Position numbers and translations under genes: made by a program. DNA of 64,000 nt from positions 6,235,001 to 6,299,000 of the forward strand of contig NZ_CP134772.1 in the NCBI RefSeq assembly GCF_031882575.1, read 5' to 3'. Positions 1 through 64,000 of this stretch are shown piece after piece (position 1 is the first letter of the stretch; each line of letters begins with the position of its first letter). Below the pieces are notes generated by a model. That model ran no database searches, had not been told where the DNA came from, and worked only from the letters and a program-made list of their open reading frames with translations. Source of the stretch: Pseudomonas sp. VD-NE ins. Lineage in GTDB: Bacteria > Pseudomonadota > Gammaproteobacteria > Pseudomonadales > Pseudomonadaceae.

Positions 1-284
1 ACTACAGCCTCGATCACCTGTCGCCGGAAATGTTCAAGCTCACCCGGCAACTGCTCGACGTCCTCGGCATGGCCGTGACGCGCGGTCCACTCACCGGGAT
101 CTGGGGCAGTTGGGAAAATGCCAGCCCCGAGGCCATGCGCCATTTCCTCGAGCGCTGGGAGAACAGCTCGTTAAGCCTGCTGCGCATGGGGCATAGCTCG
201 TTGCAGCAGATGGTAATGATGGCCTGGTACACCCGCGCAGAATCGTGGGCGCATTGCGGTTATCCCGGCCCGCCTACCGTTTGA
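1..284 (+). CDS. C-terminal part of a small conserved protein, function unknown
   Basis: The reading frame is open from base 3 and ends at the TGA at 282-284, so the start lies before the window. About 93 residues are visible, beginning YSLDHLSPEMF. They include a leucine-rich helical stretch (FKLTRQLLDVLGMAV) and a tryptophan-rich segment (GIWGSWENASPEAM). No catalytic motif is seen. From memory, fluorescent pseudomonads carry a small protein here, often annotated as a Tat-signal protein, just before the GMC oxidoreductase; the amino end that would show a signal peptide is missing. The 90-bp gap to the next gene holds one REP arm. An internal ATG at 30 is probably not the start, because the frame stays open upstream. 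Confidence 0.6.
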   Translation, partial: YSLDHLSPEMFKLTRQLLDVLGMAVTRGPLTGIWGSWENASPEAMRHFLERWENSSLSLLRMGHSSLQQMVMMAWYTRAESWAHCGYPGPPTV

Positions 285-300
285 GATCGCCGTCGCGACC

Positions 301-325
301 TTCGCGAGCAGGCTCGCTCCCACAG
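301..325. repeat. single REP arm
   Basis: TTCGCGAGCAGGCTCGCTCC followed by CACA is one half of the paired REP element found at 2952, 40888, 43114 and 56506. It contains the internal palindrome GCGAGCAGGCTCGC. No facing arm is present within the gap. Confidence 0.75.
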
Positions 326-374
326 GGGCCAGTCGCCATACCTTGCATCCAAAATAATAAAGAGAACCTGATCG

Positions 375-1970
375 ATGCCCGTACCCGACCCGTTCCGCGA
401 AGGACTTGCCCGAGGCTGGAAAACCTACAACGGCGCACGACTGAGCGACGACCTCACCCTTGAAGCCGACGTGGCCATTATCGGCAGCGGCGCCGGTGGC
501 GGCACCACCGCCGAAATCCTCAGCGCCGCCGGCTACAAAGTCCTGCTGATCGAAGAAGGCCCACTGAAAACCAGCTCCGATTTCAAAATGCTTGAAGACC
601 AGGCCTACAGCAGCCTCTATCAGGAAGGCATCGGCCGCATGAGCAAGGACGGCGCGATCACCATCCTCCAGGGTCGCGCGGTCGGCGGCACCACGCTGAT
701 CAATTGGACATCAAGCTTTCGCACCCCGGAACCGACCCTCGAACACTGGGCCAAGGAACACAACGTCAAAGGCCATAGCCCCGCCGAGATGGCGCCGTGG
801 TTCGAGAAAATGGAACAGCGACTCGGCGTCGCGCCGTGGATGGTGCCGCCCAACGCCAACAACGATGTGATCCGCAAAGGCTGCGAACAGCTCGGTTATA
901 GCTGGCACGTGATCCCGCGTAACGTGCGCGGCTGCTGGAATCTCGGCTATTGCGGCATGGGCTGCCCGACCAACGCCAAGCAATCAATGATGGTCACGAC
1001 CATTCCGGCGACGCTGGAAAAGGGCGGCGAACTGCTTTATCTGGCCCGTGCGGAGAAACTGCTGATCAGCGGCGACAAGGTCACCGGCCTGCAATGCGTG
1101 GCGATGGATGAGCGCTGCGTTGCACCGACCGGGCGCACAATCACCGTCAAAGCGCGGCATTACGTATTGGCTGGCGGAGGCATCAACAGCCCGGCGTTAT
1201 TGCTGCGTTCGGACGCCCCGGATCCGCATGAAAACCTCGGAAAACGCACCTTCCTGCACCCGGTGAACATGTCAGCCGCGCGCTTCGACGAAGTCATCAA
1301 CCCGTTCTACGGGGCGCCGCAGTCGATCTATTCCGACCATTTCCAGTGGAAGGACGGCACCACCGGGCCGATGGCCTTCAAACTTGAAGTACCACCGCTG
1401 CATCCGGCACTGGCGGCCACCCTGCTCGGCGGCTTTGGTGAGGAAAGTGCGCAACACATGGCTGACCTGCCGCACACCCACGCCATGCTGGCCTTGCTGC
1501 GTGACGGTTTTCACCCGGACAGCACGGGCGGTGCAGTCGAGTTGCGGGGCGATGGTTCGCCAGTACTCGACTATCAGGTTTCGCCATATGCATGGGAAGG
1601 CCTGCGCCGGGCCTTTCAGGTCATGGCCGAAATCCAGTTCGCCGGCGGCGCGAAATCGGTGATGCCGATGCACGCCGACGCCCGTTACGTGAAAACCCTG
1701 ACCGAAGCACGCACGCTGATCGATGGTTTGAGCCTCGAGTTGTATCGCACGCGACTCGGCAGCGCTCACGTCATGGGCGGTTGCGCGATGGGCGAAGACC
1801 CGAAAAGCGCGGTCACCGACAGTCTCGGCCGGCATCATCAACTGGCTAATCTGTCGATCCACGACGGCTCGCTGTTCCCCACCAGCATCGGCGCCAACCC
1901 GCAGCTGTCGGTGTATGGCCTGACCGCGCAACTGGCGACATCCCTCGTCGATCGGCTGAGAAACCCGTGA
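375..1970 (+). CDS. GMC family FAD-dependent oxidoreductase
   Basis: A 531-residue flavoprotein of the glucose-methanol-choline oxidoreductase family, which oxidises alcohols with FAD. The Rossmann motif GSGAGGG lies at about residues 37-43, followed by the acidic end of beta-2 (LLIEEG). A second signature, GRAVGGTTLINWTSSFR, lies near residues 96-112. The C-terminal domain has SAHVMGGCAMG, with the likely catalytic His, and GANPQLSVYGL, typical of the FAD-closing end. A Cys-rich stretch (CWNLGYCGMGC, about residues 193-203) sits in the middle. Length is normal for the family. The ATG at 375 is preceded by AGAGAA at a suitable distance. The substrate cannot be read from sequence; choline is unlikely because no bet genes are near. 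Confidence 0.88.
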   Translation: MPVPDPFREGLARGWKTYNGARLSDDLTLEADVAIIGSGAGGGTTAEILSAAGYKVLLIEEGPLKTSSDFKMLEDQAYSSLYQEGIGRMSKDGAITILQGRAVGGTTLINWTSSFRTPEPTLEHWAKEHNVKGHSPAEMAPWFEKMEQRLGVAPWMVPPNANNDVIRKGCEQLGYSWHVIPRNVRGCWNLGYCGMGCPTNAKQSMMVTTIPATLEKGGELLYLARAEKLLISGDKVTGLQCVAMDERCVAPTGRTITVKARHYVLAGGGINSPALLLRSDAPDPHENLGKRTFLHPVNMSAARFDEVINPFYGAPQSIYSDHFQWKDGTTGPMAFKLEVPPLHPALAATLLGGFGEESAQHMADLPHTHAMLALLRDGFHPDSTGGAVELRGDGSPVLDYQVSPYAWEGLRRAFQVMAEIQFAGGAKSVMPMHADARYVKTLTEARTLIDGLSLELYRTRLGSAHVMGGCAMGEDPKSAVTDSLGRHHQLANLSIHDGSLFPTSIGANPQLSVYGLTAQLATSLVDRLRNP

Positions 1971-1998
1971 AAAAACCGATTATTGCCATCGTCTATAG

Positions 1999-2565
<567 letters not shown>

Positions 2566-2578
2566 CGACCGTTCAAAC

Positions 2579-2603
2579 GGCGCCCGCGTGCACTGCGGGC
2601 GCC
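2579..2603 (+). terminator. GC-rich stem-loop after coaD
   Basis: GGCGCCCGC (2579-2587) and GCGGGCGCC (2595-2603) form a perfect 9-bp stem around a 7-base loop, 14 bases after the coaD stop. There is no run of T after it, so it may act as a weak or Rho-assisted terminator or as an mRNA 3'-end stabiliser. Confidence 0.45.
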
Positions 2604-2628
2604 AATGCGGCACAATTGCGCGCATTGA

Positions 2629-2919
<291 letters not shown>

Positions 2920-2951
2920 TCCGCTGGATTTGTAGCGCTCTCTCGGGCCTC

Positions 2952-3017
2952 TTCGCGAGCAAGCTCGCTCCCACATTTGAAATGCATTCCAATGTGGGAG
3001 CGAGCCTGCTCGCGAAA
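2952..3017. repeat. paired inverted REP element (TTCGCGAGCAAGCTCGC type)
   Basis: Two facing arms, TTCGCGAGCAAGCTCGCTCC then CACA, and TGTGGGAGCGAGCCTGCTCG then CGAAA, are separated by about 20 bases. Each arm also folds on itself. It lies between the ferredoxin gene and the convergent gene at 3052, the usual 3'-end location for Pseudomonas REPs. Confidence 0.9.
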
Positions 3018-3051
3018 GGGCCGTCAGCCACACAGCAAAATCCTGATCAGC

Positions 3052-3375
3052 TCACTCACGCTGCTCAAACCCCTCCCCCGTACACCCCAGACACCGCACA
3101 AACGCCGCTTTCGCCGGTTCAACCACCAGCGCCTGTCCCGCATCGCCGATCCCGCCACCCAGCGCGGTAAACGGCAACGACACGACAAATGCCCCCGCAC
3201 CGATCACCGTCGCCACCACCAATAAAGGTCGGGCAATCAGCAAATCGCCAAGCATGGCGTAGGCCGGTGGATTCTGGATGGTGTAGCGTGGATCACCGCT
3301 GCCGTTTTCCGTGGCTTGAACAGCCAGACTGGAACACAGCAGCAGCGCAACAACGAGGACTTGCAAGAACTTCAT
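3052..3375 (-). CDS. small exported or membrane protein, function unknown
   Basis: A 107-residue protein with a clear signal peptide ([21 protein letters not shown], cleavage expected after about residue 21). A second hydrophobic segment ([25 protein letters not shown], about residues 50-74) could be a membrane helix. The tail has a Cys pair (RCLGCTGEG). From memory such proteins sit between yfhL and mutM in many Pseudomonas genomes and are sometimes labelled multidrug transporter; nothing in the sequence supports transport. It is convergent with the ferredoxin gene, with a REP pair between them. Role not recognised. Confidence 0.7.
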
Positions 3376-3444
3376 GGCACGATCCTTCGGGCTGAACAGT
3401 GAGACAACTCACTATAGACCGTAGGACTTTTTCAGCTTTTTGCC

Positions 3445-4257
3445 TCAGGTCTGGCAGCGCGGGCAGAACACACTGGCCCGCTGGCCCAGCTTCACTTCAC
3501 GCAAGCCTGTGCCACAGACCTTGCAGTGTTCACCACCACGGCCATAGACAAACAGTTCCTGCTGGAAATACCCCGGCTGGCCGTCACCGCCAATGAAATC
3601 ACGCAACGTCGTACCGCCACGCTCAATGGCGGCGGCCAGAATGCGTTTGATCTCGATCGCCAGTTTCAGGTATCGCCCCCGGGAAATCCCACCGGCCTCG
3701 CGGCGCGGGTCGATCCCGGCAGCAAACAGCGCTTCGGTCGCATAGATATTGCCGACGCCCACGACCACAGCGTTGTCCATGATGAACGGTTTTACCGCCA
3801 TCGAACGCCCGCGCGACAGCTGAAACAAGCGCTCGCCATCGAACAGATCAGTCAGCGGCTCCGGGCCGAGGCGAATCAGCAATTCATGGTTGAGCGGATC
3901 GTTGCTCCACAACATCGCGCCGAACCGGCGCGGATCGGTGTAGCGCAGCGCCAGCCCAGACTCCAGCTCGATGTCGACGTGTTCATGTTTGAGCGCCGGC
4001 AACCCGGCCTCGACCAGACGCAAATTGCCCGACATGCCCAAATGGCTGATCAACGTACCGACCTCGGCGTTGATCAGCAGATACTTGGCGCGGCGCTCGA
4101 CCAGCACGATGCGCTGCCCCGACAGGCGCACATCGAGGTCTTCGGGAATCGGCCAGCGCAATCGCCGGTCACGCACGATCACCCGACTGACACGCTGGCC
4201 TTCCAGGTGCGGGGCAATCCCGCGACGGGTGGTTTCGACTTCCGGCAGTTCAGGCAT
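3445..4257 (-). CDS. mutM: formamidopyrimidine-DNA glycosylase
   Basis: A 270-residue bifunctional DNA glycosylase/AP lyase that removes 8-oxoguanine and formamidopyrimidines. The chain begins [14 protein letters not shown], with the N-terminal Pro2 nucleophile and Glu3. RRAKYLLI carries the conserved beta-hairpin lysine. The H2TH region includes [16 protein letters not shown]. The C-terminal zinc finger is CKVCGTGLR...FCPRC (Cys-x2-Cys-x16-Cys-x2-Cys). All active-site elements are intact and the length is normal. The HDOD gene ends-to-start 12 bp upstream on the same strand, so the two are probably cotranscribed. Confidence 0.97.
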
Positions 4258-4269
4258 GGTGTCCTCGAA

Positions 4270-5136
4270 TCAATGCGCGCCGAGGTCGCGGATCGTTTGT
4301 TTGAGGGTTTCGAAGTCGTAATCCGACAGCCCTACATAGTCGAGTACCAGCGGCCCGACAGCGTTCCATTCGAAATCTTCGGTCTGGTTGCCCAGCACGC
4401 GATACGAAGCGCAAATGTGTTCGGCCATTTTCAGGATCGCCAGCAGGTTTTTCATCTGGCTGTTGCGCGAAGACTCATCGCTGAAAATTGCCAGGGCGTT
4501 GTGGTGATTGGCGATGGCTGCGCTGACATGCTCCGGCAGGCGCCAGGACTTGGCGGTGTAGTAACCGACCACGGCGTGGTTGGTGTTGAACTCGCTGTTT
4601 TCGGTATCGACGACCCGACATTCGGCGCCGGCATTGGCGTAGGCCTTTTCCAGCACCGACATATAGTTGGGGAAGCGCTGCAGCATCAGTGGCACGCCGC
4701 AATCGTGGAACAGACCCAAGGCGTAAGCCTCGTCGCCGGCTTGAGTACCGATACGCTTGGCCAGCGTCAGGCAGGTCATCGCCACGTCCTGGGCGGTATC
4801 CCAGAAACGGTTGAGGGTGACGATGGTGTCATCGTTCATCTCGCCCTTGATCGACTGCGCGTTGATCAGATTGATGATCGAACGGCTGCCGAGCAGGTTC
4901 ACCGCACGCTGAATCGAGGTGATCTTGTTGCTCAGGCCGTAATACGGCGAGTTGACAATTTTCAGCAGCGAGCCAGACAAGCCTGGATCCTGGGCGATCA
5001 GTTTGGCGATCACCTCCAGGTCGGGGTCGGGCATGTACTGCTCCATTTGCAGATCCACCATGATCTGCGGTTGCGCAGGCACACTGATGCCTTGCAGCGA
5101 TTGTTGAATCTGTTCGGTGGTCAGCTCTTGGGACAT
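4270..5136 (-). CDS. HDOD domain protein (signalling)
   Basis: A 288-residue protein dominated by an HDOD domain, a relative of HD phosphohydrolases used as a signalling scaffold. Near residues 20-60 is QIMVDLQMEQYMPDPDLEVIAKLIAQDPGLSGSLLKIVNSPYYG, the typical HDOD opening. AVNLLGSRSIINLI and the later LGLFHDCGVPLML (about residue 145) and HAVVGYYTAKSWRLPEHVSAAIANHHN follow. HDCG keeps the His-Asp pair, but HDOD proteins generally lack hydrolase activity. There is no attached output domain. It precedes mutM by 12 bp. In other bacteria such proteins affect motility, c-di-GMP signalling or stress responses; the role here is not shown. Confidence 0.85.
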   Translation of the reverse strand: MSQELTTEQIQQSLQGISVPAQPQIMVDLQMEQYMPDPDLEVIAKLIAQDPGLSGSLLKIVNSPYYGLSNKITSIQRAVNLLGSRSIINLINAQSIKGEMNDDTIVTLNRFWDTAQDVAMTCLTLAKRIGTQAGDEAYALGLFHDCGVPLMLQRFPNYMSVLEKAYANAGAECRVVDTENSEFNTNHAVVGYYTAKSWRLPEHVSAAIANHHNALAIFSDESSRNSQMKNLLAILKMAEHICASYRVLGNQTEDFEWNAVGPLVLDYVGLSDYDFETLKQTIRDLGAH

Positions 5137-5310
5137 AAGTACACACTCTGGGACAGGCGGCGATTCTAACCTCTAAAAACCGCGAGACGACACACCAGTG
5201 GGCAATTGTCAGGAACTTTCATTCAGGCCACGGCTTCGGAATCTGTAATGCCCAACGGATCACTCCGATCCCTTGCGGCGGCAAACTCCCACAGACTCAG
5301 GAGCTTATCG

Positions 5311-5850
5311 ATGGCCACTTCCCTCAACGGCAAACGCGTCGCCTTTTTGGTAACAGACGGTTTCGAGCAGGTCGAACTGACCGGTCCCAAGCAGGCGCTG
5401 GAGCAGGCCGGCGCCCAGGTCGACATCCTTTCCGCCGAGGCCGGCAAGGTCAAAGGCTGGAACCACGACAAACCGGCGGATGACTTCGAGGTTGACCAGA
5501 CCTTCCAGAGCGCCAGCAGCGAGCAGTACGACGCGATCGTCCTGCCGGGCGGCGTGCAGAACTCCGACACCATCCGCATCGATCAGGATGCCCAGCACCT
5601 GGTCAAGACCGGCGCCTCGGCCGGCAAACCGATTGCGGTGATCTGCCATGGCGGCTGGCTGCTGATCTCGGCGGGGCTGGTCAACGGCAAGACCATGACC
5701 AGTTACAAGACACTCAAGGATGACCTGGTCAATGCCGGGGCCAACTGGGTCGATAAAGAAGTGGTCAAGGACGGTCACCTGATCAGCAGCCGTCAGCCGG
5801 ATGATATTCCAGCGTTCAACAAAGAGCTGATCGACGCACTGTCTGCATAG
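5311..5850 (+). CDS. DJ-1/PfpI family protein
   Basis: A 179-residue class I glutamine amidotransferase-like protein of the PfpI/YhbO branch. GKRVAFLVTDGFEQVEL holds the conserved Glu19. AVICHGGWLLISAG holds the nucleophile-elbow Cys112 followed by His113. These match PfpI-type proteins studied as proteases, glyoxalases or protein deglycases; the real activity is debated. The ATG at 5311 is preferred over an earlier TTG at 5206 because CAGGAG sits just before it and the family consensus starts there. The family is linked to oxidative and carbonyl stress. Confidence 0.9.
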   Translation: MATSLNGKRVAFLVTDGFEQVELTGPKQALEQAGAQVDILSAEAGKVKGWNHDKPADDFEVDQTFQSASSEQYDAIVLPGGVQNSDTIRIDQDAQHLVKTGASAGKPIAVICHGGWLLISAGLVNGKTMTSYKTLKDDLVNAGANWVDKEVVKDGHLISSRQPDDIPAFNKELIDALSA

Positions 5851-5862
5851 AAGTCAAAACCG

Positions 5863-5967
5863 CCTTCGCTGGCAAGTCGAATCGTCGCTCCCACAGTTGA
5901 TTTGGCATCGACACAAATCCCCTGTGGGAGCGACGGTGCGACGATTCGACTTGCTCGCGAAAGGGCC
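5863..5967. repeat. paired REP-like inverted repeat, variant
   Basis: CTTCGCTGGCAAGTCGAATCGTCGCTCCCACA faces TGTGGGAGCGACGGTGCGACGATTCGACTTGCTCGCGAA across about 30 bases. It is a diverged, extended member of the GTGGGAGC REP group, between two co-oriented genes. Confidence 0.8.
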
Positions 5968-6045
5968 ATCAGCGTTTCATCGCACGCCAAACCCGGCACA
6001 TGTCGCAACACGTTATACTCCCGCTCTTTTTTCCGGAGCGACGTC

Positions 6046-7242
6046 ATGTCCCTGCCTAGCCTGCGCCTCAAAGCCAACGCCGACCGTCGCCTGCGCAACG
6101 GCCACTTGTGGGTCTACAGCAACGAAATCGATGTAGCCGCCACCCCGCTGCACGGCTTCAATGCCGGCGACCAGGCCATCCTCGAAGCCGCCGGCGGCAA
6201 GCCGCTGGGCATCGTGGCGATGAGCCCGAACAACCTGATCTGCGCCCGCCTGCTGTCGCGCGACATTAAAGTTGCGCTGGACAAATCGCTGCTGGTGCAC
6301 CGTCTGAACGTGGCCCTGTCGCTGCGCGAGCGCCTGTTCGACAAACCGTTCTACCGTCTGGTCTACGGTGATTCCGACCTGTTGCCAGGCCTGGTCGTTG
6401 ACCGTTTCGGTGACATCCTTGTGGTCCAGATCGCCTCGGCGACCATGGAAGCACATAAAGATGACGTGATCGCAGCCCTGACCCAAGTGCTCAAGCCAAG
6501 CGGCATTCTGTTCAAGAACGACTCTGCCGCCCGTGACGCCGAAGGCCTCAACCGCTACGTCGAAACCGTGTTCGGCCTGGTGCCGGAGTGGGTGGCGCTG
6601 GAAGAGAACGGCGTGAAGTTCGAAGCCCCGGTCATTCAGGGTCAGAAAACCGGCTGGTTCTACGACCACCGCATGAACCGCGCACGCCTGGCGCCGTACG
6701 CCAAAGGCAAACGCGTCCTCGACCTCTATAGCTACATCGGCGGATGGGGCGTGCAGGCTGCGGCGTTTGGCGCCAGCGAAGTGTTCTGCGTCGACGCCTC
6801 GGCTTTCGCCCTCGACGGTGTTGAGCGAAACGCTGCACTGAACGGTTTCGCCGATAAGATGACCTGCATCGAAGGCGACGTTTTCGAAGCCCTGAAAGAA
6901 CTGAAAGCCAGCGAAGAACGCTTCGACGTGATCGTTGCCGATCCGCCAGCGTTCATCAAACGCAAGAAAGACATGAAAAACGGCGAAGGCGCCTACCGCC
7001 GCCTGAACGAGCAAGCCATGCGCCTGCTCAACAAGGACGGCATCCTGGTCAGCGCATCCTGCTCGATGCACCTACCGGAAGATGATCTGCAGAACATCCT
7101 GCTGACCAGCGCCCGTCACCTGGATCGCAATATCCAGTTGCTCGAGCGTGGCGGTCAGGGCCCGGATCACCCGGTGCACCCTGCCATCGCCGAAACGCGC
7201 TACATCAAGAGCATTACCTGCCGCCTGCTGCCCAACAGCTGA
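6046..7242 (+). CDS. rlmI: 23S rRNA m5C1962 methyltransferase, RlmI type
   Basis: A 398-residue SAM-dependent methyltransferase. An N-terminal PUA-like domain (LRLKANADRRLRNGHLWVYSNEID...FNAGDQAILEAAGGKPLGIVAM) precedes an EEHEE domain and a Rossmann methyltransferase domain. VLDLYSYIGGWGVQAA binds SAM, VIVADPPAFIKRKKD is motif IV, and SASCSMHL carries the probable catalytic Cys. E. coli RlmI has nearly the same length. The ATG at 6046 follows CCGGAGCGACGTC, a good ribosome binding site; an upstream in-frame extension to 5902 runs through the REP and is rejected. An intrinsic terminator follows. Confidence 0.93.
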   Translation: MSLPSLRLKANADRRLRNGHLWVYSNEIDVAATPLHGFNAGDQAILEAAGGKPLGIVAMSPNNLICARLLSRDIKVALDKSLLVHRLNVALSLRERLFDKPFYRLVYGDSDLLPGLVVDRFGDILVVQIASATMEAHKDDVIAALTQVLKPSGILFKNDSAARDAEGLNRYVETVFGLVPEWVALEENGVKFEAPVIQGQKTGWFYDHRMNRARLAPYAKGKRVLDLYSYIGGWGVQAAAFGASEVFCVDASAFALDGVERNAALNGFADKMTCIEGDVFEALKELKASEERFDVIVADPPAFIKRKKDMKNGEGAYRRLNEQAMRLLNKDGILVSASCSMHLPEDDLQNILLTSARHLDRNIQLLERGGQGPDHPVHPAIAETRYIKSITCRLLPNS

Positions 7243-7254
7243 TTTCTTGCGGAT

Positions 7255-7282
7255 AACGGGGAGCCAGCAGGCTCCCCGTTTT
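7255..7282 (+). terminator. intrinsic terminator of rlmI
   Basis: AACGGGGAGCC (7255-7265) and GGCTCCCCGTT (7270-7280) make a perfect 11-bp stem with loop AGCA, followed by TT and a T-rich stretch. It closes the rlmI unit and separates it from the accessory island. Confidence 0.85.
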
Positions 7283-7285
7283 GGT

Positions 7286-7458
7286 TTCAGGCATAGCCCT
7301 TCCCTTCGCAATTCCCTTGGACTTCCTACAATTATTTTCCCGCAGACATGCAGGACATTTCCTTACGCCTTTTAATTATTGAAAGTTTCCCTACAAGTTC
7401 ATCTCCAGCTAAAGACTACTCCGACAAAATTACTGGAAATTTCCTACTTAATATCCCC
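7286..7458. other. AT-rich non-coding leader of the accessory island
   Basis: No gene is seen between the rlmI terminator and the promoter at 7459. Composition changes sharply: 44 of 120 bases are G or C in 7381-7500 by hand count, against roughly 60% or more in the neighbours. There are several short TAATTATT-like tracts. This is consistent with imported DNA or a regulatory region; no direct repeats or integrase remnants are recognised. Confidence 0.6.
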
Positions 7459-7486
7459 TTGCCAATAATCCATTACAAACTATTAT
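7459..7486 (+). promoter_or_regulatory. putative sigma-70 promoter of the peptide operon
   Basis: TTGCCA (7459-7464) and TATTAT (7481-7486) are separated by 16 bases, close to the sigma-70 consensus TTGACA-17-TATAAT. Transcription would begin near 7493 and give an untranslated leader of about 47 bases before the ATG at 7540. Confidence 0.5.
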
Positions 7487-7492
7487 GAAGTT

Positions 7493-7508
7493 GTCACCAC
7501 AAGGTGAC
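7493..7508 (+). promoter_or_regulatory. inverted repeat at the expected transcription start
   Basis: GTCACC (7493-7498) and GGTGAC (7503-7508) form a perfect 6-bp stem with loop ACAA. The flanks GAAGTT and TTCAAC give further partial symmetry. Its position right after the -10 box suits an operator or a 5' mRNA hairpin. Confidence 0.4.
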
Positions 7509-7539
7509 TTCAACTATCAATGAACAAGGAGTTCACATC

Positions 7540-7611
7540 ATGAAAAGTATTTCTCTGGAAAGTAAAAAAATTGCAAATCTGGCTTTTCTGGTTGCCCCTA
7601 AAGCCCGTTAA
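7540..7611 (+). CDS. 23-residue peptide, candidate precursor of a peptide-derived metabolite
   Basis: A very short gene encoding 23 residues, starting MKSISLESKK and ending VAPKAR. The ATG at 7540 is preceded by AAGGAG, a near-ideal ribosome binding site, eight bases away. The peptide has three Ser (3, 5, 8), four Lys, one Arg and a hydrophobic centre (ANLAFLV). It has no Cys, Thr, Tyr or Trp. It stands first after a promoter, 71 bp before a SagB-type oxidoreductase and separated from it by a terminator-like hairpin, the layout expected for a ribosomal precursor peptide. It does not match PqqA (no Glu-x3-Tyr), mycofactocin MftA, microcin C or methanobactin precursors. Alternatives are a regulatory leader peptide, or chance. 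The function is inferred from context only. Confidence 0.6.
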   Translation: MKSISLESKKIANLAFLVAPKAR

Positions 7612-7619
7612 GTAAGTCT

Positions 7620-7655
7620 GGACGCCGGGGAGTGCCGGCAACCCGGTGTCCTTTT
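7620..7655 (+). terminator. attenuator-like hairpin between peptide gene and enzymes
   Basis: GGACGCCGGG (7620-7629) pairs with CCCGGTGTCC (7642-7651) over 10 positions with one G-U pair, around a 12-base loop, and is followed at once by TTTT. It begins nine bases after the peptide stop. A leaky terminator here would give more transcript for the peptide than for the enzymes. Confidence 0.7.
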
Positions 7656-7682
7656 GACTTTACCCAGAGTGAATACCCCCAC

Positions 7683-8756
7683 ATGCACATCAATCCTTAC
7701 CTGTTTATATTGCCACGCCCACCGGGACAAGTAGTATGGAACTATAAAAACCATACTCAGCACGAACTTGATCTCAACTATACCTCTCGCCTTGCGCAAC
7801 TAATCAACAACCCTGAACTGTTCGACACTCACAACATAATAGACACACAATTACTAAGTGCGGACATTCTAACCGTTTCAAAAATAGACAACCCGCAATG
7901 GGGCTGGGACGAACTGTCGAAGATTTACCACATCGGTACGCAAAACATTCCCTGCGAACATGCCCCACAGAATATTCACGAGTGGTCGAGACTCTATCTC
8001 GCGCACTGCAATGAAGTATTGGCCTCGCCGGCCCCCGCAACCAACCGCCCGACGCTTGAATCCGGACAGCGGATTGCTCTGCCGGCGCCACGCGTATTGA
8101 GTGATGACAGCCTGGGAAATGTGCTGCTCCAGCGCAAAACCTGCCGCTCCTATACGGGTGCAACGATAGCGTTGATTGACGTCGGAACCCTGCTTTACCT
8201 TTCCCTCGGTTATTTGCGCGAACGAGACAATGATCGCGACGACAGCATTGCCCAAGGGCTCAGCGCACGGCGCAGCAGTCCTTCCGCGGGAGGCCTGAAC
8301 GCCTGCGAAGGCTTCCTGCTGGTCCAGAATGTCGAGGACCTGGAGCCGGGCATCTATGCCTACCACCCGGCCGACCACACCCTGAGCCGGATCAATCCAT
8401 TGCCTGAATCAGCGCTGGGCCAATTGCTCGGCGGTCAGCATTTCATTAACAACCTGCCGTTGGGGTTGTTCATCACCGCCCGTTTTGACCAGCTCTGGTG
8501 GAAGTACGAACACTCGCGGGCCTATCGCATGGCCTTCGTTGAAGCGGGGCACTTGTCGCAAACCTTTCAACTGGTCGCCACGGCGCTGGGCCTCAACACC
8601 TGGTTGACCGGCGCGTTTGCCGACCAGCAGGTCGAAAGACTCCTCAATATCGAGGGCAGTGCTGAACAACCGCTGTTCTTTGTTGGCTGCGGGCAAAGCG
8701 ACGGACAAGTGATGTGCCGCGAAATGCGCGATCTGTTGCGCGAGGGGCAAGCATGA
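7683..8756 (+). CDS. SagB/McbC-type nitroreductase-fold flavin oxidoreductase
   Basis: A 357-residue FMN-dependent oxidoreductase of the SagB/ThcOx group. Residues 1-120 form an N-terminal domain that may bind peptide. The nitroreductase fold follows: RKTCRSYTGATI (151-162), SPSAGGLNACEGFLLV (199-214), GIYAYHPADHTL (223-234), then KYEHSRAYRMAFVEAGHLSQ (274-293) and ATALGL..WLTGAFAD (299-314). Family members oxidise thiazolines and oxazolines to azoles in ribosomal peptides or act as oxidase domains in pigment synthases. No YcaO cyclodehydratase is nearby, so classical azole formation is not supported. The ATG at 7683 has only a weak AGAGTGA upstream; a GTG at 7632 inside the hairpin is less likely. 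It overlaps the next gene by ATGA. Confidence 0.85.
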   Translation: MHINPYLFILPRPPGQVVWNYKNHTQHELDLNYTSRLAQLINNPELFDTHNIIDTQLLSADILTVSKIDNPQWGWDELSKIYHIGTQNIPCEHAPQNIHEWSRLYLAHCNEVLASPAPATNRPTLESGQRIALPAPRVLSDDSLGNVLLQRKTCRSYTGATIALIDVGTLLYLSLGYLRERDNDRDDSIAQGLSARRSSPSAGGLNACEGFLLVQNVEDLEPGIYAYHPADHTLSRINPLPESALGQLLGGQHFINNLPLGLFITARFDQLWWKYEHSRAYRMAFVEAGHLSQTFQLVATALGLNTWLTGAFADQQVERLLNIEGSAEQPLFFVGCGQSDGQVMCREMRDLLREGQA

Positions 8757-9730
8757 CCCTGCCAATTGCCGAGCCGGATGAAGCGCCGGTGTCCTGGGCG
8801 CTGAAATTCACCCTGGGAGACTGGGAAACACGCGCCTCGGTGCGCAGCAGCACCCATGATTATCAATTGCCCGACGATGTACCGCTGCAACTGCAAACCC
8901 GCCACTGGTTTCCACCGGCGTTTCTGCCCTATCTGGCACATCCTGCCATCCAGGCGGCGGGGCGTGACGTGATGCACCGATTGACAGCCAACCACCTGGT
9001 GCACTTTCTCGACTACACCACTCTGCTCGAACACCGCATCGTCAATCGTGCCGTGGAAGTCATCGTGCACCGGGAACTGCCCATTTATGTGCCTCTGCCG
9101 ATGAAACACGCGGCGCTGCAGCTCTACACCGACGAGGGTTATCACGCGCTGTTCTCCAATCGCCTCGCTGAACAGATCGCCGCATTCTACGGGTTCACCG
9201 GACGCCCGGTGGTTCCGAAGCGCATTACCCGCCTCAATGCACTGATCGCCCGCACCCCGGAAAAAAACCGCGCACTGGCATGGTTTCTGCTCGGCTTCGT
9301 CTCGGAAACCATCATTGCCCGGGAGCTGCTGGACGTCTGCCGCGACATCCTTGTTTCCAGCGTGAACGACATGCTGCGCGACCATCTGACTGACGAAGCC
9401 CGCCACAGTCGCTACTTCAGCGAGGTCTTCCATTATCTCTGGCTGTCGATGAACAGCCGCCAGCGTGCGTTTGCGAGCAGGACACTGCTGGAGATCATCG
9501 GCATTTTTTTCGAGGCCGACGAAGTCTGGCTGCAACAGAGCCTGCGAGGAGCCGGCATCGCCGACAGCGACGTGATGAACATCGTCGGCGGCATGGCAAC
9601 GGTGCAGGCCAATCGTGCGCGTGCACGATCAGGCGCCATCGCGACACTGGATGCACTGCGCAAGGCCGGTTTTTTCGCTCTTCCCCACAACCAGAAACTT
9701 TTCGCCAAGGCAGGACTGATCGATGGATAA
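8753..9730 (+). CDS. AurF-family diiron N-oxygenase-like protein
   Basis: A 325-residue helical protein with a complete diiron ligand pattern. E93 is followed after 34 residues by E128-G-Y-H131. E185 is followed by H211 and E215-A-R-H218. This matches, by recalled spacing, the seven ligands of AurF (E101, E136, H139, E196, H223, E227, H230). AurF relatives oxidise amines to hydroxylamines, nitroso or nitro groups; some act on other positions. The ATG at 8753 overlaps the stop of the preceding gene (ATGA), with GAGGGG upstream, and the end overlaps the MFS gene by 8 bp. This indicates strict coupling in one operon. The substrate is unknown; the peptide, or a residue released from it, is possible. 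Confidence 0.82.
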   Translation: MTLPIAEPDEAPVSWALKFTLGDWETRASVRSSTHDYQLPDDVPLQLQTRHWFPPAFLPYLAHPAIQAAGRDVMHRLTANHLVHFLDYTTLLEHRIVNRAVEVIVHRELPIYVPLPMKHAALQLYTDEGYHALFSNRLAEQIAAFYGFTGRPVVPKRITRLNALIARTPEKNRALAWFLLGFVSETIIARELLDVCRDILVSSVNDMLRDHLTDEARHSRYFSEVFHYLWLSMNSRQRAFASRTLLEIIGIFFEADEVWLQQSLRGAGIADSDVMNIVGGMATVQANRARARSGAIATLDALRKAGFFALPHNQKLFAKAGLIDG

Positions 9731-10955
9731 AGGAAAATCCGTGGTAACCACAGGGCAGCGCCGCGCCGCTGTCAGCCTGTTGCTGGCGATGGTGTTGCTT
9801 GGCGTGTTTCCACTGGATGTTCTGCTTCCTTCCTTTCCAGCATTGGCGACGCACTTTCGCAGCACCCAGGCGGATATCGCGCTGTCCATCAGCCTGTTCG
9901 CCGTGGGGATCGCATTTGCCCAGGTCTTGATCGGTCCGCTCTCGGACGTGATCGGGCGCAAGGGCCTGTTACTCGCCGGCATGAGTGCCTCGATGCTTGG
10001 CGCGCTCGGTTGCGTGATGACCTCCGATTACACGCTGTTCCTGGTATTCCGGGTGATGCAGGCCTTGGGCTGTGGATGTTTCGTGCTGTCCCAGGCGCTG
10101 GTGCAGGATCTGTTCGAAGGCGAGGAGCGCGACCGTTTGCGTATCCTGATGGTCACGGCTACGGGCATTTTCATCTCGGTGTCGCCGCTGGCCGGCACCT
10201 TTCTCCAGGCCACACTCGGCTGGCGCGGCAGCTTCTGGGTGTTTACCGCACTGTCCGCCACGGTGCTGATCAAGGCCTGGCTGTTTTTACCAAACAGTCG
10301 TCCGGCCTACAGCGGCACACGGCTCGGATTCATTCAGTCCTACCGTCGCGTGCTGGGGGACTTCGAATTTGTCGGCTACTGGCTGATTTCAGCGTTCGCT
10401 TTCGCCTGCCACTTCTCGTTCATCGTGATTTCGCCGCTGATCTTCATGGACCAACTGCAACTCGCGCCTTATGACTTTTCGCTGATCCTGCTGGTTTACG
10501 GCGCGGCCTATGTCGTCGGTGGGATCCTCGCTGCCGTGCTGAATCGACGCATCACGCCAGTTCAGCAGATTTTCACCGGGCTCAGCCTGATCCTGCTGTC
10601 GGGGCTGGCGATGCTGTATCTGGCAGCCGATCATGCGTTGGCTCCGGCAACCGTATTGATCCCGATGCTGATCTGCACCGCAGGTACCACCATTGCCCGC
10701 CCCGCCGCCACTTCCCGGGCCATGGGCCTGTTTCCTGAGAATGCCGGTACTTCGGCATCGGCGGGCAGCACGATCATCTTTATCTGTGGTGGGCTTATCA
10801 GCGCGTTGATCAGCCTCAGCCCGGCCAATCTGCAATCGACACTGGGCTACAGCTTTGTGCTGCTGAGCACGACAGCGCTGGTGCTGAACAACAGGCTCAG
10901 CCGCCGCGCAAGAAACGTTGAAGCCAACGTCGTTGCGCAGACCGGCGGTGATTAA
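9723..10955 (+). CDS. MFS exporter, Bcr/CflA type
   Basis: A 410-residue inner-membrane protein with about 12 hydrophobic helices. The opening LLLAMVLLGVFPLDVLLPSFPALATHFRS and motif A GPLSDVIGRKGLL between helices 2 and 3 are typical of the Bcr/CflA drug:proton antiporters. FRVMQALGCGCFVLSQALVQDLF is the helix 4 signature. Its start lies inside the end of the diiron oxygenase gene (8-bp overlap), so it is most likely the exporter or self-resistance pump for the product of this cluster. Pseudomonads also carry free-standing Bcr-type pumps, so the substrate is an inference. Confidence 0.88.
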   Translation: MDKGKSVVTTGQRRAAVSLLLAMVLLGVFPLDVLLPSFPALATHFRSTQADIALSISLFAVGIAFAQVLIGPLSDVIGRKGLLLAGMSASMLGALGCVMTSDYTLFLVFRVMQALGCGCFVLSQALVQDLFEGEERDRLRILMVTATGIFISVSPLAGTFLQATLGWRGSFWVFTALSATVLIKAWLFLPNSRPAYSGTRLGFIQSYRRVLGDFEFVGYWLISAFAFACHFSFIVISPLIFMDQLQLAPYDFSLILLVYGAAYVVGGILAAVLNRRITPVQQIFTGLSLILLSGLAMLYLAADHALAPATVLIPMLICTAGTTIARPAATSRAMGLFPENAGTSASAGSTIIFICGGLISALISLSPANLQSTLGYSFVLLSTTALVLNNRLSRRARNVEANVVAQTGGD

Positions 10956-10966
10956 ACCCGCCGGTC
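10940..10966 (+). terminator. stem-loop spanning the MFS stop codon
   Basis: GACCGGCGG (10940-10948) and CCGCCGGTC (10958-10966) form a perfect 9-bp stem, with the TAA stop in the 9-base loop. No T-run follows. It probably marks the end of the island operon. From here to 11223 (257 bases) no gene is seen; a TAGAAT at 11034 could be a -10 box for ilvD, but no clear -35 accompanies it. Confidence 0.45.
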
Positions 10967-11223
10967 GTCATTCCATACACGCCGTCTGCACTGGAACAAC
11001 GCTTTGCGCCATTCCCTCCAGACGCCAGCGGTGTAGAATCGGCTGATTCATCGCCATTCATCCCCCGGCGGGTTTATGAGCTCAGGCTGAGACCAGCGGC
11101 GATCCCGCAACGTCATCGGCAACTTCACGGACACACGGCCATTTCTGAGTGTTCCAGACGTCAATAGAAGCTCACTCCCCTTTTGCACCTGATTAGTAAG
11201 TGATTAGCCGCCCGGAGTGTTCC

Positions 11224-13065
11224 ATGCCAGATTACCGTTCGAAAACATCCACCCACGGCCGCAACATGGCCGGCGCCCGCGCACTGTGGCGCGCCACCGG
11301 CATGAAAGATGACGACTTCAAAAAGCCGATCATCGCCATTGCCAACTCGTTCACCCAGTTCGTACCGGGCCACGTGCACCTGAAGGATCTGGGCCAACTG
11401 GTCGCCCGTGAAATCGAACGCGCCGGCGGTGTAGCGAAAGAATTCAACACCATTGCCGTGGATGACGGCATCGCCATGGGCCACGACGGCATGCTGTATT
11501 CGCTGCCGAGCCGCGAGATCATCGCCGACTCCGTTGAGTACATGGTCAATGCCCACTGTGCCGACGCCATCGTCTGCATCTCCAACTGCGACAAGATCAC
11601 CCCGGGCATGCTGATGGCTGCCTTGCGCCTGAACATTCCGGTGATCTTCGTTTCCGGCGGTCCGATGGAAGCCGGCAAGACCAAACTCGCGTCCCACGGC
11701 CTCGACCTCGTCGACGCCATGGTAATTGCCGCCGACTCCAGCGCTTCTGACGAGAAAGTCGCTGAGTACGAGCGCAGCGCCTGCCCGACCTGCGGTTCGT
11801 GCTCCGGCATGTTTACCGCCAACTCGATGAACTGCCTGACCGAAGCACTGGGCCTGGCATTGCCGGGCAACGGTTCGACACTCGCCACCCACAGTGATCG
11901 CGAACAGCTGTTCCTGCAGGCTGGCCGCACCATCGTCGAGCTGTGCAAGCGCTACTACGGCGAGAACGACGAATCGGTGCTGCCACGCAACATCGCCAAC
12001 TTCAAGGCGTTCGAGAACGCGATGATGCTAGACATCGCCATGGGCGGTTCGACCAACACCATCCTGCACTTGCTCGCTGCCGCCCAAGAGGCGGAGATCG
12101 ATTTCGACCTGCGCGACATCGACCGCCTCTCGCGCAGCGTTCCACAGCTGTGCAAAGTGGCGCCGAACATTCAGAAGTACCACATGGAAGACGTGCACCG
12201 CGCCGGCGGCATCTTCAGCATCCTCGGCTCACTGGCCCGTGGCGGTCTGCTGCACACCGACCTGCCGACCGTGCACAGCCGCAGCATGGAAGAAGCCATC
12301 GCCAAGTGGGATATCACCCAGACCACCGATGAAGCCGTGCATCATTTCTTCAAGGCAGGCCCTGCCGGTATTCCAACGCAGACGGCGTTCAGCCAGTCGA
12401 CCCGTTGGGAAACCCTGGATGACGACCGTGAAAACGGCTGCATCCGCAGTTTCGAACACGCCTATTCGCAAGAAGGTGGCCTGGCCGTTCTGTACGGCAA
12501 CATCGCGCTCGATGGCTGCGTGGTGAAAACCGCCGGTGTCGACGAATCGATCCACGTCTTCGAAGGCAACGCGAAGATCTTTGAAAGCCAGGACAGCGCC
12601 GTACGCGGCATCCTCGCCGACGAAGTGAAGGCTGGTGACATCGTCATCATTCGCTACGAAGGTCCGAAAGGCGGCCCGGGCATGCAGGAAATGCTCTACC
12701 CGACTTCGTACCTGAAATCCAAAGGCCTGGGCAAAGCCTGCGCGCTGCTCACCGACGGTCGTTTCTCCGGCGGTACTTCCGGTCTGTCCATCGGTCACGC
12801 TTCGCCAGAAGCTGCCGCCGGCGGTGCGATCGGTCTGGTGCAGGATGGCGACAAAGTGCTGATCGACATCCCGAACCGCTCGATCAACCTGTTGGTCAGC
12901 GACGAGGAACTGGCGGCACGCCGCGCCGAGCAAGACAAGAAAGGCTGGAAACCGGTGGAGATTCGTCCGCGCAAGGTGACCACCGCCCTCAAGGCTTACG
13001 CTCTGCTGGCGACCAGTGCCGATAAAGGTGCGGTGCGTAACAAAGCGATGCTCGACGGGCTGTAA
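11224..13065 (+). CDS. ilvD: dihydroxy-acid dehydratase
   Basis: A 613-residue iron-sulfur dehydratase of branched-chain amino acid and pantothenate synthesis. It converts 2,3-dihydroxy acids to 2-keto acids for valine, leucine and isoleucine. Cluster ligands are visible in [12 protein letters not shown] (Cys122) and [18 protein letters not shown] (near residue 195). [14 protein letters not shown] near the C-terminus is the second family signature. The length matches the E. coli enzyme. The ATG at 11224 follows CGGAGTG; the frame extends upstream to 11200 only by an alternative start without support. It is followed by a palindromic repeat. Confidence 0.98.
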
Positions 13066-13108
13066 GCGTCAAATCGCCGAAACAAAATGCCTCGCCAAGT
13101 GCGGGGCT

Positions 13109-13210
13109 GATCGTTCCCACGCTCTGCGTGGGAATGTCTCAAGGGACGCTCCGCGTCCAGTGACGCGGAGCGTCACGGGCTGCATTCCCACGCAGAGCGT
13201 GGGAACGATC
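13109..13210. repeat. large palindrome, CGTTCCCACGC family
   Basis: The outer arms GATCGTTCCCACGCTCTGCG and CGCAGAGCGTGGGAACGATC are exact inverses about 100 bases apart. Inner arms GGACGCTCCGCGTC and GACGCGGAGCGTC form a second hairpin. The same composite occurs at 26592 and 30433. It lies between convergent ilvD and pchP and may act as a bidirectional 3' element. Confidence 0.92.
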
Positions 13211-13230
13211 AACCCGATCCCTCCCGGGGG

Positions 13231-14292
13231 TTATTGGATTTCTTCAGGCTTTACGATCACCCAGTTCTTGTCCGCCGTCACCGGCAACCCTTCCTTGGCC
13301 TGCGCCGCCGCGTGCTTGGCCATCATGCCGTTCAACTGCGTCATGTACTTGTCCTTGCGGTTGATCCACAAGTGAATCCCGCCCTTGGCCACGTCAACAT
13401 CGTGGAACAGCATGTAACCATCGCTGGTCGGGGTATCGCCGCCAACCAGTACCGGTTTTTTCCATTCATCAATGTAGGTAAGAATCGCTGCATGTTTGCC
13501 GGCCATCCAGGTGGCCGGGGTCCACAGGTACGGGGTCAGTTCGAGGCCAAGGTTGGCCTTCTCATCATATTTGCCGGCGGTGATCTGTTTGCGTGCAGTG
13601 GTCAGTTCGTTGGTTTCGCGATTCTTCAGCAGAGTAGTCACGCCGATGACGTTCTGCGGTTTGACGTTGTAGCCGTACTTCGGATCCGCCGCGACCATGC
13701 GCACCAACTCTTCCGAGGCGGCGGTCATCACGTAGACCTCGATGCCGTTCTCCATCAGCTTGTTGTAGAGCTCTTGCTGGCCGGTGAAGATCTTCGGCGG
13801 GTTGACGTCGAGTTTCTTCACCACATCGCCTTCGTAATAGGTCGCCGGCACCGGTTTGCCCGAAGCCATCAGCTCATCGACATAGCCCTTCAGCTCTTTG
13901 AGGGTGAAGCCGGAGAACACTTGCGCCACCCACGGGTAGCAGACCATGTCGTCGACTTCGCAGAGGCGATAGTAGTAACTGAACAGGCTTTCCTTGTGGT
14001 CGGCGGTGTCCTTGAACGGCATCAGTTTGAGCGAGGGGTCGAGTTTGTCGCGGGTGATCAGGCCCTTGTTTTCCATGAACGGCAGCAACGACTCTTCGAG
14101 GTCGTAGCGGTAACTGGTGTTGTCCATGTCGAACACCGCGTAGTTACCCTTGTTGGCGTTGGCCGCGATCATCGCGTCCAGCGCCTTGGCCTGATCGGCC
14201 GGCCAGTGTTTCAGGTCGGTGGCGAAGGCCTGAGTGGCCAGACCCATGCCCACAGCCAGTGCGACAGCCAGAAATTTCGGTGCGAACTTCAT
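13231..14292 (-). CDS. pchP: phosphorylcholine phosphatase (HAD family), periplasmic
   Basis: A 353-residue exported HAD phosphatase. The signal peptide is MKFAPKFLAVALAVGMGLATQAFA. HAD motif I is VFDMDNTSYRYD, motif II is VMTAASEEL, and motif IV is GGDTPTSDGYML. DMDNT, the SAA-type motif and GDTPxSD are the signatures known for Pseudomonas PchP, which releases choline from phosphorylcholine in the periplasm. The C-terminal ATWMAGKHAAI segment would carry the motif III Lys. Length is close to the P. aeruginosa enzyme. In that species the gene is induced by choline, but no GbdR-type site was identified here. It is divergent from the cystine symporter. Confidence 0.87.
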   Translation of the reverse strand: MKFAPKFLAVALAVGMGLATQAFATDLKHWPADQAKALDAMIAANANKGNYAVFDMDNTSYRYDLEESLLPFMENKGLITRDKLDPSLKLMPFKDTADHKESLFSYYYRLCEVDDMVCYPWVAQVFSGFTLKELKGYVDELMASGKPVPATYYEGDVVKKLDVNPPKIFTGQQELYNKLMENGIEVYVMTAASEELVRMVAADPKYGYNVKPQNVIGVTTLLKNRETNELTTARKQITAGKYDEKANLGLELTPYLWTPATWMAGKHAAILTYIDEWKKPVLVGGDTPTSDGYMLFHDVDVAKGGIHLWINRKDKYMTQLNGMMAKHAAAQAKEGLPVTADKNWVIVKPEEIQ

Positions 14293-14533
14293 AAGCCTCT
14301 TCTCCCTGATTCAAAGAGATCGACGCTAACAAATAAGTGTGACAGTCCTCGCCTGTCAGCGACCGCCCACGTCCCTATTGCGCCAGATGCATTGCCGAGA
14401 GCGACACAGCCTTATTCCAAAAACGACGGACAACCTGTCATTTCGGTATTAAATCATTGCAAATCAAACTGTTAGGCTTGCCGGTTCGCAGTTGCCCAAG
14501 AATGCGACTGGCACAAGTCTTATCGGAGTTTTC

Positions 14534-15925
14534 ATGAATCTGCCGCTGATCCTCAACCTGCTGGTGTTCCTCGCCCTGCTCTTCGGTCTGGCGCAAACCC
14601 GCCACACCACGTGGAGCCTGGCGAAAAAAGTCCTGCTCGCGCTGGCGATGGGTGTCGCGTTCGGCGTGGCCCTGCACACTCTTTACGGTGCCGGCAACCC
14701 GGTGCTGAAAGCCTCGATCGGCTGGTTCGATCTGGTCGGCAACGGCTACGTGCAGTTGCTGCAAATGATCGTCATCCCGCTGGTGTTCGCCTCGATCCTC
14801 AGCGCCGTGGCACGGCTGCACAACGCTTCGTCGTTGGGCAAGATCAGCTTTCTGACCATCGGCACCCTGCTGTTCACCACCGCGATTGCCGCGCTGATCG
14901 GCATCGGCCTGACCAACCTGTTCGGCCTCACCGCTGAAGGTCTGGTCGCCGGCACCCAGGAAATGGCCCGTCTGCAAACCATTCAGACTGACTACGCCGG
15001 TAAGGTTGCCGACCTGAATGTGCCGCAACTGCTGCTGTCATTCATCCCGCAGAACCCGTTTGCCGATCTGGCACGAGCCAAGCCGACGTCGATCATCAGC
15101 GTGGTGATTTTCGCCGCATTCCTCGGGGTTGCCGCGCTGCAACTGCTCAAGGATGACGTCGAGAAAGGTCAGAAAGTGATCAACGCCATCGACACCCTGC
15201 AAGCCTGGGTGATGCGTCTGGTGCGTCTGGTGATGAAACTGACCCCGTACGGCGTGCTGGCGCTGATGACCAAAGTGGTCGCCGGTTCCAACCTGCAGGA
15301 CATCATCAAACTCGGCAGTTTCGTCGTCGTGTCGTACCTCGCTCTGGGCCTGATGTTTGTCGTGCACGGCTTGTTGGTGTCGGCGGCCGGGATCAACCCG
15401 CTGCGTTTCTTCCGCAAGATCTGGCCGGTGCTGACGTTCGCGTTCACCAGCCGTTCCAGCGCCGCGAGCATTCCGCTGAGCATTGAAGCGCAAACCCGTC
15501 GTCTGGGCATTCCACAATCGGTGGCGAGTTTTGCTGCTTCGTTCGGCGCGACCATCGGCCAGAACGGTTGCGCCGGTTTGTACCCGGCGATGCTGGCAGT
15601 GATGGTTGCGCCGACGGTGGGCATCAATCCGCTGGATCCGCTGTGGATCGCGACGCTGGTGGCGATTGTGACGTTGAGTTCGGCGGGTGTGGCTGGTGTC
15701 GGTGGCGGCGCGACGTTTGCGGCGCTGATCGTGCTGCCGGCGATGGGTTTGCCGGTGTCACTGGTGGCGTTGCTGATTTCGGTTGAGCCGCTGATCGATA
15801 TGGGGCGCACGGCGTTGAACGTGAGTGGTTCGATTACGGCTGGCGCGATTACCAGTCAGGTGATGCAGCAGACCGATAAAGAACTGCTGGATGCTGATGA
15901 GCATGCGGAGTTGGCTCAGGCTTAA
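14534..15925 (+). CDS. tcyP: L-cystine symporter, TcyP/YdjN type
   Basis: A 463-residue member of the dicarboxylate/amino acid:cation symporter family. The N-terminus [21 protein letters not shown] and the core [17 protein letters not shown] and [16 protein letters not shown] resemble the cystine branch (YdjN/TcyP, 463 residues in E. coli) more than the C4-dicarboxylate transporter DctA. About eight membrane helices and two re-entrant loops are expected. The ATG at 14534 follows TCGGAG; an earlier in-frame start at 14492 is rejected. The 241-bp gap to pchP holds both divergent promoters but none could be pinned down. Cystine is inferred from the family branch. Confidence 0.85.
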
Positions 15926-15943
15926 GTAGCGCCTGACAGACCG

Positions 15944-16037
15944 CTATCGCTGGCAAGCCAGCTCCCACAGTGTTCTGTGGTGAACACAGATTTTGTGAAC
16001 ACCTCTAGACCTGTGGGAGCTGGCTTGCCAGCGATGC
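15944..16037. repeat. paired REP element (ATCGCTGGCAAGCCAGC type)
   Basis: ATCGCTGGCAAGCCAGCTCC-CACA faces TGTGGGAGCTGGCTTGCCAG-CGAT. The same pair is at 22511, 37945 and 50213. It sits between the convergent cystine symporter gene and folA. Confidence 0.9.
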
Positions 16038-16039
16038 TT

Positions 16040-16552
16040 TTAAGCTTTTTCCCAGATTTCGAAGTTGTACGCGGGCTTATCTTCAATCGCCGGATTCGGC
16101 ACATTCGACACCAGCTTCCACTGGTGCAAATCAAACTCCGGAAACCACGCATCCCCTTCCGGGCTCAGCGCCACGCGAGTCAGATATAGACGATCCGCCT
16201 GCGCCAGCCCTTGCGCGTACAACTGCGCGCCGCCAATCAGCATTAGCTCATCGACGCCCTGCTCCTTCGCCCATTCCTCGGCGCGAACCACGGCAGCTTC
16301 CAGCGACGGATAAACCTCGGCACCTTCCAGCACCAGATCGGCCTGACGGCTGACCACGATGTTCAGGCGCCCCGGCAATGGTCGACCGAGCGAATCCCAG
16401 GTCTTGCGACCCATGATGATCGGCTTGCCCAAGGTGGTGGCCTTGAAGTATTTGAAGTCCCCCGGCAGGTGCCAGGGCATGCTGTTGTCGACGCCGATCA
16501 CGCGGTTTTCACCGAGAGCTGCGATCAGGCTGAGAGGGAGTGATTTAGTCAT
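16040..16552 (-). CDS. folA: dihydrofolate reductase
   Basis: A 170-residue NADPH-dependent enzyme that makes tetrahydrofolate, the target of trimethoprim. It begins MTKSLPLSLIAALGENRVIG. MPWHLPGDFKYFKATTLGKP carries the catalytic acidic residue (Asp in PGD) and the substrate helix, and IIMGRKTWDSLGRPLPGR is the NADPH site. MLIGGAQLYAQGL is the GG motif. The ATG at 16552 fits family starts; a longer frame to 16618 adds an unlikely tail. thyA, which uses the same folate cycle, lies about 14 kb away. Confidence 0.96.
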   Translation of the reverse strand: MTKSLPLSLIAALGENRVIGVDNSMPWHLPGDFKYFKATTLGKPIIMGRKTWDSLGRPLPGRLNIVVSRQADLVLEGAEVYPSLEAAVVRAEEWAKEQGVDELMLIGGAQLYAQGLAQADRLYLTRVALSPEGDAWFPEFDLHQWKLVSNVPNPAIEDKPAYNFEIWEKA

Positions 16553-16637
16553 GCCGGCGAGGATACCAGAGCCGTGCTTACCCCGATAAGCGCCACAGCG
16601 GTTATGCTCAGCGCTCATTTAAGCGACGGGATGCCGC

Positions 16638-18017
16638 GTGACTGAACTGACTCCACTGCAAAACCTCTGGCTCACCGAAACCGTGCGCCTGCGCGAAGAA
16701 CACGCAGGCCCATTGGATGATCTGGAAGCCAACCGACTGGCGCGAACGGCCGGCGGCGATCTGCCGAGCCGCATTCAACGCCGGGCGTTATGGCTGGCCG
16801 AACGTGACGGACTGACGGCTGCCCTCAAACACTGGCTGCAAGGCGCGCGCCTGGCACTGCTATTGATGGTGGTGCTGGCCTGCGTCACTGGCGCCGGCAT
16901 GGCATTTTCTGCGCTCGGCGACGGCACGCGAGCAGTGAACATTTTCTGGGCGCTGGGCACGTTGCTCGGGGTCAATCTGATCCTGCTGCTGAGCTGGGCA
17001 TTCGGCCTACTGTTCGCCGGCGAACACGCTGCTGCGCTTGGCCGCCTGTGGCTGTGGCTCAGCGAAAAATTTGCCCGGGACGCCAAAGCCGCGCAATTAC
17101 CCCCCGCATTACTGGTCTTGCTGCAACGCCACAAACTCAATCGCTGGGCGATTGGCTCGCTGGTCAACGGCCTGTGGCTACTGATCATGCTCAGCGCGTT
17201 GAGCATGCTGATATTGATGATGGCCACTCGGCAATATGACTTCATTTGGGAAAGCACGCTGTTGGGCGCAGACTTTTTCGCGGCACTGACTGATGCGTTG
17301 ACGGTCATTCCCCATGCGCTGGGCTGGAGTGCGCCGAGCGTGGACATGATTCGCGTGACGCTGGACACCGATTACAACCGCGTCCTGGTTCGCCAGATGT
17401 GGGCGATATGGCTGGTCGGCGCGGTGCTGATCTATGGCGTGCTACCCCGTCTGCTGCTGATGCTGTTCTGCCGTTGGCGCTGGAAACGTGGGCGTGATCG
17501 CTTGCGTCTGGAGCTGAACCTGCCCGGCTACGCGCAATTGCGTGAGCGCCTGATGCCGACCAGCGAACGCCTCGGCGTCAACGATCCGGAGCCGGCGCAA
17601 CTGCACCGGGTCGAAAGCAGCGTCGGCGAACTCGCCAGTGAAGGCGCATTGCTGGTGGCCATCGAACTCGACGAACAACGCCCATGGCCGCCCGCGCTGC
17701 CGAAAAACGTCAGCAACGCCGGCATCCTCGACAGCCGAGAATCGCGGCACAAACTGCTCGAACAACTGAGCCGCTTTCCGCCGGCACGCTTGGCGATTGC
17801 CTGCGATCCTCGGCGCTCACCGGATCGCGGCAGCCTCGCCTTGATCGCCGAACTGGCGCGCAACGCCGGAGAAACCCGCGTCTGGCTGCTGCAAGCGCCG
17901 CCCGGTGAAGCACTGGATGCCGAACGCCTAGGCGACTGGCACATCGCGCTGCAACAGCTGGAGTTGTCCTTCGCCGATTGCGCGCCGTTGAACTGGCTGG
18001 AGAGCGGTCATGACTGA
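16638..18017 (+). CDS. DUF2868 membrane protein
   Basis: A 459-residue protein of the DUF2868 family, with a GTG start at 16638. It has paired membrane helices near residues 70-130 (LALLLMVVLACVTGAGMAFSAL; LGTLLGVNLILLLSWAFGLLF), more near 180-210 and 265-290, and a soluble C-terminal half. It overlaps the following GTPase gene by 8 bp. The two are found together in many proteobacteria, which suggests one membrane-linked complex. The function is not established. The soluble part (ALLVAIELDEQRPWPPALPK...) has no recognised catalytic motif. Confidence 0.82.
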   Translation: MTELTPLQNLWLTETVRLREEHAGPLDDLEANRLARTAGGDLPSRIQRRALWLAERDGLTAALKHWLQGARLALLLMVVLACVTGAGMAFSALGDGTRAVNIFWALGTLLGVNLILLLSWAFGLLFAGEHAAALGRLWLWLSEKFARDAKAAQLPPALLVLLQRHKLNRWAIGSLVNGLWLLIMLSALSMLILMMATRQYDFIWESTLLGADFFAALTDALTVIPHALGWSAPSVDMIRVTLDTDYNRVLVRQMWAIWLVGAVLIYGVLPRLLLMLFCRWRWKRGRDRLRLELNLPGYAQLRERLMPTSERLGVNDPEPAQLHRVESSVGELASEGALLVAIELDEQRPWPPALPKNVSNAGILDSRESRHKLLEQLSRFPPARLAIACDPRRSPDRGSLALIAELARNAGETRVWLLQAPPGEALDAERLGDWHIALQQLELSFADCAPLNWLESGHD

Positions 18018-19386
18018 TGCCTGGAAAGCGCCGCTGAAACTCGCGGTGGTCGGCCACACCAACGTCGGCAAGACTTCGCTGTTGCGCACGCTGACCCGCG
18101 ACGTGGGCTTTGGCGAGGTGTCCCATCGCCCGAGCACCACGCGGCATGTCGAAGGCGCGCGGTTGTCAGTGGATGGCGAGCCATTGCTCGACCTCTACGA
18201 CACGCCAGGACTGGAAGATGCCATCGCGCTGCTCGACTTTCTCGAACGTCTGGAGCGCCCCGGCGAACGTCTCGATGGCCCGGCACGGCTGGCGCGTTTT
18301 CTCGACGGCAGCGAGGCGCGCCAGCGTTTCGAGCAGGAAGCCAAAGTGCTGCGGCAATTGCTCGCCTCCGACGCCGGTTTGTATGTGATCGATGCGCGCG
18401 AACCGGTGTTGGCCAAGTACCGCGACGAACTGGAAGTGCTCGCCAGTTGTGGCAAACCGCTGCTGCCGGTGCTGAATTTTGTCAGCAGTGCCAACCATCG
18501 CGAGCCGGATTGGCGCGAGGCGCTAGCGCGGCTTGGGCTGCATGCATTGGTGCGTTTCGACAGCGTAGCGCCGCCGGAAGATGGCGAGCGGCGGCTGTAT
18601 GAAAGTCTGGCGCTGCTGCTGGAAAATGCTCGTCCGCAATTGGAGCGATTGATTGCCGATCAACAGGCCCAGCGCCTCGCCCGTCAGCAAAGTGCGGCGC
18701 GTTTGATTGCTGAATTATTGATCGATTGCGCCGCGTGCCGACGCAGTGTGGTCAGCGAAGCTGCGCAGGAACAGCAAGCCATCAGCGAACTGCGCAAGGC
18801 TGTGCGTCAGCGCGAGCAGAAGTGTGTTGAGGCGCTGCTCAAGCTCTACGCGTTCCGGCCACAGGATGCGGCGGCGAGTGATTTGCCGTTGCTGGATGGG
18901 CGTTGGGGCGATGACCTGTTCAACCCGGAAACCTTGAAGCAACTCGGTGTGCGCGTGGGCGGTGGCATTGCTGCCGGTGCGGCGGCGGGGGCTGGGGTGG
19001 ATTTGCTGGTTGGCGGGATTACCCTCGGCGCGGCGGCGCTGGCAGGTGCGATTGCCGGTGGTGCGCTGCAAACGGCGCGCAGTTATGGCAGCCGTCTGCT
19101 CGGCAAGATCAAAGGCCAGCGTGAACTGACGGTGAATGACAGTGTGTTGCGACTGTTGGCATTACGCCAGCGGCAGCTGGTGTTGGCGCTGGATCAGCGC
19201 GGGCATGCGGCGATGGACGCGGTTCAGGTGGCGACCCCGCAGGATAAAACCTGGCGTGAGGGCAAGTTGCCGGAGGCGCTGGGCAAGGCACGGGCGCATC
19301 CACAGTGGTCGTCGCTCAACCCGCATCCAAAGCTGAATCAGGCTGAGCGGCAGGAGCAGATCGAAAGGCTGTCGCTGCAGCTCTGA
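18010..19386 (+). CDS. DUF3482 GTPase
   Basis: A 458-residue protein with an N-terminal small GTPase domain. G1 is GHTNVGKTSLL (about residues 15-25), G2 lies around RPSTTRHVEG, and G3 is DTPGLED. The usual NKxD of G4 is not obvious; PVLNFVSS is in its place. A long helical region follows (residues 210-290), then a Gly/Ala-rich amphipathic stretch (GGGIAAGAAAGAGVDLLVGGITLGAAALAGAIAGG, about 317-352) that resembles a membrane-inserting hairpin. Coupling with DUF2868 suggests that a GTP switch controls a membrane partner. The role is unknown. Confidence 0.82.
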   Translation: MTDAWKAPLKLAVVGHTNVGKTSLLRTLTRDVGFGEVSHRPSTTRHVEGARLSVDGEPLLDLYDTPGLEDAIALLDFLERLERPGERLDGPARLARFLDGSEARQRFEQEAKVLRQLLASDAGLYVIDAREPVLAKYRDELEVLASCGKPLLPVLNFVSSANHREPDWREALARLGLHALVRFDSVAPPEDGERRLYESLALLLENARPQLERLIADQQAQRLARQQSAARLIAELLIDCAACRRSVVSEAAQEQQAISELRKAVRQREQKCVEALLKLYAFRPQDAAASDLPLLDGRWGDDLFNPETLKQLGVRVGGGIAAGAAAGAGVDLLVGGITLGAAALAGAIAGGALQTARSYGSRLLGKIKGQRELTVNDSVLRLLALRQRQLVLALDQRGHAAMDAVQVATPQDKTWREGKLPEALGKARAHPQWSSLNPHPKLNQAERQEQIERLSLQL

Positions 19387-19398
19387 TTCGATCGATCA

Positions 19399-19929
19399 TC
19401 AGCGCCAGTTGAATTTCACGTAAGCGGTGCTCATCTGCGAGACAAGTTTCTGGTCCACCGCATCCTGATCGCCGTCGTTATCCACATCGAAGTTGATAAC
19501 CCAATCCAGCTTGCCGTCGTTGTCGGTGTCGTAGTTGGAAGCGGTGTAGACGATGCTTTGATCATTCGGTTTACCGGTGCCCTCATGAAAATGCAGGCGG
19601 ACCGTGTCCGGTGAGCCGTCCTTGAAAGAATCCTCGGCAAATATCTTCAGGTAGCGCGTCCAGGTGTTACCGCTATTGAACCAGTTGAGTTTCAAATAGA
19701 CGTCTGCAAAAGACTTCAGCAGACGCTCGTCCTTGAGGTCTTGCTTGCCATCATTGTTGGCATCACCCGCTTGGAAATCGATTTTGCCATCGGCGGTGAT
19801 ATCCAGCGCATAAGCCCGATGAATGAGGGTGTCCTCGGCTTCGTTGCTTTCCTCGAAAAAATGCAGCAGCACGGTGTCGGGTCTGTTGTTCAAACTTCTG
19901 TCTTGAGCGGTGACTTTCAAATAGCGCAT
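19399..19929 (-). CDS. calcium-loop repeat protein, copy 1
   Basis: A 176-residue acidic protein without a signal peptide, made of two similar halves. Each half begins RYLKx-x-AxD, continues DTVxLHF-x-E, and ends with KxNW. Calcium-loop-like motifs occur in each half: DITADGKIDF and DANNDGKQDLKDE in the first, DTDNDGKLDW and DVDNDGDQDAVDQ in the second. They resemble EF-hand or dockerin loops (D-x-D/N-x-D-G). The ATG at 19929 is chosen because the homologous gene at 20654 starts at the same MRYLKV. Function unknown; calcium binding is an inference. It is convergent with the DUF3482 gene. The 197-bp gap to copy 2 has no gene. Confidence 0.75.
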   Translation of the reverse strand: MRYLKVTAQDRSLNNRPDTVLLHFFEESNEAEDTLIHRAYALDITADGKIDFQAGDANNDGKQDLKDERLLKSFADVYLKLNWFNSGNTWTRYLKIFAEDSFKDGSPDTVRLHFHEGTGKPNDQSIVYTASNYDTDNDGKLDWVINFDVDNDGDQDAVDQKLVSQMSTAYVKFNWR

Positions 19930-20126
19930 GCGGATCGATCTCGTGGATAGAAGGAGCAACCAAACTAGCCCAGACCTCCCGCCTTCTCTGTAAGACTGGT
20001 CCTTTTGTCTTGTATGACCGTTCCGGAAAGCCATACCCGAAGTCGTCAAGACCTTAAGTCCATCACCACCACCGCCCTCCTCTCCGCATGCGTAACCTGA
20101 CAGCTCACATCACAAGCCGTGGCTGA

Positions 20127-20654
20127 TCACTTCCATTTAAACTTGAGGAAAATTTCAGCAAGAGCCGCTACCAATCGATCATCCACCGCATCGATGACAC
20201 CATCCTGGTTGATATCGTGGTGAATGTTCCATTCGAGCTTGCTGTCATTGTCGAAGTCATACGCGGCGTGCCATGAAGCCAGCGTACGCTGCGCCATCGG
20301 CGTGCCTTCGTAGAGGTGCAGCCGAACGGTGTCCGGCGTACCGTCAGCGTAAAAGTCTTCGGCGTAAATCTTCATGTAACGCTTGCCTGTCGCGCCACAA
20401 TTGAACCAGTTGAGCTTGATAAAGGTGTTGGCAAACGCTTGCAGCAGGCGTTGATCTACCGCGTTTTCCTTACCGTCGCCGGTCACATCGCCAAATTTGA
20501 AGTCGACCTTGCCGTCAGCATTGATGTCCAGGGCAAGCGCGCTGTTGATCAATGTATCCTCGCAGGCATCGACCTTATCGCGAAATTCGAGCAGCACAGA
20601 ATCGGCTTTACCGTTGCCGCAGCGATCCTGGGCGATGACTTTCAAATAGCGCAT
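20127..20654 (-). CDS. calcium-loop repeat protein, copy 2
   Basis: A 175-residue paralogue of the gene at 19399, with the same two-half structure. Loops are DINADGKVDF and DVTGDGKENAVDQ in the first half, and DFDNDSKLEW and DINQDGVIDAVDD in the second. The chain begins MRYLKVIAQD and ends FLKFKWK. The start at 20654 is set by AAGGA six bases upstream; two in-frame ATGs just before it lack spacing. The tandem pair probably arose by gene duplication after an internal duplication. No export signal is seen, so secretion would need another route. Function unknown. Confidence 0.75.
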   Translation of the reverse strand: MRYLKVIAQDRCGNGKADSVLLEFRDKVDACEDTLINSALALDINADGKVDFKFGDVTGDGKENAVDQRLLQAFANTFIKLNWFNCGATGKRYMKIYAEDFYADGTPDTVRLHLYEGTPMAQRTLASWHAAYDFDNDSKLEWNIHHDINQDGVIDAVDDRLVAALAEIFLKFKWK

Positions 20655-20772
20655 GAGCATTCCTTGCATGAATAAGAGGCTCGAACCCTACCCCGCAAAG
20701 TCACCGCCCTCTGTCGCCGTAAACCGCCGCGATGTGTAGGGGGTATCGCTATCGCGTGTGTGTAAACTCCGA

Positions 20773-21349
20773 TTAACGCGAAGGAGTTCCAGTGTCAGCC
20801 AACAGGGCAGCTGCTTTTCTCTTCAATAACCAGAGATCAATCACCGGCACCGCCCTCTCCTTGGCCAGCTCATCCCACTGCCGCATCCGCAGGCTGACGG
20901 CACACAGCGGATCCCGATCAAACACCTGCGCTTCAGCCTCGGTCATCACCCCGCCCTGATACTCCAGCGTCCGCCGACTCGCCTCACTCAGCCGATCAAA
21001 ATACCCCGGCTCACGCAACGTCAGATACCGCTTGGCCTGCACGTGATATTCCACCAACCGCGCCATGCGCTCGCTGAAACCGGCTTCACGCAAATAATCC
21101 GCGCCCAGCCGTTCATGACTGACCACACCATAACCGCCCATATTTTCCGCGCCCTCGGCACACAGATGGCCGATGTCATGAAAGAACGCCGCCAGCACCA
21201 CTTCATCATCGAAGCCCTCGACGATGGCGAGTTCGGCAGCCTGGGACATGTGCTCGATCTGCGAACACCGGTTCGCCGATGTAATCGCTGGTGCCGAAGC
21301 GTTCGTACAGCCCGAATACCCGGGCAATGACTTGCTCGCGACCTGTCAT
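20773..21349 (-). pseudogene. phosphonate HD-domain oxygenase (PhnZ-like), frameshifted
   Basis: The start is fixed by ATGA overlap with the FAD oxidoreductase gene (ATG 21349, GGAGGAGAT upstream). The first 28 codons read MTGREQVIARVFGLYERFG...YIGEPV. The rest of the domain, SQIEHMSQAAELA...FFHDIGH...VSHERLG...VEYHVQAK, is in the next frame. One extra A (T on the coding strand) in the AA at 21264-21265 explains this: GTGTTCGCAG stands where GTGTCGCAG would keep the frame. With it removed the protein is 191 residues, normal for this mixed-valent diiron family. Tyr23 and Glu26 correspond to the PhnZ lid and His33 to its first ligand; the break falls between them. As read, translation stops after about 47 residues. 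It could be a sequencing error, a recent loss, or restart at an internal ATG. Confidence 0.8.
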
Positions 21350-22482
21350 TCAATCTCCTCCAGCAACTGCGCAATGTTGCGTTCGGCCATGGCCGGGCCG
21401 ACGCTCATGCCAACACCGGTGTGCATCAGCGCGACACTCAAGCCCGCTGCCGGGCGCAGAAACGAAAACGGCCCCGGGCCTCGAGAACCATAGACGCCCT
21501 GCCAGCGCTCGACCACTTGCACCTTGCAGCCCAGCGTCTGCTCGGCCAGTTCGAGCATCCAGTTATCCACTTGCTCGGCGTTGAATGGTGAAGGGTCGCT
21601 GCCGTAGTGGTGCGAGTCGCCGATGATCAGTTCGCCGTAGGGCGTCGGGCTGATCAGCAGGTGGATACCGTTGTCGTGCAGGTGCGGTTGTTCGCGCAGG
21701 ATCTGCGCCTGCACCGCCGCCGCTTCCGGCAGATCGGAGAAGGCGCCGTAGTGCACGCAGCTCAGGCCGGTGAGCAAGGCGTGTTGCAGATTCAGATCAA
21801 TCTGCGGCTTGGCACGGAGCATTTGCAGGCGGCAGATTTGCGGGTCGAGCGAGGCGATCGGTTCGGCCAGCAAGGTCTGATAATCGTGGCCGGAGCAGAC
21901 AATGATCTGCTTGGCGGTAAAACTGCCGGCGGTGCTGTGCAGACGCCCCGGTTCGACGTCGCGCACCAGCGTCGAAAAATGAAATTCGACGCCGAGGTCG
22001 CGGCGCAAGTAATCGATCAGCATCGGGATCGCTTCGCGCGAGTACAACTGTTGATCGTCGATGCCATGGAGGGCGGCGCGGTGGTGGCTGAACTGGCCGT
22101 TGTACAAGTCACGCAGTGCGGCGCCACGCAGCAAGTCGACGTGGTAACCGTGCTCCACCGCGCGGCCGGCGCAGAAGGTTTCGAGCAGGTGTTCTTCGGC
22201 TTCGGTTCTGGCGAAGAGGTAAGAACCGTTGCGCCTGATTTGCAGCCCGGCGAGTTGCGCCCAGTCGCCCCATATCTCGCGGCTGGCCTTGGCCAGTTCA
22301 AGCATCGGGCCGGGTGGCTGGCCGGTGACCAAGGCCTGGCCGAAGTTGCGCACCGAGGCGCCGAGAGGGGTGGCGGTGCGTTCGAAAACAGAGACTTTGA
22401 GACCGCGTTTGGCGGCGGCGTAGGCGTGTGACAGGCCGAGAATACCGGCGCCTACGATGAGCAGGTCTTTGGGTTGCGTCAT
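21346..22482 (-). CDS. phosphonate-associated FAD-dependent oxidoreductase (TIGR03364 type)
   Basis: A 378-residue DadA-like flavoprotein. The FAD motif GAGILGLSHAYAAAKRG is at about residues 11-27, with VSVFER at the end of beta-2. The C-terminus GVGMSVGPAMAERNIAQLL is the second FAD contact. It belongs to the branch found beside 2-aminoethylphosphonate transporters and PhnZ-like genes. Relatives oxidise aminoalkylphosphonates or their N-methyl forms to phosphonoacetaldehyde; this assignment is by context. ATG 22482 has AGGA upstream. The end overlaps the HD oxygenase start (ATGA). A REP pair separates it from the transporter genes. Confidence 0.82.
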   Translation of the reverse strand: MTQPKDLLIVGAGILGLSHAYAAAKRGLKVSVFERTATPLGASVRNFGQALVTGQPPGPMLELAKASREIWGDWAQLAGLQIRRNGSYLFARTEAEEHLLETFCAGRAVEHGYHVDLLRGAALRDLYNGQFSHHRAALHGIDDQQLYSREAIPMLIDYLRRDLGVEFHFSTLVRDVEPGRLHSTAGSFTAKQIIVCSGHDYQTLLAEPIASLDPQICRLQMLRAKPQIDLNLQHALLTGLSCVHYGAFSDLPEAAAVQAQILREQPHLHDNGIHLLISPTPYGELIIGDSHHYGSDPSPFNAEQVDNWMLELAEQTLGCKVQVVERWQGVYGSRGPGPFSFLRPAAGLSVALMHTGVGMSVGPAMAERNIAQLLEEIE

Positions 22483-22510
22483 TGAGAAGTGTCCTGCATG
22501 AGAGACCGTC

Positions 22511-22602
22511 ATCGCTGGCAAGCCAGCTCCCACAGGGTTTAGAGGTGTTCACAAAATCTGCGTCCACCACGAATCACTGTGGGAGCTGGCTTGCCAGCGA
22601 TG
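22511..22602. repeat. paired REP element (ATCGCTGGCAAGCCAGC type)
   Basis: ATCGCTGGCAAGCCAGCTCC-CACA and its inverse flank a centre of about 40 bases. It lies inside the phosphonate gene series, between the binding-protein gene and the oxidoreductase gene, and could adjust relative expression or mRNA stability. Confidence 0.9.
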
Positions 22603-22626
22603 AGGCCCTGTCAGTCGATAAAAATC

Positions 22627-23652
22627 TTACTTGGCAGCGACTTTCTCGGACTTGCCGTCATAACGCTTGCGCCACTCGGTGAGGATCTCGTCGCGATTCT
22701 TCGAGGCCCAGGCAAAGTCGTTCTTGATCAGACGCTGCTCATAATCCGCCGGCAGTTCGGTCTGCGGCTTGGCAATCCCCGGCTGTGCAAGAACAGCGAA
22801 GTTCTCCTTGTACAGATCCATCGCCTCGGCACTCGCCGAGAAGTCAGCCAGTTTCTTCGCCGCCTCTTCATGCGGCGTGCCTTTGATCACGGCAGTCGCT
22901 TCGATCTCCCAGCCCAGGCCTTCCTTCGGCAGAATGATGTCCAACGGCGCGCCCTGACGCTTCAGCTGTACGGCCGGGTATTCAAAGGAAATCCCGATCG
23001 GGAACTCGCCCGCCGCCGCTAACTTGCACGGTTTTGAACCGGAGTGAACGTACTGGCCGATGTTCTGGTGCAGACCGTCCATGTACGCCCAGCCCTGCTT
23101 CTCGCCGAAGGTTTGCAGCCAAGCGCTGACGTCAAGGAAACCGGTGCCGGACGAGGCCGGGTTGGGCATGACGATCTTGCCTTTGTACTCAGGCTTGGTC
23201 AGATCCTGCCAGCTCACCGGTTTGCTCAAACCCTGCTTCTCGGCCTCGACAGTATTGAAGCAAATGGTCGCGGCCCACACATCCATGCCGACCCACGCTG
23301 GCGGGTTGGCAGCGTCGCGGTAGTTCGCGCCGATCTTGCCGAGGTCCTTCGGCGCGTAGCTTTGCAGCATGCCTTGCTGATCGAGGATCGCCAGGCTAGA
23401 AGCCGCCAGGCCCCACACCGCGTCAGCCTGTGGACGGGCCTTTTCGGCGAGCAGTTTGGCAGTGATGATCCCGGTGGAATCGCGCACCCATTTGATCTCG
23501 ACGTCCGGGTTGGCCTTTTCGAAGGCTTCTTTGTAGGACTTCAATTGCTCGGCTTCGAGGGCGGTGTACACCGTCAACTCGGTTTTTGCCGCGAAGGCAT
23601 TCAGGCTGAAAGTAGCGAGCACAGCAGCGGCCAGGGCCATAGGCTTGAACAT
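22627..23652 (-). CDS. 2-aminoethylphosphonate ABC transporter, periplasmic binding protein
   Basis: A 341-residue exported protein of the iron/thiamine/phosphonate binding family. The signal peptide is MFKPMALAAAVLATFSLNAFA, then AKTELTVYTALEAEQLKSYKEAFEK. DSTGIITAKLLAEKARPQADAVWGLAAS and MPNPASSGTGFLDVSAWLQ are the ligand-lobe signatures of the TIGR03261-type proteins. The ATG at 23652 gives the signal peptide; a very long open frame upstream in this phase runs opposite to good coding sequence and is ignored. The permease gene ends 26 bp upstream. The substrate follows from family and neighbours. Confidence 0.88.
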   Translation of the reverse strand: MFKPMALAAAVLATFSLNAFAAKTELTVYTALEAEQLKSYKEAFEKANPDVEIKWVRDSTGIITAKLLAEKARPQADAVWGLAASSLAILDQQGMLQSYAPKDLGKIGANYRDAANPPAWVGMDVWAATICFNTVEAEKQGLSKPVSWQDLTKPEYKGKIVMPNPASSGTGFLDVSAWLQTFGEKQGWAYMDGLHQNIGQYVHSGSKPCKLAAAGEFPIGISFEYPAVQLKRQGAPLDIILPKEGLGWEIEATAVIKGTPHEEAAKKLADFSASAEAMDLYKENFAVLAQPGIAKPQTELPADYEQRLIKNDFAWASKNRDEILTEWRKRYDGKSEKVAAK

Positions 23653-23678
23653 GATCGTTTTCCTGTAAGTGAGTTGAA

Positions 23679-25403
23679 TCAGTGACCGGGCGCGGTTTGC
23701 CGCCAGGCTTGAGAACGGCGCAGCAAGCCGCGCGAAGCCCACGCCAGCAGCAAGGACACGCCCGCCGAAGTGAACAGAATCAGGGTCGACATCGCCGCCG
23801 CGCCGCCGACGTTGCCGGCGTCGTCCATGTTCAGCACGGCGACCGCCGCGAGGATGGTGTCGGGGCTGTAGAGGAAGATCGCCGCCGACACCGTGGTCAT
23901 CGCCGAGACGAACAGGTAGCGCACGATGTCGAGCAGTGCCGGCAGACAGATCGGCACAGTGACGCGCAGGTAGTGCCGATACAGTGGTGCTTTGAGCGAC
24001 AGCGCGGCGGCTTCGAACTCGGCGTCGAGCTGGCGCAGCGCGGTGGTCGCGGTCATTTGCGCGGTGGTCAGGTAGTGCGCAATGGTGCAGACGATCAGCA
24101 GCGTCATCGTCCCGTAGAGCACATGCAGCGGGTTGCCGGTCAAGTTGAAGAAGAAGACGTAACCGAGACCGAGCACCAGCCCCGGCACCGCCATCGGCAC
24201 GAAACTGAGCATGCGCAAGGTCAGATTCAGCCCGGGCTGGCTGCGGGTCTTCTCCATCAGGTAGGCGCCAGTGAAGATCAGCACGCTGCCGATCAGCGCT
24301 GTGCCCAAGGCCATTTTCAAACTGTTGCTGTAGGCCAGCCAGCCACCGCCGGCGGTTTCGTTGAACTGATAGTGATTGAGCGACAGCGACAGGTTGTACG
24401 GCCAGAACTTCACCAGCGACGAAAACACCGCCATGCCGAACACCAGAATCAACGCCGCGCTGATCAACAAGACAATCGCCAGATAGCAGCCGTCGCGCAG
24501 TTTCGACGGTGCCGGTTTGAACACCTGCGCCCGCCCGCTCATGGAGTCGCCGTGACGCCGACGCAACCAGGCATCGACACCGAAGCTGAACAGCGCCGGC
24601 AGCAACAGCACCATGCCGATCAACGCGCCACGACCGAATTGCTGCTGGCCGACCACGGCTTTGTAGGCCTCCAGCGCCAGCACTTGGTAGTCGCCACCGA
24701 CCACCACCGGCACACCGAAATCGGTGATGGTCAGGGTGAACACCAGACAGAACGCGGCGAACACAGCCTGTCGCGTTGCCGGCCAAGTGATGCTGCGAAA
24801 CGCCTTGGCCGGACTGGCGCCCATGCTCGACGCGGCATCGAACAAGCGCGCATCGGCCAGCGACAATGCCGAGAGCAGAATCATCAGCGCATGGGGAAAG
24901 GTGTAAATCGCCTCACCCAGCACAATTCCCCAGAAGCCATAGATGTTGTCCGAGAGCAGCCCGCGCAACATGCCCTGGTTGCCGAACAGATAAACCAGCG
25001 CAATCCCCGGCAGCATCGACGGCGCCATCAGCGGCAGCAGGGAAATTCCGCGCCAGATGCCCTTCGCCGGAATCATTGTGCGTTGCAGCGCGTAGGCAAA
25101 CAGGTAAGCCAGCGGTACGACGATGGCCGCAACGCTGAGGGAAACCTTCAGGCTGTTGCCGAGCAGCCAGTGGAAATTCTCGCTGGTCACCAACTCCTTC
25201 GCCGCGAGCCAGCCACCGCCCTGCCCGGCTTCACTGCTGAAACCGCGCCAGAAGATCGCCAACAACGGCAGCAACACCGCGATACCGAGCAACAGCAGCA
25301 AGAGGATTTTGCCGCCGACGACAAAAATGCGGTCGCCAATCTCGGCTTTCGAAGACTGTCGCACCTGCTTGTGCGGTAGCGGCAGCGCGAGGTTGCTGTT
25401 CAT
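23679..25403 (-). CDS. 2-aminoethylphosphonate ABC transporter, two-domain permease
   Basis: A 574-residue inner-membrane protein with two fused BinPDT-type permease halves, about 12 helices in all. EAA-loop-like segments are seen in each half: DAASSMGASPAKAFRSITWP in the first and AALSLKAPLYRHYLRVTVP in the second. The fused form is typical of the TIGR03262 permease. The start ATG overlaps the stop of the ATPase gene (TGATG), so the two are translationally coupled. With the binding protein it forms a complete importer. Confidence 0.9.
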   Translation of the reverse strand: MNSNLALPLPHKQVRQSSKAEIGDRIFVVGGKILLLLLLGIAVLLPLLAIFWRGFSSEAGQGGGWLAAKELVTSENFHWLLGNSLKVSLSVAAIVVPLAYLFAYALQRTMIPAKGIWRGISLLPLMAPSMLPGIALVYLFGNQGMLRGLLSDNIYGFWGIVLGEAIYTFPHALMILLSALSLADARLFDAASSMGASPAKAFRSITWPATRQAVFAAFCLVFTLTITDFGVPVVVGGDYQVLALEAYKAVVGQQQFGRGALIGMVLLLPALFSFGVDAWLRRRHGDSMSGRAQVFKPAPSKLRDGCYLAIVLLISAALILVFGMAVFSSLVKFWPYNLSLSLNHYQFNETAGGGWLAYSNSLKMALGTALIGSVLIFTGAYLMEKTRSQPGLNLTLRMLSFVPMAVPGLVLGLGYVFFFNLTGNPLHVLYGTMTLLIVCTIAHYLTTAQMTATTALRQLDAEFEAAALSLKAPLYRHYLRVTVPICLPALLDIVRYLFVSAMTTVSAAIFLYSPDTILAAVAVLNMDDAGNVGGAAAMSTLILFTSAGVSLLLAWASRGLLRRSQAWRQTAPGH

Positions 25404-26479
25404 CAGGCAAACACCTGCAGGCTGCGCGGCGGCAAGGCGACCATGATCTGCTGGGCGCCGAGACGCGGCATGGCTTCCGGGGCGAGTTCGGCAAGCAGTG
25501 CGTGGCCCGGCAATTGATCGAGTTCGAAGCTCATGCGGCAGCGGTTGCCGAGGAAGGTGATCTCGCGGACTTTGGCCGGGAACAGGTTTTCTTCGTGCAC
25601 TGGTGGATTAACGTTGATCGCTTCCGGGCGGCAGAACAGTCGGCCCGAGGCACTGTGCACACTGCCGTCGGCCAGGCGCAGGTTCATCCCGCCGACCTGC
25701 GCGTGAGTGTCGCTGCTGCGCTGGAACGGCAACCAGTTGCCCTGGCCGACAAACTCGGCCACGAACGGCGTGGCCGGGCGGTTGTAGATTTCTTGCGGGG
25801 TGGCGTACTGCTCGACGCGGCCGTTATTCATCACCGCGATACGGTCGGCCATCAGCATGGCTTCGTCCTGATTGTGCGTGACCATCAGGGTGGTGATGCC
25901 GAGGTTGCGTTGCAGCTGGCGCAGCTCGGTGCACAGATGCTCGCGGACGCGAGCATCGAGGGCGGACATCGGTTCGTCGAGCAACAGCAGCGACGGTGCC
26001 GGCGCCAAGGCCCGAGCTAGAGCAACGCGCTGCTGCTGGCCGCCGGACAATTGGCCGGGGTACTTTTTCTCGCTGCCAGTGAGGCCGACCAGTTCGAGCA
26101 TCTGGCCGACGCGCCGGCGTACTTCGTCGCGACCGCTGCCGGCGAGTCCGTAGGCAATGTTCGCTTCGACGGTCAGATTGGGGAACAGCGCGTAGGACTG
26201 GAACAGAATCCCGTAGTCGCGGGCTTGCGGAGCGAGGTGCGAGACATCGCGCTCGCCGAGGTACAGCTCGCCGCGGTCCTGTTTCTCCAGACCGGCGATG
26301 CAGCGCAGCAACGTGGTCTTGCCGCAGCCCGACGGGCCGAGCAGGCACACCAGTTCACCGGCGGCGACGTCGAGGGAGACGTTATCCAGCGCAGTGAACG
26401 CGCCGAAGCGTTTCTGCACGCCGCGCACTTTCATCGGCGCGCCGGGGTTGGTCAGGGCAGTTGCGATGGCAGGATTCAT
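25403..26479 (-). CDS. 2-aminoethylphosphonate ABC transporter, ATP-binding protein
   Basis: A 358-residue ATPase. Walker A is GPSGCGKTT, the signature is LSGGQQQRVALARAL, Walker B is LLLLDEPMSALD, and the switch His is in VTHNQDEA. A C-terminal TOBE-like region (residues 240-358, FCRPEAINVNPP...) follows. It is the first gene of the transporter operon and is coupled to the permease. The likely promoter lies in the short space between 26480 and the palindrome at 26592, but no clear boxes are seen. The LysR gene is further upstream on the same strand. Confidence 0.9.
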   Translation of the reverse strand: MNPAIATALTNPGAPMKVRGVQKRFGAFTALDNVSLDVAAGELVCLLGPSGCGKTTLLRCIAGLEKQDRGELYLGERDVSHLAPQARDYGILFQSYALFPNLTVEANIAYGLAGSGRDEVRRRVGQMLELVGLTGSEKKYPGQLSGGQQQRVALARALAPAPSLLLLDEPMSALDARVREHLCTELRQLQRNLGITTLMVTHNQDEAMLMADRIAVMNNGRVEQYATPQEIYNRPATPFVAEFVGQGNWLPFQRSSDTHAQVGGMNLRLADGSVHSASGRLFCRPEAINVNPPVHEENLFPAKVREITFLGNRCRMSFELDQLPGHALLAELAPEAMPRLGAQQIMVALPPRSLQVFA

Positions 26480-26591
26480 GGACAGACCTCATCAAGCAGA
26501 TGGGGCCAATCCTAGAGTTGTAATGCGTCCGTCATGTGGCAACGAGGCAAAAACGGCCGATAGTGGTATTCGGGGATTTTGGTTCACTACC

Positions 26592-26699
26592 GATCGTTCC
26601 CACGCTCTGCGTGGGAATGCCTCATCGGACGCTCCGCGTTCGGCTCTTGGGACGCAGAGCGTCCCGGGCTGCATTCCCACGCGGAGCGTGGGAACGATC
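26592..26699. repeat. large palindrome, CGTTCCCACGC family
   Basis: GATCGTTCCCACGCTCTGCG ... CGCGGAGCGTGGGAACGATC outer arms surround inner GGACGCTCCGCG and CGCAGAGCGTCC arms. It is the second copy of the composite at 13109. It lies just after the LysR gene stop and before the transporter operon. Confidence 0.92.
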
Positions 26700-26700
26700 A

Positions 26701-27570
26701 TTACGCAGGGGACATTTCCTGGGCCAAGCCGAGGAACGCCGCCGGCAACCGCGCGCCCTTCCTCTCCTTGAGGCAATACAGATATTCGGGAATCTGCGGA
26801 GCATTCTCGATCGTCAGCACGCGTAACTGCGGATCATGCGGCACTTCCTGCCGCGCAATGATGCTGATGCCGATATTGCGCAGCACCGCCTCACGGATCG
26901 ACTCGCGGCTGCCAATCTCCAGCAACGGGCCGTAACTCACCCCGGCAGTCGCCAACAACTCTTCGGTCAGCCGCCGTGTAGTCGAACCCGACTCGCGCAT
27001 CAACAGCGTATGCCCGGCCAATGCGCTCAACGCGACATGCTCCTGCGCCGCCAGCGGATGATTGCGATGCACCGCCAGCACCAGCGGATCAGTACCGAGC
27101 ACCCGACGAATCAACCGCGCGTCATCGAGCAATTGCGACGACGCGGCGATATCCACCCGATAGTCCTCCAGCGCTTCCAGCACCTGCTGCGAATTACCGA
27201 TTTCCACCGACACTTCCACCTGCGGCAGACGCTCGCGAAAGGTTTTTACCAGATCGAGAATGTAATACGGCGCCGTCGCGGCAATGCGCAAAGTGCCCTG
27301 CACCTGACCGCTGTTGCGCAGGAAAAACTCGATGTCAGCCTCTTGCTGCAACAGCGTCTTGACCATCGGCAGCAGCCGCGCGCCTTCGTCACTGACGCTG
27401 AGGCGTCGACCGCCGCGATAAAACAGCTCCACCGAATACTGACTTTCCAGATTGCGGATCTGCGTGGTCACGGTCGGTTGGCTGAGGCCGAGTTTTTTCG
27501 CCGCCAGCGTGATGCTGCCCAAGCGGGCGACCATGTAAAACGCTTTCAGCTCGGCACTCAGCACAACCAT
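26701..27570 (-). CDS. LysR family regulator of phosphonate utilisation
   Basis: A 289-residue LysR-type regulator. The winged helix-turn-helix is at the N-terminus (ELKAFYMVARLGSITLAAKKLGLSQPTVTTQIRNLE, residues 6-41), with the substrate-binding domain from about residue 90. It lies directly upstream of the 2-aminoethylphosphonate transporter operon and on the same strand, where the TIGR03339-type regulator is known to sit. It probably responds to a phosphonate or its breakdown product. Its stop is one base from the palindrome at 26592-26699. The cadA gene ends only 10 bp upstream of its start, so its promoter must lie inside cadA or it may be read through from it. Confidence 0.85.
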   Translation of the reverse strand: MVVLSAELKAFYMVARLGSITLAAKKLGLSQPTVTTQIRNLESQYSVELFYRGGRRLSVSDEGARLLPMVKTLLQQEADIEFFLRNSGQVQGTLRIAATAPYYILDLVKTFRERLPQVEVSVEIGNSQQVLEALEDYRVDIAASSQLLDDARLIRRVLGTDPLVLAVHRNHPLAAQEHVALSALAGHTLLMRESGSTTRRLTEELLATAGVSYGPLLEIGSRESIREAVLRNIGISIIARQEVPHDPQLRVLTIENAPQIPEYLYCLKERKGARLPAAFLGLAQEMSPA

Positions 27571-27580
27571 CCCTCATCGT

Positions 27581-29890
27581 CTATTTGCGCAGTAGACGCA
27601 AACCATTGAACACCACCAACAGGCTCACGCCCATGTCGGCAAACACCGCCATCCACATGGTGGCGAGCCCGGCGAAGGTTACCGCAAGAAAGATAGCCTT
27701 GATCACCAGGGCCAACGCGATGTTCTGTTTCAGGATGCTGGCGGTATTGCGCGACAGGCTGATGAACGCCGGGATCTTGCGCAGATCGTCGTCCATCAAG
27801 GCGACATCGGCGGTTTCAATCGCGGTGTCAGTGCCAGCGGCGGCCATGGCGAAACCGATCTCGGCGCGGGCCAGTGCCGGCGCATCGTTGATGCCGTCGC
27901 CGACCATACCGACTCGCCGGCCCTGTGCATAAAGGTCTTCGATGGCTTGCAGCTTGTCCGTCGGCAGCAAGTCGCCACGGGCCTCGTCGATGCCGACCTG
28001 CGCGGCAATCGCTTGCGCAGTGTGGACGTTGTCGCCAGTCAGCATCAGGGTTTTCACCCCGAGTTCATGCAACTGGCGGATCGCTTCGCGGCTGGTTTCC
28101 TTGACGGTATCGGCCACAGCAAACAGTGCCAGCGGGCCGGAGCCGTCGAGCAGCAGCACCACGGATTTACCCTGCTTTTCCAGCGCGAAGAGTTTTTCTT
28201 CCAGCGCGGGCGAGCACAGGCCCAACTCTTCGACCAGACGATGGTTGCCCAAGTGATAAGTCTGGCCGTTTATTTCGCCTTTGACGCCCCGCCCACCCAG
28301 CGCTTCGAAGTTATCCACAATCAGCGCGGCGAAGTTTTTATCCACAGCTGCGTTGGCGATGGCCAGCGACACCGGGTGATCGGAACGACCGGCCAACGCA
28401 GCGGCGATGGCCGGCGCCGTGGCATCGGCGGTTGAGTCGAGGGACAGATAATCGGTCTGCACCGGTTTACCATGGGTGATCGTCCCGGTTTTATCCAGTG
28501 CCAGATAATCCAGTTTGAAACCGCCCTCCAGATACACGCCGCCCTTGACCAGAATGCCTTTGCGCGCCGCTGCCGCGAGGCCGCTGACGATGGTCACCGG
28601 CGTCGAAATCACCAATGCACATGGGCACGCGACCACCAGCAGTACCAATGCGCGGTAGATCCAGTCGAACCACACGGCGTCCATGAACAGCGGCGGAATG
28701 ATCGCCACGGCCAAGGCAAACAGAAACACCACTGGCGTGTAGATTTTCGAGAATTGATCAACGAAGCGCTGGGTCGGGGCGCGTGCGCCTTGGGCTTGTT
28801 CGACGGCGTGGATGATCCGCGCCAGGGTCGAGTTGTTCGCTGCTGCAGTGACTGCGTATTCCAGCGAACCGGCCTGGTTGATGGTGCCGGCGAAGACTTT
28901 GTCGCCGACGGTTTTTTCTACCGGCAGGCTTTCCCCGGTGATCGGCGCCTGGTCGATGGTCGAACTGCCGCTGAGCACTTCGCCGTCCAGCGCAATGCGC
29001 TCGCCGGGCTTCACTCGCACGCGGGCGCCGAGTTCGACGCTTTTCACGTCCTGCTCAATCCAGCTGCCGTCAGCCTGCAACACCGTGGCTTGCTCCGGCG
29101 TCATCTGCATCAAACCGCTGATCGCGTTGCGTGCACGGTCGAGCGAGCGCGCTTCGATCAGCTCGGCGACGGTGAACAGGAACATCACCATCGCTGCTTC
29201 CGGCCACTGGCCGATGAGGATGGCGCCGGTGACGGCGATGCTCATCAGCGCGTTGATGTTGAGGTTGCGGTTCTTCAGGGCGATCCAGCCCTTTTTGTAA
29301 GTGGTGAGACCACCGCTGAGGATCGAGATCAGCGCGATGATCGCCACCACCCAGGTGGGTGCAGCGTTGGTGAAGTGAATGACTTCGGCAGCGAGGGCGC
29401 CGACACCGGACAGCGCCAGCGGCCACCAGTGTTTTTTCACTGGCGCCGGGGCTGGCGCTTCGACGCCCGCCTCCAGTGGCTCGGCGTGCATGCCGAGGGA
29501 TTTGATCGCTTCGGTGATCGGCTCGGTACCCGGCAAATTGTGGGTCACGCCGAGCACGCGATTGATCAGATTGAATTCCAGTTGTTGCACGCCGGCGAGT
29601 TTGCCGAGCTTGTTCTGGATCAGCGTCTGCTCGGTCGGGCAGTCCATCGCCTCGATACGGAAACTGCTCAGCCGCGCGTCGGCGCTGGTTTTCTCGCTCA
29701 GTTGCACCAACGCAGGCGCGGCGGCGTTCGACGAGCAGCAAGAATCTTCGTGCGCATGAACCGGTGCCGGTGCTGCGACTTTCGACCCGCAGCAGGAATC
29801 GCCGCCCTGTGAATGCTTATGCACAGGCTGCAATTTATGACTGTGGTCGTGTCCGTCGCCGGGTTTGTGGGTGTGCTGGGAATCGCTCAT
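27581..29890 (-). CDS. cadA: Cd/Zn/Pb-exporting P1B-type ATPase
   Basis: A 769-residue heavy-metal pump. The N-terminus is His- and Cys-rich: HTHKPGDGHDHSHK, SCCGSK and SCCSSN, followed by an HMA domain with MDCPTEQ near residue 90. The core has the CPC motif (ACPCALVISTPVT), the phosphorylation site DKTGTITHGKP, HP locus DHPVSLA, and hinge MVGDGINDAPALARA. The CPC motif and soft-metal N-terminus support divalent Cd/Zn/Pb export over copper. It is divergent from cadR, with a MerR-type operator between. It is long relative to the E. coli ZntA because of the extra metal-binding tail. Confidence 0.93.
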   Translation of the reverse strand: MSDSQHTHKPGDGHDHSHKLQPVHKHSQGGDSCCGSKVAAPAPVHAHEDSCCSSNAAAPALVQLSEKTSADARLSSFRIEAMDCPTEQTLIQNKLGKLAGVQQLEFNLINRVLGVTHNLPGTEPITEAIKSLGMHAEPLEAGVEAPAPAPVKKHWWPLALSGVGALAAEVIHFTNAAPTWVVAIIALISILSGGLTTYKKGWIALKNRNLNINALMSIAVTGAILIGQWPEAAMVMFLFTVAELIEARSLDRARNAISGLMQMTPEQATVLQADGSWIEQDVKSVELGARVRVKPGERIALDGEVLSGSSTIDQAPITGESLPVEKTVGDKVFAGTINQAGSLEYAVTAAANNSTLARIIHAVEQAQGARAPTQRFVDQFSKIYTPVVFLFALAVAIIPPLFMDAVWFDWIYRALVLLVVACPCALVISTPVTIVSGLAAAARKGILVKGGVYLEGGFKLDYLALDKTGTITHGKPVQTDYLSLDSTADATAPAIAAALAGRSDHPVSLAIANAAVDKNFAALIVDNFEALGGRGVKGEINGQTYHLGNHRLVEELGLCSPALEEKLFALEKQGKSVVLLLDGSGPLALFAVADTVKETSREAIRQLHELGVKTLMLTGDNVHTAQAIAAQVGIDEARGDLLPTDKLQAIEDLYAQGRRVGMVGDGINDAPALARAEIGFAMAAAGTDTAIETADVALMDDDLRKIPAFISLSRNTASILKQNIALALVIKAIFLAVTFAGLATMWMAVFADMGVSLLVVFNGLRLLRK

Positions 29891-29920
29891 TGGTCGCGTC
29901 CATGAAGGTGCCTGTTGCCA

Positions 29921-29951
29921 AGTAAAGACCCTGTAGCCACTATAGGGTCAA
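29921..29951 (-). promoter_or_regulatory. cadA promoter with CadR operator
   Basis: Read on the minus strand, TTGACC (29951-29946) and TTTACT (29926-29921) are separated by 19 bases, the stretched spacing of MerR-controlled promoters. Between them lies an imperfect 21-bp dyad (29928-29948) with half-sites ACCCT and AGGGT at its ends and TAG/CTA inside. Metal-bound CadR would untwist this spacer to activate cadA. Confidence 0.82.
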
Positions 29952-29974
29952 GCACCCTTTTGGAGATTGTCGTC

Positions 29975-30424
29975 ATGAAGATCGGAGAACTGGCCAAACT
30001 CACCGACTGCGCCGTGGAAACCATCCGCTATTACGAGCGCGAAAACCTCCTGCCGGAACCGGCCCGCAGCGACGGCAACTACCGCGTCTACACCCAGGCG
30101 CACGCCGAACGCCTGACTTTCATCCGCAACTGCCGCACCCTCGACATGACCCTCGAAGAGATTCGCAGCCTGCTGACTTTGCGCGACAGCCCGCAGGATC
30201 AATGCGAAAGCGTGAATGCGTTGATCGACGAACATATCCAGCATGTGAAGGCGCGGATTGATGGCTTGTTGGCGTTGCAGACACAACTGCTCGACCTGCG
30301 CCAACGTTGTGGCGAAGGGCCGATGGCCGATCAATGCGGGATTTTGCAGCGGCTGGAAGTGAGTGGCGGGGTTGTCGCAACCGAGGTCGAACACTCCCAC
30401 GTGGGCCGCAGCCACGGCCACTGA
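29975..30424 (+). CDS. cadR: MerR family Cd(II)/Pb(II)-responsive regulator
   Basis: A 149-residue activator. The N-terminal helix-turn-helix is MKIGELAKLTDCAVETIRYYERENLLPEPAR, followed by the MerR dimer helix. Metal ligands of the CadR type are visible: Cys77 in DQCESVNAL, then the loop CGEGPMADQCG, and a His-rich tail ending HSHVGRSHGH. The length is close to P. putida CadR. The ATG at 29975 follows TGGAGATTG; an upstream extension to 29915 overlaps the operator and is rejected. It probably autoregulates from the shared divergent region. Confidence 0.93.
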   Translation: MKIGELAKLTDCAVETIRYYERENLLPEPARSDGNYRVYTQAHAERLTFIRNCRTLDMTLEEIRSLLTLRDSPQDQCESVNALIDEHIQHVKARIDGLLALQTQLLDLRQRCGEGPMADQCGILQRLEVSGGVVATEVEHSHVGRSHGH

Positions 30425-30432
30425 CGTTGGCG

Positions 30433-30534
30433 CTCGTTCCCATGCTCCGCGTGGGAATGCCGCCATGGACGCTCCGCGTCCAAAGTGACGCGGAGCGTCA
30501 CGGGATTCATTCCCACGCAGAGCGTGGGAATGAT
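30433..30534. repeat. large palindrome, CGTTCCCACGC family
   Basis: The third copy of the composite, with outer arms CTCGTTCCCATGCTCCGCG and CGCAGAGCGTGGGAATGATC, slightly diverged, and inner GACGCTCCGCGTC / GACGCGGAGCGTC arms. It lies between convergent cadR and thyA. Confidence 0.88.
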
Positions 30535-30542
30535 CCTGCTGA

Positions 30543-31514
30543 CTAGACCGCCATTGGCGCGGTCATTGGCGCGTGGTGCTCGTAGCCTTCCAGCGAAAAA
30601 TCACTCGGCTCGACCAGCTCCAGCCATTCCGGCTGATACACGCCAGTCTTGGCAAACTCCGGCACACGATCCGAGATCTTCAGCTTCGGCATGGCGAACG
30701 GCTCGCGCTTGAGCTGTTCGTTGAGCATGTCCAGGTGGTTCTCGTAGACGTGCGCATCACCGATGAAATAGGTGAACCAACGCGGCGTGTAGCCGGTCAG
30801 GCGACCGATCAGGCTCAGCAGCGCGGCGCCTTCGGTGAGGTTGAACGGTGTGCCCAGACCCAGATCGTTAGAACGGATGTAGAGGGTCAGGGAAATTTCC
30901 TTGGTCTCGACATTCGGGTGGAACTGGTACAGCAGATGGCACGGCGGCAGGGCCATTTCATCCAGCTGCGCGACGTTCCAGCCGTGGAACAGGATGCGGC
31001 GGCTGCCCGGATCGTTGATGATCGTGTCGACGCACTGGCGCACCTGATCGATGGCTTTGTACAGCACCACGTAGGCTTGGCCGTCTTCTTCGCCCTGAGC
31101 GATCTGCTTGTAGCCGTTGGCCAGGGTTTGTTCGATGGCGGCGGTGTTGCTCAGCGGGATCTGCTTGTACGCCGGCCATTTGCGCCATTGCACGCCGTAG
31201 ATTTCGCCGAGGTCGTCGTCGCCCTGACGGAACGGATTGGCCAGCCACTGCGCGTTTTCGTTGGCGTTCTGGTCCCAGACCTTGCAGCCCAGGGCACGGA
31301 ATTCACCGGCGTTGTTGACGCCACGGAGAAATCCGCACATCTCGCCGATGGCCGATTTGAAGGCCATCTTGCGCGTGGTGATCGCTGGAAAACCTTCCTG
31401 CAGATCGAAGCGCAGCATCGCTCCCGGGAAGCTGATGGTGTTGATGCCGGTGCGGTTGGCCTGTTTGGTGCCGTTCTGAATGACGTGCGAGACCAGTTCG
31501 AGATATTGCTTCAT
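30543..31514 (-). CDS. thyA: thymidylate synthase
   Basis: A 323-residue enzyme that methylates dUMP to dTMP with methylenetetrahydrofolate. [18 protein letters not shown] is the phosphate-binding N-terminus. The nucleophile Cys lies in [11 protein letters not shown]. The chain is longer than the 264-residue E. coli enzyme because of an insertion around [26 protein letters not shown] and following residues, common in pseudomonads. The chain ends MTAPMAV. lgt lies 50 bp upstream on the same strand, the usual lgt-thyA operon. Confidence 0.95.
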
Positions 31515-31564
31515 GAGTTACCTGTGTCCTTTGAGCCCCGGCGTCGCGCGCCGGGGTTCGTAGT

Positions 31565-32380
31565 TTAAGCCGTCGGCGCGAGCGGTGCTGCCGGTGCGCG
31601 ACGATAGGCCAGCCAGATCAGGAACAGCCCGCCGACGATCATCGGCACGCAGAGCACCTGGCCCATAGTCAGCCAGTTCCAGGCCAAGTAACCGAGTTGC
31701 GCATCCGGCACGCGGACGAATTCGACAATGAAACGGAAGATGCCGTAGAACAGCGCGAACATCCCGGAAACGGCCATGGTCGGACGCGGTTTGCGCGAGA
31801 AAATCCACAGGATCAGAAACAGCGCCACGCCTTCCAGCGCGAACTGATACAGCTGCGACGGGTGACGCGGCAGCTGCGCCGGATCGCTGAATGGCGGGAA
31901 GACCATGGCCCACGGCACGTCGGTGGCCTTGCCCCACAACTCGGCGTTGATGAAGTTGCCGATGCGCCCGGCGCCCAGACCGATCGGCACCATCGGCGCG
32001 ACGAAGTCCATCAGCTGGAAGAACGACTTGCCGTTGCGCTTGCCGAACCACAACGCGGCCAGCATTACGCCGATGAAACCGCCGTGGAACGACATGCCGC
32101 CCTTCCACACTTCGAAAATCAGCGTCGGGTTGGCCAGGTAGGCACTCAGATCGTAGAACAGCACATAGCCCAGGCGCCCGCCGACGATCACGCCCATCGA
32201 CATCCAGAAGACCATGTCGGAGAGTTTCTCCTTGGTCCAGGTCGGGTCGAAACGGTTGAGCCGGCGCGACGCCAGCAGCCACGCACCGCCGATGCCGATC
32301 AGGTACATCAGACCGTACCAGTGGATTTTCAGCGGACCGATGGCCAGGGCCACCGGGTCGATCTGCGGGTAAGGCAGCAT
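31565..32380 (-). CDS. lgt: prolipoprotein diacylglyceryl transferase
   Basis: A 271-residue inner-membrane enzyme that adds diacylglycerol to the lipobox Cys of prolipoproteins. It has seven expected helices. The family signature is seen in [21 protein letters not shown], and [10 protein letters not shown] near the N-terminus is conserved. [10 protein letters not shown] contains the essential His. It begins [23 protein letters not shown]. It precedes thyA in the same operon. Essential in Gram-negative bacteria. Confidence 0.96.
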
Positions 32381-32459
32381 TGCGACTCCTCGTTAGAGTT
32401 GAAACCAAAATTCCCGGGCGACGCTGCCACCACAGGATTAAGCCAGGATTGCGACGTGG

Positions 32460-33242
32460 TTAAAGCAAGAAGCTCAGACCCACGCTGAACAGCAAAGCGG
32501 CGAACAGCCGTTTCAGCAAGCGCGGCGACAACCGATGCGCCAAACGCGCGCCGATGCGGGCGAAGACCATGCTGGTCAGGGCGATGCCCAACAACGCCGG
32601 CAAATAAACAAAACCGAGACTATGCGGTGGCAACAACGGATCGTGCCACCCCAGAATCATGAAACTTAATGCACTGACCAGGGCGATCGGCAGACCGCAG
32701 GCCGACGAGGTCGCCACGGCTTGCTGCATCGGCACGCTGCGCCAGGTCAGGAACGGCACGGTCAACGAGCCGCCACCGACGCCAAAAATCGCCGAGGCCC
32801 AACCGATTATGCTGCCGGCCACGGTCAGACCGAGTTTGCCCGGCACCGTTCGGTTGGCCTTGGGTTTGATGTCCAGCGCCAGTTGCACCGAGATGATCAA
32901 AGCGAACACGCCGATAATCTTTTGCAGGTGCGGCCCGGAGATCGCTTCAGCGGTCAGCGCACCGAAACCTGCACCGAGCAGAATGCCGACGGCCATCCAC
33001 ATGAAAATCGGCCAGCGCACCGCGCCGCGTCGATGATGCTCTCGCACAGCGTTGACCGAGGTGAAGATGATCGTCGCCAGCGACGTCCCGACCGCCAGAT
33101 GGGTGAGGATCGATTGATCAAAGCCCTGCAAGGTGAAACTGAACACCAGCACCGGCACGATGATGATCCCGCCGCCGACGCCAAACAGCCCGGCCAGCAC
33201 GCCCGCACAGGCGCCCAGCGCCAGATAGAGCAGAAATTCCAT
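32460..33242 (-). CDS. TauE/SafE family membrane permease
   Basis: A 260-residue protein with about eight hydrophobic helices. The two family repeats are visible as GLFGVGGGIIIVPVL (about residues 18-32) and AIFGVGGGSLTVPFL (about residues 150-164). Members move sulfite, sulfoacetate, taurine-related or other organic anions; the substrate is unknown. ATG 33242 is preceded by GGAGACGG. A longer frame upstream reaching 33746 is antisense to the NRDE gene and is rejected. The gene lies upstream of lgt-thyA, but 79 bp apart. Confidence 0.87.
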   Translation of the reverse strand: MEFLLYLALGACAGVLAGLFGVGGGIIIVPVLVFSFTLQGFDQSILTHLAVGTSLATIIFTSVNAVREHHRRGAVRWPIFMWMAVGILLGAGFGALTAEAISGPHLQKIIGVFALIISVQLALDIKPKANRTVPGKLGLTVAGSIIGWASAIFGVGGGSLTVPFLTWRSVPMQQAVATSSACGLPIALVSALSFMILGWHDPLLPPHSLGFVYLPALLGIALTSMVFARIGARLAHRLSPRLLKRLFAALLFSVGLSFLL

Positions 33243-33374
33243 GACCGTCTCCCCAGACCGCATCCGCAAAACCGGAGCGGCATGGTAACGGATGCACACC
33301 CTTTGGCTCCACTGGCGATGGATGCACGGACGCTGGATGCGTAGAGTGAGCAAAAAACACACAAGGACCACCTT

Positions 33375-34121
33375 ATGTGCCTGATTGTTTTCGCCTGGCG
33401 CCCGGGCAATGCCCAGCCGCTGATCGTCGCGGCCAACCGTGACGAGTTCTACGCCCGGCCAAGCCTGCCGCTGGCGCAATGGCCGGAAGCGCCACATGTG
33501 CATGCCGGGCGTGATCTTGAGGCCGGCGGCACCTGGCTGGGGATTGGTGCCAACGGGCGCTTTGCGGCGCTGACCAATATTCGCGATCCGCAGCAGCCGC
33601 CGGCGCGCAAATCGCGGGGTGAGTTGGTGGCGCGGTTTCTGACCAGTGATGCGTCGATTGATGATTATTTGAACGATGTGGTCGGGCGTTCGGCGGAATA
33701 TGCCGGGTTTAATCTGCTGCTGGGCAATAGCCATGAGCTGTGGCACTTCAATGCGCGGATGTCGGAGCCGGTGATGCTGGAATCGGGCGTCTACGGGTTG
33801 TCCAATGCGGGGCTGGATACGCCGTGGCCGAAGTTGCTCAAGGCCAAGGCTGGGTTGAGTGCGGTGCTGGAGGATCCGACACCTGCGCGGTTGCTGGGTT
33901 TGTTGAGCGATGCGCAGACTGCGCCGTCTGCCGAATTGCCGGATACCGGGGTCGGCATGGCAACGGAGACGTTGTTATCGAGTGTGTTTATTGCCAGCCA
34001 GAGTTACGGCACGCGGGCGAGTACAGCGCTGATCGTGCAGGCGGATGGGACGCGGCGGATGGTCGAGCGCAGTTTCGGGCCGTATGGCGGTCATTTGGGC
34101 GAAGTGGAGATAACAGCTTAA
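33375..34121 (+). CDS. NRDE family protein (TANGO2-like)
   Basis: A 248-residue protein starting MCLIVFAWRPGNAQPLIVAANRDEFYARP. It carries the conserved Cys2 and the Asn-Arg-Asp-Glu motif that names the family. Conserved AGGTWLGIGANGRFAALTN follows. Cys2 exposure after Met removal suggests an Ntn-hydrolase-like fold. Eukaryotic TANGO2 has been linked to heme and acyl-CoA handling; the bacterial function is not settled. It is divergent from the TauE permease. Codon use becomes less biased in the 3' half, but no frame break is seen. Confidence 0.85.
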   Translation: MCLIVFAWRPGNAQPLIVAANRDEFYARPSLPLAQWPEAPHVHAGRDLEAGGTWLGIGANGRFAALTNIRDPQQPPARKSRGELVARFLTSDASIDDYLNDVVGRSAEYAGFNLLLGNSHELWHFNARMSEPVMLESGVYGLSNAGLDTPWPKLLKAKAGLSAVLEDPTPARLLGLLSDAQTAPSAELPDTGVGMATETLLSSVFIASQSYGTRASTALIVQADGTRRMVERSFGPYGGHLGEVEITA

Positions 34122-34128
34122 GAGCAGA

Positions 34129-34346
34129 CCCTCACCCCAGCCCTCTCCCGGAGGGAGAGGGGGTCGACCGAGGTGTCTTGAGCCATACATCGACCTGAAA
34201 GACCGAGTCGATTATGGATTTAGCAAGGCACTACCAGGTCGGTGCAGGTCGACTTTGGATTCAGCAAAGCATTTTCAGGTCGGCGTACCTCTGCAGCATC
34301 CCCCAATCAGTCCCCTCTCCCCCCGGGAGAGGGCTAGGGTGAGGGG
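34129..34346. repeat. long composite intergenic repeat, CCCTCACC family
   Basis: CCCTCACCCCAGCCCTCTCC-CGGAGGGAGAGGGGG on the left is mirrored by CCCCTCTCCCCCCGGGAGAG-GGCTAGGGTGAGGGG on the right. The 130-base centre contains TCGACCTGAAAGACCGAGTC and similar internal repeats of TCGATTATGGATT. Related copies lie at 47951 and 54460. It fills the gap between convergent genes and could terminate both. Confidence 0.88.
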
Positions 34347-34356
34347 CTTTTGATCT

Positions 34357-36636
34357 TCAGAGGGCCTTGACCACCGCCGGCGGATTCATCTTCGACAACC
34401 CAAGGTTCTTCAGCGCCAATTGCAGCGAGCTGTGGATAACTTGCGGGTTGTCGATGGTCATCAGCTCCGCCAGCAATTCCTGAGCCTTGCTCAGATTGAC
34501 CTGACGCAGCATCCACTTCACCTTCGGCAAGTTGGTAGCGTTCATCGACAAACTGTCGAAACCCATCGCCATCAACAGCACCGCCGCCGCCGGATCACCG
34601 GCCATCTCGCCGCAAATACTCACCGGTTTACCTTCGGCATGCGCATCGCGCACCACGGTTTGCAGGGCTTGCAGTACCGCCGGGTGCAGGTAGTCGTAAA
34701 GATCGGCCACACGCGGGTTGTTACGGTCGACCGCCAGCAAATACTGGGTCAAGTCGTTGGAACCGACGGACAGGAAGTCGACCATCCGCGCCAGTTCCTT
34801 GGTCTGGTACACCGCCGCCGGAATCTCGATCATCACGCCAATCGGCGGCATCGGCACGTCGGTGCCTTCGTCGCGCACTTCGCCCCAGGCCCGGTGAATC
34901 AGGTGCAAGGCTTCTTCGAGTTCGTGGGTGCCGGAGATCATCGGCAGCAGAATCCGCAGGTTGTTCAGGCCTTCGCTGGCCTTGAGCATCGCGCGGGTCT
35001 GCACCAGGAAGATTTCCGGGTGGTCGAGGGTGACGCGAATGCCGCGCCAGCCGAGGAACGGGTTGTCTTCCTTGATCGGGAAGTACGACAGCGACTTGTC
35101 ACCGCCGATGTCGAGGCTGCGCATGGTCACCGGTTGCGGGTGGAACGCGGCGAGCTGCTCGCGGTAGATCGCCAGTTGCTCCTTCTCGCTCGGGAAGCGC
35201 TGGTTGATCATGAACGGCACTTCGGTGCGGTACAGGCCGACACCTTCGGCGCCACGCTTCTGCGCCCGCGCCACATCGGCGAGCAAACCGGTGTTGACCC
35301 ACAGCGGCATGCGGTGGCCATCAAGGGTCACGCACGGCAGGTCGCGCAGGGTGTCGAGGCCCAGCGCCAGTTGTTTCTCTTCTTCGACGACTTCGGCGAA
35401 CTGCTTGCGCAGCACTTCGCTCGGGTTGGTGTAGACCTCGCCACGGGTGCCATCGACGATCATCTCGATGCCGTCGACCTTGGCGTACGGCAGGTCGACC
35501 AGCCCCATGACCGTCGGGATACCCATGGCCCGGGCGAGGATCGCCACGTGCGAGTTGCCTGAACCGAGTACCGAAACCAGACCGACCAGCGTGCCTTCCG
35601 GCACCTCGCCGAGCATTGCCGGCGTCAGTTCTTCGCTGACCAGAATGGTTTTTTCCGGGTAGACCAGGTTCTGCTGGCGCTCTTCCTGCAAATAGGCGAG
35701 CAGGCGGCGACCGAGGTCTTTGACGTCCGAGGCACGCTCACGCAGGTAAGCATCGTCCATCAGTTCGAAACGGTTGACGTGCTCAGTGACCACCTGACGC
35801 AACGCGCCCTGGGCCCACTGGCCGGTCTTGATCACGGTGGTGATTTCGCTGCCCAGCGAGGCATCATCGAGCATCATCAGGTAGACGTCGAACAGCGCGC
35901 GTTCTTCCGGGCGAAGCTGCGTTGCAAGCTTGGCGGACAAGGCGCGCATGTCGGCGCGCACGCCTTCGATGGCGGTCTTGAACAGCGCCAGCTCAGCGTT
36001 AATATCGGTGATGGTCTTGTCGGGCACCACGTCGAGATCGGCCGGCGGCAGCATGACCACCGCCGTACCGACCGCCGCACCCGGCGAACCCGGCACGCCG
36101 ACGAACTTGGCTTCCTGAATGCCTTTGCCCTGACGGCCCAGCCCCCGGATCGAACCGGTGGCCTCGGCGTGGGCGATTACGCCGGCGAGCTGCGCGCTCA
36201 TGGTTACGAGGAAGGCTTCTTCACCTTCGTCGAACTGGCGGCGTTCTTTTTGCTGGATGACCAACACGCCGACGACGCGGCGGTGGTGAATGATCGGTGC
36301 GCCGAGGAACGAGGCATATCGCTCTTCACCGGTTTCGGCGAAGTAGCGATAGCGCGGGTGATCCGCAGCGTTTTCGAGGTTCAGGGGTTCTTCACGCGTG
36401 CCGACCAGACCGACCAGACCTTCGTTGGGTGCCATGCTGACCTTGCCGATCGAGCGCTTGTTCAAGCCCTCGGTGGCCATCAGGACGAAGCGGTTGGTCT
36501 CGGGATCAAGCAGGTAGACCGAGCAGACCTGGCTGCCCATGGCCTCTTTGACGCGCAACACAATAATCCCCAACGCCGCCTTGAGATCCTTGGCGGAGTT
36601 AACTTCCTGGACGATCTTGCGCAGCGTATTGAGCAT
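34357..36636 (-). CDS. ptsP: PTS-Ntr enzyme I, PtsP
   Basis: A 759-residue protein that starts the nitrogen phosphotransferase chain by taking phosphate from PEP. An N-terminal GAF domain (residues 1-160, MLNTLRKIVQEVNSAKDLKAALGIIV...) senses small molecules such as glutamine. Then comes the EI domain: phosphohistidine site GSGNSHVAILARAMGIPTVMG, PEP-binding GVGLYRTEVPFM and SVGSNDLTQYLLAVDRNNPRV, and the C-terminal ICGEMAGDP. Length fits the PtsP family. rppH lies 22 bp upstream, the conserved rppH-ptsP arrangement. In pseudomonads it affects polyhydroxyalkanoate, pyocyanin and antibiotic tolerance. Confidence 0.96.
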   Translation of the reverse strand: MLNTLRKIVQEVNSAKDLKAALGIIVLRVKEAMGSQVCSVYLLDPETNRFVLMATEGLNKRSIGKVSMAPNEGLVGLVGTREEPLNLENAADHPRYRYFAETGEERYASFLGAPIIHHRRVVGVLVIQQKERRQFDEGEEAFLVTMSAQLAGVIAHAEATGSIRGLGRQGKGIQEAKFVGVPGSPGAAVGTAVVMLPPADLDVVPDKTITDINAELALFKTAIEGVRADMRALSAKLATQLRPEERALFDVYLMMLDDASLGSEITTVIKTGQWAQGALRQVVTEHVNRFELMDDAYLRERASDVKDLGRRLLAYLQEERQQNLVYPEKTILVSEELTPAMLGEVPEGTLVGLVSVLGSGNSHVAILARAMGIPTVMGLVDLPYAKVDGIEMIVDGTRGEVYTNPSEVLRKQFAEVVEEEKQLALGLDTLRDLPCVTLDGHRMPLWVNTGLLADVARAQKRGAEGVGLYRTEVPFMINQRFPSEKEQLAIYREQLAAFHPQPVTMRSLDIGGDKSLSYFPIKEDNPFLGWRGIRVTLDHPEIFLVQTRAMLKASEGLNNLRILLPMISGTHELEEALHLIHRAWGEVRDEGTDVPMPPIGVMIEIPAAVYQTKELARMVDFLSVGSNDLTQYLLAVDRNNPRVADLYDYLHPAVLQALQTVVRDAHAEGKPVSICGEMAGDPAAAVLLMAMGFDSLSMNATNLPKVKWMLRQVNLSKAQELLAELMTIDNPQVIHSSLQLALKNLGLSKMNPPAVVKAL

Positions 36637-36658
36637 GGCTCGGGGTCGAACTCCGTCG

Positions 36659-37138
36659 TCAGTCGCGCGCTAAAAGGCGCGGGGCAAGCTCTTTGAGGGC
36701 GCGGCGATACACCTCGCGCTTGAATGTCACCACCTGGCCCAACGGATACCAATAGCTGACCCAGCGCCAGCCATCGAACTCCGGTTTACCGGTCAAATCC
36801 ATCCGCACCCGCTGCTCGTTGGAGATCAGGCGCAGGAGAAACCATTTCTGTTTCTGGCCGATGCACAGCGGTTGGCTGTGCGTACGCACCAGACGTTGCG
36901 GCAAACGATAGCGCAACCAGCCCCGAGTACAGGCCAGTATTTCAACATCTTCACGTTCCAGGCCAACTTCTTCGTTCAGCTCGCGGTACAAGGCGTCTTC
37001 CGGCGTCTCTTCAGGGTTGATTCCCCCTTGCGGAAACTGCCAGGCATCTTGATTGATACGGCGAGCCCATAGCACCTGGCCGGCGTCATTCGTCAGAATG
37101 ATCCCGACATTGGGGCGGAAACCATCGGGGTCGATCAC
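36659..37138 (-). CDS. rppH: RNA pyrophosphohydrolase
   Basis: A 159-residue Nudix enzyme that removes pyrophosphate from 5'-triphosphorylated mRNA and so triggers decay. The Nudix box is [44 protein letters not shown] opens the domain. A GTG at 37138 ([10 protein letters not shown]) gives the family length of 159; an upstream frame to 37198 is not needed. It is followed closely by ptsP. It is divergent from the HAD phosphatase gene at 37282. Confidence 0.95.
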
Positions 37139-37281
37139 GGCAACAACCTCGCAAACGCATGTCGCCGCATTGTTCCACAAAGGTTGATAAGGCGGCAACG
37201 AAGCTTCCTACCTTATGTGCACTCTTGTGAAAAGACCGTATTCTTGTCGCCTTTTTACAGACTTATCAGCGGGTAACTGCA

Positions 37282-37938
37282 ATGCGCCTGGCACTCTTCG
37301 ATTTGGACAACACCCTTCTGGGCGGCGACAGCGATCACGCCTGGGGCGACTATCTGTGTGAACGCGGCTTCCTCGACCCGATTGCGTACAAAGCGCGCAA
37401 CGACGAGTTCTATCAGGATTACCTGGCCGGCAAACTGGATAACGCCGCGTACCTGAACTTCTGCCTGGAGATCCTCGGCCGCACCGACATGGCCGTGCTC
37501 GATCAATGGCACAGCGATTACATGCGCGACTGCATCGAGCCGATCGTGCTGCCGCAAGCGCTGGAACTGCTGAAAAAGCACCGCGATGCTGGCGACAAAC
37601 TGGTGATCATCACTGCGACCAACCGCTTCGTTACCGCACCGATTGCCGTGCGCCTGGGCGTTGAAACCCTGATCGCTACCGAGTGCGAAATGGTCGATGG
37701 CCGTTACAGCGGGCGCAGCACTGATATTCCGTGCTTCCGCGAAGGCAAGGTGACGCGCCTGAACCGTTGGCTGGAAGAGACCGGGTATTCGCTGGAAGAC
37801 AGCTATTTCTATAGCGATTCGATGAATGATTTGCCGTTGCTGGAGCAGGTGGCGAACCCCGTTGCGGTCGATCCGGATCCGAATCTGCGGGCTGAAGCCG
37901 AGAAGCGTGGCTGGCCGGTGATCAGTCTGCGCGGCTAA
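37282..37938 (+). CDS. HAD-IB family phosphatase
   Basis: A 218-residue HAD hydrolase related to phosphoserine phosphatase. Motif I is [21 protein letters not shown] (residues 5-25), motif [16 protein letters not shown], the motif III Lys in [11 protein letters not shown], and motif [16 protein letters not shown]. The helical cap between residues 20 and 90 fits the HAD-IB type. It sits divergently from rppH-ptsP, as in P. aeruginosa. It is not the main SerB; the substrate is unknown. The start follows GGGTAACTGCA, a weak site. Confidence 0.87.
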
Positions 37939-37944
37939 TTACGC

Positions 37945-38036
37945 CATCGCTGGCAAGCCAGCTCCCACAGGTTTTTCGGCTGTCCACAATATCCGTGTTC
38001 ACTGAAGATCCCTGTGGGAGCTGGCTTGCCAGCGAT
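37945..38036. repeat. paired REP element (ATCGCTGGCAAGCCAGC type)
   Basis: CATCGCTGGCAAGCCAGCTC-CCACAG and CTGTGGGAGCTGGCTTGCCA-GCGAT face each other between the convergent HAD gene and the DUF2269 gene. Confidence 0.9.
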
Positions 38037-38058
38037 TGGAACAACTCGGTCTCAACCC

Positions 38059-38472
38059 TTAAACAGGCTTGGCACCCATCAACGCCGCAATGGCGAGAAA
38101 TCCGATGCCGCTGACAATCGCCAGCGCCAGCGTGAATTTCCAGTTACCAACCCCGCCAGTCCACAGCCGATTAAGCCGCACCAACAACCACACTGCACTC
38201 AACGTGGCCACGGCATAGATCACGCTGGAACCCAAAATCCAGAACTGCCCCAGTGGCCAGCCGATCAGGTGTACCAACCACCAGCCGGTGAAAGGCATGC
38301 TGAGCATCGCGATCAGCATCAAACACCAGACAAACAACCAGGGGCGCTGCATCGTGCTGGCCGGCCCTTCGCTGCGATTACGCCAGGTCAGAGCGGCGAG
38401 CCCCAGCCCGCTCGCGAGTATGACCACGGTCGCCGCGACGTGAAGGACTTTCAGGGTGCTCAGGGTTTCCAT
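38059..38472 (-). CDS. DUF2269 membrane protein
   Basis: A 137-residue integral membrane protein with four predicted helices: STLKVLHVAATVVILASGLGLAALTW, WLFVWCLMLIAMLSMPFTGWWLV, FWILGSSVIYAVATLSAVWLLVRL and FTLALAIVSGIGFLAIAALMG. The His in the first helix (KVLHV) is conserved in DUF2269 proteins. Function unknown. It lies downstream of ilvA on the same strand, 40 bp apart, so it may share its transcript. Confidence 0.8.
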   Translation of the reverse strand: METLSTLKVLHVAATVVILASGLGLAALTWRNRSEGPASTMQRPWLFVWCLMLIAMLSMPFTGWWLVHLIGWPLGQFWILGSSVIYAVATLSAVWLLVRLNRLWTGGVGNWKFTLALAIVSGIGFLAIAALMGAKPV

Positions 38473-38512
38473 GAATTTCTCTTCCTTGGGCCATGCCCAT
38501 CAGCGTAGCCGC

Positions 38513-40027
38513 TCAGCCGAGAAACAGCTGATAGGCCGGGTTTTCGCTTTCATCCCAATACGGGTAGCCGATTTCCTCAAGGGCTGCCGGCACCAGATGA
38601 CGCTCATCGTGCGGCACTTGCAGGCCCGCGACCACGCGACCATCGGCAGCGCCGTGGTTGCGGTAGTGGAACATCGAGATGTTCCAGCGCCCACCCAGCT
38701 TATTGAGGAAATTGAACAGTGCGCCCGGACGCTCCGGGAATTCAAAGCGGAACACCACTTCATCAATCACGTGCGCCGCGTGGCCACCGACCATATGACG
38801 GATGTGCAGCTTGGCCAGTTCGTTGTCGGTCAGGTCGACGACCGGGAAACCCTGCTCGGTCAGGCTCGCCAGCAGTGCGCTGCGCGGGTCGTTTTCCGGG
38901 TGGGTCTGCACGCCAACGAAGATATGTGCTTCGCTGCCGGTGTTATAGCGATAGTTGAATTCGGTGATCTGACGCTTGCCGACGGCCTCGCAAAACGCCT
39001 TGAAGCTGCCGGCCTTCTCAGGGATGGTCACGGCGATGATCGCTTCGCGGCCTTCACCCAACTCGGCGCGCTCGGCGACGTGGCGCAGGCGGTCGAAGTT
39101 GACGTTGGCGCCGGAATCGATGGCCACAAAGGTCTGGCCGCTGACACCGCGCAACTCGACGTATTTCTTGATCCCGGCCACGCCCAACGCTCCGGCAGGT
39201 TCGGTGATCGAGCGGGTATCGTCGTAGATATCCTTGATTGCCGCACATATCTCGTCAGTGCTGACGGTGATCACTTCGTCGACATAGTCTTTGCAGATAT
39301 CGAAGGTGTGCTGACCGATTTGCGCCACCGCTACGCCGTCGGCAAAGATGCCCACGGTCGGCAACACCACGCGCTCGCCGGCGGCCATTGCCGCTTGCAG
39401 GCAGTTGGAGTCGTCCGGCTCGACGCCGATGACTTTGATGTCCGGGCGCAGGTATTTCACGTACGCAGCAATACCGGCGATCAGACCGCCGCCGCCGACC
39501 GGGACGAAAATCGCGTCCAGCGGCTGCGGGTGCTGGCGCAGAATCTCCATGGCCACAGTGCCCTGCCCGGCGATGGTGTGCGGATCGTCGTACGGGTGGA
39601 TGTAGACGTAACCTTTTTCATCGACCAGTTTCAGCGAGTAGGCCAACGCTTCCGGGAACGAATCACCGTGCAGCACCACTTTGCCGCCGCGCGAACGCAC
39701 GCCCTCGACTTTGATTTCCGGAGTGGTCTTGGGCATGACGATGGTGGCTTTGACGCCCAGCACTTTCGCCGCCAGGGCCAGACCTTGCGCATGGTTGCCC
39801 GCCGACGCGGTGACCACGCCACGGGCGCGTTCTTCATCGCTCAGTTGCGTCAGTTTGTTGTAGGCGCCGCGAATCTTGAACGAGAACACTGGCTGCAAGT
39901 CTTCGCGCTTGAGCCAAATGTCATTGCCCAGCCGCTCGGAGAGCTGGCGAGCGTTCTGCAGCGGGGTTTCTACGGCAACGTCATAAACGCGCGAGGTGAG
40001 GATCTTTTTGACGTACTGTTCGAGCAT
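38513..40027 (-). CDS. ilvA: threonine ammonia-lyase, biosynthetic
   Basis: A 504-residue PLP enzyme that makes 2-oxobutanoate from threonine, the first step to isoleucine. The PLP lysine is in FSFKIRGAYNKL. ASAGNHAQGLALAA and VGGGGLIAGIAAYVK bind the cofactor phosphate. Two ACT-like domains follow from about residue 325 (EAIIAVTIPEKAGSFKAFCEAVG and FRFEFPERPGALFNFLNKLGG), which bind isoleucine as feedback inhibitor and valine as activator. It is divergent from rpiA, as in other gamma-proteobacteria. ilvD lies elsewhere in this window. Confidence 0.96.
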   Translation of the reverse strand: MLEQYVKKILTSRVYDVAVETPLQNARQLSERLGNDIWLKREDLQPVFSFKIRGAYNKLTQLSDEERARGVVTASAGNHAQGLALAAKVLGVKATIVMPKTTPEIKVEGVRSRGGKVVLHGDSFPEALAYSLKLVDEKGYVYIHPYDDPHTIAGQGTVAMEILRQHPQPLDAIFVPVGGGGLIAGIAAYVKYLRPDIKVIGVEPDDSNCLQAAMAAGERVVLPTVGIFADGVAVAQIGQHTFDICKDYVDEVITVSTDEICAAIKDIYDDTRSITEPAGALGVAGIKKYVELRGVSGQTFVAIDSGANVNFDRLRHVAERAELGEGREAIIAVTIPEKAGSFKAFCEAVGKRQITEFNYRYNTGSEAHIFVGVQTHPENDPRSALLASLTEQGFPVVDLTDNELAKLHIRHMVGGHAAHVIDEVVFRFEFPERPGALFNFLNKLGGRWNISMFHYRNHGAADGRVVAGLQVPHDERHLVPAALEEIGYPYWDESENPAYQLFLG

Positions 40028-40174
40028 CGGAAAGCATCACTGAGCGGTTGAGCGGGACCGAGGAGTCTAACCCGGCTTTTGCCCGCACGACCACACGAAT
40101 CCAGAGGTTTTAGACGCGCTTGCGGCTATAATGCCGGCCTTTCCGTTCTCACCTTGCCCGCTTCCGGAGCCCGC

Positions 40175-40849
40175 ATGACCCAGGATCAACTCAAACAGGC
40201 AGTGGCTCAGGCCGCCGTCGACTTCATCCTTCCGAAACTCGACGACAAGAGCATTGTCGGGGTCGGCACCGGCTCCACCGCCAACTGCTTCATCGACGCC
40301 CTGGCCCAGCACAAGGGTGCGTTCGACGGCGCCGTCGCCAGTTCCGAAGCCACCGCCGCGCGCCTCAAGGGCCACGGGATTCCGGTGTATGAGCTGAACA
40401 CCGTCAGCGACCTGGAGTTCTACGTTGATGGCGCCGATGAAAGCGACGCGCACCTGAACCTGATCAAGGGCGGCGGCGCTGCCCTGACCCGCGAGAAGAT
40501 CGTCGCGGCCGTGGCCAAGACCTTCATCTGCATCGCCGACGCCAGCAAACTGGTGCCGGTGCTGGGCGAGTTCCCGCTGCCGGTCGAAGTGATCCCGATG
40601 GCCCGCAGCCACGTTGCCCGCCAACTGGTGAAACTGGGCGGCGACCCGGTGTATCGCGAAGGCGTGCTGACCGACAACGGCAACATCATTCTGGATGTGT
40701 TCAACCTGCAGATCACCAACCCGGTGGAGCTCGAAGCGCAGATCAATGCGATCGTCGGCGTCGTGACCAATGGCTTGTTCGCGGCGCGTCCGGCGGATCT
40801 GTTGTTGCTGGGGACCAGCGAAGGCGTGAAAACCCTCAAGGCTGAGTAA
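40175..40849 (+). CDS. rpiA: ribose-5-phosphate isomerase A
   Basis: A 224-residue enzyme that interconverts ribose 5-phosphate and ribulose 5-phosphate in the pentose phosphate pathway. [16 protein letters not shown] is the phosphate loop, [27 protein letters not shown] holds the catalytic Asp and Lys, and [15 protein letters not shown] completes the site. The ATG at 40175 follows CCGGAGCCCGC. An in-frame extension to 40079 lies in the shared ilvA/rpiA promoter region and is rejected. Confidence 0.96.
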
Positions 40850-40887
40850 ACCCAGACTGCCCACACTTTATGGGCAGACGAATAAAC

Positions 40888-40979
40888 CTGTGGGAGCGAG
40901 CTTGCTCGCGCATGCGTCAGTTCAGCCAACATCTTCATTGGCTGACACGACGCCTTCGCGAGCAAGCTCGCTCCCACAG
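40888..40979. repeat. paired REP element (TGGGAGCGAGCTTGCTCGC type)
   Basis: CTGTGGGAGCGAGCTTGCTC-GCG and its inverse CTTCGCGAGCAAGCTCGCTC-CCACAG are about 40 bases apart, between convergent rpiA and the SdiA-regulated-type gene. Confidence 0.9.
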
Positions 40980-40995
40980 TGTTTTGTGGTGTGAG

Positions 40996-41913
40996 TTAGG
41001 GCTGTGCAGGTTTTTTGAAGACGTAAAACAGATTCGGCTCACTCACCAGATACAACGTCCCGTCATCATCCATGGCAATGCCTTCCGCCTGCGGCACGGT
41101 TTTCTTCAGACCCTGACGCCCGCCACTGATGGACATCGTGCTCAACGGCCGCCCATCGACATCCAGTTCCAGAATCAGCCGCGACTCATCCGACAGCGCC
41201 AGCAAATGCCCGCTGCGCTCGTCGTACTGCAAACTCGACAGATCGCGCACAAACATCCCGGCATCACGCTTGGGATCGTTGATCACATGGACGGCGTAGG
41301 ACTTCTCCGGATTGAAGTGCGGAAAACCGTGCACTTCGTAGATCAGCATCGGGTTACGCTCTTTCGCGACAAACAGACGCTTGCCCACCGAGTCATACGC
41401 CAGGCCTTCAAAGCCTTTGTTGCTGGCCATATGCACGCCAAGGGTCATCTGCTCGGCATCCGCTGCGTCGAGGAACGTGGTGGCTGCTTCCAGGTGAATC
41501 TTGATCAGCCGCTGCTGACGCTCATCAGTGATCACGTAGGTGTCGGCGCTGATGAACTCGACGGCTTCCGGATCGCCGAAACCAATCAGGGCGATGCGCC
41601 GCAGGATCTTGCCTTCGAGCGACAGTTCGACCAGTTCGGAATTCTTGTTGGTCACGGTGAACAGGCTTTTGCGCACCGGATCGAAGGTCAGCGCCGAAAC
41701 ATCATCGTCCAGACCCTCGATGACCCGCGCCTCGATCTCGACGCGATACTGATCCAGGCCGATCGACTCGCTACTCTGCGGTTGCCACAGCGTGTGCAGA
41801 TTGAACCAGGCGCGCTCGAACAGGCGCATGTATTGGCCGATCGCAATCAATGCGATCAGGGCAATCATCGACAGGAGAATAATCAGAGGCTTGGGGCGGG
41901 CAAGTCGACGCAT
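40996..41913 (-). CDS. SdiA-regulated (YjiK-like) domain protein, copy 1
   Basis: A 305-residue protein anchored by an N-terminal helix (KPLIILLSMIALIALIAIGQYMRLF, about residues 8-32), with the rest likely in the periplasm. The body is a beta-propeller-like domain: DQYRVEIEARVIEGLDDDVSALTFDPVRKSLFTVTNKNSELVELSLEG, then blade-like repeats ending AEGIAMDDDGTLYLVSEPNLFYVF. The family is named after E. coli genes controlled by SdiA; its function is unknown. It lies just downstream of a homologue at 42032, and the two were probably duplicated in tandem. Confidence 0.82.
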   Translation of the reverse strand: MRRLARPKPLIILLSMIALIALIAIGQYMRLFERAWFNLHTLWQPQSSESIGLDQYRVEIEARVIEGLDDDVSALTFDPVRKSLFTVTNKNSELVELSLEGKILRRIALIGFGDPEAVEFISADTYVITDERQQRLIKIHLEAATTFLDAADAEQMTLGVHMASNKGFEGLAYDSVGKRLFVAKERNPMLIYEVHGFPHFNPEKSYAVHVINDPKRDAGMFVRDLSSLQYDERSGHLLALSDESRLILELDVDGRPLSTMSISGGRQGLKKTVPQAEGIAMDDDGTLYLVSEPNLFYVFKKPAQP

Positions 41914-42031
41914 TCGGGTGAGCTCGGGATCAGAACAGGCGGATGAAATATCACGCCTGTCTGAACTGAAGCTTAATGGCCACTTGCCTCAAACCACAAG
42001 CCAGCTCCTACATTGGAATCGATAAAGGCTG

Positions 42032-42955
42032 CTATTTCTGTTTTTCGAAGCGATAGAATAGGTTGGGCTCGCTGACCATGTACAGCGTGCCCGCCTCGTC
42101 CATGGTCACGCCTTCGGCGCGGGGGATGGTGTTTTTCAGACCGTTGAAGCCGCCAAGCAGGGTCATGAAGCTGACCTGCTCACCCTTCTCGTCCAGCTCC
42201 AGCAACAGGTGCGAATCAGCGGACAGCACCAGAGTATGTTGGGTGCGCGGGTCAATCGCCAAGGCAGAGAGGTTGCGAATATCCAGTTCATCACTGGCAA
42301 GTTTCTGCTTGTCGCCCTTGAGAATCTGACTGCCATCGCTCTTCCAGGTGAACAGCGCTGGTGGCCGCTCCTCACCGAGCAGCAGTTGCTGGTTGTGCGA
42401 ATCCCAGGTAATCGCCTCGAAGGCTTTGTTCTGGTCTTTCGACGGGCCGAGGTCGTATTTCGGGAAGTCGGCGATGTTCAATTCGCGGGTGTCGGCATCG
42501 ACTTTGACGATCGACAGCATGTGCTGACGCTCATCGACGATGGCCATCAGGCCGTTTTCCATCACCGTCAGGCCCTCCGGATTGCTCCAGCCCACCAGCG
42601 GCATCTTGCGCAGCACATCACCTTGCAAGGTCAGTTCGGCGAGAAACGGGTTTTTACCCATCACCGAAAACAGTGTTTTGGTCTGCGGGTTGTACGAGAG
42701 GTCTGAGGCCTCGTCCTTCTCCATCCCCGTCAACGGCTTGGCATCGATCACCACCCGATAGTCCGGCAGCCAGATGCTTTCTTTCTGCTCGGCCTGACTT
42801 TCGAAGCGTTCCTGCAGCCACAGCACACCGCGATCATCCCAATGCATGGCAAACGCCACGGCATAAGCGGCGGCAATCACCAGCAAAAGCCAGACATACC
42901 AACGCAGGGCGAAACGTGAACGGCGGGTGGGTTTGAGCTGAGCTTGAGATGACAT
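42032..42955 (-). CDS. SdiA-regulated (YjiK-like) domain protein, copy 2
   Basis: A 307-residue homologue of the 40996 gene. The N-terminal anchor is RFALRWYVWLLLVIAAAYAVAFAMHW. The domain starts PDYRVVIDAKPLTGMEKDEASDLSYNPQTKTLFSVMGKN and ends AEGVTMDEAGTLYMVSEPNLFYRFEKQ. The two proteins share block order and end motif but differ widely elsewhere, so the duplication is old. The 118-bp gap between them holds a partial CAAGCCAGCTCCTACA repeat arm near 41997. Function unknown. Confidence 0.82.
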   Translation of the reverse strand: MSSQAQLKPTRRSRFALRWYVWLLLVIAAAYAVAFAMHWDDRGVLWLQERFESQAEQKESIWLPDYRVVIDAKPLTGMEKDEASDLSYNPQTKTLFSVMGKNPFLAELTLQGDVLRKMPLVGWSNPEGLTVMENGLMAIVDERQHMLSIVKVDADTRELNIADFPKYDLGPSKDQNKAFEAITWDSHNQQLLLGEERPPALFTWKSDGSQILKGDKQKLASDELDIRNLSALAIDPRTQHTLVLSADSHLLLELDEKGEQVSFMTLLGGFNGLKNTIPRAEGVTMDEAGTLYMVSEPNLFYRFEKQK

Positions 42956-43113
42956 CGATGGACGCGTTCCGAAAATTCAGGCTATGGGTAATAGCACAAA
43001 GAGGCCGGCTCAGACGCCAGAATGAGAGGAATTATCCGTACAGGATGTGAAAAAAACGGCAAATGGCGGGATTGTCGTGTGCTGCCAGCGATCTGCAGGG
43101 CACTACAAAACAA

Positions 43114-43204
43114 TGTGGGAGCGAGCTTGCTCGCGAAGACGGAGTGTCAGGCAACGATGATGTCGACTGACCTGGTGCCTTCGCGAGCAAGCTCGCTCCC
43201 ACAG
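43114..43204. repeat. paired REP element (TGGGAGCGAGCTTGCTCGC type)
   Basis: TGTGGGAGCGAGCTTGCTCG-CGAA and TTCGCGAGCAAGCTCGCTCC-CACAGG are separated by about 45 bases. It lies downstream of the FAH-family gene (43224), in a 268-bp stretch (42956-43223) that otherwise holds no gene. Confidence 0.9.
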
Positions 43205-43223
43205 GGGATTTGCGGCGTGGCGG

Positions 43224-43889
43224 TTAGCGCACACTGCTGGTGAAGCTGCTCGCGCCGACCAGTTCGAGGACGATGTCATCGCCCACGTTCAGCGGGCCAA
43301 CGCCGACTGGTGTGCCGGTGAGGATCACGTCACCGGCCTGCAGCGAGAAGCAGCCGGCCATGTGCTGGATCATCGGCACGATCGGGTTGAGCATCGCGCT
43401 GCTGTTGCCGTCCTGACGCACTTCGCCGTTGATGGTCAGGCGAATGCCGATATCAGTCAGGTCAGCAAATGTGCTGCCGACCACGAACGGGGCGATCACC
43501 GCTGCGCCGTCGAACGACTTGGCGATTTCCCACGGCAGGCCCTTGGCTTTCAGTTCGGCCTGCTTGTCGCGCAGGGTCAGATCCAGTGCCGGGGCAAAAC
43601 CAGAGATGGCGTCGAGCACTTCTTCACGGCTCGGCTTGGTCGACAACGGCTTGCCGATCAACACAGCGATTTCCGCTTCGTAATGCACCGAACCGCGCTC
43701 GGTCGGAATGGCGAATCCCCCCTCCAGCTCGACCACGCAACTACCCGGCTTGATGAACAGCAACGGCTCGGTAGGTACCGGGTTGTCCAGTTCCTTGGCG
43801 TGTTCGGCGTAATTGCGGCCAATGCACACGACTTTCCCGATCGGGAAGTGGATGCGCGTACCGTCGACGTACTGGTGCTGATAGCTCAT
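43224..43889 (-). CDS. fumarylacetoacetate hydrolase family protein
   Basis: A 221-residue FAH-fold enzyme. KVVCIGRNYAEHAKEL, PLLFIKPGSCVVELEG, VHYEAEIAVLIGKPL (metal-binding Glu residues), and GDVILTGTPVGVGPLNVGD are the family motifs. Short FAH proteins such as this act as oxaloacetate decarboxylases, acylpyruvate hydrolases or isomerases of catechol degradation. The substrate is not clear; an acylpyruvase/oxaloacetate role fits the short form. It is 41 bp downstream of the D-2-hydroxyglutarate dehydrogenase gene, probably in the same transcript. Confidence 0.88.
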   Translation of the reverse strand: MSYQHQYVDGTRIHFPIGKVVCIGRNYAEHAKELDNPVPTEPLLFIKPGSCVVELEGGFAIPTERGSVHYEAEIAVLIGKPLSTKPSREEVLDAISGFAPALDLTLRDKQAELKAKGLPWEIAKSFDGAAVIAPFVVGSTFADLTDIGIRLTINGEVRQDGNSSAMLNPIVPMIQHMAGCFSLQAGDVILTGTPVGVGPLNVGDDIVLELVGASSFTSSVR

Positions 43890-43930
43890 TTACCGACTCC
43901 TGCCTTCATTGATTCATCAAAGATTGCCGA

Positions 43931-45325
43931 TCAAACCGCGAAAATCTTGCCCGGGTTCATGATGCCGTTCGGGTCGAACACCGCTTTCACCGCTTTCATG
44001 TACTCGATCTCAACCGGCGAGCGGCTGTAGGTCAAGTAATCGCGTTTGGTCATGCCCACACCGTGCTCGGCGGAGATCGAACCGTTGTACTTCTCGACGG
44101 TTTCGAACACCCACTTGTTGACGGTCGCACACTTGGCGAAGAACTCATCCTTGCTCAGGTTATCCGGCTTGAGAATGTTCAAGTGCAGGTTGCCATCGCC
44201 GATGTGGCCGAACCAGACGATTTCGAAGTCCGGATAGTATTCGCCGACGATCGCGTCGATTTCCTTCAGGAACGCTGGCACTTTCGATACGGTGACCGAG
44301 ATGTCGTTCTTGTACGGCGTCCAGTGCGAGATTGTTTCGGAGATGTACTCGCGCAGTTTCCACAGGTTCTGCAGTTGGGTTTCGCTCTGGCTCATCACAC
44401 CGTCCAGCACCCAGCCCTGCTCGACACAATGCTCGAAGGTTTCCAGTGCGCTGTCGGCCACTTCTTCGGTGGTCGCTTCAAATTCCAGCAACGCGTAGAA
44501 CGGGCAATCGGTTTCGAACGGCGCCGGCACGTCGCCACGGCCCATGACTTTGGCCAGGGCTTTGTCGGAGAAGAATTCGAACGCGGTCAGGTCGAGCTTG
44601 CCCTGGAAGGCATGCAGCACCGGCATGATCGAGTCGAAATCGGCGGTGCCGAGGACCATCGCGGTGAGATTTTTCGGCGCACGATCGAGGCGCATGGTCG
44701 CTTCGACGACGAAACCGAGGGTGCCTTCAGCGCCGATGAACAACTGACGCAGGTCGTAACCGGTGGCGTTCTTGATCAGGTCTTTGTTCAGTTCCAGCAC
44801 GTCACCCTTGCCGGTGACGACTTTCATGCCGGCGACCCAGTTGCGGGTCATGCCGTAGCGAATCACCTTGATACCGCCGGCATTGGTGCCGATATTGCCG
44901 CCAATCTGGCTGGAACCTGCCGAGGCGAAGTCGACCGGGTAGTACAGGCCTTTTTCTTCGGCGACGTTCTGCAAATGCTCGGTGACCACGCCCGGCTGAC
45001 AAACGGCGGTGCGGTCGGTGAGGTTCACGTCGAGAATCTGATTCATGTAGTCGAACGAGACGACCACTTCGCCGTTGGCAGCCACCGCTGCGGCGGAAAG
45101 CCCGGTGCGGCCGCCCGATGGCACCAGCGCGACCTTGTGCGTGTTGGCCCAACGGACCACCGCCTGCACCTGTTCAATGGTCTTGGGAAACACGATAGCG
45201 CTCGGCGCCGGGGCGAAGTGCTTGGTCCAATCCTTGCCATACGCATTCAGGGAGTCGGCATCGGTCAGGACCTTGCCAGGCTCGACCAGGGTCTTCAGTT
45301 CTTCAATCAGGGCAGGATTGGTCAT
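43931..45325 (-). CDS. D-2-hydroxyglutarate dehydrogenase (FAD-binding oxidoreductase)
   Basis: A 464-residue flavoprotein of the FAD-linked oxidase C family. The PCMH-type FAD domain includes VPSGGRTGLSAAAVAANGEVVVS and SSQIGGNIGTNAGGIKVIRYGMTRNW. The C-terminal domain includes FGHIGDGNLHLNIL with metal-binding His, and SAEHGVGMTKRDYL near the end. In Pseudomonas this enzyme oxidises D-2-hydroxyglutarate made as a by-product by SerA, which keeps serine synthesis running; its position divergent from serA strongly supports that role. Start at 45325 (MTNPALIEEL) fits homologues. A glycolate oxidase GlcD-like assignment is less likely without glcEF. Confidence 0.9.
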   Translation of the reverse strand: MTNPALIEELKTLVEPGKVLTDADSLNAYGKDWTKHFAPAPSAIVFPKTIEQVQAVVRWANTHKVALVPSGGRTGLSAAAVAANGEVVVSFDYMNQILDVNLTDRTAVCQPGVVTEHLQNVAEEKGLYYPVDFASAGSSQIGGNIGTNAGGIKVIRYGMTRNWVAGMKVVTGKGDVLELNKDLIKNATGYDLRQLFIGAEGTLGFVVEATMRLDRAPKNLTAMVLGTADFDSIMPVLHAFQGKLDLTAFEFFSDKALAKVMGRGDVPAPFETDCPFYALLEFEATTEEVADSALETFEHCVEQGWVLDGVMSQSETQLQNLWKLREYISETISHWTPYKNDISVTVSKVPAFLKEIDAIVGEYYPDFEIVWFGHIGDGNLHLNILKPDNLSKDEFFAKCATVNKWVFETVEKYNGSISAEHGVGMTKRDYLTYSRSPVEIEYMKAVKAVFDPNGIMNPGKIFAV

Positions 45326-45529
45326 CGACAGAACTCTCGAACAATTCATGGTCATCCTGAGAACGCTTCACGTCGCAGGAATGAGTGTTTAGCGGGGAGG
45401 CTATGCTAGCATATCGACCCCGCAGGACAGTGCCCAAGGCCAGATCCGCGGAGACGACTTTCTTGTCGTCCGGGTCAGCGTCTGTTGACCATTTCCTGCC
45501 ATTTTTCTCCGGGATACAGGTTTACGCAG

Positions 45530-46759
45530 ATGAGCAAGACTTCTCTCGATAAGAGCAAGATCAAGTTCCTTCTTCTCGAAGGCGTCCACCAATCGGCTGT
45601 CGACGTCCTCAAGGCGGCGGGCTACACCAGCATCGAATACCTGACAGGTTCCTTGCCGGAAGCCCAGCTCAAGGAAAAGATCGCTGACGCTCACTTCATC
45701 GGCATTCGTTCGCGCACCCAACTGACCGAAGAGATCTTCGATCACGCGAAGAAGCTGGTCGCGGTCGGCTGTTTCTGCATCGGCACCAACCAGGTTGACC
45801 TGAGTGCTGCCCGTGAGCGCGGCATCGCCGTGTTCAACGCGCCGTACTCCAACACCCGTTCCGTAGCGGAACTGGTACTGGCCGAAGCCATTCTGCTGCT
45901 GCGCGGCATCCCGGAGAAAAACGCTTCCTGCCACCGTGGCGGCTGGATCAAATCCGCAGCCAACTCCTTCGAGATCCGTGGCAAGAAACTCGGCATCGTC
46001 GGCTACGGCTCGATCGGCACGCAGCTTTCGGTTCTGGCTGAAGGTCTGGGCATGCAGGTGTATTTCTATGACACCGTGACCAAGCTGCCACTGGGCAACG
46101 CTACGCAGATCGGCAGCCTGACCGAACTGCTGGGCATGTCCGACATCGTCACCCTGCACGTTCCGGAAACCGCTGCGACCCAGTGGATGATCGGCGAGAA
46201 GGAAATCCGCGCCATCAAGAAGGGCGGCATCCTGATCAACGCTGCTCGCGGTACCGTGGTCGAGCTGGACGCCTTGGCGGACGCGATCAAGGACAAGCAC
46301 CTGATCGGCGCGGCCATCGACGTATTCCCGGTGGAGCCACGCTCCAACGACGAAGAGTTCGAAAGCCCGCTGCGTGGCCTCGATAACGTGATCCTGACCC
46401 CGCACATCGGTGGTTCGACCGCTGAAGCGCAGGCCAACATCGGTCTGGAAGTGGCAGAGAAACTGGTCAAGTACAGCGACAACGGTACCTCCGTATCGTC
46501 GGTGAACTTCCCGGAAGTGGCCCTGCCGGCTCACCCAGGCAAGCACCGCCTGCTGCACATCCACGAGAACATCCCGGGTGTGATGAGCGAGATCAACAAG
46601 GTCTTCGCCGAAAACGGCATCAACATCTCCGGTCAGTTCCTGCAGACCAACGAGAAGGTTGGCTACGTGGTGATCGACGTCGACGCCGAGTACTCGGACC
46701 TGGCGCAAGAGAAGCTGCAGCACATCAACGGCACTATCCGTAGCCGTGTGTTGTTCTGA
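45530..46759 (+). CDS. serA: D-3-phosphoglycerate dehydrogenase
   Basis: A 409-residue NAD-dependent enzyme for the first step of serine synthesis. Substrate-binding SRTQL and NAD-binding GKKLGIVGYGSIGTQLSVLAEGLGMQVYFYD lie in the expected order. Catalytic His is in TPHIGGSTAEAQ. A C-terminal ACT domain (residues 335-409, HRLLHIHENIPGVMSEINKVFAENGINI) binds serine for feedback control. The length matches E. coli SerA. The ATG at 45530 starts MSKTSLDKSK; 15 extra residues upstream are not conserved. It also reduces 2-oxoglutarate to D-2-hydroxyglutarate in related bacteria, which links it to its divergent neighbour. Confidence 0.97.
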   Translation: MSKTSLDKSKIKFLLLEGVHQSAVDVLKAAGYTSIEYLTGSLPEAQLKEKIADAHFIGIRSRTQLTEEIFDHAKKLVAVGCFCIGTNQVDLSAARERGIAVFNAPYSNTRSVAELVLAEAILLLRGIPEKNASCHRGGWIKSAANSFEIRGKKLGIVGYGSIGTQLSVLAEGLGMQVYFYDTVTKLPLGNATQIGSLTELLGMSDIVTLHVPETAATQWMIGEKEIRAIKKGGILINAARGTVVELDALADAIKDKHLIGAAIDVFPVEPRSNDEEFESPLRGLDNVILTPHIGGSTAEAQANIGLEVAEKLVKYSDNGTSVSSVNFPEVALPAHPGKHRLLHIHENIPGVMSEINKVFAENGINISGQFLQTNEKVGYVVIDVDAEYSDLAQEKLQHINGTIRSRVLF

Positions 46760-46782
46760 TCAAGCGTAAAACGACAAAAAAA

Positions 46783-46805
46783 GGGAGCTTTCGGGCTCCC
46801 TTTTT
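46783..46805. terminator. bidirectional intrinsic terminator
   Basis: GGGAGC (46783-46788) and GCTCCC (46795-46800) form a stem flanked by AAAAAAA on the left and TTTTT on the right. It can stop transcription both of serA and of the convergent gene at 46823. Confidence 0.92.
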
Positions 46806-46822
46806 CATGCACGGCGAAAAGG

Positions 46823-47248
46823 TTATTCGACGTTGACGGTGATTTTCTTCGAGACGATTGGCGGGTCGAATGCCATGTGACCGCTGTCGCCAAGTTCCAG
46901 CTGCAAGGTGTGTTTGCCCGGGGCGAGCTTGATGTCACCCTGGGTCTGCGCCTTGCCGAAGTGCATATGGTTGGCATCGGTAGGGACGACCGAACCGGCA
47001 GGAACAATTTCCTTGGCGTCGATCAGCAAGTGATGGTGACCGGTGTTCTTGGTGACGTCACCGGCCGGCGCCAGTGCGACGTCCTTGGTACCGAATTTGA
47101 CGGTGAAGGTCTGCGAAACCGTGGCCCCGTCTTCGGGAGAAACGATGAACACTTCGGCGCCTTTGGGGGCCGGTGTCGCCGCACTGGCCAGCACCGAAAC
47201 GCCCATCAGCACACCCGCGAACGCTGCACGTGACATAAAGCTTTTCAT
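46823..47248 (-). CDS. DUF4399 periplasmic protein
   Basis: A 141-residue exported protein. The signal peptide MKSFMSRAAFAGVLMGVSVLASA is followed by ATPAPKGAEVFIVSPEDGATVSQTFTVKFG. The His-rich HHHLLIDAKEIV and NHMHFGKAQTQGDIKLAPGKHTLQLELGDSGHMAFDPP segments are typical of DUF4399, an immunoglobulin-like beta fold sometimes linked with rod-shape-determining protein labels. The clustered His and Met could bind metal, an inference only. ATG 47248 follows GGAGAA. Function unknown. Confidence 0.85.
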   Translation of the reverse strand: MKSFMSRAAFAGVLMGVSVLASAATPAPKGAEVFIVSPEDGATVSQTFTVKFGTKDVALAPAGDVTKNTGHHHLLIDAKEIVPAGSVVPTDANHMHFGKAQTQGDIKLAPGKHTLQLELGDSGHMAFDPPIVSKKITVNVE

Positions 47249-47383
47249 TTTCTTCTCCAGTTTTTCCGTAAAATCCGCACGGTCATGACAACTTCATGAC
47301 CATTCGTTGTCGAAGGCACTCGACAACCATAGCAAAGCGAGCCTGACTCAGAGCGTCGCGATAATGATTTCAAAGGAGTGACC

Positions 47384-47947
47384 ATGCGTTTTCTGCCTGG
47401 CCTGATCTGCCTGCTACCCCTTTTGAGCCCTTTGGCTCACGCCGAACTGATTGATGACGTCAACGACCGTGGCGAGCTGCGCATTGCCCTTGAGGCTAAT
47501 ACACCGCCCTTCAATTTCAAGGAAGGCGACACACTCACGGGGTTCGAGGTCGAGCTTGGGCAACTGCTGGCCAACGAGCTGGATGTGCGCGCCGACTTCA
47601 TCGTCACCGACGAGGCCGACCTGCTCCAGGGCGTTGAAAGCGGCAAGTACGACGTCGCGCTCAACCACATAGCACTGACACCCGAACTCAAGGATCGTTT
47701 CGACTTCAGCGAGCCTTACGGCAAGGTCGATTCACAGTTGCTGGCGAAGAAGGATGAGCAGCCACGGCCGATGGTGCTGGTGCAGGCATTGACTGAAGAG
47801 AAGCCGAAAGCGGCGGCGCCGGTGGATCTGGCGATTCCGTTTCAGAAGGGTAATCCGGCGTTTCAGGCCAGTCTGGCGAGCGCGATGCAGCGGATCAGGG
47901 CGGATGGGCGTTTGGCAGCGCTGACTGAAAAGTGGTTGAAGCCTTAG
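47384..47947 (+). CDS. shortened periplasmic solute-binding protein
   Basis: A 187-residue exported protein related to the amino acid binding family (SBP_bac_3). Signal peptide MRFLPGLICLLPLLSPLAHA precedes ELIDDVNDRGELRIALEANTPPFNFKEGDTLTGFEVELGQLLANEL, the normal lobe 1 opening. After FDFSEPYGKVDSQLLAKK the second lobe of some 80 residues is absent; a short linker rich in Pro, Lys and Ala leads to FQASLASAMQRIRADGRLAALTEKWLKP, the normal last helix. No frameshift is seen, so the protein is short by design. No ABC permease is adjacent. It may bind ligand with one lobe or have another role. ATG 47384 follows AAAGGAG. Confidence 0.78.
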   Translation: MRFLPGLICLLPLLSPLAHAELIDDVNDRGELRIALEANTPPFNFKEGDTLTGFEVELGQLLANELDVRADFIVTDEADLLQGVESGKYDVALNHIALTPELKDRFDFSEPYGKVDSQLLAKKDEQPRPMVLVQALTEEKPKAAAPVDLAIPFQKGNPAFQASLASAMQRIRADGRLAALTEKWLKP

Positions 47948-47950
47948 AAG

Positions 47951-48218
47951 CCCCTCACCCTAGCCCTCTCCCGGAGGGAGAGGGGACTGAATGGGGGATG
48001 CTGAAGGGATACGCCGACCTGAAATGGGTATACCGAATCCGAAATCGACTGAAAATGGCTTTGTCGAATCCATAGTCGATCGTTCATGGCTTTGTCGACG
48101 TAATCGATCAGTCATGACTGTCTCGAATCCATAGTCGATAAGGTGTTTCAGGTCGGTGGACAACGCCAGACACCTCGGTCGGCCCCCTCTCCCTCCGGGA
48201 GAGGGCTGGGGTGAGGGC
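47951..48218. repeat. long composite intergenic repeat, CCCTCACC family
   Basis: Left end CCCTCACCCTAGCCCTCTCC-CGGAGGGAGAGGGGACTGA; right end GGCCCCCTCTCCCTCCGGGA-GAGGGCTGGGGTGAGGG. The centre holds several short units around CGAATCCATAGTCGAT and TGGCTTTGTCGA repeated two or three times. It lies between convergent genes and holds no gene. Confidence 0.88.
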
Positions 48219-48230
48219 AACGATTCCGGA

Positions 48231-48716
48231 TCAGTCCAAACCCGTCAGGGCCAGCGCTGCTTGCGGCAGTTCGAGTTCGCTGAAGACTTGCACACCATGG
48301 CGCTTGAGCAACGCGGCCGTCACGCCTTCGCCACTGACTTTGACCCCACTGAACGTCCCGTCGTAAGTCAGCAAATTCCCGCAAGAAGGACTGTTGGCCT
48401 TAAGCACCGCCACGCGGATGCCATATTTCTGCACCAGCTCCAGCGCCTGCCGCGCGCCATACAGAAACTGCGCACTGACATCCTCGCCATCAGTGGTGAT
48501 CACCGCCGCGACACCATCAAGCACTTCACCGCCCTGCCCTCCGGGAATCTCCGCCGCCGCCCGCGGCGTCGGCAATCCTCCCGCGACCTCCGGACACAAC
48601 GGCACGACCCGCCCTTCGGCAATCCACTGCTCCAGCAGATCAAACGGCCCGCTCGCGCCACCGTCATAACGCACGCGATGGCCCAGCAGGCAGCGACTGA
48701 CCAGAATCCTGTCCAT
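48231..48716 (-). CDS. DUF523 family protein
   Basis: A 161-residue protein starting MDRILVSRCLLGHRVRYDGG. The conserved Cys and the later VPLCPEVAGGLPTPR and LKANSPSCG motifs identify DUF523 (YbbK-like). Three spaced Cys suggest a metal or iron-sulfur site. Recent work on relatives points to thiouracil desulfurisation; that is family knowledge, not seen here. The start at 48716 is chosen since the seven residues before it are not conserved. It nearly abuts the 2OG oxygenase gene, whose stop is 1 base away, so they are probably cotranscribed. Confidence 0.87.
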   Translation of the reverse strand: MDRILVSRCLLGHRVRYDGGASGPFDLLEQWIAEGRVVPLCPEVAGGLPTPRAAAEIPGGQGGEVLDGVAAVITTDGEDVSAQFLYGARQALELVQKYGIRVAVLKANSPSCGNLLTYDGTFSGVKVSGEGVTAALLKRHGVQVFSELELPQAALALTGLD

Positions 48717-48717
48717 C

Positions 48718-49350
48718 TCAGAACGGCTCGTTGCCACGACGGCGGAACCAGCCGGTCAGCGACAGGCGCTCGCGGTTCGCTGGCAGCACTTCGTGGGGCA
48801 CCTCGCCGGAAAGAAACACCACCAGACACCCACCGGTAGGCTGCACGTCGTGCACGCGATCATCGTTCAGGTACATGCGCAACTGACCACCGTCCTCCGG
48901 CAGCCAAGCGTCATTGAGGTAGACCACCACCGAGACCATGCGCTTGTCATCGTCGCGAAAACGGTCGACATGCCGGCGATAAAACGCACCCGGCGGGTAC
49001 AGCGCGAAATGGCATTCGAAATCTTCCAGACCGAGGAACAGACCACGGTTGAGCGCCTCGCGCAGGCTCTCCATCAAGTTCAGATAGCGGTCGCTGGCCG
49101 CGGCCTGACCGGGGTCGATCCACTGAATGTGGTCGCCACGAATCCCCTCGCGTATCTCCGAAAAAGGCCCACGCCCTACCGCCGCCGGAGCCAACTCGCC
49201 TTCGGCCTCACGTTTGCGGCACTCGGCCGCCAGCTCGCGGGTCAAACCGGCGGGCAGGAATATGTTCTGCTGCGACCAGCCGTGTTCGGCCAGGTCATCG
49301 ACAATGCGTAACAGCAGTGGGTGTTCAGAGGATATTTGCATGGCGCGCAT
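48718..49350 (-). CDS. 2-oxoglutarate/Fe(II)-dependent oxygenase
   Basis: A 210-residue prolyl-4-hydroxylase-like dioxygenase. The metal triad is in YRRHVDRFRDDDKRMVSVVVYLN (His-x-Asp) and the distal VPHEVLPA His; the 2OG-binding Arg is in RLSLTGWFRRR. GGQLRMYL is a family beta-strand. Short single-domain members modify proteins, including ribosomal proteins or EF-Tu, or small molecules; the target is not known. Start ATG 49350 or 49341 are both possible without a strong ribosome site. It is divergent from the DUF2059 gene. Confidence 0.86.
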   Translation of the reverse strand: MRAMQISSEHPLLLRIVDDLAEHGWSQQNIFLPAGLTRELAAECRKREAEGELAPAAVGRGPFSEIREGIRGDHIQWIDPGQAAASDRYLNLMESLREALNRGLFLGLEDFECHFALYPPGAFYRRHVDRFRDDDKRMVSVVVYLNDAWLPEDGGQLRMYLNDDRVHDVQPTGGCLVVFLSGEVPHEVLPANRERLSLTGWFRRRGNEPF

Positions 49351-49458
49351 AGTATGTCGGCGGCAAGAAATCCGACAGAGCCACGCGGCGGCTTGCTACG
49401 AATTCTCGACAAGTACCGGCACCGCACGGAGAATAGTCCGCTGCTGACAGGAGTCCCT

Positions 49459-50190
49459 ATGCGCCGTTTGCTTTTTTCACTGTTGATGTTCTGTGTTTTG
49501 CCCGCCTGGGCGGACGGCCACGATCAGCTGTACAAGGTCGCCGGCTGGCCAGATCAACGTGCGCATTTCAATGACGCCCTGAGTGCCGCGCAGCAGCGCT
49601 ATCAGAACAGCCTGCCGCCCGCCGTGTTTCAGGCCCTGGTGAACAACAGCAACCAGCGCTTTGCTCCGCAGGCGGTGGATCAGCGCGCCGAAGCGCAACT
49701 GCGGCAGAAACTCGCCGATCCGAAACCGGCACTGACCTTCTTCCAATCACCGCTGGGCAAGAAAATCGTCGCGGCTGAGTTGCTGGCGACGCGTCGCGAT
49801 CAATTGGCGAAAAATGCCAAGGGCCTGCCGAAGATACAGGCCAGCGACAGTCGTCTGCTGATCATTGGCCACCTCGCTCAGGCGCTGCCAGCGCGTGAAG
49901 CTGGCGCCGAAGTGAGCCTGGCGATTGCCGGCGTCGCGGCGGACAGTCTGAGTTCGATGATCCCGGGGCTGCTCGGTGGCGGTCAGGCGCAAGGCATGCT
50001 CAACGGTCAGCGCCAGCGTTTGATGGATCAGATTGGCGCGGACATGAACAACACGTTGCTCTATGTCTATCGCGATCTGTCGGATGAAGAGCTGGAAGAG
50101 TTCGCGACGTTTGCCGAATCGACTGAGGGCAAGGCGTATTACCAGGCGGCGCTGGCGGCGATTCGTGCAGGACTTGCGGTCGGGCAGTGA
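49459..50190 (+). CDS. DUF2059 exported protein
   Basis: A 243-residue secreted or periplasmic protein. The signal peptide is MRRLLFSLLMFCVLPAWA, followed by a helical chain. The C-terminal DUF2059 region includes LLYVYRDLSDEELEEFATFAESTEGKAYYQAALAAI, with the typical DLSDEEL and F-x-S-x-x-GK-x-YY motifs. Function unknown. A Gly-rich loop (MIPGLLGGGQAQGML) lies before it. ATG 49459 follows ACAGGAG; the longer frame from 49321 is antisense to the oxygenase gene. A REP pair follows. Confidence 0.85.
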   Translation: MRRLLFSLLMFCVLPAWADGHDQLYKVAGWPDQRAHFNDALSAAQQRYQNSLPPAVFQALVNNSNQRFAPQAVDQRAEAQLRQKLADPKPALTFFQSPLGKKIVAAELLATRRDQLAKNAKGLPKIQASDSRLLIIGHLAQALPAREAGAEVSLAIAGVAADSLSSMIPGLLGGGQAQGMLNGQRQRLMDQIGADMNNTLLYVYRDLSDEELEEFATFAESTEGKAYYQAALAAIRAGLAVGQ

Positions 50191-50212
50191 TCTTCTTCGC
50201 CAGATAGACCGC

Positions 50213-50303
50213 CATCGCTGGCAAGCCAGCTCCCACAGGTTGCTCAGGTGTTCACAACATTGTTGATCGATTCGTAACCCTGTGGGAGCTGGCTTGCCAG
50301 CGA
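50213..50303. repeat. paired REP element (ATCGCTGGCAAGCCAGC type)
   Basis: CATCGCTGGCAAGCCAGCTC-CCACAGG and CCTGTGGGAGCTGGCTTGCC-AGCGA face each other between convergent genes. Confidence 0.9.
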
Positions 50304-50320
50304 AAGGGCCCTCACAGACG

Positions 50321-51268
50321 CTACAGATTCCGGCCCCTGATCCGCTTGCTCAGAAACTCGAAATACTCCTCACGCATCTCCACCGTCTCATTCGCCAGAT
50401 GATGCCGCGCCTCGGCCAATAGCAGAATCTGCGGCCGGTCGAACTTCCACTTCATCACCTGCAAATTGTGCTGCCAATCCACCGTCATGTCCGCCTGCCC
50501 CTGAATGATCAGCGGCCGTCGCGGACTTTTTTTCGCGTGCTCGACGCGAATGATCCAACGCGACAACGCCCCGACCCACTTGGTCGGCAAGCGTTCTGGC
50601 TGCAACGGATCGGCCTGGAGAAACGGCAGGAAATCCGGATCGTTGGAATTCTCGCTGAAGCGTCGCGTGACCCCTCTGACAAAAGGCCTGAGCAGGTAAT
50701 AACTCAGTTGCGACCAGCCCCACGCCCGCGGGCGCACCAGTGGCGCCATCAAAATCACCTGACCTTGGGCCGGGCTGTTTTCGCCGTGATTGAGCAGATG
50801 ATCGACCACAATCGCCCCGCCGGTGCTCTGCCCGCACAAATGCCACGGCTGCGGCAGCGCGATCGACTGCGCCTCGGCGAACAAGGCTTGCAGGACGTCC
50901 TGGTATTCAGAGAAATCGCGAATGCTCGCGCGCGGCCCGCTCGACAGACCATGTCCCGGCAAGTCGCAAGCGATTACTGCAAAGTCCTGATCCAGCGCCC
51001 ACTCGATCACGTGCCGATAGAGCCCGACGTGATCGTAGTAACCGTGCAGCAGAAACAGCGTCGCCTTGACCTTCTCCGGCCACCAGCAATGGCTGACCAC
51101 TTCATAACCATCGACTTCGAAACGGCCCATGCCACGCCAGACATCCCGCTCGGGAAAGTCGGTTTTGTAAAAGCGCTGATAAGCCTTGGCCTCGTCCGAC
51201 AACGGCTGCCACTCGGCCAATGGCTTGAGGCTGGCGCGTAAATGATCGGGATCGAAAGTGGCAGGCAT
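50321..51268 (-). CDS. alpha/beta hydrolase, monoacylglycerol lipase/lysophospholipase type
   Basis: A 315-residue cytoplasmic hydrolase of the S33/Hydrolase_4 group. TLFLLHGYYDHVGLYRHVIEWALDQDFAVIACDLPGHGLSSGPRA is the oxyanion strand region, WHLCGQSTGGAIVVDHLL carries the nucleophile Ser in G-x-S-x-G, and the end LLLAEARHHLANE gives the catalytic His. The acid is probably the Asp in QGQADMTVDW. Lysophospholipase or monoacylglycerol lipase activity is likely. No signal peptide. It is convergent with the DUF2059 gene. Confidence 0.87.
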   Translation of the reverse strand: MPATFDPDHLRASLKPLAEWQPLSDEAKAYQRFYKTDFPERDVWRGMGRFEVDGYEVVSHCWWPEKVKATLFLLHGYYDHVGLYRHVIEWALDQDFAVIACDLPGHGLSSGPRASIRDFSEYQDVLQALFAEAQSIALPQPWHLCGQSTGGAIVVDHLLNHGENSPAQGQVILMAPLVRPRAWGWSQLSYYLLRPFVRGVTRRFSENSNDPDFLPFLQADPLQPERLPTKWVGALSRWIIRVEHAKKSPRRPLIIQGQADMTVDWQHNLQVMKWKFDRPQILLLAEARHHLANETVEMREEYFEFLSKRIRGRNL

Positions 51269-51366
51269 GCGGAAATTCCAAACGGTAAACAGACTTTATC
51301 GGCCTGCGATATTCATCTGTAGTGACAGACATGGCAAGCTAGCCGACCTTTCGCGGATCGAAAACC

Positions 51367-51945
51367 ATGCGTTCGCCCTACCGCACCGCACTGTTTGCCA
51401 GCCTGCTCGCGCTGATTTGCGCCGGGGTGCTGTGGGCGGCGTACGACTGGTTTCAGGGGCGTTACCTGCGCGCGTTCAGCGAACACACGGCGGTATTTTC
51501 CGGTGATCCGCTGCGCCTGCCAGACAATCTCGCCGGTCCCGGCAAGATTCGTCTGGTGCACTTCTGGGACCCGGCCTGCCCGTGCAACGTTGGCAATCAA
51601 CAGCACCTGACCGAGATGGTCGAGCAGTTCGGCGCCAAAGGCGTGGAGTTCTTCGCCGTGCAGAAGGCTGGCAGCCACGGCCAGTTGCCCGCGACCCTTA
51701 GCAACCTGAAAACCATCACGATTTTGCCCGGTTCCGAACAGGTGCCCGCCAGCCCGGCCGTGGCGATCTGGGATCGCAGCGGCAAACTGGCGTACTTCGG
51801 CCCGTACAGCGAAGGCCTGACCTGCAACTCCAGTAACAGCTTTATCGAACCGATCTTGAATGCCCTGACGGAAGATCGCCCGGTCAATGCCACGCACACC
51901 CTGGCGGTCGGTTGCTACTGCCCGTGGCCGGTGGAAACGCCGTAA
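51367..51945 (+). CDS. membrane-anchored thioredoxin-like protein (DUF6436)
   Basis: A 192-residue protein with an N-terminal membrane anchor (FASLLALICAGVLWAAYDWF, about residues 9-28). A thioredoxin-like fold follows: IRLVHFWDPACPCNVGNQQHL, where CPC stands in the place of the usual CxxC, then VPASPAVAIWDRSGKLAYFGPYS with the cis-Pro. Three further Cys near the C-terminus (LTCNSS, VGCYCPWP) are unusual. A periplasmic redox role is likely. ATG 51367 has weak upstream pairing. It precedes the acylase gene by 102 bp. Confidence 0.8.
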   Translation: MRSPYRTALFASLLALICAGVLWAAYDWFQGRYLRAFSEHTAVFSGDPLRLPDNLAGPGKIRLVHFWDPACPCNVGNQQHLTEMVEQFGAKGVEFFAVQKAGSHGQLPATLSNLKTITILPGSEQVPASPAVAIWDRSGKLAYFGPYSEGLTCNSSNSFIEPILNALTEDRPVNATHTLAVGCYCPWPVETP

Positions 51946-52047
51946 GGCATTCCGGACTTTTCAAGGACAGCGCTGCACGGGCCGGAGAGTCTGTGCTAAT
52001 TGTTTGCAGCCCGACGGGCGGCAATCCCGTCTGCACAAGGAGTCACC

Positions 52048-54456
52048 ATGAAGCGCGTGTTCACCGTACTTGGCTTGCTCATCGTTGTTCTGCTTGCCGG
52101 CGTCGGCTGGTATGTGTACAGCAAACAACCGACGCGACAAGGTCAGGTCGAGCTGCGCAACCTGCAGGGTTCAGTGACCGTGCGCTACGACGAGCGCGGC
52201 GTACCGCACATTCGCGCCGAGAACGAAACCGACCTCTACCGCGCCCTCGGCTACGTGCATGCCCAGGATCGGTTGTTCCAGATGGAAGCCATGCGCCGCC
52301 TCGCCCGGGGCGAACTGGCCGAAGTGCTCGGGCCGAAACTGCTCGACACCGACAAACTGTTTCGCAGCCTGCGCATCCGTGAGCGCGCCGCCAGTTACGT
52401 CGCCAGTCTCGATAAACAGTCGCCGGCGTGGAAGGGCCTGCAAGCCTATCTGGATGGCATCAACCAATATCAGGACAGCCACGCCGCGCCAATCGAGTTC
52501 GACGTACTGGGCATCCCCAAGCGGCCGTTCACGGCGGAAGACAGTATCAGCGTCGCCGGCTACATGGCCTACAGCTTTGCCGCGGCGTTTCGCACCGAGC
52601 CGCTGCTGACTTATGTGCGTGATCAACTGGGCGCCGATTACCTCAAGGTCTTCGATCTCGACTGGCAGCCCAATGGCGTGCTGGCCAACCGTCACGCCAA
52701 GCCAGCGCCAGCCCTCGCTGCCGGCGACTGGAAAGACCTCAATGCCCTCGCCCGCCTCAGCGAACAAGCGCTGATCGACAATGGCCTGCCGCAGTTCGAA
52801 GGCAGCAACGCCTGGGTCATCGCGGGCAGCCGCAGCCAGAGCGGCAAACCGCTGCTGGCCGGTGACCCGCATATTCGCTTCTCGGTGCCGTCGGTGTGGT
52901 ACGAGGCGCAATTGTCGGCGCCGGGTTTTGAGTTGTACGGCCATCATCAAGCGCTGGTGCCGTTTGCCTTTCTCGGCCACAACCTCGATTTCGGCTGGAG
53001 CCTGACCATGTTCCAGAACGACGATCTGGACCTGATCGCCGAGAAGGTCAACCCGGACAATCCGAACCAGGTCTGGTATCGCGGCCAATGGACCGACATG
53101 GTCGTCACCCAACAGCAGATCAATGTGAAAGGCCAGACGCCGGTGACGCTCACCCTGCGCCAATCGCCCCATGGTCCGATCGTCAACGATACGCTGGGCA
53201 CCGCCGCTGGCAAGACACCGATCGCCATGTGGTGGGCCTTCCTCGAAACGCCGAACCCGATCCTCGAAGGCTTCTACCAGCTCAACCGCGCCGACACGCT
53301 GGCCAAGGCCCGCGCTGCCGCCGCGAAAGTGCAGGCGCCGGGGCTGAATCTGGTTTACGCCAACGCCAAGGGCGACATCGCCTGGTGGGCCTCGGCGTTG
53401 CTGCCCAAGCGCCCGACCGGGGTGCGGCCGGAGTTCATTCTCGACGGCAGCAGCAATCAGGCCGACAAGGACGGTTTCTACCCGTTCAGCGCCAACCCGC
53501 AAGAAGAAAACCCGTCGCGCGGCTATATCGTCTCGGCCAACTTCCAGCCGCTGTCGCCGACCGGCATGGAGATTCCCGGTTACTACAACCTTGCCGATCG
53601 CGGCCAGCAACTGAATCGTCAGCTCAGCGACAAGAGCGTGAAGTGGACCAACGAAGCCAACCAGAAACTGCAACTGGGCACGGCGACCGGTTATGGCCCG
53701 CGCTTGCTCGCTCCGTTGCTGCCAGTATTGCGTGAAGTCGTCAGCGATCCGGCGCAGTTGAAACTGGTCGAGCAACTGGCGCAGTGGCCGGGCGACTATC
53801 CGCTGGATTCGGTCAGTGCGACGGTGTTCAACCAGTTCCTCTACGACCTGACCGATGCGGCGATGCGTGATGAGTTGGGCAATGATTTTTTCGAGACATT
53901 GCTGTCGACGCGAGTGATTGATGCGGCGTTGCCGCGCTTGGCGGCGAATGCCGATTCTCCGTGGTGGGACAACCGCAGCACGCCGGCCAAAGAAACTCGC
54001 GCTGACGTCGTGCGCACGGCATGGCAGGCGAGCATGGCGCATCTGAAGCTTACGCTTGGCGACGATGTTACTGGCTGGAAATGGGGGACCGCGCACACGC
54101 TGACTCACGGGCATCCGCTGGGGCAACAGAAGCCACTGGACCGCATTTTCAACGTCGGGCCGTTTGCGGCGCCGGGCAGTCACGAAGTGCCGAACAACCT
54201 CTCGGCGAGGATCGGCCCGGCGCCGTGGCCGGTGACTTACGGGCCGTCGACGCGGCGGCTGGTGGATTTTGCTGATCCGGCGCATGGGTTGACGATTAAC
54301 CCGGTTGGGCAGAGCGGTGTGCCGTTTGATAGCCACTATGACGATCAGGCTGAGGCGTATGTGGATGGGATGTATGTGCAGGCGCATTTCAGTGAGGAAG
54401 AGGTGACGGCGAATACGCGCAGTACGTTGAAGCTGTTGCCTGCGCGGGCACCTTAA
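52048..54456 (+). CDS. penicillin acylase family protein, HacB-like N-acyl-homoserine lactone acylase
   Basis: An 802-residue Ntn hydrolase precursor. An N-terminal hydrophobic segment (MKRVFTVLGLLIVVLLAGVGWYVYS) targets the periplasm or membrane. The alpha chain has RYDERGVPHIRAENETDLYRALGYVHAQDRLFQME. Self-cleavage should occur before the nucleophile Ser in EGSNAWVIAGSRSQSGKPLLAGDPH (about residue 252). The oxyanion Asn is expected in the beta chain near LTHGHPLGQ / NVGPFAAPGS. From memory, P. aeruginosa HacB (PA0305), an acyl-homoserine lactone acylase, lies in the same place between serA and spu genes. The substrate is not proven; it could be a lactone, beta-lactam or lipopeptide. ATG 52048 follows AAGGAGT. 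Confidence 0.86.
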   Translation: MKRVFTVLGLLIVVLLAGVGWYVYSKQPTRQGQVELRNLQGSVTVRYDERGVPHIRAENETDLYRALGYVHAQDRLFQMEAMRRLARGELAEVLGPKLLDTDKLFRSLRIRERAASYVASLDKQSPAWKGLQAYLDGINQYQDSHAAPIEFDVLGIPKRPFTAEDSISVAGYMAYSFAAAFRTEPLLTYVRDQLGADYLKVFDLDWQPNGVLANRHAKPAPALAAGDWKDLNALARLSEQALIDNGLPQFEGSNAWVIAGSRSQSGKPLLAGDPHIRFSVPSVWYEAQLSAPGFELYGHHQALVPFAFLGHNLDFGWSLTMFQNDDLDLIAEKVNPDNPNQVWYRGQWTDMVVTQQQINVKGQTPVTLTLRQSPHGPIVNDTLGTAAGKTPIAMWWAFLETPNPILEGFYQLNRADTLAKARAAAAKVQAPGLNLVYANAKGDIAWWASALLPKRPTGVRPEFILDGSSNQADKDGFYPFSANPQEENPSRGYIVSANFQPLSPTGMEIPGYYNLADRGQQLNRQLSDKSVKWTNEANQKLQLGTATGYGPRLLAPLLPVLREVVSDPAQLKLVEQLAQWPGDYPLDSVSATVFNQFLYDLTDAAMRDELGNDFFETLLSTRVIDAALPRLAANADSPWWDNRSTPAKETRADVVRTAWQASMAHLKLTLGDDVTGWKWGTAHTLTHGHPLGQQKPLDRIFNVGPFAAPGSHEVPNNLSARIGPAPWPVTYGPSTRRLVDFADPAHGLTINPVGQSGVPFDSHYDDQAEAYVDGMYVQAHFSEEEVTANTRSTLKLLPARAP

Positions 54457-54459
54457 AAG

Positions 54460-54666
54460 CCCCTCACCCTAGCCCTCCCGAAACGTCGGACCGCCCAGAG
54501 GGAGAGGGGACTGACCGAGGTGTCTTTTGTCATACATCGACCTGAAAGTGCGGTGTCGATTATGGATTCACGACCGCTCACTCAGGTCGGCGTATCTCGT
54601 CAATATCCCCCAATCGGCCCCCTCTCCCTCCGGGAGAGGGCTGGGCGGGCGGCGTTCCGATGAGGG
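54460..54666. repeat. long composite intergenic repeat, CCCTCACC family
   Basis: CCCCTCACCCTAGCCCTCCC at the left and GGCCCCCTCTCCCTCCGGGA-GAGGGCTGGG at the right, with a centre matching that of 34129 in part (CATACATCGACCTGAAAG and TCGATTATGGATTCACG). The ends here carry extra GGCGGGCGGCG-like insertions. It lies between convergent genes. Confidence 0.87.
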
Positions 54667-55632
54667 TCACAGCTTCAACGCAAAATTCAACCGAAACTGC
54701 TGCGGCGTAACCCCCAACCGCCGGTTGAACACCCCGCGCATGTGCTGCGCATCCCGAAACCCACACTGATACGCCACCGTCTTCAACGGCGCCGCCGTGC
54801 TCTCCAGCATCACCCGCGCCGCATCCACTCGCGCCCGCTCGACAAACTCCGCCGGCGTCACCTTCGCCTCCCGCACAAACACCCGAGAGAAGTTGCGCGC
54901 ACTCATGTTCGCCGCATTGGCCAGATCGGCAATGGTCAGATCGCCCGTCAGATTGGCCAATACATACAACTGCACCATTGCCACCGCCGATGTCGGCTCC
55001 GCGTGCGGCGTGAGGAACGGGCTGAACTGCGACTGCCCACCGGAACGCTGGGTGAACACCACCAGCCGCTTGGCCACGCTCAACGCCACCTCAGCGCCGT
55101 GATCCCGCGCCAGCAGGTACAGCGACAGATCGATTCCCGCCGTGACCCCGGCCGAGGTGTAGAGCGTGCCGTCCTCGACGTACAAGCGATCCGCCTCGAC
55201 CTGCGTTGTCGGACACAACTGCGCCAACGCCTCGGCATCGTTCCAGTGCGTGGTGACGGTGCGCGCCTCCAGCAATCCGGCCCGCGCCAGCACAAACGCG
55301 CCGTTGCAGATTGAGCCGAAACGCTGCGCCCGTGCGCAGGCCCCGCGCAGCCAACCGTCGAACGTCGCGCCAAAATCCATGAACGGCAATTGCGGGCCAC
55401 CGGCAACCAGCAGCAGGTCATAGGCGTCGAGTGCTTCGCTGAAATGCCGATGGGCATTCAGGTTCAAACCGTTGGAACAGGCCATTGGGCCGTGCTCGAC
55501 GCCGATCACCTGCAGCCGATAGTGATCTTCGGGCGCCAGGAAGCGATTGGCCTCGGCGAACACATCCATGGGGCCGCTGACGTCCAGCGACTGCACGCCT
55601 GCGAACACCACAATGGCGACGGTTTTGTTCAT
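54667..55632 (-). CDS. GlxA family transcriptional regulator (DJ-1 plus AraC domains)
   Basis: A 321-residue regulator. The N-terminal DJ-1/PfpI-like domain (residues 1-180) begins MNKTVAIVVFAGVQSLDVSGPMDVFAEANRF and has FGSICNGAFVLARAG in the nucleophile elbow, so the Cys is present. The AraC-type DNA-binding domain (about 215-321) has two helix-turn-helices, TIADLANAANMSARNFSRVFVREAKVTPAEFVERARVDAA and TAAPLKTVAYQCGFRDAQHMRGVFNRRLGVTPQQFR. The start at 55632 follows a weak site; extension to 55776 crosses the repeat at 55657. It is divergent from an HD hydrolase, its likely target. Confidence 0.9.
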   Translation of the reverse strand: MNKTVAIVVFAGVQSLDVSGPMDVFAEANRFLAPEDHYRLQVIGVEHGPMACSNGLNLNAHRHFSEALDAYDLLLVAGGPQLPFMDFGATFDGWLRGACARAQRFGSICNGAFVLARAGLLEARTVTTHWNDAEALAQLCPTTQVEADRLYVEDGTLYTSAGVTAGIDLSLYLLARDHGAEVALSVAKRLVVFTQRSGGQSQFSPFLTPHAEPTSAVAMVQLYVLANLTGDLTIADLANAANMSARNFSRVFVREAKVTPAEFVERARVDAARVMLESTAAPLKTVAYQCGFRDAQHMRGVFNRRLGVTPQQFRLNFALKL

Positions 55633-55656
55633 GCCTGTGGATTCCCTTTCAAGAGC

Positions 55657-55734
55657 AAAAGATCGCAGCCTACGGCAGCTCCTACAGGAAATGTGAACAA
55701 CTGTAGGAGCTGCCGCAGGCTGCGATCTTTTTAG
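55657..55734. repeat. palindromic repeat, GATCGCAGCCTACGGCAGCTCC family
   Basis: AAAAGATCGCAGCCTACGGC-AGCTCCTACAG is mirrored by CTGTAGGAGCTGCCGCAGGC-TGCGATCTTTTT with about 18 bases between. This is a fourth repeat family. It ends in T-runs in both directions. Unusually it sits between divergent genes, upstream of both. Confidence 0.88.
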
Positions 55735-55856
55735 CTTGGCACGATTTGCAGGTGGATTGGCAAGGATCGCAGCCATGCATCGATTGTCCGGTTTCAGCCT
55801 CGGGCACAGACTTTCCCCATCAGCGCCACGACGGCGTTTTCGACGAGGAAACCGTT

Positions 55857-56498
55857 ATGAGCAGCACCATCGCCGGCATCAAAATCCCCGACAGCGCCCT
55901 CGCCCGCGCCACCACCGAGTACATCCGCGACATCGAATCCGACCTGCTCTACCACCACTCACGCCGGGTATTTTTGTTCGGCGCACTGAGCGGTGAGCGC
56001 CAGCAACTGGCCTACGATCCGGAGTTGCTCTACATCGGCGCGATGTTCCATGACCTCGGCCTGGTCGAAGGTCATCGCAGCGCTGATGAGCGTTTCGAAG
56101 TAGACGGTGCTAACGCGGCGGCAGCGTTTCTCAAGCCGTACGGGTTGAGCGATGACGACATCGAGCAAGTCTGGCTGTCGATTGCCCTGCACACCACGCC
56201 GGGCGTGCCGAAGCATCTACGTCCGACCGTAGCGCTGGTCACCGCAGGCGTGGAGATGGACGTGCTGGGCATGGATTACGCGGCGTTCAGCACTGTGCAG
56301 CGCGAAGCGGTGGTGCATGCGCACCCGCGTGGGGAAGGTTTCAAAGAGTGCATCATCTGCGCGTTTGCCGATGGCTTGCGCCATCGTCCGCAGACCACGT
56401 TTGGCAACGTGAAGACCGATGTGCTGAAGGATCAGGAGCCAGGGTTCAAGCCGATGAACTTCGTCGAAGTCATCCGCCAATCTCCCTGGACTGCCTAA
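55857..56498 (+). CDS. HD domain hydrolase, cyanamide hydratase-like
   Basis: A 213-residue HD-fold metalloprotein. HHSRRVFLFGAL (about residues 35-46) gives the first His, FHDLGLVEGHRS (about 63-74) the His-Asp pair, and SIALHTTPGV a later His. The overall pattern is nearest to the cyanamide hydratase/DUF-HD group annotated in many soil bacteria. The reaction here is unknown. ATG 55857 follows GAGGAAACC. It is divergent from a GlxA-type regulator, which suggests regulation by a small nitrogenous substrate. The upstream frame from 55746 lies in the promoter region. Confidence 0.84.
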   Translation: MSSTIAGIKIPDSALARATTEYIRDIESDLLYHHSRRVFLFGALSGERQQLAYDPELLYIGAMFHDLGLVEGHRSADERFEVDGANAAAAFLKPYGLSDDDIEQVWLSIALHTTPGVPKHLRPTVALVTAGVEMDVLGMDYAAFSTVQREAVVHAHPRGEGFKECIICAFADGLRHRPQTTFGNVKTDVLKDQEPGFKPMNFVEVIRQSPWTA

Positions 56499-56505
56499 AA
56501 CCAAA

Positions 56506-56597
56506 TGTGGGAGCGAGCCTGCTCGCGAAAGCGGTGTGTCAGCCAACATTTGAGTCGACTGACACTCCGTCTTCGCGAGCAGGCTCGCTCCCACATT
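56506..56597. repeat. paired REP element (TGGGAGCGAGCCTGCTCGC type)
   Basis: ATGTGGGAGCGAGCCTGCTC-GCGAAAG and CTTCGCGAGCAGGCTCGCTC-CCACAT face each other between the convergent HD gene and the end of the spu operon. Confidence 0.9.
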
Positions 56598-56640
56598 GGG
56601 ATTCGGGTTGACCTAGAGATTGAGGCCAACCCGATATTGC

Positions 56641-57531
56641 TTACGCCGCTTCCGGCGCCGGTGCGCGGCGCACGTCCGGCTGCTTCCACGAATCGGCTGC
56701 GCTTTCTTCGATGGCTTGCTGGATGGCTTTCTTGCGCGCTTCTTCAGCACGGCGGCTGAAGAACCAGACCATGAAGGTCACGATCGACACGGCCAGCAGA
56801 ATCAGACTCGCCACGGCGTTGATCTCAGGCTTCACGCCCAGACGCACCGCCGAGAACACTTCCATCGGCAGGGTCGTCGAACCCGGACCGGAAACGAAAC
56901 TCGCTAGCACCAGGTCATCCAGCGACAGCGCGAACGACATCATGCCGCCCGCCGCCAGCGATGGCGCGATCATCGGAATGGTGATCAGGAAGAACACCTT
57001 CCACGGCCGAGCACCGAGGTCCATCGCCGCTTCTTCAATCGACAGGTCGAGCTCACGCAGACGCGCCGACACCACCACCGCTACATACGCCGCACAGAAT
57101 GTGGTGTGGGCGATCCAGATGGTGACGATGCCGCGTTCCTGCGGCCAGCCGATCATCTGCGCCATGGCCACGAACAGCAGCAACAGCGACAGACCGGTGA
57201 TCACTTCCGGCATCACCAGCGGCGCGGTGACCAGACCGCCGAACAGCGTGCGGCCCTTGAAGCGGGTGATGCGGGTCAGCACGAACGCTGCCAGCGTACC
57301 CAGCGCCACCGCGGCGACCGCGGTGTAGCAGGCGATTTCCAGCGAGCGCAGCACCGAGCCCATCAGTTGCGTGTTGTCGAGCAGGCCGACGTACCACTTG
57401 ATCGACCAGCCGCCCCACACCGTCACCAGTTTCGAGGCGTTGAACGAGTAGATCACCAGGATCAGCATCGGCAGATAGATGAACAACAGACCCAGTACCA
57501 GCATCAGGCTGGAGAAACGGAAGCGCTTCAT
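56641..57531 (-). CDS. spuH: polyamine ABC transporter permease SpuH
   Basis: A 296-residue inner-membrane permease of the PotI/SpuH type. Six helices are expected, beginning FSSLMLVLGLLFIYLPMLILVIYSFNAS. The EAA loop is EEAAMDLGARPWKVFFLITIPMIAPSLAAGGMM. The C-terminal tail (SADSWKQPDVRRAPAPEAA) is variable. It overlaps the preceding spuG by 4 bp (ATGA). It is the last gene of the operon, which ends near the REP pair at 56506. With SpuG it forms the channel for putrescine and spermidine uptake. Confidence 0.94.
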   Translation of the reverse strand: MKRFRFSSLMLVLGLLFIYLPMLILVIYSFNASKLVTVWGGWSIKWYVGLLDNTQLMGSVLRSLEIACYTAVAAVALGTLAAFVLTRITRFKGRTLFGGLVTAPLVMPEVITGLSLLLLFVAMAQMIGWPQERGIVTIWIAHTTFCAAYVAVVVSARLRELDLSIEEAAMDLGARPWKVFFLITIPMIAPSLAAGGMMSFALSLDDLVLASFVSGPGSTTLPMEVFSAVRLGVKPEINAVASLILLAVSIVTFMVWFFSRRAEEARKKAIQQAIEESAADSWKQPDVRRAPAPEAA

Positions 57532-58448
57532 TCTTTACCCTCCATTTCCTTGGCCTGACTGCGGTTGAACAGAATGATCGGCACAATCAGGATCGCCAGC
57601 ATCACCACCGCCAGCGCGGACGCCACCGGCCAGTCGCGGTTGTTGAAGAACTCTTGCCAGAGCACTTTACCGATCATCAGGGTTTCCGGACCGCCGAGCA
57701 GTTCCGGGATCACGAACTCGCCCACCACCGGGATGAACACCAGCATGCAGCCGGCAATGATCCCGTTCTTGGACAGTGGAATAGTGATTTTCCAGAAGCT
57801 GTTGAAGGTGCTCGACCCGAGGTCGGAAGCGGCTTCCAGCAGGCTGTGATCGTGCTTCACCAGGTTGGCGTACAGCGGCAGGATCATGAACGGCAGGTAC
57901 GAGTAAACGACACCGATGTACACCGCGAGATTGGTGTTGAGGATCTGCAAAGGCTCATCAATGAAGCCCATGCTCATCAGGAAACCGTTGAGCAAACCGT
58001 TGTTGCTGAGGATGCCCATCCACGCGTAAACGCGGATCAGGATCGCGGTCCATGTCGGCATCATGATCAGCAGCACCAGCACCGTTTGCATCTCTTTACG
58101 GGCGGTGGCGATGGCGTAGGCCATCGGGTAGCCGATCAACAGGCACAACAGCGTGCTGAAAAACGCCATCTTCAGCGAGCCGAGGTAAGCGGCGATGTAC
58201 AACTCGTCGCCCGCCAGCATCGCGTAGTTGCCCAGATTCAGCAGCAGTTGCAGCTTCTGCTCCGCGTACGTGTAAATCTCGGTGTACGGCGGGATGGCCA
58301 CGTCGGCTTCGGCGAAGCTGATCTTCAGGACGATGAAGAACGGCAACATGAAAAACAGAAACAGCCAGATGAACGGGACCCCGATGACCAACTGCCGGCC
58401 ATTGGGGATTATTCGGTTGATGCGGCGTTTGAATTTGCGCATGTTCAT
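57528..58448 (-). CDS. spuG: polyamine ABC transporter permease SpuG
   Basis: A 306-residue permease of the PotH type. The first helix is LVIGVPFIWLFLFFMLPFFIVLKISFAEAD, typical of PotB/PotH. The EAA motif is LEAASDLGSSTFNSFWKITIPLSKNGIIAG. The start at 58448 (MNMRKFKRR) overlaps the stop of spuF by ATGA; a longer frame to 58484 would lie inside spuF and is rejected. Its own stop overlaps spuH in the same way. The three ATGA junctions show strong translational coupling of spuF, G and H. Confidence 0.94.
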   Translation of the reverse strand: MNMRKFKRRINRIIPNGRQLVIGVPFIWLFLFFMLPFFIVLKISFAEADVAIPPYTEIYTYAEQKLQLLLNLGNYAMLAGDELYIAAYLGSLKMAFFSTLLCLLIGYPMAYAIATARKEMQTVLVLLIMMPTWTAILIRVYAWMGILSNNGLLNGFLMSMGFIDEPLQILNTNLAVYIGVVYSYLPFMILPLYANLVKHDHSLLEAASDLGSSTFNSFWKITIPLSKNGIIAGCMLVFIPVVGEFVIPELLGGPETLMIGKVLWQEFFNNRDWPVASALAVVMLAILIVPIILFNRSQAKEMEGKE

Positions 58449-59587
58449 GAGCGGAGTACCACGCCGCTGTCGTCTTCCCACCACACGTAAACCTGATCGC
58501 CCCAGGTCGGACGCGCGCCACGGCGCTCGGCGTTGGCAACAAACGATTGCACCAGTTTGCCGCTCGGCAACTCAACGTAGAACACCGAGTGCCCGCCGAG
58601 GTAGGCGATGTCGTGGACCTTGCCGCTCGACCAGTTGTATTCGCAGGTTGGTTGGTCGGCGGTGACCAGCAGCTTCTCTGGACGAATCGCGTAGGTCACG
58701 GACTTGTCTTGCACCGAGGTGCTGATGCCGTGGCCGACGTAGATCTGCCGGTCGAGGTCTTTGCAGGTGATGGTCGCGTGGCCTTCGGCGTCGTCGATCA
58801 CTTCACCTTCGAAGATGTTGACGTTACCGATGAATTCGCAGACCAGACGGCTGGTCGGGGTTTCGTAGATGTCGATCGGGCTGCCGATCTGCGCGATCCA
58901 GCCCAGGTGCATGATCGCGATGCGCTCGGCCATGGTCATGGCCTCTTCCTGGTCGTGGGTCACCATCACGCAGGTCACGCCGACGCGCTCGATGATTTCC
59001 ACCAGCTCAAGCTGCATCTGCGAACGCAGTTTCTTGTCCAGTGCGCCCATCGGTTCATCAAGCAGCAGCAGCTTCGGCCGCTTGGCCAGCGAACGCGCCA
59101 GCGCCACACGCTGACGCTGACCGCCCGACAATTGATGCGGCTTGCGCTTGGCGTACTGGCTCATCTGCACCAGCTTGAGCATCTCGGCCACACGGGCGTC
59201 GACTTCAGCCTTGGGAATCTTGTCCTGCTGCAAGCCGAAGGCGATGTTCTGCGCCACGGTCATGTGCGGGAACAAGGCGTACGACTGGAACATCATGTTG
59301 ATCGGACGCTCGTACGGCGGCATGTCGGTGATGTCGACGCCGTCGAGGAAAATGCGCCCCTCCGTGGGCCGTTCGAACCCTGCCAGCATCCGCAGCAGAG
59401 TGGATTTGCCCGATCCCGAACCGCCGAGCAGGGCGAAGATTTCGCCTTTCTTGATTTCCAGGGACACATCGTCCACGGCAATCGTCTCGTCGAATTTCTT
59501 CGTGACCCGGTCGATTTTGACCAACACCTGTTTCGGTGTCTGGTCGCCCTCGAGGGCTTTCTTATAGGCGCCGGAGGCAACTGCCAT
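58445..59587 (-). CDS. spuF: polyamine ABC transporter ATP-binding protein SpuF
   Basis: A 380-residue ATPase of the PotG/SpuF type. Walker A is GGSGSGKSTLL, signature LSGGQRQRVALARSL, Walker B LLLLDEPMGALD, and switch His in VTHDQEEA. A TOBE domain covers about residues 255-380 (YVGHGISTSVQDKSVTYAIRPEKL...). The start MAVASGAYKK at 59587 adds a short tail before the domain. It is followed immediately by spuG. The 66-bp gap to spuE upstream has no clear terminator. Confidence 0.95.
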   Translation of the reverse strand: MAVASGAYKKALEGDQTPKQVLVKIDRVTKKFDETIAVDDVSLEIKKGEIFALLGGSGSGKSTLLRMLAGFERPTEGRIFLDGVDITDMPPYERPINMMFQSYALFPHMTVAQNIAFGLQQDKIPKAEVDARVAEMLKLVQMSQYAKRKPHQLSGGQRQRVALARSLAKRPKLLLLDEPMGALDKKLRSQMQLELVEIIERVGVTCVMVTHDQEEAMTMAERIAIMHLGWIAQIGSPIDIYETPTSRLVCEFIGNVNIFEGEVIDDAEGHATITCKDLDRQIYVGHGISTSVQDKSVTYAIRPEKLLVTADQPTCEYNWSSGKVHDIAYLGGHSVFYVELPSGKLVQSFVANAERRGARPTWGDQVYVWWEDDSGVVLRS

Positions 59588-59653
59588 TTACGAAACTCCC
59601 AGAAAAAAACAATGCAGTTCGCCCCGCAAGGCGAACCCAGGATAGTGTGTGCC

Positions 59654-60880
<1,227 letters not shown>

Positions 60881-60939
60881 TTAATCCGCTGGCCGCCCGC
60901 GCGGAGCATGACGGCCAACGGTTACTGCTTCAAACCGGC

Positions 60940-62049
60940 TTATTTACCGGATTTGATCTTGGTCCAGCTGCGGGTCATATCACGCTGGGTCGCCGCTGGC
61001 AGATCGGCAATGGCATACAACTTGGCCTGCACATCGGCTGGCGGGTAGATGCCTGGATCGCTGGTGATGTCTTTTTCCACCAGTGGCGTTGCCGCCGCGT
61101 TACCGTTCGGGAAGCGTACGGCGTTGGTGATGCCGGCCATGACTTCAGGCTTCTGCAGGAAGGTCATGAACTTGTAGGCGCCTTCAACGTTTTCGGCATC
61201 TTTAGGGATGGCGACCATATCGAAGAAGCTGCCCGCGCCTTCTTTCGGAATGGCGTAGCTGACTTTCACCTTGTCACCGGCCTCGGCGGCACGCGACTTG
61301 GCCTGCTGCACGTCACCCGAGTAGCCGACCGCTACGCAGATGTTGCCGTTGGCCAGGTCCGAGATGTACTTGGAGGAGTGGAAGTAGGTGATCGAAGGAC
61401 GAATCTTGAGGAACAGTTCCTCGGCTTTCTTGATGTCTTCTTTCTTCTGGCTGTCGGTTGGCAGGCCCAGGTAGTGCAGCGCGACCGGGAGCATTTCGGT
61501 CGGCGAATCGAGGAAGCTCACACCGCAACCCTTGAGCTTGGCGATGTTCTCAGGCTTGAGCAGCACATCCCACGAGTCGATGGTGTCGACGCCCAGCGCA
61601 GCCTTGACCTTCTCCGGGTTGTAGCCGATGCCGATCGAGCCCCACATGTACGGGAAGGCGTGCTTGTTGCCCGGGTCGCTGACCGACACGGCCTTGAGCA
61701 GGTCCTGGTTCAGGTTCTTCCAGTTAGGCAGCTTGGACTGGTCCAGCTCCTGGTAAACGCCAGCCTTGATCTGCTTGGCCAGGAAGTTGTTCGACGGTAC
61801 GACTACGTCGTAGCCGGACTTGCCTGCCAGCAGTTTGGCTTCCAGGGTTTCGTTACTGTCGAATACGTCGTAGACGACCTTGATCCCCGACTCTTTCTCG
61901 AAGTTGGCGATGGTGTCTGGCGCGATGTAGTCGGACCAGTTGTAGACGTGCAGCACTTTGTCGTCCGCGTGAACCGCACCCGCCATCATGCCCGCCACGG
62001 ACAGCGCGAGAAGTGTCTTGCCAGCAAGCTTTTTACCTAATGCCTTCAT
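60940..62049 (-). CDS. spuD: polyamine (putrescine) periplasmic binding protein SpuD
   Basis: A 369-residue exported protein homologous to SpuE. Signal peptide [28 protein letters not shown] precedes [40 protein letters not shown] and [28 protein letters not shown] align closely with SpuE, indicating a tandem duplication. In P. aeruginosa SpuD prefers putrescine. The 188-bp gap to spuE (60752-60939) holds no gene. A stem-loop lies in the upstream gap to spuC. Confidence 0.94.
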
Positions 62050-62143
62050 GCGTCATGCTCCAAATTTTTTCTTTTTTGAACCACTTTGTTCAGCGGCCGA
62101 ACCCGGACAACTGGAACCGCGGCTAGTCTGGCAAGATCCGAGG

Positions 62144-62164
62144 CGGTCTTTCAAGAAAAGACCG
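62144..62164. terminator. stem-loop between spuC and spuD
   Basis: CGGTCTTT (62144-62151) and AAAGACCG (62157-62164) form a perfect 8-bp stem with a 5-base loop CAAGA. It lies in the 172-bp gap between spuC and spuD. No long T-run follows on the minus strand, so partial termination or mRNA processing is more likely than full stop. Confidence 0.45.
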
Positions 62165-62221
62165 GCCTTTCTGACAGCTTTGAGCGAGCGCGCCGCAGCT
62201 CTCCCGCTCAGAGCCTAGCAC

Positions 62222-63586
62222 TTAGCCTTGCAACGCACTGAGGGTCAGGTCCAGGCACTTGCGTGCCTTGGTCACCAGCTCATCGATCTCGGCTTTGCTG
62301 ATTACCAGCGGCGGCGCGATGATCATGGTGTCGCCCACAGCGCGCATGATCAGGCCGTTGTCGAAGCAGAACTGGCGGCAGATCATGCCGACACCCTTGC
62401 CTTCGTAACGCTTGCGCGTGGCCTTGTCCTGCACCAGCTCGATCGCGCCCAACAGCCCGACGCCGCGAACCTCACCCACCAACGGATGATCGTTCAGTTC
62501 CCGCAGACGTTTCTGCAAATACGGTGCCGTTTCGTTGTGCGCGTTCTCGATAATTTTTTCATCGCGCAGGATGCGGATGTTTTCCAGGCCCACCGCTGCC
62601 GCCACCGGGTGACCGGAGTAAGTGAAGCCGTGGTTGAAATCGCCACCTTCATTGAGTACCGCCACCACCGAGTCGCGAACGATCAGGCCACCCATCGGGA
62701 TGTAGCCTGAGGTCAGGCCTTTGGCGATGGTCATCATGTCGGGTTTGAGGTCGTAGAAATCGCTACCGAACCACTCACCGGTACGGCCAAAACCGCAGAT
62801 CACTTCGTCCGCCACGAACAGGATGTCGTACTTGGCGAGAATTTCCTTGATGCGCGGCCAGTAGCTGTCGGGCGGAATGATCACGCCGCCGGCGCCCTGA
62901 ATCGGCTCGGCAATAAAGGCACCGACGTTGTCGACGCCGACTTCGAGAATCTTCTCTTCCAACTGATTGGCCGCCCAGATGCCGAACTCTTCCGGGGACA
63001 TCTCGCCACCCTCGGCGAACCAGTACGGCTGCGCGATGTGGACGATGCCCGGGATCGGCAAGTCGCCTTGTTCGTGCATATACGTCATGCCACCGAGGCT
63101 AGCGCCGGCCACGGTCGAACCGTGATAACCGTTCTTGCGGCTGATGATGACTTTCTTGTTCGGCTGACTCTTGATCGCCCAGTAGTGGCGGACCATGCGC
63201 AGCATGGTGTCGTTGCCTTCGGAGCCGGAACCGGTGAAGAACACGTGGTTCATACCTTCCGGCGCCACATCGGCGATTGCCTTGGCCAGTTCCAGTGCCG
63301 GCGGGTGCGCAGTCTGGAAGAACAGGTTGTAGTACGGCAGTTCGCGCATCTGTTTGGCGGCCACGTCGGCCAGCTCATCGCGACCGTAACCGATGGCCAC
63401 GCACCACAGACCGGCCATGCCGTCGAGGATCTTGTTGCCTTCGCTGTCCCACAGGTAAACGCCCTTGGCGTTGGTGATGATCCGCGGGCCCTTCTCTTTC
63501 AGCTGCTTGAAGTCGCTGAACGGGGCCAGGTGGTGATCATTGCTGAGTGCTTGCCACTCGCGGGTTTGCGGGTTGTTGCTGGTCAT
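62222..63586 (-). CDS. spuC: polyamine:pyruvate aminotransferase SpuC
   Basis: A 454-residue class III PLP aminotransferase. It transfers the amino group of putrescine (and related amines) to pyruvate. [70 protein letters not shown] and the PLP lysine in [16 protein letters not shown] are in the expected order. Length fits the family. Start at 63586 ([10 protein letters not shown]) follows AAGGAGAATT. It sits after spuB and before the transporter genes, as in the spuABCDEFGH operon. Confidence 0.95.
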
Positions 63587-63613
63587 GCCAATTCTCCTTG
63601 TTATCGGTGAAGA

Positions 63614-63633
63614 CGCGGCCGGTGAGGGCCGCG
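63614..63633. terminator. intercistronic hairpin between spuB and spuC
   Basis: CGCGGCC (63614-63620) and GGCCGCG (63627-63633) form a 7-bp GC stem with loop GGTGAG, between the spuB stop and the spuC ribosome site. There is no T-run. It may protect the spuB message. Confidence 0.4.
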
Positions 63634-63642
63634 CCCGGCGTA

Positions 63643-64000
63643 TCAGACGGCGAAGAGCAGGTACTCACGCTCCCAGGAACTGATCACGCGCTTGAAGTTT
63701 TCATGCTCGGCCCGTTTTACCGCGACGTAGCCAGTGATGAAGGTTTTGCCCAGGTACTTCTCGATGGTCGCGCTGTTTTCCATACGTTCCAGCGCGTCTT
63801 CGATGGTCAGCGGCAGACGCAAGTTGCGGCGTTCATAACCACGACCGACTACTGGCGCGCTCGGGTTGAGGCCCTCGACCATGCCGATGTAACCGCAGAG
63901 CAGGCTCGCGGCAATCGCCAGGTACGGGTTGGCGTCGGCGCCCGGCAAGCGGTTTTCCACGCGACGGTTCTGCGGACCGGCATCCGGAACGCGCAGGCCG
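63643..64000 (-). CDS. spuB: gamma-glutamylpolyamine synthetase SpuB (glutamine synthetase-like), C-terminal part
   Basis: The frame is open to the window edge and about 118 codons are visible, so the start lies outside. Visible residues include [32 protein letters not shown], the glutamine-synthetase-type adenylate/ammonia site end, and finish [12 protein letters not shown]. In P. aeruginosa SpuB and paralogues link glutamate to polyamines in the gamma-glutamyl route rather than making glutamine. The assignment as SpuB rests on position before spuC. The Tyr adenylylation site of true GlnA is not seen in this part. Confidence 0.9.

Follow-up and report, generated by a model that had tools for sequence, protein, structure and literature searches.

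A recurring Pseudomonas gene cassette that may encode a minimal RiPP-type pathway with a SagB-type flavoenzyme and an AurF-like oxygenase

The PQQ pathway is a small one, in which PqqA, a precursor of 23-24 residues, is accompanied by an RRE (PqqD); PqqA retains a Glu and a Tyr, and a radical SAM enzyme works on it. The cassette described here is alike in the size of its precursor, in its predicted RRE-like domain and in its compactness, but its precursor instead retains a Glu and an Asn, and its enzymes are a flavoenzyme and a diiron enzyme. The latter belongs to the same Pfam family as the p-aminobenzoate N-oxygenase AurF.

Comparable flavoenzymes are ThcOx and the SagB/McbC azoline oxidases. 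ThcOx has extra RRE copies (according to the accessible part of PMC8795117) against one in the SagB of the cassette, identity is 23%, and the cassette is without a cyclodehydratase and without an invariant Cys, Ser or Thr. BmdC, from bacillamide synthesis, acts on an NRPS carrier and retains an RRE-like domain that is thought to be a relic (same part of PMC8795117), whereas the cassette has no NRPS gene and its peptide gene is always there. Cluster OS3 of Pseudomonas sp. Os17 (Os1348-1351) likewise combines a gene for a small protein with a SagB-type gene; this protein has 85 residues, however, the cluster includes acetyltransferase and peptidase genes, and no AurF-like gene is noted in the accessible portion of the paper (PMC7726476). 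Two other identities were rejected on what is accessible of the respective papers: in the mgo operon of mangotoxin the AurF-like gene stands alongside an NRPS (PMC3945005), and the nitrilobacillins differ from the cassette (PMC13060819).

In the open-access literature we found no paper on SagB and AurF together, nor on AurF with RiPP and a precursor peptide or with 'ribosomally synthesized'. To that extent the remark in the initial annotation that no described pathway pairs the two enzymes without YcaO, NRPS or PKS genes holds, and the product of the cassette is therefore probably an unknown natural product.

A four-gene cassette recurring in Pseudomonas

The window analysed is a stretch of 64,000 nucleotides from a Pseudomonas genome, and its features are collected in Table 1. 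The peptide gene with its strong ribosome site and the overlaps between the three following genes (4 bases, ATGA, between sagB and aurF; 8 bases between aurF and the MFS gene), all described in the initial annotation, were confirmed by the coordinates.

Table 1. Features of the cassette (7540-10955) and its flanks, in window coordinates
Feature	Position	Strand	Evidence
Oriented TCC(C/T)TAC-like elements, four copies starting at 7324, 7360, 7388 and 7442; candidate sites for a regulator	7324..7447	+	Copy counts against shuffles
Promoter TTGCCA-16-TATTAT	7459..7486	+	10/12 positions matching; -10 conservation
5' leader hairpin GTCACC...GGTGAC	7493..7508	+	Covariation, 25 loci
Ribosome site AAGGAG, 8 bases 5' of the peptide ATG	7526..7531	+	
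Putative precursor peptide gene, 23 residues, MKSISLESKKIANLAFLVAPKAR	7540..7611	+	110 loci, frame control
Hairpin separating peptide gene and sagB, loop GAGTGCCGGC..	7620..7651	+	Covariation, 18 loci
sagB, 357 aa: RRE-like domain and SagB/ThcOx-type FMN dehydrogenase, K274-Y275 motif	7683..8756	+	
RRE-like domain of SagB, residues 1-69	7683..7889	+	Predicted fold
Gene for AurF-like diiron oxygenase, 325 aa	8753..9730	+	Pfam AurF, seven ligands
Gene for MFS exporter, 410 aa, nearest Bcr/CflA type	9723..10955	+	MFS_1, TIGR00710
End hairpin without T tract, stem ACCGGCGG/CCGCCGGT	10941..10965	+	-19.3 kcal/mol

To follow the peptide we inspected 113 loci (the window plus 12, 80 and 20 others, the 80 being the best 80 of 113, selected by AurF). 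These are not all independent, since some genomes occur twice, as genome entries and as named contigs. In 110 of them sagB and its upstream sequence are retained (some of these cassettes are broken); left out were L041 (decayed) and L042 (a 26% AurF relative), both without sagB and peptide, and L158, which is cut by a contig end and whose peptide was found later. None of the 110 loci lacks the peptide, which occurs in 70 distinct forms. Matches were accepted on the forward strand at a tblastn E of up to 0.01, and in six divergent loci the peptide came to light only when the small ORFs preceding sagB were read.

The AurF gene is present in 103 of 398 sampled Pseudomonas genomes (E up to 1e-20; the genome of the window and some decayed copies are counted). 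Among 199 Pseudomonas genomes, 57 of the 58 that bear the peptide also carry the AurF gene (peptide matches of E 0.03 to 1 were left uncounted); the remaining one, as well as the single genome with AurF only, has a decayed cassette. This count assumes that the 199 genomes fall within the sample of 398, and 45 of the 103 AurF genomes are left out of it since they are assumed to lie outside the 199. Overall, the four genes form a recurring cassette in many Pseudomonas. The gene set proposed in the initial annotation has thus been borne out by the search across genomes suggested there, with peptide and aurF together in 57 genomes and two decayed exceptions; sagB and aurF-like genes commonly occurring without a conserved peptide would have spoken against it, and the opposite was found.

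Comparison of ORFs of at least 80 aa in 22 cassette loci yielded no common genes beyond the cassette, save the flanks of a methyltransferase-ilvD site in some, and no protease gene among the common ones.

The peptide gene and its surroundings

The reading frame of the peptide is open in 110 of 110 loci, while stop codons interrupt one alternative frame in all 110 and the other in 86. Relative to the peptide gene of the window, substitutions at codon positions 1, 2 and 3 number 319, 284 and 791 (110 loci), and over 86 distinct 23-codon sequences pN/pS is 0.405 for residues 2-23 and 0.075 for residues 11-14. Given this open frame, the pattern of substitutions and the low pN/pS, the ORF is not due to chance: the peptide is a genuine gene tied to the cassette.

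After M1 the most conserved positions are E7 and A12 (each in 69 of 70 distinct peptides) and N13 (70 of 70), so that E7 and N13 are the only near-invariant polar side chains. Conservation is anchored N-terminally; the length varies from 21 to 26 residues, the C-terminal residues vary, and residues 15-23 differ widely among divergent cassettes. No position across the 70 peptides is an invariant Cys, Ser or Thr, the three being jointly frequent at positions 5 (45/70) and 8 (46/70). A similar peptide, MIKTIYESKQLANWTAISTPTKG, is encoded in a cassette from a different GTDB genus; in it E7, A12 and N13 are retained and positions 4 and 6 (T and Y) are off the Pseudomonas pattern.

Upstream of the gene, the -10 region (CTA...T) of the promoter is largely conserved across 25 aligned regions. 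In the 250 bases preceding 110 peptides, TCC(C/T)TAC-like elements occur 208 times in forward and 9 times in reverse orientation (19.4 expected from shuffles). A regulon via the upstream motif ACTGGAANNTTCCTAC was rejected because the genome holds no second exact copy, only one with a mismatch. In the leader hairpin 90.7% of cells are paired and five of six pairs have changed on both sides (25 loci chosen of the 110); its covariation score was reached by none of 500 shuffles, and the innermost pair is broken in 11 of the 25 loci. For the hairpin following the peptide gene these figures are 93.8% and seven of nine pairs (18 loci, chosen among those of the 110 that align). Its loop TGCCGGC lies at most 75 bases past the peptide stop in 88 of 110 loci and is absent in 22. 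This strong and covarying hairpin had been overlooked in the initial annotation. No known RNA family was detected in 7200-11300 at E up to 1.

The promoter and end hairpin that had been assigned to the cassette stood up in part: the promoter matches at 10 of 12 positions and the hairpin exists, overlapping the MFS stop codon, but it lacks a T tract and a terminator scan gave no call there.

The enzymes and the exporter

SagB scores 125.6 bits against the SagB/ThcOx-type family profile TIGR03605 (cut-off 78.4) and 159.5 bits against the peptide maturation dehydrogenase model TIGR04511, which is under the cut-off of 240. It aligns with ThcOx across 313 residues, and its K274-Y275 pair is invariant in 79 sequences. 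By prediction its N terminus has an RRE-like fold, of the leader-binding type, which lay beyond the reach of the initial annotation: Foldseek matches the domain, at weak E-values (best 0.031), to the RRE-bearing TbiB1, lasso B1, TigE, PbtF, MccB, SuiB, McbB, ThcOx, TruD and the heterocyclase 4v1t (LynD, according to the accessible part of PMC8795117). With four proteins searched and E allowed up to 10, no sequence model of Pfam or of NCBIfam hits this domain.

The AurF-like protein reaches 70.8 bits against Pfam AurF (cut-off 29.6). Its seven diiron ligands (E93, E128, H131, E185, H211, E215 and H218), invariant in 57 sequences, match the iron ligands of AurF in position. The protein nonetheless differs from AurF, as it scores 60.6 bits against the NCBI model for 4-aminobenzoate N-oxygenase (NF045603), far under the cut-off of 620, and has Tyr88 aligned with the p-aminobenzoate-binding Arg of AurF. 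Judged by sequence, both oxidising enzymes retain their catalytic residues.

The MFS protein scores 133.3 bits against MFS_1, above its cut-off, and 184.1 bits against TIGR00710 (Bcr/CflA), short of the cut-off of 200.9; Bcr/CflA, as had been proposed, is thus the nearest type rather than an assignment. No exporter of this MFS type is known to transport 20-residue peptides.

A proposed peptide-oxidising pathway and its alternatives

The precursor gene is linked to genes for modifying enzymes, and SagB has, by prediction, a leader-binding RRE domain, as expected of RiPPs. We consider it likely (a probability of roughly 0.77) that the cassette is a minimal RiPP-type pathway, in which the RRE of SagB binds the precursor, both enzymes oxidise the peptide and the MFS protein exports the product. 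We infer binding, modification, its site, proteolysis and export as follows. The RRE-like domain would grip the precursor (21-26 residues) by its conserved N-terminal portion. SagB, with its FMN domain, and the diiron enzyme would then oxidise the precursor (dehydrogenation and oxygenation), most likely at the invariant Asn13 or adjacent to it; N13 may, however, serve recognition rather than be the modified residue. Many RiPPs rely on outside proteases, and what leaves through the exporter would be either the peptide in its modified form or a short piece of it cut by housekeeping proteases. Counting against this reading are the weak Foldseek E-values of the RRE match and its lack of Pfam or NCBIfam hits, the lack of a protease gene in the cassette, the type of the exporter, the residues at positions 4 and 6 in the other genus, and the example of BmdC, whose RRE-like domain may be a relic. 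Alteration of the peptide by the two enzymes is very probable, and sequence together with the predicted fold supports the peptide-derived metabolite pathway that had been suggested for this locus.

The peptide heterocycles hinted at in the initial annotation are at odds with a cassette that holds no cyclodehydratase and with peptides that lack an invariant Cys, Ser or Thr position. Azole chemistry (TOMM/LAP) was rejected as no cyclodehydratase occurs in the window cassette or among the genes common to 22 loci; the sole YcaO-family match of the genome falls in a frame of 734 aa some 2.7 Mb from it.

It might be argued that the peptide is a regulatory leader, an arrest peptide or attenuator like TnaC acting through the following hairpin, and that the enzymes oxidise a free small metabolite which the MFS protein exports. 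TnaC, of similar length and with a few residues that are invariant, is likewise encoded ahead of an enzyme and a transporter, an analogy that would favour such a role. In all 25 loci tested the short ORF is indeed followed immediately by a hairpin and then by the enzyme genes, a T tract follows the hairpin in L152 and L153, and its 5' arm pairs with upstream sequence at z below -2 in L040, L155 and L156. Over 25 loci (chosen of the 110), however, the mean z of -0.33 does not point to a general antiterminator, and most tails are without a T tract. Moreover, the peptide is conserved N-terminally whereas its C-terminal residues and length vary, and the RRE fold of SagB would be left without a role. 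We regard this explanation as unlikely.

The peptide could also be a scaffold or carrier, on which a small molecule is built or to which it is attached, to be oxidised by both enzymes and released. PEARL pathways exemplify such biosynthesis, and the small-molecule type of the exporter and the restriction of near-invariant polar side chains to E7 and N13 would agree with it; the 22 loci nevertheless share no additional gene, such as a ligase, which makes this quite improbable. AurF-type enzymes require an electron donor, and SagB might be a mere reductase for the AurF-like enzyme. Its RRE-like domain may then be a surviving relic, for which BmdC provides an analogy (accessible part of PMC8795117), but BmdC acts on an NRPS carrier, and a peptide with E-x4-A-N accompanies sagB in 110 of 110 loci and in another genus, so that we hold this highly improbable.

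Within the RiPP-type reading we tentatively propose, at somewhat less than even odds, a new RiPP class: an RRE-bearing SagB and an AurF-like oxygenase would act on an E-x4-A-N precursor and oxidise the invariant Asn (e.g. by N-hydroxylation, hydroxylation or side-chain desaturation), a small metabolite being exported, much as PQQ is cut out of PqqA. To our knowledge, this would be the first AurF-type enzyme acting on a ribosomal peptide. If true, four small genes yield an unknown oxidised peptide or metabolite by means of an enzyme pair not named together in the open-access literature, and a SagB enzyme would be active outside azoline chemistry. The cassette is compact enough for co-expression from one plasmid. 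Similar cassettes may be overlooked elsewhere, since gene callers easily miss a 23-residue precursor. SagB matches on plasmids (14 records) all lie below 60% identity and 80% coverage, and two AurF relatives (P0231 and P0238) are named Cupriavidus.

The peptide gene and its cassette

The initial annotation described a promoter, a short peptide ORF and overlapping sagB, aurF and MFS exporter genes, and all of these were recovered (see table). The source genome is a single contig of 6.70 Mb, and the nearest named relatives are Pseudomonas, with an AurF identity of 88-95%.

Layout of the cassette and neighbouring elements (window positions)
Feature	Position	Strand	Remarks
Upstream TCC(C/T)TAC elements	7324-7447		strongly oriented
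RlmI-like RNA methyltransferase gene	ends 7242		NCBIfam match of at most 342.1 bits, under the model cut-off
Promoter	7459-7486		
Peptide ORF, 23 codons	7540-7611	+	between methyltransferase gene and ilvD
Spacer hairpin loop	7630-7641		
sagB	7683-8756	+	71-base spacer from peptide ORF
aurF	8753-9730	+	4-base overlap with sagB
MFS gene	9723-10955	+	8-base overlap with aurF
ilvD (dihydroxy-acid dehydratase)			flanks cassette on the side opposite the methyltransferase gene

An AurF protein search over 57 genomes (own included) matched 23, 12 of these closely. In ten of the eleven close relatives all four genes occupy this same site (with frameshifts in two of the ten), and the peptide always has 23 residues; the eleventh is decayed. 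For 80 further loci from GTDB genomes (the best 80 of 113), peptide, sagB, aurF and MFS gene were found in 80/80, as was the methyltransferase gene, with ilvD in 79/80. Twenty more places, mostly divergent, were drawn from matches in 398 Pseudomonas genomes: the peptide is present in all 19 whose stretch extends upstream of sagB, and the remaining one begins at a contig end, its peptide being located at the opposite end of that contig. Sets of sagB and aurF commonly lacking a conserved upstream peptide had been named beforehand as evidence against the cassette; the peptide precedes sagB in 110/110 loci for which sagB and its upstream region are present. Its length is 23 residues in 98 of these, 22 in 6, 21 in 3, 26 in 2 and 24 in 1. 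Frame 0 is the sole frame open throughout, with an overall pN/pS of 0.405 that drops to 0.075 at residues 11-14.

Conserved and variable parts of the peptide

N13 is found in 70/70 distinct peptides, E7 and A12 each in 69/70; the sole change of E7 (to Q) occurs in a locus (L040) where the sagB reading frame is broken. Position 4 is I/V, position 6 L/M, position 11 I/L/M and position 17 L/V/I. Residues 15-16 and 18-26 vary among divergent cassettes, whose tails read AFLVAPKAR, ACLAAAKSR, HCLIAAKAR, NCLTAAKSR, TQLAGPVKTASK and AHLVKKTK. As judged from these sequences, the peptide seems to combine an N-terminal recognition segment with a fixed Asn and a less constrained tail. Close relatives, however, show the reverse trend (pN/pS 0.292 at residues 15-23 against 0.727 at residues 2-10); since residues 15-23 are well kept there, the recognised part may extend into the C-terminal half.

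Linkage, range and decay

A peptide profile of 15 rows, run against 199 Pseudomonas genomes, detects the peptide in 58 at E < 1e-6 (next match E 0.03), and 57 of these 58 also hold an AurF gene. The one exception (G918) has kept the peptide and MFS gene, while aurF is gone and sagB is shortened to about its first 131 residues. In the one AurF-only genome (G030) aurF carries stops and sagB is absent. Two cassettes each are present in G816 and G946.

AurF relatives (E up to 1e-20) occur in 103/398 Pseudomonas genomes and in 4/398 genomes of a phylum sample, all four Pseudomonas; named SagB homologues are likewise all Pseudomonas among the best 120 of 548 and the best 120 of 388. As a check beyond Pseudomonas, a genome of another GTDB genus of the same family (G1263) has the 23-residue peptide MIKTIYESKQLANWTAISTPTKG ahead of sagB/aurF/MFS, with identities of 40%, 34% and 43%, respectively; this peptide departs at positions 4 (T) and 6 (Y) and keeps L11, A12, N13 and I17. 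Two AurF relatives are named Cupriavidus (P0231 and P0238), of which P0231, 39% identical to the window protein, likely represents a cassette outside Pseudomonas. Most loci hold the cassette at the methyltransferase-ilvD site, several other places being used too.

Outside the window, the source genome has a second AurF-like gene (G000:C1:94076-94612, L029; 25% identical), with similar genes in other Pseudomonas. The genome's sole YcaO-family match (G000:C1:3572317-3573324, in a 734-aa frame) also lies outside the window, far from the cassette.

Decayed cassettes were observed at L198 (G918), L041 (G030), L037 (G033) and L040 (G006); the cassette seems dispensable. Among these, aurF has been deleted together with most of sagB, sagB and the peptide have both been lost, or reading frames are shifted. 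The second G946 cassette (L199 and L200) spans both ends of contig C6 (50911 bases), suggesting either that the element is circular or that the assembly closes on itself; when 20 kb of this contig were compared with plasmids, the matches were only partial.

Proposed pathway and RNA elements

Starting from the observed gene, linkage, conservation, predicted folds and catalytic residues, we propose as the most likely course that the peptide would add a strand to SagB's RRE-like domain and be oxidised by SagB and the AurF-like enzyme, with N13 as the best candidate site; after possible cleavage, the product would leave through the MFS exporter. The earlier statement that no described pathway pairs the two enzymes without YcaO, NRPS or PKS genes holds within the open-access library searched (most subscription papers lie outside it): no paper there pairs SagB with AurF, and none joins AurF with RiPP and precursor peptide, or with 'ribosomally synthesized'. 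Other open-access searches gave different systems or nothing. The cassette amounts to a candidate for a new class of RiPP, though not categorically new, because RiPPs as a kind are already known.

Hairpins covary in two places, the 5' leader (over 25 loci) and the peptide-sagB spacer (over 18 loci). In the loop of the spacer hairpin, GCCGGC is invariant in 18/18 aligned loci against a covarying stem, a pattern that would fit recognition of the loop itself; TGCCGGC occurs in 88/110 loci. All 25 loci tested have the spacer hairpin, in most cases with no T tract; over these loci its 5' arm pairs, on average, no better with upstream than with shuffled sequence. One possible role of this hairpin is protection or cleavage of the precursor message, which would yield more peptide than enzyme. 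The strongly oriented TCC(C/T)TAC elements lie upstream of the cassette promoter, in the window and in the matching region of the 110 loci.
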